From an uncultured Opitutia bacterium (GTDB lineage: Bacteria > Verrucomicrobiota > Verrucomicrobiia > Opitutales > Opitutaceae), in NCBI GenBank assembly GCA_903925425.1, contig CAIYFD010000030.1, positions 1-32,481 on the forward strand: a stretch of DNA of 32,481 bases, written 5' to 3'. The notes beneath the pieces were generated by a model. The model saw only the letters and a program-made list of their open reading frames with translations. It ran no database searches and had not been told where the DNA came from. How positions within the stretch are numbered: the first letter of the stretch is position 1; every line of letters starts with the position of its first letter. Made by a program: the position numbers and the translations under genes. Positions 1 to 32,481 of this stretch are shown here, in pieces.

Positions 1-31
1 ATTTCGTCTTTGTCTATTTTTCGTAGAAATT

Positions 32-958
32 ATGAGTAATTATCACCATGCAATCAATGCCGTGGTGCGTCGCACAGGGCTGACTGGCCATGTCATCCGA
101 GTTTGGGAGAAGCGTTACCGGGCAGTGGAGCCTGAGCGCACTGCGACCAACCGCCGGCTTTACTCTGATGAGCAGGTTGAGCGATTGGAATTACTGCGCG
201 ACGCCACCAAGGCTGGGCAGAGCATCGGCGTCGTGGCCAATCTGCCGACGGAGACGCTGCGGCAAATGGCGGCGGCGGCCCCATCGGCGGCAGGTCCGGG
301 CCGTCCGAGAACGTCTCGTCTGCCCGAGGACTCATCCTTGCTGGATGCGGCCCTTGCAGCCGTAAAAGCACTCGACGCCCGTGCTCTGGAGCAGGCCTTA
401 AGGCGAGCTGATGTGGCGCTCGGGACGCAGGGCATGCTGCAGCGAGTGGCCGCGCCGCTGGCTCAGGCTCTCGGAAGTCTCTGGCGCGATGGCACGATCA
501 CGGCGGCCCATGAACATTTCGCAACGGTCGTGCTGCGCAAGTACCTCACCTCCGCCGCGCAACCGTTTGCCGCGAGCGGGAACGACCCCGTGCTGATTGT
601 CGCCACTCCTCCCGGCCAATTACATGAACTCGGGGCGCTTCTCGCGGCGGCATCTGCGGCCAACCTTGGGTGGCAAGTGGTCTATTTGGGAGCGAGCCTG
701 CCGGCGCCGGAGATTGCCGGCGCGGCGCTGCAGCGCCGCGCCCGGGCTGTCGCCCTGAGCCTCGTGTATCCTGATGACGACATGCGCATGGAGGGTGAGC
801 TGATCCGTTTGCGCGAGTTGCTGCCCGCGGCCACCAGGTTGATTGTCGGGGGGAGGGCGGTCGTCGCCTACCGTCCGATCTTGGAGAAGATCGGCGCGCT
901 GCAGGCGCATGATCTCGACCAATTGCTCTCCGCCTTGGAAGCCTGCCACGCTGGATGA
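32..958 (+). CDS. MerR-family regulator with C-terminal cobalamin-binding domain (CarH/LitR-like)
   Basis: N-terminal MerR HTH (VVRRTGLTGHVIRVWEKRYRAVEPERTATNRRLYSDEQVERLELL); W-x9-EH signature (WRDGTITAAHEH); B12-binding-like Rossmann region PPGQLHELG...VVYLGASLP. Confidence 0.88.
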   Translation: MSNYHHAINAVVRRTGLTGHVIRVWEKRYRAVEPERTATNRRLYSDEQVERLELLRDATKAGQSIGVVANLPTETLRQMAAAAPSAAGPGRPRTSRLPEDSSLLDAALAAVKALDARALEQALRRADVALGTQGMLQRVAAPLAQALGSLWRDGTITAAHEHFATVVLRKYLTSAAQPFAASGNDPVLIVATPPGQLHELGALLAAASAANLGWQVVYLGASLPAPEIAGAALQRRARAVALSLVYPDDDMRMEGELIRLRELLPAATRLIVGGRAVVAYRPILEKIGALQAHDLDQLLSALEACHAG

Positions 959-1278
959 TACGACCATCGGATGACGGGGTGCATCCCGCCTTGTCCTCCA
1001 GTGGTCGCGGCGGACGGTCAAGCCCGGGACCGCGCCCGACAGGATCGGAGTCTTGCTCCTCCATGCCCGCCTGATCACGGCGAATTCGACGACGGCTTTC
1101 CTTTTCACAACTCCGCCGGCCAGGGGCCGCACGAGGCCGTGGACCGTTCTCGCTGCTAGTCGTGGGGCCACTGCGAAATGGCGCGAACAGTGCTTTGCCC
1201 TAACCGTGGATCACCGCATTCACCCACCGGCGGGGGGGCGCCTTCACCCGGCCGCTCCCGCGTCGGGCTACACAGTTG

Positions 1279-3414
1279 TCACGGCTCCAACTCAAACCCG
1301 TGGTCGGCGGCGTAGGTGAGGACCGAGAGGCGCCCCTCCTTGGCTTCGACTTCACCGGCCCACGCCCGGGTCGGCGTGGCCGGGTCGGGCGTGGTGGCCA
1401 CGGCGACGCTGATCCGGTGAATCCCCGGGCTGAGCGGCACGCGGAGTTCACCGACGGACGCCCCGTCGGACTGCAGGCCCTTCGGTCGGTAGGTTTGCTC
1501 CTGGGTCTTTCCGTCGACCGCGACCCGCACCACGACCGGTGAGCGGGTCCGGTCCGCGGGCAGGGCGGTGCGCATGTGCACCGGGCGGGTGTCCAGCGCC
1601 GGATCGGGCAACGCCGCGGCCGCGCCGGCAAGCCACTCCCCGTTCACGTGGAAGCTGAACACGAATTCCGGCTCAAGGGTCGCGGGATTGCGGAACGGCG
1701 CGGCGCTGGCAAAGAGCAGCCCGGCGAGTGTCAGGGCGGTCAGTCCGGCGGCCATGGCCCACGCGGAAAGTCTCAGGCCGCGCCTGGCGGGCTTTTCGCT
1801 GACCGACTGCTGGCGGAGCTGATGGGCGGCGGCCGTGAGCAGTCCGGGGCGGAGCAGATCGAAGTTCACGTGCGCGACCTTGCGCGGGTCGGCGCGGTTG
1901 GGGCGGAAGGCGGGCTCGCGTGAGCCGGCGATCCGCTCGGGCATCCACCGGTTGCCTTCCTTGCAGAAAACCTCGGCGGAACCGCAGCCCACGATCAATA
2001 CGGCCGCGGCTCCTTTGCTGATGAGGCGCTCGATGAGCTTGGGCTCGATCCAGCCGGAACACGGGATGCGGTGCACGCTGTAGCCGGGAAGGCGCGTGGA
2101 CCAGGCCGCGGCGTTGAACAGTTCCCAGCCGCCGTCGGACTGGGCGCAGACAAAGGCGAGGGCGCGCGGGTGGCCTTGGGCCACCCCGGCGACGACGAAG
2201 GTTTCGAGTTCACGGATCAATTGCCGCGCGTCGAACCACGGCAAGCCGATGCCCTGCGTGTCGCAGGCGCCGGCGCATACGCCGCAGCCGATGCAGCGGT
2301 CGGGGTCGATCTGCGCCTGCGAGGGAAACGGTTTCCCGTCGGTGCGCGGCACCATCGTGATCGCGCCAAAAGGACAGTCGTGGGAGCAGAGCGTGCAGGA
2401 GAAACAGCGCGAGACATCCACCGTGGCCTGGAACACGGCCCGCGGCCGGCGCCGGGCCAGCCACCACGGCACGGTCATGAGTCCCATGAGCGCAAGCAGC
2501 CCCACCAGCCAGATGCCCCCGCCGGAGAGCCGTCCCGATACCGCCAGCGGCCAGAGGTACCACCAGTCGAGCGTGAAGGCCGCGGGCTTCACTGCCATCT
2601 GCGCGGCCGCCGCGTTGGTCGCGGGAAACACCAGCGCCGCGGCCACCACCGCGCTGGTCAGCCAGGCGGAAAGACGCCAGTCGGGCAGCAGTTTGACCAG
2701 ACTCAAGCGCGCGAGGTGCAGGCCAAGCCCGGCCGCGATCGCGAGGGGGAGCACCATGTGGAGGAAAAACACCACGAAGAAGAGCAGCGATGGCACCGTG
2801 CGGTCCGAGACGAACAGCCGCAGCATCGGTTCACCGAACACCGGCAGCACGTCCACCGCCCGGATGGTGTCGAGCGCGAGCACCTGCGCCCGCACATCCC
2901 AGACGAGCCAGTAACCGGTCCAGCCGATGAACCACACCAGCCCGAGCAGGGCCACGCCGCTGGTCCATGCCAGCCAGCGCGGTCCGGCGAACTTGCGCGC
3001 CACGAAGGTGCGCAGGGCATGGGCCAGCAGGAGCAGCATCAGCAGGTCCGAGGCGTAGCGGTGCACGCTGCGGATGAGTCCCCCGGGCGAGCGGGGTCCG
3101 AGATCGGCCAGTGAACTCCACGCCTGCCCCACGCTCGGCGAGTACCAGATCAGGACCGCCACGCCTGAGGCCACGGCGAGCAGCAGCAGCGCGTTCACGG
3201 CGGCGCCAAGCTGGGCGAACGGGTTCAGTTCCCGCGGCGCGCCGCGCTCCAGGACGAGATCGAACCGCGTGGCGAGCCGGTCGGCCGCGGCGAGCAGCGG
3301 CGCGAGGTGCGTCGGCGGGGGGGGCGGGTGCGCCCCCGGCGCCGCGGCGGCGAGGGGCAGCGCATCCGCCATTTCCTCGCAATCCAGGTCAGGATGGTGG
3401 TGGGACGACGGCAT
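1279..3414 (-). CDS. Fusion protein: diheme cytochrome b N-terminal domain, two [4Fe-4S] ferredoxin motifs, MvhD/hydrogenase iron-sulfur subunit-like domain, TM plus C-terminal extracytoplasmic domain
   Basis: Two HX13H pairs (HRYASDLLMLLLLAH; HMVLPLAIAAGLGLH); CFSCTLCSHDCP and CIGCGVCAGACD; MvhD-like block AFVCAQSDGGWEL...RIPCSGWIEPKLIERLISKGAAAVLIVGCGSAEVFC. Start chosen at internal Met (MPSSHHH, 3414); 3372 (MADAL) is an alternative. Confidence 0.85.
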   Translation of the reverse strand: MPSSHHHPDLDCEEMADALPLAAAAPGAHPPPPPTHLAPLLAAADRLATRFDLVLERGAPRELNPFAQLGAAVNALLLLAVASGVAVLIWYSPSVGQAWSSLADLGPRSPGGLIRSVHRYASDLLMLLLLAHALRTFVARKFAGPRWLAWTSGVALLGLVWFIGWTGYWLVWDVRAQVLALDTIRAVDVLPVFGEPMLRLFVSDRTVPSLLFFVVFFLHMVLPLAIAAGLGLHLARLSLVKLLPDWRLSAWLTSAVVAAALVFPATNAAAAQMAVKPAAFTLDWWYLWPLAVSGRLSGGGIWLVGLLALMGLMTVPWWLARRRPRAVFQATVDVSRCFSCTLCSHDCPFGAITMVPRTDGKPFPSQAQIDPDRCIGCGVCAGACDTQGIGLPWFDARQLIRELETFVVAGVAQGHPRALAFVCAQSDGGWELFNAAAWSTRLPGYSVHRIPCSGWIEPKLIERLISKGAAAVLIVGCGSAEVFCKEGNRWMPERIAGSREPAFRPNRADPRKVAHVNFDLLRPGLLTAAAHQLRQQSVSEKPARRGLRLSAWAMAAGLTALTLAGLLFASAAPFRNPATLEPEFVFSFHVNGEWLAGAAAALPDPALDTRPVHMRTALPADRTRSPVVVRVAVDGKTQEQTYRPKGLQSDGASVGELRVPLSPGIHRISVAVATTPDPATPTRAWAGEVEAKEGRLSVLTYAADHGFELEP

Positions 3415-4405
3415 CGGGTTCGTACAGCAGCGACTGGAGCGCGGCGCGCAGCCAGGCGCGGTGGCGCGGTTCGAGCGTGAAACGGTAGGCGATGTGATTC
3501 GCGCGGTCGACGAGCAGGAAGAGGTTCGCGTGCTCGATGCTGCCCGTCGCCGGGTTGCGCGTCGCCGCAAACTGCAGCCCGGACAGCAGCCCGTGCATTT
3601 CCGCGGTATCGTGGCCGTTGACGTAGCGGAACGCGGGGTAGGTGAAGCCGCGCATCTGCGTCACGGCGTCCATCAGCTCCGCGGTTTCATATTCCGGGCT
3701 GAGCGAAAGGGCCACGACGTCGAGACTGTCTCGATCGGCGGGCGGGAGCTCGTTGAGCAGCGCCTTCACCTCGAGCAGGATCTCCGGGCAGGCGGTGGTG
3801 CAGGCGGCGAAAACCCCGGTGACGAGCACCACCCGGCCGCGCAGGTCGGAAAAACGGAAGACGGTCCCCTTCTGGTCGAAGAGCGGCACGTCGGGCAGGT
3901 CCAACTGCACCCGGATGCGTTCCCCGGGGAAGGGCGGCAGCACGTCGGCGCGCGCCATCTCCAACCGGGCATAGCCGACGAGCCCGGTCGCGGTGCCAGC
4001 CGTCAGCAGCAGGCCGGTGCCAGCGGCCCGTGCGTGGTTGCGCCAGACGGATGGCGCAAGCAGCCGGGCGAACGCGCTCCGCCAGAACAGCGCAGCCACG
4101 CCGACGACAAAGACCGGCTCCAGCATCATCACCGAAACGGCCAGCCACGAGATGCCGCCGGTGCGGGGGTCGCCCTGATAGCACCAGCGTTGGAAGTCCC
4201 GCACGAATTCCCCCAGCCAGTTGCCCTGCGTGGGCCCGAAAATTGTCAGCAGCAGGAACCCCTCGTAACCCGCGAGGGCGGTGAGCAGGAACACCGGCAG
4301 TCCGGGCCCGAGAATCCAGCGCCCGGCCCCGCCGCCCTCACTTCCGGTGGGAGCGGGCGGGCCGGCACCGGCTGGCGGCAGGGTCGCGATGTCCGATGAA
4401 GCCAT
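3389..4405 (-). CDS. SCO1/SenC-like copper chaperone/thiol protein with N-terminal multi-TM domain
   Basis: CxxxC (FAACTTACPEI) and distal conserved His (IEHANLFLLVD) of SCO family; hydrophobic N-terminal about 150 aa. Confidence 0.82.
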   Translation of the reverse strand: MASSDIATLPPAGAGPPAPTGSEGGGAGRWILGPGLPVFLLTALAGYEGFLLLTIFGPTQGNWLGEFVRDFQRWCYQGDPRTGGISWLAVSVMMLEPVFVVGVAALFWRSAFARLLAPSVWRNHARAAGTGLLLTAGTATGLVGYARLEMARADVLPPFPGERIRVQLDLPDVPLFDQKGTVFRFSDLRGRVVLVTGVFAACTTACPEILLEVKALLNELPPADRDSLDVVALSLSPEYETAELMDAVTQMRGFTYPAFRYVNGHDTAEMHGLLSGLQFAATRNPATGSIEHANLFLLVDRANHIAYRFTLEPRHRAWLRAALQSLLYEPDAVVPPPS

Positions 4406-4426
4406 GGGAAAGCGCGCCCGGCCCGG

Positions 4427-6130
4427 TCAACGCACGGGCCAGACGTCGGCCAGGGCTTTCCAGTTGGCGAAGTAGTAGATCGCGAAGCAGGCGAGGAACA
4501 CGAGGGAGAGGGCCATCGTGCCCTTCGTGGCGTAGTGGTCGTGGGCGAGCGAGCCGGCCTGGCTGCCCGCGAGCGCCGGCGGCGTTCCCCAGTCGGTCAT
4601 CGCCCGGTCCTGGATCTTCGCACCGAAGAACAGCGTGCCGACGCAGAGCAGGGCGAAGATCAGCAGGCCGGTGAAGGCCAGCACGCCGCCGATCCCGAGC
4701 ACGCCCAACCAGAGGTGCGCCGCCGGGCCGTACACGCCCTGCGCGTCGATGTCCCAGCTGCGGCGGGAGACGCCCATCGAGCCGGCGAACGACATGCCGA
4801 GCGAAAGCATCGTGATGCCGCCGCCGAAGATCCACGGCTGCGCCCGCGCCCAGCCGCGGCCGATGAAGTCGCGCTGGAAGATCAGCGGCACCACATAGTA
4901 CGCGAGGCCCATGAAAGCCAGGGTCGTGCCGCCGACGACGGTCACGTGGAAGTGGCCGGGGATGCGGAGCGTGTTGTGTGCGATGATGTTGATCTGCTGC
5001 GTGCCGAGCGTGACACCGGTGATGCCGCCGAGGAACCCGAAGATCACGACCGAGAGGACGGTGGCGGAGAACGCGGGGTTGCGCCACGGCAGGGCGGTGA
5101 CCCAGCCGAAGATCCCGCTGGTGTAGCCCTTCTCGCGCATGGCGATCTCGACGCCGGCCGGAACGGTGAAGCCGTGGATCATCGAGGCCAGCACCGCGAG
5201 GTACATCGCGTAGGAGGTGTTCCAGATCTTCCAGGTCGCGCCAACGCCCGGGTCGACGAGGAGGTGGTGGGCGGAGGCGAGGTTGATGAAAAGGATGTAG
5301 AGCACGAAGGCTGTGCGGCAGACCGCCTCGTTGATCGGGCGGGCGCCGAGCACGATGTGGGAGAGGAGGTACCAGACGGAGACCATCGCGCAGACGTTGA
5401 CCTGCTGCGACTGGTGGCCGAGGCCCCACCAGATCAGGCGGTACCACTCGGGGTCGGGCTGGGAGGTCCAGCCCATGGAGTAGGTGAACGTCGGGATCAT
5501 CACGATCGCGCCGTGGAGCAGGGTGACGACCGCGATGATCGCGGCGGCCGTGGCGCCGAAGGTCACGATCGGCACTGAGCCCGTGTAGGCCCCGTCGCGC
5601 TTGGCGACGTAGAGCGTGGCGAAGAAGTTGAACACGCCGATGAGGGTGCCAACCGCCACGAGGATGATGCCGAGGTAGAAGCCGGGATGCGCGAGCAGCG
5701 GCAGGTACGAGGTCATCATCACATCCGCCTTTCCGCCGATGATGACGGTGTCGGTCATGACGGCCCCGACGAGCATCATGAGGAACGAAACCCAGGCGAT
5801 CTTGCGGGAGTAGAGCCGGGCGTTGAGCGGCGTGGTGCAGGCGAAGTAGAGGATCGCGATCTCGAAGAACAGGATCCAGAAGATCAGCATGTTCAGCCCG
5901 TGAAAGGTGAGGATGCGGTAGAACCATTCCGCGGGCAGCAGGTGGACGGTTTGCCAGCGCGTCAGCGCGAGCCCCAGGGCGGCGATGCCGCCGAGAAGGA
6001 GGAAGACGATGCCGACGACGGCGTTGAGCTTGATGAAGCGCTGGGCGTCGAGGCAGACGTGCAGGCCGGTCGTGCCGCAGACCCGCCCGGGGGTGCCGGG
6101 GGCCGCGAGATTGTGGGAGGAGGAAGCCAT
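4427..6130 (-). CDS. Heme-copper oxidase superfamily subunit I, B-family-like, lacking the catalytic Tyr motif; candidate NO reductase (CuA-type) large subunit
   Basis: Helix II TFHGLNMLIFW; helix VI WGLGHQSQQVN; helix VII ASAHHLLVDPG; helix X HNTLRIPGHFHVTVVGG. Confidence 0.85.
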   Translation of the reverse strand: MASSSHNLAAPGTPGRVCGTTGLHVCLDAQRFIKLNAVVGIVFLLLGGIAALGLALTRWQTVHLLPAEWFYRILTFHGLNMLIFWILFFEIAILYFACTTPLNARLYSRKIAWVSFLMMLVGAVMTDTVIIGGKADVMMTSYLPLLAHPGFYLGIILVAVGTLIGVFNFFATLYVAKRDGAYTGSVPIVTFGATAAAIIAVVTLLHGAIVMIPTFTYSMGWTSQPDPEWYRLIWWGLGHQSQQVNVCAMVSVWYLLSHIVLGARPINEAVCRTAFVLYILFINLASAHHLLVDPGVGATWKIWNTSYAMYLAVLASMIHGFTVPAGVEIAMREKGYTSGIFGWVTALPWRNPAFSATVLSVVIFGFLGGITGVTLGTQQINIIAHNTLRIPGHFHVTVVGGTTLAFMGLAYYVVPLIFQRDFIGRGWARAQPWIFGGGITMLSLGMSFAGSMGVSRRSWDIDAQGVYGPAAHLWLGVLGIGGVLAFTGLLIFALLCVGTLFFGAKIQDRAMTDWGTPPALAGSQAGSLAHDHYATKGTMALSLVFLACFAIYYFANWKALADVWPVR

Positions 6131-6144
6131 GGCGGGAGGGAGGG

Positions 6145-6699
6145 TTATTCGACGAAGATTTTTCCGGACATCAGGTGGTGGCCCATGCCGCAGAATTCAT
6201 TGCAGACGATGGTGAACTCGCCGCGGGAGGTCGGGGTGATGGTGAGGACGTGGTCGTACCCCGGGATCACCTGGAAGTTCATGTTCAGCGGCTGGAGCGA
6301 AAAGCCGTGCTGGAGATCGAGGGACGAGAGGTGGAGCCGGTAGGTCTCGCCCACGTGCAGACGCAGGGCGGGGTACCACTGCCACATCCGGGCGACGAGG
6401 TAGGCGTCACCGCCGGGCGCAGGCTCGACGAGGGGCAGCTCGGTCAGCAGCGGGTTGTTGGACGCCTGGTTTTTCCAGGTGCCGACACGGTTGGACTTCA
6501 CGAATGCCTCGGCGCGGGCGAGGTAGGCGACAGGGGCGACGGTGTACGCTTCACCGGTGCTGTTCTGCTTCCCGCGGAAATGCCAGTACGGCATCATCAG
6601 CGACATCACGAAGCACCAGAGGAGGGCGCAACCGAGCCAGATCTTTTCGTGGCCGGCCGGACCGTGGAACCAAGGGGAGGTGAGGGGGCGAAGGCTCAT
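6145..6699 (-). CDS. Cytochrome c oxidase subunit II-like protein with intact CuA site
   Basis: CuA motif CNEFCGMGHHLM (CxxxCxxxHxxM), single N-terminal TM, PLNMNFQVIPGYDHVLTITPTSRGEF. Confidence 0.9.
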   Translation of the reverse strand: MSLRPLTSPWFHGPAGHEKIWLGCALLWCFVMSLMMPYWHFRGKQNSTGEAYTVAPVAYLARAEAFVKSNRVGTWKNQASNNPLLTELPLVEPAPGGDAYLVARMWQWYPALRLHVGETYRLHLSSLDLQHGFSLQPLNMNFQVIPGYDHVLTITPTSRGEFTIVCNEFCGMGHHLMSGKIFVE

Positions 6700-6712
6700 G
6701 GGGAAACGGGGT

Positions 6713-6862
6713 TCACGGCAGCAAGTCGGGTTTGGTGAGCGCGAGTTCGACCCAGCCCCAGACCGTGTAGGAGAGGAACGGGATCACGACGCCGAGGACC
6801 AGGAGCAGCCACGGGTTATCGAGCAACTTTTGCCAGGGGTGCGTTTTGGGTTTTTGGTTCAT
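6713..6862 (-). CDS. Small single-TM protein (49 aa), candidate small subunit of the heme-copper complex
   Basis: Not in the supplied ORF track. ATG at 6862, TGA at 6713: MNQKPKTHPWQKLLDNPWLLLVLGVVIPFLSYTVWGWVELALTKPDLLP. 13-bp gap to subunit II; overlaps the 3' end of the upstream gene by 47 bp. Confidence 0.7.
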   Translation of the reverse strand: MNQKPKTHPWQKLLDNPWLLLVLGVVIPFLSYTVWGWVELALTKPDLLP

Positions 6863-8270
6863 GGGAGATGGAGGACGCCGGGCGGGAGGCGCGGCGCCAC
6901 GCGCCGGCCTGCCGCAGCATGACCGCGAGGAAAAAGAGCCCGCCGGCGACAGCCACGACGCCGCCCAGGCCCATCACGCTCAGCCCGAGATACTCGCCGA
7001 GGGAGCGGACGTTCTGCTCCGAACCATATTGCTTGCGGCCTAGCCCGTAGGCGCCGGCGAGAGAGAACCCGAGGCCGAAGACCGCCTGGCCGCCGCCGAA
7101 GAGCAGGAGCTGCAGCCGCGCCCGGCGGGTGGATGTCGGGGCGGATCCCGCCGGGCTGACGGCCGGCATGAAGTCGTAGGCGGCAGTCATCAGCGCGAGC
7201 GTCACTGCGCCGATCGCGCAATGGTAGTGCCCCGGCACCAGCGTGCTGGATCCGCGGATCAGTGCGCCGAGGAGGAAGCCGAGCATGGTCAGCGCCGCGC
7301 TCCCGGCCAGCCCGGCGCAGCGGTAGTCGCGCCCGTCGAGTTCGGACCGCCGCCGCCAGAGGTGACGGGCGATGGCGGCCAGCGCCACGAGCGTCACCGG
7401 GAAGATGGTCCAGCGCATCAGGAGCGTGGCCATGGAGAAGTAGGCGCTGTGCGTGGTGCCCTCGAGCGCGAGCGGAAGCAGCACCAGTTCTGGCAGGACG
7501 AGAGCCAGCATCAGCGCCGTCACGACACCTGGCCCCAGCGCGACTTGGCCGGTCCAGCGGTGGACGAGGTGGAGCCAGAGCCCGAGCATGGCGGCGACAT
7601 TCGCCGCCTGCAGCACGTGGCCGCCGCCCCAGAAGACGAGTTCGTAGTAGGCGATCGCCGGGGCGTCCGGCGTGGTGCGCCAGGCGGCGGCGAAGGTGAA
7701 GATGGCGATGACGTTGGCGGCGGCGGCGGCGCGCAGGGCGGCGACGGTGCCGGGGTTCAGGGCCTGGGCGTCGGTTCGCGCCGGGGTGGCGAGGGCGAGC
7801 AGGCAGAAGAGCGCGACGCCCGTGAACCAGCAGACCAGTCCGAGAAAAAACACCGGATGGTCGATCACCGGCACGTAATTGGAGAGCACCGGCTCGGCGC
7901 CGGGCATCACGGCGCCCACGAGCAGGCCGATGACACCGGTGGCGGCGAGCCCGAAGGCGGCGGCCGCGGGGAGGCGAGGCAGCCGCGGCCCGAGCGCGAG
8001 AGCGAGAAAGGCGAGGGCGCCGGCCTGAAACCAGACGACGATCGCGAGGTCCACGTGCACCACGAGGGCGCGCCGGAAAAAGAGCGGATCGGTGAAGAGC
8101 CAGCCGAGGAACGGCAGGCGCCCGATGACGAGCGTCAGCGAGAGAAGCCCCGCGAGCACCAGGCTTCCAAGCGCGAGGCCGAACCAACGGCGGGCCTCCG
8201 TTTCGCCAGCGCACCCGGCGGCCCGGGAGGTCGTCGGAACGGACAGCGTGATGGGCGTGGCGGGCGACAT
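6816..8270 (-). CDS. Second heme-copper oxidase superfamily core-subunit-like membrane protein (divergent, NOR/cbb3-like)
   Basis: RRALVVHVDLAIVVWF (helix II His), FWGGGHVLQAAN (helix VI), GTTHSAYF (helix VII, single His), VPGHYHCAIGAVTLALM (helix X His-x-His). Start MSPATPIT (8270) preferred over ORF-track 8309 because of the promoter model. Confidence 0.78.
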   Translation of the reverse strand: MSPATPITLSVPTTSRAAGCAGETEARRWFGLALGSLVLAGLLSLTLVIGRLPFLGWLFTDPLFFRRALVVHVDLAIVVWFQAGALAFLALALGPRLPRLPAAAAFGLAATGVIGLLVGAVMPGAEPVLSNYVPVIDHPVFFLGLVCWFTGVALFCLLALATPARTDAQALNPGTVAALRAAAAANVIAIFTFAAAWRTTPDAPAIAYYELVFWGGGHVLQAANVAAMLGLWLHLVHRWTGQVALGPGVVTALMLALVLPELVLLPLALEGTTHSAYFSMATLLMRWTIFPVTLVALAAIARHLWRRRSELDGRDYRCAGLAGSAALTMLGFLLGALIRGSSTLVPGHYHCAIGAVTLALMTAAYDFMPAVSPAGSAPTSTRRARLQLLLFGGGQAVFGLGFSLAGAYGLGRKQYGSEQNVRSLGEYLGLSVMGLGGVVAVAGGLFFLAVMLRQAGAWRRASRPASSISHEPKTQNAPLAKVAR

Positions 8271-8277
8271 GGGGTAA

Positions 8278-8299
8278 ACGGGCGTGGTTATACGCCCGT
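8278..8299. repeat. Perfect 8-bp inverted repeat ACGGGCGT-GGTTAT-ACGCCCGT over the predicted -10/TSS
   Basis: Read directly. Confidence 0.7.
8287..8292 (-). promoter_or_regulatory. -10-like hexamer TATAAC
   Basis: Centre lies 32 bp from the centre of the FNR/DNR box at 8315-8328, the class II activator spacing. Confidence 0.6.
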
Positions 8300-8314
8300 C
8301 CGCCGCCATCCGCC

Positions 8315-8328
8315 TTGACGCCGGTCAA
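8315..8328 (-). promoter_or_regulatory. FNR/DNR-type box TTGAC-N4-GTCAA
   Basis: Perfect arms; embedded in a 22-bp sequence (8310-8331) identical to 15711-15732. Confidence 0.82.
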
Positions 8329-8372
8329 GCCCCGCGCAGATCGCGTCCGCGCCGCATCAACCCGGGGCCGGT

Positions 8373-8792
8373 TTACTGGTCCTTGGCTCGCCCTTTCCTC
8401 GGTAAGGGAGCCTCGGCCGCGCGGCGGGAACGCCGGTCCTGCGGGAGCGGCGTGTCCGGTCCGAGGCAAAGCCGGGCGAACCGCTCCACCCGGCGGGTGG
8501 ACACCCGGAGGCGGAACTGCCCCCTGAGCCAGCCGCTGTTGACCGGGTTCAGGAGGTAATCGCTGATCTCCTCCCGGAACTGCTGCGGGGAGGTGGCGTT
8601 GGCGAGGCCGTGGATCAGCTCGCGGTCCGCTTTGAAGTGTCCCGGCCGCAGAATCATCAGGAACGGAGCGAGCGGGACGGCGTGAGGGTACAGTCCCTTC
8701 CAAAACAAGCGGCGTTCGGCCCGTTTCCTCGCGGCGGCGTATACTTCGCCGATCGTTTCCCCCTCTCTGTCACCGAAAGGTTCCGCGCTCAT
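8373..8792 (-). CDS. Uncharacterised protein (139 aa) immediately downstream of nrdJ
   Basis: ORF starting MSAEPFGDREGETIGEVYAAARKRAERRLFWKGLYPHAVPLAPF; 10-bp gap after nrdJ stop. Confidence 0.6.
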   Translation of the reverse strand: MSAEPFGDREGETIGEVYAAARKRAERRLFWKGLYPHAVPLAPFLMILRPGHFKADRELIHGLANATSPQQFREEISDYLLNPVNSGWLRGQFRLRVSTRRVERFARLCLGPDTPLPQDRRSRRAAEAPLPRKGRAKDQ

Positions 8793-8802
8793 GGGCGCCA
8801 CC

Positions 8803-11307
8803 CTAGATGATTTCGCACGCTCCGCCAGCACAAGCCACGGTGTCCTTGAGCTTGGTTTCGTCCGTCTCCTCGCGGAGCACGACGTAGTCCACCGGCTGGT
8901 ATTTCAACCGGTTCCACCTGGCCGCGTCCTCCTCGCCGGCGACAGCTTCGCGCGGGGCCTGAGCGTAGCGCTTGTCGCCGTCGTGGCCGAGCAGCGCGAT
9001 GCCGGTGAAGCTGCCGCGGTTCTGCCAGATGAAATCAGACACGGCCTTCCACTCGTCGGCCCGCACGGTGCAGGTGTTGGACACATTGTGGTGCAGGCCG
9101 GGCGAGGGGGAGTCGGGCGCCTCGCCGTTCAGCACCCAGTGCTGCTGCACGAGGCGGACATACTGCAGGAAACGCACGGCGCTGAGGTCCTCGCGCAGGA
9201 TGGCCTGCGGCGGGGCCTCGACCGGAAAGGTGATGACATCATCGGTCTCCGGCCGGTAGACGCTGGCCTCGGTGAGGTGCGCGTTGGGGGCGCGGAAGTG
9301 CTGATAGACGGGGTCCCGCCGGCTGGCCTGCACGCGGCGGAAATAGTGTCGGGCGTGGTGCGGATGGATGCCCGAGGCGGCGTCGAGCAGCAGCGAGGCC
9401 GTGCCTTCGGGCTTCACGCACGTCACGCGGGCCGCGGGTCGGATGCCGATCGCGCCCGCGACGAGCTGGTTGACGGCGCGGCAGAGGCGGGCGCCGCGCC
9501 GGAGCACGGCGGGGTCGAGCAGGATCGCCGGGTTGTCCATGATGCCGCAGATCGAGACCCCGAGGAGGGCGTCGCGCTCGTTGAGGAAGCGCGTGACCGG
9601 CCCGAGGTAGGGCATGTCGGTGTACGCGGCCTGCAGGGTGCCGATGACGGAGGCCTGCACGCACGCGGCCAGGAAGTCGTCGGCGGAGCGGAGCGCCGAG
9701 CCGTTGATCGTGGACAGATTGCACATCTGCCAGCCCGAGAGCCGGGTGCCGGGGGACAGGTCGCCGGTGTAGCCGAGCGCGTGAAGCCGGGTGGTGTCGG
9801 CTTCGCTCAGCGGGGCCGTGAGGACCGGATGCAGCCCGATTTCACAGCAAGGGTTGCAACCGTGGTCGGGGTGGTCGGCGAAATAGAAACCGGGCTCGCC
9901 GAACTCCTGCTGGGCCTTGAAGAGCCGGCGGAAGAGGATGTCGTCGGGCAGGCTGCGCAGCAGCACGGCGGAATTGTTCGAGGCGGAGCGCTGGGGATGC
10001 GTCCCGAACCAGTTGCCGGTCTTGGCGTCCATCATCTCGGCGTCATCCGGCGAGAAGAGACAGATCGTGGCGGAGCGGCGCACGCCGCCACTGAGCACAC
10101 CGCGGGCGGTGAACATGCAGATGTCGTACACCTCGATCGGACGCAGGCGCCGGCCGGCGGCGCCGCGCAGGACGCCGTCCACTTCCTGGAGGGCCTGCTT
10201 GAGCGGCAGATGGCCGGGGGCGCGGCCGCCGGAGGTGACGAGCGGGCTGCCGCGCGGGCGGATCGCGGAGAAGTTGAATTCCACCTTGTGCCCCTCGAGG
10301 TGGCTGCGGATCAGGGTGTCGAGCGAATCGGCCCAGCCCTCGATGGTGTCTGTCACGGCATGGTGCCGCACCGGCAGGTCGATCTCGGCCGGCCGCGGCG
10401 GCAGCGCCGGCAGCAGGGCCACGTGCTCGCGCTGCACGGAAAAGCCGCAGCCGGTGCCGGCGAGGAGCAGGAAGAAGTATTCGCGGAAGAACTCGACCCG
10501 GTCCGCCGGGCTGAAGGCGCAGTTGAAGAGTCGGGCGTGGTTGCGGAGCACGGCGTCGCCCCCGAATTGCAGGGAACGCATGGACGGTAGTACGCGCTTT
10601 TCCGCCACCGCCGCGAAGGCGGCGTGCAGGAGATCGCCGATCGGCACGCCGACGACGGTCCGGGCGAGCAGGAGCCGGTCGGCCGGGTCGGCGGGCGTGG
10701 CGGCCGGGTCCCCGGTGGGCACCAGCGCCAGCCGGTCGCGGAAGTATGCGCGGTGCATCGCCTCGACGCGGCCGACCGCCTCGGGGAAGAGCTCGCGGCG
10801 ACCGAGGTCGGCCCGGAAGCGGGCGTACTTCGCGCAGGCGATGTACTCGGCCAGGCCGTTCGCCGGGTGTCGGGTCAGGCGGGCCGCCGCCTGGCGCTCG
10901 CGGTAGATGATGTAGCTGCGGGCGACCTCCCATTCGCCCTCGGCGGCGATGGCCTTCTCCACGGTGTCCTGGATCTGCTCGATCGTCGGCTCCCGGTCCG
11001 TGCGGTAAAAGAGCTCCAGCATGCGCTCCACACGCCCCGTGATGGCGAGCGCCTTGAGGAAGGTGTTCAGGTCCACGCCCCAGCGCGCGGCCGCATCGTC
11101 GCGCTGCGGGTTGGCCGCGCCCCCGGTTTGCACGTCATGGAAGGCGAGGGCGACCGCGCGCGTGACCTTCGACGGGTCCCACGCCATGCGGGAGCCGTCG
11201 CGTTTGACCACTCCGTGCGGGGCTTCCGGGCTGCCGGAGTCATGGGCGGGCGGGAGGGAGAGGCGGTGGGGCGTGCGGGTGGTGAGAAGCGGAAGCGTGG
11301 AGAGCAT
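8803..11307 (-). CDS. nrdJ: Adenosylcobalamin-dependent (class II) ribonucleoside-diphosphate reductase with N-terminal ATP-cone-like segment
   Basis: VVKRDGSRMAWDPSKVTRAVALAF; RSATICLFSPDDAEMMDAK; NLSTINGSA; CVKPEGTASLLLDAASGIHPHHARHYFRRVQ; C-terminal ACAGGACEII redox Cys pair. Confidence 0.92.
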   Translation of the reverse strand: MLSTLPLLTTRTPHRLSLPPAHDSGSPEAPHGVVKRDGSRMAWDPSKVTRAVALAFHDVQTGGAANPQRDDAAARWGVDLNTFLKALAITGRVERMLELFYRTDREPTIEQIQDTVEKAIAAEGEWEVARSYIIYRERQAAARLTRHPANGLAEYIACAKYARFRADLGRRELFPEAVGRVEAMHRAYFRDRLALVPTGDPAATPADPADRLLLARTVVGVPIGDLLHAAFAAVAEKRVLPSMRSLQFGGDAVLRNHARLFNCAFSPADRVEFFREYFFLLLAGTGCGFSVQREHVALLPALPPRPAEIDLPVRHHAVTDTIEGWADSLDTLIRSHLEGHKVEFNFSAIRPRGSPLVTSGGRAPGHLPLKQALQEVDGVLRGAAGRRLRPIEVYDICMFTARGVLSGGVRRSATICLFSPDDAEMMDAKTGNWFGTHPQRSASNNSAVLLRSLPDDILFRRLFKAQQEFGEPGFYFADHPDHGCNPCCEIGLHPVLTAPLSEADTTRLHALGYTGDLSPGTRLSGWQMCNLSTINGSALRSADDFLAACVQASVIGTLQAAYTDMPYLGPVTRFLNERDALLGVSICGIMDNPAILLDPAVLRRGARLCRAVNQLVAGAIGIRPAARVTCVKPEGTASLLLDAASGIHPHHARHYFRRVQASRRDPVYQHFRAPNAHLTEASVYRPETDDVITFPVEAPPQAILREDLSAVRFLQYVRLVQQHWVLNGEAPDSPSPGLHHNVSNTCTVRADEWKAVSDFIWQNRGSFTGIALLGHDGDKRYAQAPREAVAGEEDAARWNRLKYQPVDYVVLREETDETKLKDTVACAGGACEII

Positions 11308-11683
11308 ATTCGGAGCTGGGGGTTCGGACCCTGGGAGAGCGGGTGGCTGGCGATTGCAGGGAAAACGGCGGCGGGTCGGAGCACTCTAACAGAACGGCGC
11401 GGAATTTTTCTCCGCAGTTCTTGGCGAATCTGTCGGCCCGAGCTCCAATCAAGATCGACACCGTGTCGCAGAAGCGCGGCCGGCGGTGTTGATCCGCGTT
11501 GGGCCCCCTCTGGAAAACCGGCTTGATCGGGCGCGGATCGCACCCGGTTCCGCGGCGGCGCGGCGGGAAGCATTCATTAGCTCGCGTGTTCGACGCGCTC
11601 AGGATGCGCGCACCTGGACCCCGCGGTCGAGGTGACGCGCTCGCGCGCTTGAGTTTGCCGAACCTTGTGGCCTGACTCTTGCG

Positions 11684-12394
11684 GTGCCCCTCGATACGAC
11701 CGCGCTGCGCCAGACCGCCATCGGGGCGACGCTCCGTTCGTGCCAGCTTTTTTCCGGGCTGCCCTCGGCCGATGTCGACGCCATCGCTTCTTTTGCGCTG
11801 CTCCGCACCGTGGGGAAGGACGCGTACCTGTTCCGCGAGGGTTCGCCCTCCGAGGGCTTTTACCTCGTGCAGCAGGGTGCAATCAACGTCCACCGGGTCA
11901 GTCCGGCCGGCAAGGAGCAGGTGATTCATGTCTTCCGGCCCGGCGAGACGTTCGCGGAGGCGGCGCTGGCCGGGGACCGCGGCTACCCGGCCGATGCGCG
12001 GGCGGTGGAGTCCTCGACCGTGGTGGTTTTGCCGAAGGGGCCGTTCCTCGCGCTGCTGCGCAATCGCCCCGATCTGGCCATCCGCATGTTGGGTTCGATG
12101 AGCACCCATCTGCGGGTCGTGGTGGGCCTGGTGGACGACCTGACCCTCAAGGATGTCGAAACCCGTTTCCTCAACTGGCTGCTCAAGCATCGCCGTCCCG
12201 GCAGCGTGGCGGTCGAGCTCGGCAGGACCAAGCGCGTACTGGCCGCGGAACTGGGGACCAGCAGCGAAACCCTGTCGCGCACGTTCGCGCGCCTGCGCGA
12301 CGCCGGGCTCGTGGATATCCGCGGATCGACCGTGCGGCTGAAGGACTCCACTGGCATCGAGACGCGTTTCCGGCGCCTGCTGGGCGAAGCGTAA
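11684..12394 (+). CDS. Crp/Fnr-family transcriptional regulator, DNR/NnrR-like (no Fe-S cysteine cluster), GTG start
   Basis: cNMP-like fold LLRTVGKDAYLFREGSPSEGFYLVQQGAINVHRVSPAGKEQVIHVFRPGETFAEAAL; HTH KRVLAAELGTSSETLSRTFARLRDAGLV; only one Cys in the protein. Confidence 0.9.
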   Translation: MPLDTTALRQTAIGATLRSCQLFSGLPSADVDAIASFALLRTVGKDAYLFREGSPSEGFYLVQQGAINVHRVSPAGKEQVIHVFRPGETFAEAALAGDRGYPADARAVESSTVVVLPKGPFLALLRNRPDLAIRMLGSMSTHLRVVVGLVDDLTLKDVETRFLNWLLKHRRPGSVAVELGRTKRVLAAELGTSSETLSRTFARLRDAGLVDIRGSTVRLKDSTGIETRFRRLLGEA

Positions 12395-12423
12395 CCGAAG
12401 AAGATTTTTGCGCGACGGTAGGT

Positions 12424-12441
12424 CGCGTTATTTGTAACGCG
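12424..12441. terminator. Hairpin CGCGTTA-TTTG-TAACGCG between convergent genes (possible bidirectional terminator)
   Basis: Perfect 7-bp stem, 4-nt loop, in the convergent gap between 12394 and 12478; no strong T-tract. Confidence 0.4.
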
Positions 12442-12477
12442 CCGGGTTTGAATTTCGCGCGGCGCCGAGGCGGCGGG

Positions 12478-13971
12478 TCAGGTAACCCGTCCTGCCTCGA
12501 CTCCCATGAATCGCAGCACGTCTGCGGCGGAGTAGCTTTCGCGGCCCGGAGCAAGGAAACGCCGGGCGTCAACGATGTCCTCGCCGGCGGTGACGATCGC
12601 CGGTTCGGTCGCGCCTTCCGCCCGGGTCTGGCCGAGGCCGATGGCGGCCAGCAGGCCGTTGCAGAGGCATTTCCTTCCGACCGTTTCCGCCGGATCGCCG
12701 CCCTTGCGGATAAAATCGGCCTCCGGCTCGGCCGGACAGCGATAACCGACGGTGCCGTCTTCGCGCTGGTAGGGCTGGCGCAGGTAGCCGAGGTCGCAGG
12801 TGCGTGCCCGTTGCCCGTAAATCGCGGGATCGGCCACGGTGTCCTCAAGGCGCACGACCTTGAAGGGCATGCCGGTCGGCGAGGCACGGGAGTCCGTCAG
12901 CAAGTCCACGGTGCCGGCCGCGCTGTGGCCAAGGGCGGAGCGTTTCAGTGCGGCCGTGAGGCCGGACTCGTCGCAAAGCGCGAAGGCGGTGCCGATCTGG
13001 ACGCCGGTGGCACCGAGCGCGAGCGCGTCGCGCAGCTTCCCGGGGTGGGCGTACGATCCGGCGAGCCAGAACGGCAGGCCAAGGGCGCGAATGGCTGCGA
13101 GATCGGCGTTGTCGCGCGGGCCGTAAACCGGCTCACCCCGGGCGTTCCATTGCGCGGTCCCGCGCGGGGGCGCGTTGTGCCCGCCTGCGGCGATCCCCTC
13201 GACCACGAAGCCATCGACGCGGCCGGACGACTTGCGGGCGAGGGTCAGCGCGAGCGTGGATGACGACACGATCGCGAGGAAGCGCGGCCGGGCGAGGTTC
13301 GCGGGCGGCGGCAGAAAAGCCGCAGGGTCGAGCGTGAGTGTGTGCTCCTGGCCGGGCCCGGCTCCTTCGACGGCGAGGCGCAGGCTGACCGGCTGGCCCG
13401 CCGCGAGGCCGTCGAGCACGCCCGGGATGGCCCGGGGGATGCCCGCGCCCATGAGGACGAAATCAACCCCGGCCAGCATGGCGCCAAACAAGGAGGGGAG
13501 GGTGGGAAGCTGGATCTTCTCGAGCAGATTGATGCCGACCACACCGCCATGGCCCTCCTTGGCGAGGAACACCTCGGTGAAGTTGGCGACGATCGTGAGC
13601 TCGGCGAGTTCGCGCGTTGAGTCGAGCGCGGGCAACGGCGTGAGTCGGTGGGGTTGGCCCGGCGGACGTCCGCCCTCGATCCAATAAGAAGTGAGGATCC
13701 GGTCCGCCGCCGCGCGCAGCGGACATTGGGCGAGCGCCCGCCGCATGGCGCCATCCGCATCACCGTCCTGCAGCCGGCGGACGAGCACCGAGGCCAAGGC
13801 CGTGCCCGAGACGACGCCGAGCTGGCCGGCCTGCGAGACGGAGCGGGCGAGTTTCCAGTGGGAGACTGCGATCCCCATGCCGCCCTGGATGATCAATGGA
13901 AGGGGCAGGGGCAGTTCGGGATTTGGTCTCACGGGGGAGGATGACGCCGCGCGCGGCGTCAAAGTTGACAT
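12478..13971 (-). CDS. Nitronate monooxygenase / 2-nitropropane dioxygenase-like family protein
   Basis: LIIQGGMGIAVSHWKLARSVSQAGQLGVVSGTALA; GFVVEGIAAGGHNAPPRG; LALGATGVQIGTAFALCDESG; start at internal Met MSTLTPRA. Confidence 0.85.
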   Translation of the reverse strand: MSTLTPRAASSSPVRPNPELPLPLPLIIQGGMGIAVSHWKLARSVSQAGQLGVVSGTALASVLVRRLQDGDADGAMRRALAQCPLRAAADRILTSYWIEGGRPPGQPHRLTPLPALDSTRELAELTIVANFTEVFLAKEGHGGVVGINLLEKIQLPTLPSLFGAMLAGVDFVLMGAGIPRAIPGVLDGLAAGQPVSLRLAVEGAGPGQEHTLTLDPAAFLPPPANLARPRFLAIVSSSTLALTLARKSSGRVDGFVVEGIAAGGHNAPPRGTAQWNARGEPVYGPRDNADLAAIRALGLPFWLAGSYAHPGKLRDALALGATGVQIGTAFALCDESGLTAALKRSALGHSAAGTVDLLTDSRASPTGMPFKVVRLEDTVADPAIYGQRARTCDLGYLRQPYQREDGTVGYRCPAEPEADFIRKGGDPAETVGRKCLCNGLLAAIGLGQTRAEGATEPAIVTAGEDIVDARRFLAPGRESYSAADVLRFMGVEAGRVT

Positions 13972-14133
13972 AGGCGGCCCTCCGGTTGCGGGCAATGCCG
14001 GTGCTGGTCGCTGACGCGGGTATTCCGGCACGGAAAGAGTGTATGTCTGGTGCTTCTCGTCCACCCGGTCAGGGAGTCACCCTTGAGTCGCGGGCCGGAA
14101 ATTTCGGTCGGTACGAAAAGCGGGTGGCAATAT

Positions 14134-14436
14134 TCACTCCGGCAACCCGGGCGCGGGTAACGGAGAAACGGAGGCCGCGGCGACCGGCGCGAGTTTGGTG
14201 ATCTTCACGTGAAACTCCTCCGGGCCGCGGACGAGCGTCTCCCAGACGAACACGCCGGGAAACTCGGCGGCGAACTGGTAGTAGAGCGGGCGCGGCTCGT
14301 GGTCGTTCACGAGAATGAAATGAGATCCGATCGGGAGGTCGGCCCAGCGCTGGAAAATCAGCGGGTGTTTTGTGCGGCACGGGATCTTGCGCACGTCGAA
14401 GAGGGAGGGATCGGAGGTGGGGTCGGTGGTGTTCAT
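14134..14436 (-). CDS. DUF2249 domain protein
   Basis: FDVRKIPCRTKHPLIFQRWADLPIGSHFILVNDHEPRPLYYQFAAEFPGVFVWETLVRGPEEFHVKI. Confidence 0.88.
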   Translation of the reverse strand: MNTTDPTSDPSLFDVRKIPCRTKHPLIFQRWADLPIGSHFILVNDHEPRPLYYQFAAEFPGVFVWETLVRGPEEFHVKITKLAPVAAASVSPLPAPGLPE

Positions 14437-14458
14437 GGAGGACAAGGGCGGGGCGGCA

Positions 14459-14833
14459 TCAGGACGTGGCAGCGGCCGGCGCCGCCTTGCGGTCTTCCGA
14501 GCCGAGGGTGAGTAGCATCGAGAACGGCCCGGTTGAGGCGCGGACGGCGTGCTGATGGTTGGGCGGGAGGTGCAGCAACGTGCCCGCGGAGAGCTTTTCC
14601 CCGCGGCCGTCGAACCAGAACTCGCCGGTGCCCTCCAGCACTTGGATGACGGCGCGGCGCGTGCTCGTGTGGGTGGTGAGTTCCTGGCCTTCGGCGAAGG
14701 TAAACAGGATCACGCGCAGCTCGGGGCTGTGCAGGACGGTGCGGCTGACGATCCCCGCGGCCGACAGCTGGGTGGCCTCGGCGAGGCGGAGGGTGCCGGG
14801 CTGCTCGGCGACAAGGAGGGTGTGGTGGCTCAT
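14459..14833 (-). CDS. Cupin domain protein
   Basis: MSHHTLLVAEQPG...LTTHTSTRRAVIQVLEGTGEFWFDGRGEKLSAGTLLHLPPNHQHAVRAS; start is an internal Met of the longer ORF 14459..15796. Confidence 0.85.
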   Translation of the reverse strand: MSHHTLLVAEQPGTLRLAEATQLSAAGIVSRTVLHSPELRVILFTFAEGQELTTHTSTRRAVIQVLEGTGEFWFDGRGEKLSAGTLLHLPPNHQHAVRASTGPFSMLLTLGSEDRKAAPAAATS

Positions 14834-14889
14834 GGAGAATGATCTTGGGCGGGGGCGTGCCTGCGCGGTCTCAGCTGCGGCATTTTGGT

Positions 14890-15672
14890 TCAGGCCCGCG
14901 TCCACGTCAGCGCGATCACCGCGACGAAGAGGACGCCGAGCCCGGCCTCGATCAGGCCAATGCTCCGGGCCGTGAGCCGGGATCCGGCCGGGCCGAGCAG
15001 CCATCCGGTGCGGCCCAGCAGCAGGCCGGTCAGCACCACGGCTGCGACGGGGACCCATCCGGCACGGGCGAGCATGTAGGTGCTGAAAAAAGCCAGTCCT
15101 GCGGTCAGCACGGCCGGCGCGGGGGAGACCGCCGTCGCTTTTTGGGCGCGGACCCGGGTCCGGACGTACAGCACGGTGGGGACATGACGGGCGAGGCAGA
15201 CCGCGCCGAGGGCGAGCGCGGCGCCCGCGGAAAAACCGGCCAGACGGGCCAGCACCGCGGGGAGAAACGCGAACGCCGCGGCGCCGGCTACTTCCGCCGT
15301 GACCGAACGGCCTTGGCGCCGCAGATCTTGAAAAATAAAAACGGCGCCGAGGGCGGCGACTGGAAGCAGCCAGACCAGCCACGCCGCGCCGTTGAGGGTA
15401 ACGACGAGACCCAGCGCGGCGGCGGCGACCAGTGAGCATACCAGCAGGGCGCGGGCGGCGGGAGCAGCCTCGGGCCCGGCGCCCTCCCAACAGAGGCGCA
15501 ACGGGCGCCGCGCGAAAAAGGCGCCGAGCGTGGCCACGGCCAACGCCAGGCCGGCGCCGGACGGCGCGACCGCAAGGCCGAGGACCAGCGGCTCCAGCGC
15601 CAGCGACCAGCTGCCGTGCTCCCGGGGTCGCGCCGTGGCGATCCAGCCGGGTCTTTCGTGCTGCAGGGTCAT
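14890..15672 (-). CDS. YwiC-like family membrane protein
   Basis: [45 protein letters not shown], multi-TM; start at ATG 15672 ([10 protein letters not shown]). Confidence 0.8.
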
Positions 15673-15687
15673 GGTGTCCAAGGGTGC

Positions 15688-15693
15688 ATTGTG
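15688..15693 (-). promoter_or_regulatory. -10-like hexamer CACAAT
   Basis: Centre lies 32 bp from the centre of the box at 15716-15729. Confidence 0.5.
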
Positions 15694-15715
15694 CCCGATC
15701 CCGGTTCCGGCCGCC

Positions 15716-15729
15716 TTGACGCCGGTCAA
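15716..15729 (-). promoter_or_regulatory. FNR/DNR-type box TTGAC-N4-GTCAA
   Basis: Perfect arms; 22 bp identical to the box region at 8310-8331; upstream of the YwiC-like gene. Confidence 0.82.
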
Positions 15730-15891
15730 GCCGGGGGGCGGAGAAGGGCGGAGTGGGGGAAGGGGAGAAGGGATGAGGCTGATCCTCCTTGGTCACGCCC
15801 TCACCTCGTCGCCTTGGCTCCGTCTCGTCTGGGCTTTCCCGCAGCCGGACGGCCGCTTGCCCCGGATCCTGAAATCATCAGGACTCCCCGC

Positions 15892-16308
15892 GTGAAATCC
15901 CATCGTCAGGAACTCTGGTTCGAGGTGCCGGCCCGGCGGGCCTTCCTCAACATCACCGGCGAGGTCGAGGCGGCGGTGCGCGGGAGTGGCATCCAGGAGG
16001 GGCTGTGCCTCGTCAATGCGATGCACATCAGCGCGTCGGTGTTCATCAACGACGACGAGCGCGGGCTGCACGGGGATTTCGAGAAGTGGCTGGAAAAACT
16101 CGCGCCGGAAAAACCGCACGCGCAGTACGCCCACAACCGCGGCGAGGACAACGCCGACGCCCACCTCAAGCGCACGCTCATGGGACGCGAGGTGGTCGTG
16201 GCCGTGACCGGCGGGCATTTGGACTTTGGCCCGTGGGAGCAGATCTTTTACGGCGAGTTCGACGGCAAACGGCAAAAGCGCGTATTGATCAAAATCATCG
16301 GCGAATAG
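15892..16308 (+). CDS. YjbQ/UPF0047 family protein (secondary thiamine-phosphate synthase family)
   Basis: GTG start: [70 protein letters not shown]...[30 protein letters not shown]. Confidence 0.9.
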
Positions 16309-16319
16309 GTCCGGATTTT

Positions 16320-16392
16320 TTTAACCACGGACTGCACGGATCCCGAACCCTTGGTTCCCTCATCCGTGAGATCCGTGTAATCCGTGGTTAAA
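16320..16392. repeat. Intergenic inverted-repeat element, family A (TTTAACCACGGA ... TCCGTGGTTAAA)
   Basis: 12-bp perfect terminal inverted repeats; related copy at 29346-29428. Confidence 0.8.
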
Positions 16393-16486
16393 TTGGTTTG
16401 ATGGTGAAGGGAAAGGGTGCGGGCGCGCTGGATCGGCGGATTCTCCCTGACCTTGCCCTGCGGAAACCGGGCGTCCTTATTGCGGC

Positions 16487-18910
16487 ATGCTTGTCCCGTT
16501 GTTGCTGCTGCTCGGGCTGCTGATCACCGGGAGTTTCGGTCCCGGTTGGTGGCTGGTGCGGAGGCTGCGCTGGAGCCTGACCGAACGGTTCGTCGCGGCC
16601 GTGGCGGCGTCGGGCATCGTGCTCTACCTCGCGGCGTTTGCGCTCTATGGACTCGCGGCGCCCCGCGCGGCTTATTGGGCGGTGTCGGCGGTCGGTGTCG
16701 GCCTCGGTCTCGCCGCCTGGCGGGACGTGCGGCGGCTGTTGCGCGACCGCGCGATGCGTCGGCTCCTCGGCGGCTTTGGGCTGCTCTTCATCTGGATGCT
16801 GCTGCTGCTGGCGATGGTGCGCGGCTACTCGGGAGGAGCGTGGGAAATAGACTGGTTGGAGCATTTCCAACGCGTGCAGTTTTTCCTGCAGCACCAGCCG
16901 GTGGACACCCGGTTCGCCGCCGGGCTCCCGCTGCCGTCCCGCCCGCCGTTCATGAATCTGCTGGCGGGCTTCTACCTCGAGCAGGCGGGCCAGCGCTACG
17001 ACCTGTTCCAGGTCACCATGGTCTGGTTCAATCTCCTCGCTTATTTCCCGGCGTGGCTGCTGGTCCGCCGCCTGCGGCCGCGCGGCGCCACGCGCACCGG
17101 GCTCCTGGCCCTGGTGGTCCTGCTGGCCGCCAGCCCGGTGGTGGTCGAGAACGCGACCTACACGTGGACCAAGGGATTCACGAACTTCCATGTGCTGCTC
17201 GGTCTGGTCCTTTATGCGCGGGCCATGCGCCGGCCCGATCCGCACCGGATGCTGGCGGCGTTCCTGACGCTCTCCGCCGGTGTGCTGGTCCACTATTCGG
17301 CCGCACCGTACTTCATTCTCGTCCTGCTCCACTATCTTTCCTCCTGGCGCCGCCGGCGCACTCCTTGGACGGAAGCGGGCCGCATGGCCGCCGGCTGCAC
17401 GCTTCTGCTGGGGACATGGATTGGCTGGGCCCTGTTCACGTACGGGCCGGCGGTGACCTTTGGTTCCAACACCACGGCCGTCGGGGCGAGCGCGATGACG
17501 ACGGCGCAGAACCTCGCCAAGATCGGCGGGAACCTGGTCACGAGCGTGGTCCCGCATCCCCTGCGGATCGGCTGGACGGAATTCACCGGGACCTTTGTGC
17601 AGACGAATCCGTGGGGCGTCCTGCGCGATTACTTTTTCATGATGGTGCAGACTAACCTGCTGCTCGGCCTGGGTAGCCTCGGTTGGGTGGCGGTGGGCTG
17701 GGTGCTCTGGCGGCAACGGCGGGCGGGCGGGCAGGAGGGGAGGGCGGAGCGTTGGTTCTGGTTCGGACTGGCCGGGGCGGGAGCCGTCCTCACGATTGCC
17801 ACCCATCCCACCGCGGACGCGTACGGGGTGGCGCATGTCTGCTCGCAGCCGCTCCTTTGGCTTGGGCTGTGTCTGCTCGCCGCGTATCTCGGGACCCTGC
17901 CGCGCTGGCTGCGGTGGGTGGTGGTCGCGGGTTGCGGGGTGGATTTCCTGCTGGGCGGGCTGTTGCACTTCAGCCTGCAGCACTGGGTCTATGAGCTGAC
18001 CCCGCGGATCGGAAGAGACCTGCTCGTTTTCCGGGGCGACATGTTAAACCTCTGGGCCGCCCGCAATCTCAGCTCCAAGCAGAGCGCGGGTTTCACTTTC
18101 TGGGGCGACCATTTCGCCGCCCTGCTTCCCGGGCTGCAGATCGCGGTGCTGGCCCTCTTTGCCCTGCTGCTTGACCGGTTGGTCTGCACCTTGCTCGGCC
18201 GGGGCCGGCTCGGCCGCGGCCTGGTTCTCGCCCTCCTGTTCGGTGCGGCCGGGATATTCCTGAGCGACGCACCGGCCCGGACCCGGCCGATCCTGCCCGT
18301 TCCCGCCGAGGCCTCGGCGGCGTCCGCTGCCGTGACCAACGCCTTCGATTCGGGTGATGCCCATTTCAACCTCGGGCTCGCCGATTATCTGGAGGGCAGG
18401 ATGGGCGAGGGGGTGCTCGAGATGGTGCATGCCCTCGTGCTGCAGCCGGAGCATGCCCTGGCCCGTTATTGCTTTGAGCTTTTTGTGACGGTCTATCGCG
18501 GTCCGATCCCGCCCGCGGTGCCGCAGGCCGAGGCGGTGCGGCTCAACCCCGCCTCGGCCATCGCACAGAACAACTTGGCCGTCGAGTTGCGGATCCGCGG
18601 TCACGTCGCCTTGGCCGACTCACGTCTGAGGGAATCGATCCGGCTGGAGCCGGATTTTGTCGCGGCCCTGAACAACCTCGCCCGCTCGGAGTTCGAGCGG
18701 GGCCGGGTCGAAGCGGCGACCGAGTTGCTGAACCGCTCGCTCCGCGTGGCCCCCGGCATCTCGAAGACGCACCTCCTGCTCGCCAAGATCCTGCTCCTGC
18801 GCGGGAGCCTGCCGGAGGGCATGGCCGAGTTGCGCGAGACGCTGCGCCTTGATCCTGAAGAGGCGGAGGCGGCGGCGTTGTTGGCCCGGGCGGAGCAAGG
18901 CGCGCGCTAG
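16487..18910 (+). CDS. Multi-TM GT-C-like glycosyltransferase/membrane protein with C-terminal TPR repeats
   Basis: About 10-12 predicted TM segments; acidic loop motif EIDWLEHFQRVQFF; C-terminal TPR (AIAQNNLAVELRIRGHVALADSRLRESIRLEPDFVAALNNLARSEFERGRVEAATELLNRSLRV). Confidence 0.75.
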   Translation: MLVPLLLLLGLLITGSFGPGWWLVRRLRWSLTERFVAAVAASGIVLYLAAFALYGLAAPRAAYWAVSAVGVGLGLAAWRDVRRLLRDRAMRRLLGGFGLLFIWMLLLLAMVRGYSGGAWEIDWLEHFQRVQFFLQHQPVDTRFAAGLPLPSRPPFMNLLAGFYLEQAGQRYDLFQVTMVWFNLLAYFPAWLLVRRLRPRGATRTGLLALVVLLAASPVVVENATYTWTKGFTNFHVLLGLVLYARAMRRPDPHRMLAAFLTLSAGVLVHYSAAPYFILVLLHYLSSWRRRRTPWTEAGRMAAGCTLLLGTWIGWALFTYGPAVTFGSNTTAVGASAMTTAQNLAKIGGNLVTSVVPHPLRIGWTEFTGTFVQTNPWGVLRDYFFMMVQTNLLLGLGSLGWVAVGWVLWRQRRAGGQEGRAERWFWFGLAGAGAVLTIATHPTADAYGVAHVCSQPLLWLGLCLLAAYLGTLPRWLRWVVVAGCGVDFLLGGLLHFSLQHWVYELTPRIGRDLLVFRGDMLNLWAARNLSSKQSAGFTFWGDHFAALLPGLQIAVLALFALLLDRLVCTLLGRGRLGRGLVLALLFGAAGIFLSDAPARTRPILPVPAEASAASAAVTNAFDSGDAHFNLGLADYLEGRMGEGVLEMVHALVLQPEHALARYCFELFVTVYRGPIPPAVPQAEAVRLNPASAIAQNNLAVELRIRGHVALADSRLRESIRLEPDFVAALNNLARSEFERGRVEAATELLNRSLRVAPGISKTHLLLAKILLLRGSLPEGMAELRETLRLDPEEAEAAALLARAEQGAR

Positions 18911-18999
18911 CGGGTGCTCCAAACTGGGCAGGACGGTTCCCCTGAGACTGACGCGGGCCCCAAGCGTGATCGCAGGGGCCGCGCCCGATCGGATGGGTC

Positions 19000-19944
19000 A
19001 TGCAGATCGCCATTGCCGAGCCGGGGCCGGGGCGGTGGATTCAGGCCGTGCTCCTGATCGACAGCCATATCCACCTTTACCCGCCGGAGGCCAACCGCGG
19101 CCCGGAGGCCTGGGCCGAGGCCCGGGGTGAAACGCATTGGGCCAAGCTCTCCACCCGGCGCCGGGCCAATGGCCGGCTGGTGCAGGGATTCCTCGATGTC
19201 GACGGGCTCCTGCGGGCGCTGGATGACGCCAAGATCAGCCGGGCGGTGCTGCTCGGCTGGTACTGGGAAAAATCCGAGACCTGCGTGGCCCAGAATCGCT
19301 TTTACGCCGACTGCGTACGCGCTCATCCCGACCGACTCTCGGGTTTTGCCACGTTCCACCCGGCGGCGGGCCGCGATGCCACCCTGGCGGAGATTCACCG
19401 CGCGGCGGCCGAAGGCTTGATCGGCCTGGGGGAAATCTCGCCGCATTCGCAGGGCTATGCGATCGACGACCCCGTATTTGCCGAGGTGCTGGCCCTGGCC
19501 GGAGAACTCAAGCTGCCGGTGAACCTGCACGTGACCGATCCCGACACCGCGCCGTACCCGGGGCGCGTGCTCACGCCCCTCGCCGACTTCGCGACGCTGG
19601 CCCGGGGTTTTCCCGGCACGAACTTCATCCTCGCCCACTGGGGTGGGCTCCTGCCGCTCCGCGATCCCAGTGTCCGCGGGCTGGCCAACGTCTATTACGA
19701 CACGGCCGCGTCGCCCCTGCTGTACGGCCCGGGAGTCTGGGGCCAGTTCATCGGCGAGGTCGGGCCGGAACGCGTGCTCTTTGGCTCGGACTTCCCCCTG
19801 AACCTCTATCCCAAGCTGGAGCTGGAATCCGCGTTGGTGCATTTTGTGGAGGAGGCCCGGAGCTCGGGGCTGGATCTCGCGGCGCTTGAGCCGGTGCTCG
19901 CGGGTAACGCCCGGCGGCTTTTCCGGCTGCCGGATCATCGGTAG
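19000..19944 (+). CDS. Amidohydrolase-2 family metal-dependent hydrolase
   Basis: LLIDSHIHLYPPEAN; LPVNLHVTDPDT; NFILAHWGGLLPL; RVLFGSDFPLNLYP. Confidence 0.88.
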   Translation: MQIAIAEPGPGRWIQAVLLIDSHIHLYPPEANRGPEAWAEARGETHWAKLSTRRRANGRLVQGFLDVDGLLRALDDAKISRAVLLGWYWEKSETCVAQNRFYADCVRAHPDRLSGFATFHPAAGRDATLAEIHRAAAEGLIGLGEISPHSQGYAIDDPVFAEVLALAGELKLPVNLHVTDPDTAPYPGRVLTPLADFATLARGFPGTNFILAHWGGLLPLRDPSVRGLANVYYDTAASPLLYGPGVWGQFIGEVGPERVLFGSDFPLNLYPKLELESALVHFVEEARSSGLDLAALEPVLAGNARRLFRLPDHR

Positions 19945-19960
19945 GGCGCGGGATTAAGCA

Positions 19961-20032
19961 AGGTAGGGTTGAGGCGGTGCCTCAACCGCGATGGATTCCA
20001 ATCCCGGCTGAGGCACCGCCTCGGCCCTACCT
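19961..20032. repeat. Long hairpin repeat, family B copy 1
   Basis: AGGTAGGGTTGAGGCGGTGCCTCA ... TGAGGCACCGCCTCGGCCCTACCT, about 24-bp stem. Confidence 0.85.
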
Positions 20033-20195
20033 CGATCCCGGCGGCGAGCGGATTCGCCGCCCTGCCGAACGAGAACACGGCCTTCGCGAAAAATTTGCAT
20101 CGGGCGAAATGCCGCCTCCCGGTTAGATTTCTTGTCATAGGCGGGGACTCCCGTGAGTCTTTCCGCCCCGTCATCCAGCTTTCCCAGCTTACCTC

Positions 20196-20483
20196 ATGAA
20201 ATCCCGAATCGGTCTGTTTACCGCGGCAGCGAAGCCCTCAGAGCACAAGAAGGGTGAATCCACCGCCGCCACCTACGTTGAGATCGAGACGCTCGCCGAG
20301 CTGTCGGCGTCCCTCTCCCGGCTCAACGCCAAGCAGGTTTCCCTGTTCTGGCGCGACAACATCGGCGCCGGCCACGTTGAGGGCACGGCGTTCCCGCTTT
20401 CGTCCCTCAGCGCCGACCACCTCAAGTGGCTCACCACCAAGACGGACACCTTCCAGATGCGCGGTCTCTTTTTCGAGACCTGA
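20196..20483 (+). CDS. Small uncharacterised protein (95 aa)
   Basis: MKSRIGLFTAAAKPSEHKKGESTAATYVEIETLAELSASLSRLNAKQVSLFWRDNIGAGHVEGTAFPLSSLSADHLKWLTTKTDTFQMRGLFFET; GC-coding pattern, clear intergenic flanks. Confidence 0.65.
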   Translation: MKSRIGLFTAAAKPSEHKKGESTAATYVEIETLAELSASLSRLNAKQVSLFWRDNIGAGHVEGTAFPLSSLSADHLKWLTTKTDTFQMRGLFFET

Positions 20484-20509
20484 GGTCTGAGCGGAATCGC
20501 AGGCTTCCG

Positions 20510-20585
20510 GGGTGGGGCTGAAGCGGTGCTTCAGCCGCGATGATCCAAGCCGATCCCGGCTGAGGCACCGCCTAAGCCCTGCCTC
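20510..20585. repeat. Long hairpin repeat, family B copy 2
   Basis: GGTGGGGCTGAAGCGGTGCTTCAGCCGCGAT...ATCCCGGCTGAGGCACCGCCTAAGCCCTGCCTC between convergent stops. Confidence 0.8.
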
Positions 20586-20587
20586 GC

Positions 20588-22591
20588 TCACCAGCCGTAG
20601 CTGCGTTTCATGCGCAGGGGCTGGTAGAGTTCCGGCGAAATCTCGGTCAGGAAACGGCTCGGGGTCTGCATGATCGCCGGGCCGCCCTTGGTGTTCACCT
20701 TGGGGAAACAGAGGTACAGCTCGTCGCGGGCGCGGGTGACCGCGACGTAGAACAGCCGGCGTTCCTCCTCCACGTCGCCGGCCTCGATCGCGCGGCGCAG
20801 CGGGAATGAACCGTCGGCCAGGCCGATCAGGAACACCGCGGAGTACTCCAGGCCCTTGGCCTGGTGGACCGTCGTGAGCCGCAACGAATCGGCGTCGGGG
20901 TCGACCGAGCGGTCGCTGGTCTCGCTGTTGAGGAGCATGACCTGCGCGAGCATCTCCTGCATGTCCTCGAAGCGGCTGGCGAAGCCGGTCAGCGACTTCA
21001 GGTCGTCGAGGCGGGAAACGTAATTGGCGTAGGCGCCCTTGAGGTAGTCGCCGTACCAGCCGTCAATCGCCACATCGACCGCGTTGTGCGGTTTCATCGT
21101 CCGCATCACCTCGGCCACCTGCGCGAGCGAGGCGGTGAACTTGGGCCACTCTTCCTTCGCGTCCTTCGGCACCTTCGACTTCACGTCGTCGGTGTCGAGC
21201 ACGTCGATCAGGTTGGCCTGGATGAGGCGGGCGTGCTCGGCCGCAGCGGCGTGGAGCTTCTGGGCGTTCTTGTCGCCGACCTTCGGCAGGAGCACGGCGA
21301 CGCGGTTCCACGCGGCGGTGTCGGACGGATTGTAGACAAAGCGCAGCAGGGCGATCAGGTCGCGGACGTGCGCCTGTTCGAAGAAACGCACGCCGCTCGT
21401 GATCTGGTAGGGGATTTGGAGGCGCGAGAGCTCGAGCTGGATGTCGAGCGCATGGAAGTGGGCGCGGTAGAGGATGCCGATGTCCTTGAGCGAGCAGCCC
21501 TCGTCGACGAGACCGCGGATGCGCTGGACGATGAACTGGGCCTGTTCGCGCCCGTCCATGGCCTGGACGAAGTAGGGGCGCTCGCTGTTGGCGCGGTGCG
21601 GGCGGAGGATCTTGTCGAAGTGCCGGCCGCGCGGCTGGGCGGCGAGGACGCCGTTGGCGAAGGCGAGAATCTGCGGGGTCGAGCGGTAGTTCGTCTCGAT
21701 CCGGTGGATCACGGTGCCGGGATGCCGGTCGGGGAAGGTGAGGATGTTCTCCACGTTGGCGCCGCGCCACGTGTAGATGCACTGGGCGTCGTCGCCCACG
21801 GCCATGACCTGGTGGTGCGAGCCGATCAGGTCGACGATCTGGGACTGCAGGGTGTTGGTGTCCTGGTACTCGTCGACCAGCACGTGTCGGAAGCGGTGGG
21901 AGAAGTAGGCGGCGGTCTCCGGGCTCTTCTTCAGGACCTCGAGCCAGAACTCGAGGAGATCGTCGTAGTCGACGACGTTGGCGGCCTTCTTGCCCTCGGC
22001 GTACTTCCGGGCGAAGAGCGGCAGGCGCTCGGCGACCTCCTCGTGCTGCGGGAAGAAGCGCGTGACGGTTTCCTCGAGCGACATCTGGGTGTTGCGGGCC
22101 ATCGAGAGGATGGAGTGCAGGGGGCCGGCCTTCGGGTGGGTCTTGTCCTTGAAGAAGCCCTTGTCGGTGGCCTCGACCACGTCGCGCAGGACGCCCTCGG
22201 ACTCGTCGGCGTCGAGGATGGTGAAGGTGCGGGAGAGCCCGATGATCTCGCCGTGCATCCGGAGGGACCGGTGGCCGATGCTGTGGAAAGTGCCGCCCCA
22301 GAAGCGCCCGGGCTCGATCCCGGTCAGGTCCTGCACGCGGTGGAGCATCTCCTTGGCCGCCTTGTTGGTGAAGGTGAGGAGGAGAATCTCCCGCGGTTGC
22401 ACGCCCTGGGACAGGAGCCAGGCGACGCGGTAGGTGAGGGTGCGGGTCTTGCCCGAGCCGGCGCCGGCGAGGACCAGCAGTGGGCCGGGGGCGGCGGTCA
22501 CCGCGTTGAATTGCTCATCGTTGAGCTCCTTCCGGAAATCGATCGGCGGGACGTCACCCGGCGTTCGTTGGTTATCCAGATGGTAATCCAT
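20588..22591 (-). CDS. UvrD/PcrA/Rep-like ATP-dependent DNA helicase
   Basis: Walker A LAGAGSGKTRTLTYR; VDEYQDTN; GDDAQCIYTWRGA; HQAKGLEYSAVFL; VAVTRARDELYL; start at internal Met MDYHLDNQ. Confidence 0.93.
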   Translation of the reverse strand: MDYHLDNQRTPGDVPPIDFRKELNDEQFNAVTAAPGPLLVLAGAGSGKTRTLTYRVAWLLSQGVQPREILLLTFTNKAAKEMLHRVQDLTGIEPGRFWGGTFHSIGHRSLRMHGEIIGLSRTFTILDADESEGVLRDVVEATDKGFFKDKTHPKAGPLHSILSMARNTQMSLEETVTRFFPQHEEVAERLPLFARKYAEGKKAANVVDYDDLLEFWLEVLKKSPETAAYFSHRFRHVLVDEYQDTNTLQSQIVDLIGSHHQVMAVGDDAQCIYTWRGANVENILTFPDRHPGTVIHRIETNYRSTPQILAFANGVLAAQPRGRHFDKILRPHRANSERPYFVQAMDGREQAQFIVQRIRGLVDEGCSLKDIGILYRAHFHALDIQLELSRLQIPYQITSGVRFFEQAHVRDLIALLRFVYNPSDTAAWNRVAVLLPKVGDKNAQKLHAAAAEHARLIQANLIDVLDTDDVKSKVPKDAKEEWPKFTASLAQVAEVMRTMKPHNAVDVAIDGWYGDYLKGAYANYVSRLDDLKSLTGFASRFEDMQEMLAQVMLLNSETSDRSVDPDADSLRLTTVHQAKGLEYSAVFLIGLADGSFPLRRAIEAGDVEEERRLFYVAVTRARDELYLCFPKVNTKGGPAIMQTPSRFLTEISPELYQPLRMKRSYGW

Positions 22592-22668
22592 GGGTGCGGT
22601 GGGGCGCGATGGCAGTGAGAGCGCGGGGCCGGCGCGAGAGAATTTTGCGGAGGCCGCTAAGTCCGGTT

Positions 22669-22760
22669 CGCCAGACAAAGGGACATGGCGACAAGGGGAA
22701 GGGGAGAGCGGGAGTGGGAGCGCCGTGTTTTGTCCCCGTGTCCCCCGGGTCGCCTTGTCT
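22669..22760. repeat. Intergenic inverted repeat, family D (GGGACATGGCGACAA ... TTGTCCCCGTGTCCC)
   Basis: 13 of 15 arm complementarity (22680-22694 with 22730-22744) between divergent genes. Confidence 0.6.
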
Positions 22761-22901
22761 CCGCGTCCTCCCCGCCGCGGCCGGCTCGGGGATTTTCCGG
22801 TTCGTGACTTCAAAAAAACAGATCCGCATTGACGCTGCCCGGAGTCGACGGGTTATCGTCGGCCGCCGCGGTTACCCCACCGATGGCAACAACGCCTCGT
22901 C

Positions 22902-24671
22902 ATGCCCGAAAATCCCGGAGATCGGCAGGAACTGCTGTTGCAAGGCGTCGCCGCCTCGCAGGGCATCGCCTTTGGCCAGGTTTTCCTTTACCTCCAGAAC
23001 GACGTCGAGGTGCCCGACTACGTGGTCGAGCCCGACAAGCGCCAGGACGAGGTCGCGCGGTTCGACCAGGCGCTGCTCCAGACCCGCCAGCAGATCTCGA
23101 ACATCCAGGGCCAGGTGGAAAAGAACCTCGGTCCCGACGAGGCCCGCATTTTTGACGCCCATCTCATGGTCCTCGAGGACCAGGCGCTGATCGGCGAGAC
23201 GGTCCGGGACTTCGAGGCGACGCACCACAACATCGAGACCTGCTTCAACCGCATCGCGGGTCGTTACATCAAGGCCTTCGACGAGATCGACGACGAGTAC
23301 CTGCGGGAGCGGGCCAGCGACATCCGCGACGTGGCGCAGCGCCTGCTCCGGAACCTCCTCGGCCAAGCTGCCCGCAATCTCAGCCAGCTGGCCGAGAAGC
23401 GCATCGTTTTCGCCCACGACATCACACCGTCGGACTCGGCCGGGATCGACCGCAGCCAGGCGCTGGGGGTCGTGACCGATTCCGGGAGCAAGACGAGCCA
23501 CGCGGTGATCGTGGCGCGCTCGATGAAGATCCCGGCGGTCGTGGGCGTGCGCGACGCGACCCAGCGGGTCCGCGACGGCGACTGGGCGATCGTCGACGGC
23601 TACGACGGCGTGGTCATCATCAACCCGTCGGAATCAACCCTGTTCCGCTACGGCCAGATCCGCCGCGCGAAGGAGACCCTGCAGGCGCGCCTGATGGAGG
23701 CCAACCGCCAGCCGGCGGTGACGCTCGACGGCGTGAAGGTCCGGCTGATGGCCAACATCGAGAAAGTCGACGAGGTGGCCCTCGTGAAGGAATACTCCGC
23801 CGAGGGCGTCGGGCTGTTCCGCACGGAGTATCTCTATCTCAACGAGGACAAGATGCCGACCGAGCAGGCGCAGTTTGAGGCTTACCGGGCGATCGCGGCG
23901 GGCATCGCGCCGCAGCCGGTGGTGATCCGCACGCTCGATCTTGGCGGCGACAAGCCGATGGCCTCAAGCGCGCACCTCTTCGGCAAGGAGGAGAATCCCT
24001 TCATGGGTTTCCGGGCCATTCGGTTCTGCCTCGAGCACACGGACATCTTCAAGGACCAGCTCCGGGCGATCCTGCGGGCAAGCAGCCACGGCCGCGTGCA
24101 GGTGATGTACCCAATGATCAGCGGCAGCGAGGAGCTGGCGAAAGCCAATGCGGTGCTCGAGGAGTGCAAGACCGAGCTGCGGAGCCGGGGCGAGAAATTC
24201 GACGAAAAGATCGAGGTTGGCGCGATGATCGAGATTCCCAGTGCGGCCGTGACGGCCGACATCCTGGCGAATCACTGCACCTTCTTCAGCGTCGGCACGA
24301 ACGACCTGATCCAGTACCTGCTGGCGATCGACCGCGTGAACGACCGCATCGCGCACCTCTACGAGCCCAGCCACCCGGCGGTGATCCGCACCCTGCGGGC
24401 CCTCATCGACGTGTCCCACGCGCGGAACATCCCCGTGAGCGTCTGCGGCGAGATGGCCGGCGACCCCGTGTTTGTGCCGCTGCTGCTCGGCCTCGGTATC
24501 GACGCCCTGAGCATGACACCGCCACTGATTCCCGCGGTGCGATATCTCGTCCGGGCCATGACGATGGCCGACGCCAAGGCGCTCGCCGCCGAGGCGCTGA
24601 CCCTGTCCTCCCCCAAGGAAATCTACGCGAAGTGCGACGCCTTCTACCGGGCGCGCATCAAGGTGGATTGA
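22902..24671 (+). CDS. ptsI: Phosphoenolpyruvate-protein phosphotransferase (PTS enzyme I)
   Basis: GSKTSHAVIVARSMKIPAVVGV; GVGLFRTEYLYL; RTLDLGGDKP; NPFMGFRAIRFCL; GAMIEIPSAAV; SVGTNDLIQYLLAIDR; CGEMAGD. Confidence 0.96.
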   Translation: MPENPGDRQELLLQGVAASQGIAFGQVFLYLQNDVEVPDYVVEPDKRQDEVARFDQALLQTRQQISNIQGQVEKNLGPDEARIFDAHLMVLEDQALIGETVRDFEATHHNIETCFNRIAGRYIKAFDEIDDEYLRERASDIRDVAQRLLRNLLGQAARNLSQLAEKRIVFAHDITPSDSAGIDRSQALGVVTDSGSKTSHAVIVARSMKIPAVVGVRDATQRVRDGDWAIVDGYDGVVIINPSESTLFRYGQIRRAKETLQARLMEANRQPAVTLDGVKVRLMANIEKVDEVALVKEYSAEGVGLFRTEYLYLNEDKMPTEQAQFEAYRAIAAGIAPQPVVIRTLDLGGDKPMASSAHLFGKEENPFMGFRAIRFCLEHTDIFKDQLRAILRASSHGRVQVMYPMISGSEELAKANAVLEECKTELRSRGEKFDEKIEVGAMIEIPSAAVTADILANHCTFFSVGTNDLIQYLLAIDRVNDRIAHLYEPSHPAVIRTLRALIDVSHARNIPVSVCGEMAGDPVFVPLLLGLGIDALSMTPPLIPAVRYLVRAMTMADAKALAAEALTLSSPKEIYAKCDAFYRARIKVD

Positions 24672-24740
24672 GCTTAGGCCGCGCCCGGTGGGTTGTCCCG
24701 GGTGGCCGGTGCAGAGTGGCCGGCGGATATCTTTTCAGCA

Positions 24741-24778
24741 GATCGCGGCGGAGGCACCGCCTCAGCCCTGCCTTGATC
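24741..24778. repeat. Partial copy of repeat family B
   Basis: GATCGCGGCGGAGGCACCGCCTCAGCCCTGCCTTGATCC, matches the 3' half of copies at 19961 and 20510. Confidence 0.65.
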
Positions 24779-24810
24779 CATCCTGCGGGCTCTCCCTGTC
24801 AGTCCATTGC

Positions 24811-27800
24811 CTAGAACGAGGCCGTGAGCGACAGCGAGTACGTGCGCCCGCGCCAATCGCCATAGGGCTGGACGCCGGCCCCGGAGGGATGTGCGTCGTA
24901 CGCGGGGAATTTTGCCCCGAACACATTGTTGACCCGCAACTGGGCGTGCAGGCCGGCTCCGGCTGCCACGTGGGGCAGCCAGCGCGACACGTCGCCCTGC
25001 ACGAAGGCGTCGACCTGCCAGTACGGCGCGATCCGGTCGCTGCCCTGCGCCGCGCGCTGATCCGCGGGCAGGGCGCGGGTGTGCAGGTACTGGCTGTCGA
25101 GTCCGACCCCGTTGCCACCGCGCGTCCACGACGCGCCGAGGTTGGCGCGATGCTTGACGAGGGCCGCGTCGGCCGCGTCGGGATCGCGCAGCTCATCGAC
25201 CTTTGCGGAGGCGGGGAAAATCTGCCGGTCGAAGCGGAGGTATTGCACCCACCGGCCGTGCAGTTCGAGGGTTCCGCCCGCCGCCATCGGCCAGGAATAG
25301 TCCAGCGTCGTGGTCGCGCTCTGCGAATGCCGCCACGAGGAGTTGATGGCGCCCGTTAGCACCGAGACGATGATTCCGTCCGCGGCCCGCTTCACCCGCT
25401 CGGGCCAGAGGGTTTCGAGATTCACCACCGTCTGGGCGTCGAGCGTGAGCGCCTCGTCGGTTTTGCGCGTGTCGAGGAAATCGAGCCCCAGGCGGAAGTG
25501 GTGCTGGTCGCCGGCCTGGTAGGCCAGCCCCACCGCCTGCGTCACGGCGGACTCGGGCCGGAGTCCCGGATTCAGGGCTTCGCTGGCGATCACGCCGTAC
25601 TGCGCGCCTCCGCGCGTCGGGTCCGTGATCTGCACTTGATCCACGCCACCTCCGCCCACGCCGCCGATGGCGCCGGCCGCGGCCTTTGGCCGGCTCATGT
25701 ACGCGGTGGGAAACCGGCTCGCGGTGGCGAACGTGGCGCGTGCTGAGAATCCGCCGGCCAGGTTCAGGCGGAATCCCACGGTCGGCGACACGTTGCTCTC
25801 CTTGGCGGTGTCGGCCGCGACGTAGCGGACCGACGCGGTGCCCTCGGTGCTCAGCAGCCAGTCGGGGAGATGCGCCGCCGGCACGAGTGGGGCCTGCAGC
25901 TCGCCGAACGCGCTGTAGTGTTGGAGCGTGCGCCCGGTCCACTGCACCGGAGTCCCGGCGAGGGTGCCGTCGCCGTAGCGGCGCTCGTCGCGGAAATCCT
26001 GCAGCTCGGTTCTCCGGTAATCGGCGCCCACGTTGAGAACGCCCGTGCCGGTCGGCAGCCGCAGCGACGACTGGGTCAGGCGGACGGCTGCATCCAGCGT
26101 CGTGTAATCGCCGAGCGTCACAAATTTGCCGGGCTTGCCGTAGTGGATCAGGACCTGGTCGTAGAACGCCGCTTCCGGGCCATGGACCTGCGTGTCGCGG
26201 AAGGGCTGGTAGCGGCCGTCATTAGTGAGTTGCTGCCACCGCACCGGGTCGGCTCCGGCCAGGCCGCGGTACGTGGCGGTGTTGTGCGCGTACTGGCCGT
26301 CGAGCGCGAGGCGCCAGCCGGTCGGATGCTTGAGCGTGGCGTCGAGCACGAGGGAGGAAAAGCCCCGGCGGGTCTCGCCATAGTTTTCGCCGAGACGGAG
26401 GGGGACATCCTGCAGCGCCACGCGCACGTCTTGCCCAAAGGAATTTCCCGGCGCGGCGGTCGGGACGAGGAGATCGGCCGTGAAGACGTCGAATCCGCGG
26501 TGGCTCGAGGTTTGGGCCGTTGTGAAGTCCGCGCCGAGTTGCAGCGCGGGGGAGGCATCGTAGACGGCGGAGCCGAACCAGGTGCTGCGGCCCTGCTCGC
26601 GTCCGTACGGGTAATCGACGCTGAAAAGCGAGGTCGCCATGCCGCCGGGCGAGTCGAACAGCGCCTGGTTCTTCACGCCGGCGCGTCCGGTGAAGGCACT
26701 CAGCCCGCCGCCGCCATTCGCGCCCGGCGCGACGGAAGCGAAGGAGGCCGACCCGGGACCGAACAGGGGGCTGCCGTTGGCGCTGCGGACATTGGGCGTG
26801 GCGCGGTAGAGCGGATCGCCTGCGTTCCCCGCCGCGGCGAGGTGCGCCTGCCGGTAGCCGAGCTCGGATTCCACCGGCGGGCTTGAACGTGTGAAGCTCG
26901 CGCTCACCCGGGCGCGGAGCGCCCCGCCGAGGAAGCTGCGCGCATGCATGAGCGAGAGCGACGACTGCGGGGCGTCGAACCCTCCGAGGGCGTTGTTGTA
27001 GGTGGTCGAGATCTCGGTGGCGTTTTTCTCCGCCTCGGGTCGGAGGACGATGTTGACGACCCCGCCCACGGCGTTGCCGCTGTAGAGCGACGAGGAGGAG
27101 ACGGGCAGTACTTCGATCTGCTGCACGAGGCTCAAGGGGATGAAATTCACGTCGGGCGGCTGGGTCCCGTGACCGAAGGCCGTGAGCACCTCCGGCAGGC
27201 GGCGGCCATTCACGAGGATGACAGTCTCGCTCGCCTCGTAACCGCGGAAACGGAGATTGGTGCTCCCGGTCGCGAAGCTGGCGCTGCCGTTCCCCTCGCC
27301 CGGGGTCTCGGTCGGCGAGCCGATGGCGGCGTCGCTCTCCAATACCTCCCGCTGGAGGAAATCGTTCAGGTCGACGACCCCGCTGCGGGTGATCTGCGCC
27401 CGGTCGTAGATGGTGTACGGCAGCGGGCCGTCGGCCGTGCGCGGCAGGTCGAGGTTTCCCCCGGCGCGGCCCGACACGAGCGAGTCTGCACGTTCATCGG
27501 TGACCGACTCCAAGCGGCCCTCGACAATGACGGGAGCCAAGCGGGTGGTTCCGCCGTCGGGCTCTAGGAGCAGGGGTACTAGGGTGGCGGCGCGGCCGGC
27601 CTCGATCTTCACCGCCGCAATCTCTGTCGACCGGTAGCCATCCGCCTGGACCACGAGGCGATGGCTGCCCGGGGAAACGCCCCGGAACTGGAATTCGCCG
27701 CGGCGGTTGGTGACCGTCGCCTTCCCCGTGTCGGGCAGTGCGACTTGGGCACCCCGCAAGGGGGTGCCGTCGGTGGCGGTCACGTGCCCGCCGATCGTCC

Positions 27801-28113
27801 CGACCGGCGGAGTGCCCCGCGTGACGATGAATTTTCCGGCGCGGTTTCGCGCGCCGACAAAACCGGTGCCGGTCAGCAGCCGATGCAAGGCCTCCTCCGG
27901 CTCGAGTTGGCCAACGACCGCCTGGGTCTGCCGGCTGCGGAGATCGTCGAGGGAGAAAAAGACCTCCTCGTGCGACTGGCGTGAGAAGGCCAGCAGGGCC
28001 ACGTCCGCCGCCTGGACCGGCAGGTTAAAATCGACCGGGGCGGCGAGCGCCAACGCCGGCAGACCCAAAATGGTCGCCAAGAGTAGACGGAGAAGAAGGA
28101 GGAGGCTTCTCAA
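24811..28113 (-). CDS. TonB-dependent receptor with N-terminal STN domain and carboxypeptidase-regulatory-like domain
   Basis: Signal peptide; STN-like FNLPVQAADVALLAFSRQSHEEVFF; GGHVTATDGTPLRGAQVALPDTGKATVTNRRGEFQFRGVSPG; plug SLYSGNAVGGVVNIVL; C-terminal TYSLSLTASF; TTG start. Confidence 0.93.
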   Translation of the reverse strand: MRSLLLLLRLLLATILGLPALALAAPVDFNLPVQAADVALLAFSRQSHEEVFFSLDDLRSRQTQAVVGQLEPEEALHRLLTGTGFVGARNRAGKFIVTRGTPPVGTIGGHVTATDGTPLRGAQVALPDTGKATVTNRRGEFQFRGVSPGSHRLVVQADGYRSTEIAAVKIEAGRAATLVPLLLEPDGGTTRLAPVIVEGRLESVTDERADSLVSGRAGGNLDLPRTADGPLPYTIYDRAQITRSGVVDLNDFLQREVLESDAAIGSPTETPGEGNGSASFATGSTNLRFRGYEASETVILVNGRRLPEVLTAFGHGTQPPDVNFIPLSLVQQIEVLPVSSSSLYSGNAVGGVVNIVLRPEAEKNATEISTTYNNALGGFDAPQSSLSLMHARSFLGGALRARVSASFTRSSPPVESELGYRQAHLAAAGNAGDPLYRATPNVRSANGSPLFGPGSASFASVAPGANGGGGLSAFTGRAGVKNQALFDSPGGMATSLFSVDYPYGREQGRSTWFGSAVYDASPALQLGADFTTAQTSSHRGFDVFTADLLVPTAAPGNSFGQDVRVALQDVPLRLGENYGETRRGFSSLVLDATLKHPTGWRLALDGQYAHNTATYRGLAGADPVRWQQLTNDGRYQPFRDTQVHGPEAAFYDQVLIHYGKPGKFVTLGDYTTLDAAVRLTQSSLRLPTGTGVLNVGADYRRTELQDFRDERRYGDGTLAGTPVQWTGRTLQHYSAFGELQAPLVPAAHLPDWLLSTEGTASVRYVAADTAKESNVSPTVGFRLNLAGGFSARATFATASRFPTAYMSRPKAAAGAIGGVGGGGVDQVQITDPTRGGAQYGVIASEALNPGLRPESAVTQAVGLAYQAGDQHHFRLGLDFLDTRKTDEALTLDAQTVVNLETLWPERVKRAADGIIVSVLTGAINSSWRHSQSATTTLDYSWPMAAGGTLELHGRWVQYLRFDRQIFPASAKVDELRDPDAADAALVKHRANLGASWTRGGNGVGLDSQYLHTRALPADQRAAQGSDRIAPYWQVDAFVQGDVSRWLPHVAAGAGLHAQLRVNNVFGAKFPAYDAHPSGAGVQPYGDWRGRTYSLSLTASF

Positions 28114-28196
28114 CGGGACGATGGCGATGCAGTGAAGGCGGATGATCCGCCCAGGTGGGCGACCACCGGTTGACTCGCCTCAACAGGCATCCGAAC

Positions 28197-28634
28197 TCAG
28201 TTCCCCGCCGGGGCCTGGGGAAGGGGCGCGGCCAGCTGTACCGTGGTCGGATCCGCGCCGGCTGGTGCACCGGGGGCAAACGGGGAGATGATCGGATCGT
28301 TGGGGGCATTGCCGGGCCCGGCGGTGGTGCCGCCGCGGGCGGTGGAGCTGCGGATCTTCGGCGTCGCGAGGGTGAGACGGAGCTGGGTGCCGTTTCCCGT
28401 CAGGGTCACGGAGTCGCTCTTGCCATCGCTGGACGCATTGTAGGATTGCACGTTATAGCCGGAAAAAGTGTCGCCGACCGAGACCCAGGCGGCGACGCCG
28501 GTCGTTGAGTTGACCAGCCGGACCATCGTCTTGCCGGGGCCGGCCGAGATCACACCGGCGACCTGAATGGCGTCGGCGGCCCGGAGACCGGCCAGCAGGG
28601 AGAAAAATAGCACCCGGATCCGAAGGGGTTTCAT
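28197..28634 (-). CDS. Exported small protein, possibly GspC/PilP-like
   Basis: MKPLRIRVLFFSLLAGLRAADAIQVAGVISAGPGKTMVRLVNSTTGVAAWVSVGDTFSGYNVQSY...; start at internal Met. Confidence 0.6.
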   Translation of the reverse strand: MKPLRIRVLFFSLLAGLRAADAIQVAGVISAGPGKTMVRLVNSTTGVAAWVSVGDTFSGYNVQSYNASSDGKSDSVTLTGNGTQLRLTLATPKIRSSTARGGTTAGPGNAPNDPIISPFAPGAPAGADPTTVQLAAPLPQAPAGN

Positions 28635-28704
28635 GGGCGGTAGGGGGTGTGGCACACGGCAATGACGCCCGGAAACGGCGTTGGCAACGGGGAAGCCCGT
28701 TTTT

Positions 28705-29325
28705 TCAGAACTCCGGGCGGCGCCGGCCTCCGCCGGGGCCGAGCAACTCGAGCGTCTCGACGACCTGCTGGAGCTGTTTGAACTCGGGGCCGGCCAGATC
28801 ATCGCAGAGAATTGAGACAATCGCGATGATGCCCGAGGCCGGCCGGAACATACCCACCGTGATGGTCTTGTAGTCCCCGGGGACGGGCTTTTTCCCCACG
28901 AGCTTCGGGTCGGTGTAGCTGCTGTAGTAGCCGTAGCCGCTGCGGAGTTTGAAGGTTTGCAGCACGGTGCGTTTCTCGACGGAGGCGTCCGCCTCGTCCC
29001 CACCGATCTCGATGGCCCGCGCCCGCACCTCGGCGGCGGTCTCGAGTTTTCCCTCCTCGGGGAACCCAAAGGTGAGGCGGGCGGTGGCGTTCACTCCCGG
29101 CGGGGCCTTGAGGGAGAGATCGAGGGGGTTGTCGGGATCCTCGCGGACCACGGTCCAGCCGGCGGGGAGGGTGACAATAATCCGGCCCTTGGCCTGAAGG
29201 TCGATGGTCTCGGTTTTGGGTGCGGCGGATTCCACGGGTGCTGTGCCCTTGGGGGCGTTGGCAGCAAAGGCGGAGGCGGCGCCCAGGAATAGGACGGTGA
29301 GAATGGTGGGAATGAGTGGCTTCAT
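28705..29325 (-). CDS. Uncharacterised exported protein (206 aa)
   Basis: Signal peptide MKPLIPTILTVLFLGAASAFAA followed by ordered domain. Confidence 0.7.
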   Translation of the reverse strand: MKPLIPTILTVLFLGAASAFAANAPKGTAPVESAAPKTETIDLQAKGRIIVTLPAGWTVVREDPDNPLDLSLKAPPGVNATARLTFGFPEEGKLETAAEVRARAIEIGGDEADASVEKRTVLQTFKLRSGYGYYSSYTDPKLVGKKPVPGDYKTITVGMFRPASGIIAIVSILCDDLAGPEFKQLQQVVETLELLGPGGGRRRPEF

Positions 29326-29345
29326 GGGAGCGAGGCGGCCCGATT

Positions 29346-29428
29346 TTTAACCACGGATTGCACGGTTCACACGGATAGAACGGGTCGCATGGTTTTCATC
29401 CGTGAAATCCGTGGCATCCGTGGTCAAA
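29346..29428. repeat. Intergenic inverted-repeat element, family A copy 2
   Basis: TTTAACCACGGAT ... ATCCGTGGTCAAA (12 of 13 complementary). Confidence 0.8.
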
Positions 29429-29434
29429 TATTCA

Positions 29435-30367
29435 TCACGTCTTCACGCCGGTGGCCAGTAGGGTTTCGAAGTGGGGCGGGGCGGCTTCGCGGGAGACGGC
29501 GGTGACCTCGACCTTGGTGAAGCCGGCACGTTTCAGGAACCCGTGCAGCGCGGCCTCCTTGAAACCGAGCCAGACATCGGCGTAGAGCTCGCGGGCTTTT
29601 TCGAACCGGTGCTCGTTCAGGTCGAGCAGCAGCAACTGGCCGCCGGGGCGCAGAATGCGGAAGGCCTCGTCGACCGCGCGCTGCGGGTGCTGGGCGTGGT
29701 GGAGGGCCTGGCTGAGGATGGCGAGCTCCACGGCCCCGTCGGGCAGCGGCACCTGCTCGATGTCGCCCAGCCGGTACTCGAGGTTGTGCAGGCCGTTTTT
29801 TCGGGCGAGGTCGGTGCCCACCTCGACCATGCGCGGGGAGTTGTCGATGCACCAGACCTGGCGGGCGCGGCGTGCGAGCAACTGCGAGATCAGGCCCTCG
29901 CCGGCGCCCAGGTCGGCCACGGAGATGGCCGGGACGAGGCGCAGGGCGAGGTGGCCGATCGCCTCCCAGGAACGCCCGGGGCAGTGTTTCCGGCCGAGCC
30001 GGCCGGCGATGAGGTTGAAGTACTGCTCGGAGACGCGGCGGCGTTTCTGCAGGATCCGGTCAAGGTTCTCCCGGTCGCTCTCGACCATCGGCAGGCCGGC
30101 CACTGATTCGACTGCGCTCCGGACCAGCGCGAGTGCGCGCGGCGGCAGGTCCGCCCGCGGCGAATAAAAGGCCTTCTTGCCGTCGCGCCGGTCGCTGACC
30201 AGCGCGGCTTTCCGCAGCAGGGCCAGTTGCGAGGAAATGCGGGACTGCGCCATGCCGAGGACTTCCTGGAGCTCGGCGACTGACAGCTCTTCGCGCTGCA
30301 ACAGGGCGAGGAGGCGGAGGCGGGTGGGATCGGACAGCGCCTTGAGGATATCCCACGATTGGTTCAC
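29435..30367 (-). CDS. ArsR-family HTH fused to SAM-dependent methyltransferase
   Basis: ILKALSDPTRLRLLALLQREELSVAELQEVLGMAQSRISSQLALLRKAALV; SVADLGAGEGLISQLLARRARQVWCIDNSPRMVEVG; GTG start. Confidence 0.92.
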   Translation of the reverse strand: MNQSWDILKALSDPTRLRLLALLQREELSVAELQEVLGMAQSRISSQLALLRKAALVSDRRDGKKAFYSPRADLPPRALALVRSAVESVAGLPMVESDRENLDRILQKRRRVSEQYFNLIAGRLGRKHCPGRSWEAIGHLALRLVPAISVADLGAGEGLISQLLARRARQVWCIDNSPRMVEVGTDLARKNGLHNLEYRLGDIEQVPLPDGAVELAILSQALHHAQHPQRAVDEAFRILRPGGQLLLLDLNEHRFEKARELYADVWLGFKEAALHGFLKRAGFTKVEVTAVSREAAPPHFETLLATGVKT

Positions 30368-30420
30368 GGGCGCGGACGTTTGCGCGGGGCGCCGCGGTTG
30401 GCAATGGCGCTTCGCGCCAA

Positions 30421-30504
30421 AAGGCTGGAGGCAGGAGGCTGGAGGCGGAAGGTCCGAGACAAGGGCTTTTGCCCTTCAACCTCCCGCCTCCCGCCTTCAG
30501 CCTT
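30421..30504. repeat. Intergenic inverted repeat, family C, with nested perfect hairpin AAGGGC-TTTT-GCCCTT (30461-30476)
   Basis: AAGGCTGGAGGC ... GCCTTCAGCCTT; immediately downstream of the greA-like stop. Confidence 0.7.
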
Positions 30505-30509
30505 CCGGA

Positions 30510-32354
30510 TCAGACCGAATCCACGTAGCGCGTGAGACTGACGATCTCGTACGACTCTTCCGTGCCGCCGATCTTCACCTTCACCTGGTCGCCCGGCTTT
30601 TTGCCGAGGAGGGCGAGGCCGAGCGGGGTTTTATAGGAGATGACGTTCTTGTCGGGGTTGCTGTCCCACGCGCCCAGCAAGGTGTAGCGGGAGGTCTTGC
30701 CACCCTTGAGGTCGCGGACGTCGACGACGGTGCCGACGCTGACCTGGTCGATGCTGGCTTCCTTGAAGTCATTGATGCGGGCGCGGCCGAGTTCCTTCTC
30801 GAGCTGGCCCTTCTGGGCCATGAGGACCTGCTGGTCCTGCTTGGCCATCTTGTACTCGGAGTTTTCCTTGAGATCGCCGTGCTCGCGGGCGGTGGCGATG
30901 GCCTTGGAGTTCTCGGGGATCTTCTTGGAGACGATGGCCTCGTACTCCGTGCGCTTCCGCTCGAAGCTTTCGCGGGAGACGATGAGCTGCTCTTCCTTGC
31001 TCTCGGCGTCGGCGGCCACGAGGGACTGGATGCCGGGGAAGATCTTGATGAAGCGGGCGAGGAGGGACTTCTTCGTCAGTTCCTCGAAGCCCTGGTTGAG
31101 CATGAGGGTGTTGGCGAGGTCGCGCGCGGTCTCGGGGTCGGCCGTCGAGAGCAGGTCGGCGATCAGGTCGGTATCCTCGCTGAGGATGTCGCCGAGCGGG
31201 ATGCGGCGGGCGCTGGCGGCCTGGAGGGCCTCGTAGTCGATCGCAAAGAAGATGGCGTGGAGCAGGCGCGGGGTGATGAGGTCGTTCAGCAGCTTGGCGA
31301 ACTTCTTCGAGTGCCGGTTCTTCACGATCCAGAGGAGGACCGGGGCGCGGAGGTTTTGCTCGGTCTGCCAACGCTTGAGGGTGGCGGCGAGCTCTTCGGA
31401 GTGGCCGTTCTCAACGAGGAAATTGATGCACTCGGTGGTGAACTTGCCCTGGCTGCTCTTCAGGAGCGTGAAGCCGAGGTCGCGGTGCTCGATCGGGTAG
31501 GTGCCCTTGACCAGCTCGAGGAAGCGGCGCTGGAAGTGGACCGGGATCTTCTCGGCGATGCCCGTCAGGTCACGGACGTTACCGATCAGGGAGGCTTGCG
31601 AGGGTTCGTAGGCGGTGGCCTCGCCCAGCAGCTTGGCGAGGTCGTCACGGACCGCGGCGCCGTAGAGGCGCTCGGAGGCGGTGAGCTGATTGCTGTCCTT
31701 CACGGCCTCGGCGAGGCTGGTGAGGATCGCGTTCAATTCGGCCTTGGGGCTTTTCTTGTCGGCGGCCTCGAGGAGGTCCTCGGCGAGCGCGATGCGGCGG
31801 CGGGCGGAGCGGGTGCCGCCGAACTGCTCAACGATCTCGTCCTGAGCCGACACGGGAACGTCGCGGAGCACAAAGAGCTCGGTTTTCTTGGCCGGGACGG
31901 AAAGGCGCGGGTCCTTGGAGATGGCCTTGCGGGCGGCGGCCCACCACTTCTTGAACTTTTCCTCGCCGATGACCTGCGTGAGGGTGATCTCGAGATCGAT
32001 CGCGCTGGTGGCGTTGCCCTCGTAGGCTTGGAGGGCCTCGACCACGAGCTGCACGGGGTTTTCCTCGATCAGCTCGGCGATCTTCTTCGGCTCGGTCTCC
32101 TTGCGGACCAACAAATGCTTTTCATGCAGCACCTCCATGGTGGTGACACAGAAGGCCGGGTCCATCGCGTGGCCCTTCTTGCCCTTAAAATCGATATGGA
32201 GCTTCAGGGAATCCTCGTCGAATTTCTTGATCTGGCCGAAACCCCAGCTCTGGTGGACCACGTAGCTCCCGGGTTTCATCGCCTCCAGCTTGGCTTTGAC
32301 CGCTTTTAAAGACGGGGTTTTTGCGATGAGCGCGGAGACTGCGTCGGAATTCAT
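30510..32354 (-). CDS. greA: GreA/GreB-family transcription elongation factor with long N-terminal extension (614 aa)
   Basis: C-terminal GreA coiled coil and FKBP-like domain: ATAREHGDLKENSEYKMAKQDQQVLMAQKGQLEKELGRARI ... YTLLGAWDSNPDKNVISYKTPLGLALLGKKPGDQVKV; about 450-aa extension; start MNSDAVSALIAK. Confidence 0.87.
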   Translation of the reverse strand: MNSDAVSALIAKTPSLKAVKAKLEAMKPGSYVVHQSWGFGQIKKFDEDSLKLHIDFKGKKGHAMDPAFCVTTMEVLHEKHLLVRKETEPKKIAELIEENPVQLVVEALQAYEGNATSAIDLEITLTQVIGEEKFKKWWAAARKAISKDPRLSVPAKKTELFVLRDVPVSAQDEIVEQFGGTRSARRRIALAEDLLEAADKKSPKAELNAILTSLAEAVKDSNQLTASERLYGAAVRDDLAKLLGEATAYEPSQASLIGNVRDLTGIAEKIPVHFQRRFLELVKGTYPIEHRDLGFTLLKSSQGKFTTECINFLVENGHSEELAATLKRWQTEQNLRAPVLLWIVKNRHSKKFAKLLNDLITPRLLHAIFFAIDYEALQAASARRIPLGDILSEDTDLIADLLSTADPETARDLANTLMLNQGFEELTKKSLLARFIKIFPGIQSLVAADAESKEEQLIVSRESFERKRTEYEAIVSKKIPENSKAIATAREHGDLKENSEYKMAKQDQQVLMAQKGQLEKELGRARINDFKEASIDQVSVGTVVDVRDLKGGKTSRYTLLGAWDSNPDKNVISYKTPLGLALLGKKPGDQVKVKIGGTEESYEIVSLTRYVDSV

Positions 32355-32481
32355 GATTGCGTGTGGAAGAGCCTGAACGGGAGAGTTGAGCGGACAATGA
32401 CTAATGATGTCAAACAGTGTGTCGGGGGTACCCATGTCTAAGGGCGGATTTGGCAAAGCTACGCCCGTGGCGGCGGCTTGG

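What the first reader, a model, noticed from the sequence alone, without database searches (positions are those of the whole stretch)
1279..8331. Operon encoding two heme-copper-oxidase-superfamily core subunits plus CuA, small TM, SCO and a cytochrome b-ferredoxin-MvhD fusion
Six tightly spaced minus-strand genes (8270 to 1279) follow one FNR/DNR-type box. Seen directly: two distinct proteins with heme-copper helix signatures, one CuA subunit II, one SCO protein and one b-heme/[4Fe-4S] fusion. Known: CuA-containing NO reductases (for example CuANOR of Bacillus azotoformans) and several non-canonical NOR families (eNOR, sNOR, gNOR) exist in this superfamily. Inference: this encodes an NO reductase-like complex of unusual composition, possibly with two different catalytic or regulatory core subunits and a dedicated electron-input module. 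I do not know of a described complex with this full gene set.
Basis: partly seen in the sequence, partly recalled or inferred. Interest (0 to 1): 0.82.

Follow-up and report, generated by a model that had tools for sequence, protein, structure and literature searches.

The report
eNOR-type NO reductase with copper-less twin
A conserved, FNR/DNR-box-marked six-gene operon in Opitutaceae bacteria encodes a probable nitric-oxide reductase of the little-studied eNOR type, together with a second oxidase-like protein that has lost its copper site but kept its heme ligands and a membrane electron-input protein, neither of which I could find described as part of such an enzyme.

Summary
Six minus-strand genes (A, small TM, B, C, D, E; 8270-1279, gaps -47 to +21 nt) follow a perfect TTGAC-N4-GTCAA box (8328-8315). 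C is the catalytic core: it keeps the heme/CuB histidines, but the cross-linking Tyr of O2 reductases is an invariant Gln, the published diagnostic of eNOR (sNOR and CuANOR have Asn, gNOR Asp). B is a CuA subunit, D a SCO chaperone. A has the same fold as C (pLDDT 90.5; profile match E 1e-29) and keeps four heme-associated histidines, but lost the helix-VII His-His of CuB and the proton-path residues. So there is one catalytic core and one CuB-less twin, not two enzymes. E fuses a two-heme cytochrome b, two [4Fe-4S] clusters, an FlpD-like and a periplasmic domain. E occurs in exactly the 9 of 390 phylum genomes that carry C; A in 8 of those 9. The order is kept in Verrucomicrobiota and a Spirochaetia MAG, rearranged in Burkholderiales. 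38 of 41 A loci carry the box (0.025 expected). A DNR-like regulator and NirK often lie nearby. I found no described complex of this composition, but the main eNOR paper was not readable here. NO reduction itself is inferred.

The parts
8315..8328 (.). FNR/DNR-type box TTGACCGGCGTCAA, about 45 nt upstream of the start of A
   Evidence: conserved in 38 of 41 orthologous loci against 0.025 expected
6816..8270 (-). A: CuB-less paralog of the heme-copper core subunit (484 aa, 12 TM)
   Evidence: COX1 Pfam hit over cut-off; AlphaFold model pLDDT 90.5, HCO fold; His/Arg/Lys conservation and loss of the CuB pair
6715..6862 (-). small single-TM subunit (49 aa), overlaps the 3' end of A; positional analogue of CbaC
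   Evidence: conserved in 41 loci; a 46-aa peptide probably co-purified with Bacillus CuANOR (PMC3475470)
6145..6699 (-). B: CuA subunit II (184 aa)
   Evidence: CuA ligands H131, C166, C170, H174, M177 invariant
4427..6130 (-). C: catalytic heme-copper subunit, eNOR-type (567 aa)
   Evidence: Gln243 in place of the cross-linking Tyr; H239, H288, H289, H385, H393, H395 invariant
3389..4405 (-). D: membrane-anchored SCO/SenC copper chaperone
   Evidence: CxxxC (C202, C206) and H292 invariant
1279..3414 (-). E: two-heme cytochrome b6-like domain + 2x[4Fe-4S] + FlpD/MvhD-like domain + C-terminal TM and periplasmic domain (711 aa)
   Evidence: His118/132/219/233 and eight Cys invariant
11684..12394 (+). 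Crp/Fnr regulator, best solved relative DNR (NO-responsive denitrification regulator); candidate ligand of the box
   Evidence: a homolog flanks the cassette in about 15 other loci

Best explanation
The operon encodes a periplasm-facing NO reductase of the eNOR type. B (CuA) receives electrons and passes them to the low-spin heme and then the high-spin heme/CuB site of C, where two NO are reduced to N2O; Gln243 replaces the O2-reductase tyrosine. D delivers copper to CuA and CuB. The small TM protein is a structural subunit. E is a bc-type, quinone-reactive membrane protein that probably brings electrons into the complex, from quinol and/or a cytoplasmic Fe-S donor. A is a duplicated core subunit that lost CuB and the proton path and now serves as a non-catalytic, heme-binding partner of C, as an electron relay toward E or as an NO-binding/assembly subunit. 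A DNR/FNR-type regulator switches the operon on when NirK makes NO. Shown: genes, ligands, folds, co-occurrence, box. Inferred: NO as substrate, electron route, role of A, complex formation.
For: C has the heme/CuB His set plus Gln at the cross-link Tyr position, which PMC8756737 uses to define eNOR. Tree: C with the Defluviimonas, Thermomicrobium and Thermus homologs and G074, apart from true ba3 oxidases. Relatives sit beside NO-linked genes: Rrf2 and DUF542 in Thermus, hemerythrin in Defluviimonas. NirK is above cut-off in 8 of 9 cassette genomes against 6 of 20 other Opitutaceae, p 0.005, and within the fetched locus in about a dozen loci. The own genome has NirK but no cNOR/qNOR recognised among its five COX1 proteins. 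Box 38/41 and a DNR-like regulator. A: same fold, sister to C on a long stem, CuB and proton-path residues lost, helix VI and X His and Arg-Lys kept in 38/38, H72 in 37/37 with a residue there. E in the same 9/390 genomes as C; A in 8/9, none without C.
Against: No activity, spectra or complex has been measured. Some B-family enzymes reduce both O2 and NO, and the function of a related divergent enzyme (sNOR) is disputed (PMC6967387). No eNOR reference sequence by name was available, so membership rests on the diagnostic residue and on relatives from published eNOR taxa. Cysteines of E's FlpD-like domain are not conserved, so that domain may not carry a cluster. The genome has other quinol:acceptor candidates (a bc-type cytochrome b and NrfD-family proteins), so E need not be the electron donor. 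A is absent from G074, and no A homolog is seen beside the Defluviimonas, Thermus and Thermomicrobium cores, so it is not needed for eNOR catalysis as such.
Confidence: 0.72

Rival explanations
1. C is a high-affinity O2 reductase (or a dual O2/NO enzyme) of the ba3 lineage, induced under low oxygen, and the operon is a microaerobic oxidase.
For: C is closest among solved structures to ba3 oxidase; the FNR-type box also fits low O2; a similar view was argued for Nitrosomonas sNOR.
Against: The cross-linking Tyr is replaced by Gln in all 30 C sequences while true ba3 oxidases in the same tree keep it. The genome already has aa3 and cbb3 oxidases. NirK linkage, a DNR-like regulator and no recognised cNOR/qNOR point to NO.
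Confidence: 0.15
2. A is a heme-based NO sensor or NO-buffering subunit: its high-spin heme has an open distal pocket without CuB, binds NO and gates or signals to C rather than relaying electrons.
For: Heme ligands kept but CuB, Tyr/Gln and proton path lost; A is the first gene behind the box in Verrucomicrobiota.
Against: No sensor or output domain; A is membrane-embedded and strictly tied to the structural genes; the helix-VI His could ligate the second heme and close the pocket.
Confidence: 0.3
3. A is a degenerate pseudoenzyme kept only as an assembly or dimerisation scaffold.
For: Long branch (3.17 changes per site); catalytic and proton residues lost.
Against: The heme-associated His, the propionate-type Arg-Lys, E210 and M285 are invariant across several phyla, which a mere scaffold would not need.
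Confidence: 0.2
4. E runs in the other direction: it passes electrons from cytoplasmic ferredoxin/Hdr-type donors to the quinone pool and has no direct link to NO reduction.
For: 2x[4Fe-4S] and FlpD-like domains resemble HdrA2/MvhD.
Against: E is found in exactly the genomes with C; no Hdr or hydrogenase genes seen in the operon; FlpD cysteines are lost in several members.
Confidence: 0.25

Closest known systems
eNOR (NO reductase family in the B-family branch of the heme-copper superfamily; Hemp & Gennis; characterised member from Rhodothermus marinus, from memory; family features from PMC8756737)
   Same: C: His ligands, Gln in place of the cross-linking Tyr, CuA subunit II; relatives in Thermus/Chloroflexi/Proteobacteria as published for eNOR; NirK linkage as in Ardenticatena (PMC4653789).
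   Different: Published eNOR is described as a two-subunit enzyme (PMC8756737); here a CuB-less core paralog (A) and the cyt b/Fe-S module (E) belong to the same operon.
CuANOR/bNOR of Bacillus azotoformans (PMC3475470)
   Same: CuA subunit II, ~46-aa TM peptide, SenC/SCO gene, B-family-like core.
   Different: Active-site Asn instead of Gln; a ~6-TM CbaD gene, no second HCO core and no cyt b/Fe-S protein reported in the cluster.
sNOR (norSY-senC-orf1 of ammonia oxidisers; PMC4940428, PMC6967387)
   Same: CuA + core + SenC cluster.
   Different: Active-site Asn; four-gene cluster; homology of orf1 to A could not be tested.
Thermus thermophilus ba3 oxidase (CbaAB)
   Same: Fold and ligand set of C; fold of A.
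   Different: Keeps Tyr237; reduces O2; no A- or E-like partner.
Cytochrome b6/bc1 cytochrome b with HdrA2/MvhD-type Fe-S domains
   Same: E: two His pairs 14 residues apart, (L/M)DWW motif resembling PEWY, ferredoxin domain.
   Different: No Rieske or cytochrome c1 gene in the operon; fused Fe-S/FlpD domains and a periplasmic beta domain.

Membership tests
eNOR | Gln in place of the active-site cross-linking Tyr in subunit I | tested here: met
   Gln243, invariant in 30 sequences; criterion from PMC8756737
eNOR | complete heme/CuB histidine set | tested here: met
   H239, H288, H289, H385, H393, H395 invariant, H77 at least 90%
eNOR | cupredoxin (CuA) subunit II encoded next to it | tested here: met
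   B; ligands invariant
eNOR | one predicted proton channel | tested here: inconclusive
   invariant Y254, S316, H319, T322 at ba3 K-path positions by sequence alignment only
eNOR | grouping with named eNOR reference sequences in a tree | not testable with these tools
   no named eNOR references held; proxies from Thermus, Thermomicrobium and Defluviimonas group with C
eNOR | NO reductase activity | not testable with these tools
   needs enzymology
sNOR / CuANOR (bNOR) | Asn at the cross-link Tyr position | tested here: not met
   Gln, not Asn, at that position
gNOR | Asp at the cross-link Tyr position | tested here: not met
   Gln
cNOR / qNOR | Glu at the active-site position | tested here: not met
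   Gln in C; criterion in PMC8756737
B-family O2 reductase (ba3) | cross-linked Tyr after the helix-VI His | tested here: not met
   HQSQQ instead of HPxVY
catalytic heme-copper oxidase (for A) | helix-VII His-His CuB ligands | tested here: not met
   Leu/Val/Ile/Phe/Ala and Ala/Thr/Tyr/Ser in their place in all aligned A sequences
cytochrome bc complex (for E) | two-heme cytochrome b with two His pairs | tested here: met
   H118/H132 and H219/H233 invariant, cytochrome b fold
cytochrome bc complex (for E) | Rieske protein and cytochrome c1/f partner in the operon | tested here: not met
   operon contains only A, small TM, B, C, D, E

The most novel reading that the evidence does not exclude
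A and C form a hetero-oligomer of two heme-copper cores, one catalytic and one CuB-less di-heme electron relay, which with E makes a self-contained quinol (or Fe-S donor):NO oxidoreductase, so that an eNOR draws electrons directly from the membrane pool through E and A instead of through soluble cytochrome c.
Probability: 0.3. Interest if true: 0.8.

Novelty: new variant of a known kind. Interest (0 to 1): 0.62.

Why it matters
eNORs are thinly characterised sources of the greenhouse gas N2O that annotation usually mislabels as cytochrome oxidases. In this genome (92.9% complete) the core found here is the only NO reductase recognised, in an organism with NirK, so it could be scored as lacking nor by standard tools. 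A conserved heme-copper paralog that lost CuB but kept its heme ligands, always beside a catalytic core, is a natural test of what the superfamily fold can do without its copper. The strict pairing of C with E points to a built-in electron-input route for this NOR class that can be tested directly.

Tried and rejected
1) sNOR was my first assignment of C (by gene content: CuA, core, SenC). It was dropped because the diagnostic residue is Gln, not Asn. 2) 'Two catalytic cores' was dropped after the ligand count in A. 3) A as an unrelated 12-TM protein: rejected; Pfam COX1 hit, profile comparison and fold search all give heme-copper core, although HMMER against the PDB finds nothing even with the profile. 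4) NosZ in the own genome: only the CuA-like part of B and the NirK region ring, far below cut-off. 5) Searching plasmids for A gave no match; for E only the Defluviimonas operon. 7) The PNAS 2024 eNOR paper is not in the library, so prior mention of A- or E-like genes there cannot be excluded. 8) Sigma-70 promoter scan found nothing; terminator-like hits are near chance.

Full report
Setting. The window lies in a 2.93-Mb draft genome (377 contigs, 92.9% complete) whose nearest named relatives at this locus are Opitutaceae MAGs (Verrucomicrobiota). Six genes run on the minus strand: A 6816-8270, small TM 6715-6862, B 6145-6699, C 4427-6130, D 3389-4405, E 1279-3414. Gaps are between -47 and +21 nt, as expected of one operon; transcription was not tested. 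The sigma-70 consensus scan is silent.

Gene identities. Pfam gives COX1 for A (44.7 bits, cut-off 34.8) and C (210.9 bits), COX2 for B, SCO1-SenC for D, and cytochrome b + Fer4 + FlpD for E. NCBIfam has no family for A and nothing above cut-off for C, so standard annotation would miss or misname this enzyme. B keeps all CuA ligands and D the CxxxC + His of SCO proteins across the alignments. The 49-aa TM protein is conserved in 41 loci. A 46-aa peptide encoded in a comparable position probably formed part of the purified Bacillus CuANOR (PMC3475470).

C is the catalytic core and is eNOR-like. It matches ba3 oxidase (2qpd, E 2.7e-44). The alignment puts C's Gln243 on ba3's Tyr237 (HPIVY against HQSQQ). 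Across 30 C sequences the six histidines 239, 288, 289, 385, 393 and 395 and Gln242, Gln243 and Asn245 are invariant, and His77 is at least 90%. PMC8756737 defines eNOR by Gln at exactly this position, against Tyr in O2 reductases, Asn in sNOR and CuANOR, Asp in gNOR and Glu in cNOR/qNOR. The next relatives, from a Defluviimonas plasmid (51%), Thermomicrobium roseum (46%) and Thermus thermophilus plasmids (44%), share the motif; true B-family oxidases in the same search keep HxxVY. The tree separates the two groups. Neighbours of those relatives are NO-linked: Rrf2 and DUF542 in Thermus, hemerythrin in Defluviimonas. Residues at the ba3 K-path positions (Y254, S316, H319, T322) are invariant in C, consistent with, but not proof of, the single proton channel predicted for eNOR.

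A is a CuB-less twin. AlphaFold gives a 12-TM-type helical bundle at pLDDT 90.5, pTM 0.89. Foldseek's best hits are all heme-copper cores (caa3 TM 0.74, ba3 0.69). Profile-profile comparison with C gives 99.8%, E 1.3e-29. In 38 A sequences, H218 (helix VI), H348 and H350 (helix X), E210, M285 and the propionate-type R412-K413 are invariant, and H72 (helix II) is present in every sequence with a residue there. Where C has the helix-VII His-His pair, A has Leu/Phe/Val/Ala/Ile followed by Ala/Ser/Thr/Tyr; where C has its Gln and proton-path residues, A has small or hydrophobic residues. A should therefore bind two hemes but not CuB, and should have no such proton path. In the tree A is one fully supported clade, sister to the C group rather than to ba3, on a long stem, and its branching broadly follows that of C across Verrucomicrobiota, Spirochaetia and Burkholderiales. 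That fits an old duplication of the NOR core followed by joint inheritance.

E is an electron-input module. It has the two His pairs of cytochrome b (118/132, 219/233), eight invariant Cys for two [4Fe-4S] clusters, and a conserved (L/M)DWW stretch resembling the PEWY quinol-site motif (the resemblance is my reading). The model matches cytochrome b of bc complexes and the profile matches cytochrome b6 and HdrA/FwdF ferredoxin domains. The Cys of the FlpD/MvhD-like part are not conserved in several members, so that part may no longer hold a cluster. The C-terminal periplasmic domain is a separate gene in Defluviimonas (E 1.4e-11), an additional sign that the pieces work together.

Co-conservation. 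In 390 phylum genomes, C (E at or below 1e-60) and E occur in the same 9 and A in 8 of them, never without C (Fisher p 7e-16 for A with C, ignoring relatedness). G074, with C and E but no A, shows that A is a later addition or was lost. Among 43 loci the order A-B-C-D-E on one strand is kept wherever the contig reaches far enough, in Opitutaceae, Pedosphaera-like MAGs, one Spirochaetia MAG and one unclassified MAG. Burkholderiales have a rearranged set with cyoE inside. A cyoE-like gene lies divergently upstream in many Verrucomicrobiota loci, which hints at heme o but was not pursued.

Regulation and context. The box TTGACCGGCGTCAA (8328-8315) sits about 45 nt before the likely start of A. 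An exact TTGAY-N4-RTCAA is found upstream of A in 38 of 41 loci, against 0.025 expected and 4.3% of ordinary 300-nt stretches in the same loci. The Crp/Fnr gene at 11684-12394 is closest among solved proteins to DNR and has homologs beside the cassette in about 15 other loci. The genome has a NirK with a fused cytochrome c domain, no NosZ above cut-off, and no recognised cNOR or qNOR among its five COX1 proteins (aa3, cbb3, C, A, and a CcoN-like protein). NirK is over cut-off in 8 of 9 cassette genomes against 6 of 20 other genomes of the family (p 0.005, small and not corrected for relatedness), and shares the fetched locus in about a dozen loci. PMC4653789 reports eNOR in an operon with NirK in Ardenticatena.

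Mechanism. Best supported: NO made by NirK activates a DNR-type regulator, which turns on the operon. C with B and the small TM subunit reduces NO to N2O at heme/CuB; D loads copper. E, a quinone-reactive protein with Fe-S clusters, feeds electrons. A, a two-heme protein without CuB, joins the complex as relay, NO-binding or assembly subunit. The parts list, ligands and co-inheritance are shown; substrate, electron route and A's role are inferred. The main rival for C is a low-oxygen oxidase; I give it 0.15.

Novelty. The core is a new member of a known but thinly studied family. The CuB-less twin and the strictly paired cyt b/Fe-S protein make this a new variant. I found no description of either as part of a NOR, but the central eNOR paper (PNAS 2024) is not in the library, so this remains to be checked there.

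Noticed in passing
G000:C132:11410-12642 (L004; protein P0001): A CcoN-like protein (467 aa, COX1 111 bits) appears to lack the helix-VI CuB histidine; similar-length COX1 proteins (about 470-570 aa) occur in many Opitutaceae, and an NrfD-family gene lies 3 kb away on the same contig. Possibly another non-catalytic heme-copper paralog.
   Followed up: partly
L067:8983-10668 and L068:6016-7698 (Thermus thermophilus plasmids): In these eNOR-like cores the second helix-X histidine, ligand of the low-spin heme, reads Lys (GHFK instead of GHFH).
   Followed up: no
window 8803-11307 (-) and 8373-8831 (-): A divergent B12-dependent ribonucleotide reductase lies just upstream; homologs lie near the cassette in several relatives (L022, L024, L030, L050). 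The 152-aa ORF between it and A has no family.
   Followed up: partly
window 32-958 (+): MerR-type regulator with a B12-binding domain (CarH-like) just downstream of the operon.
   Followed up: no
window 12478-14064 (-): Nitronate monooxygenase-like protein; a homolog lies directly beside the cassette in L023/L039 and L050/L060.
   Followed up: no
L117:3522-5138 (-): The genome's NirK carries a C-terminal cytochrome c domain (motif CFACH).
   Followed up: no
G277:C1:407415-409528 (L127, L131): E is broken into two overlapping frames in this single-contig genome: a sequencing error or a real frameshift.
   Followed up: no
G100:C1:690039-691103 (L115): A weak COX1-like protein (460 aa) in a genome without C, not matched by A; identity not worked out.
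   Followed up: no
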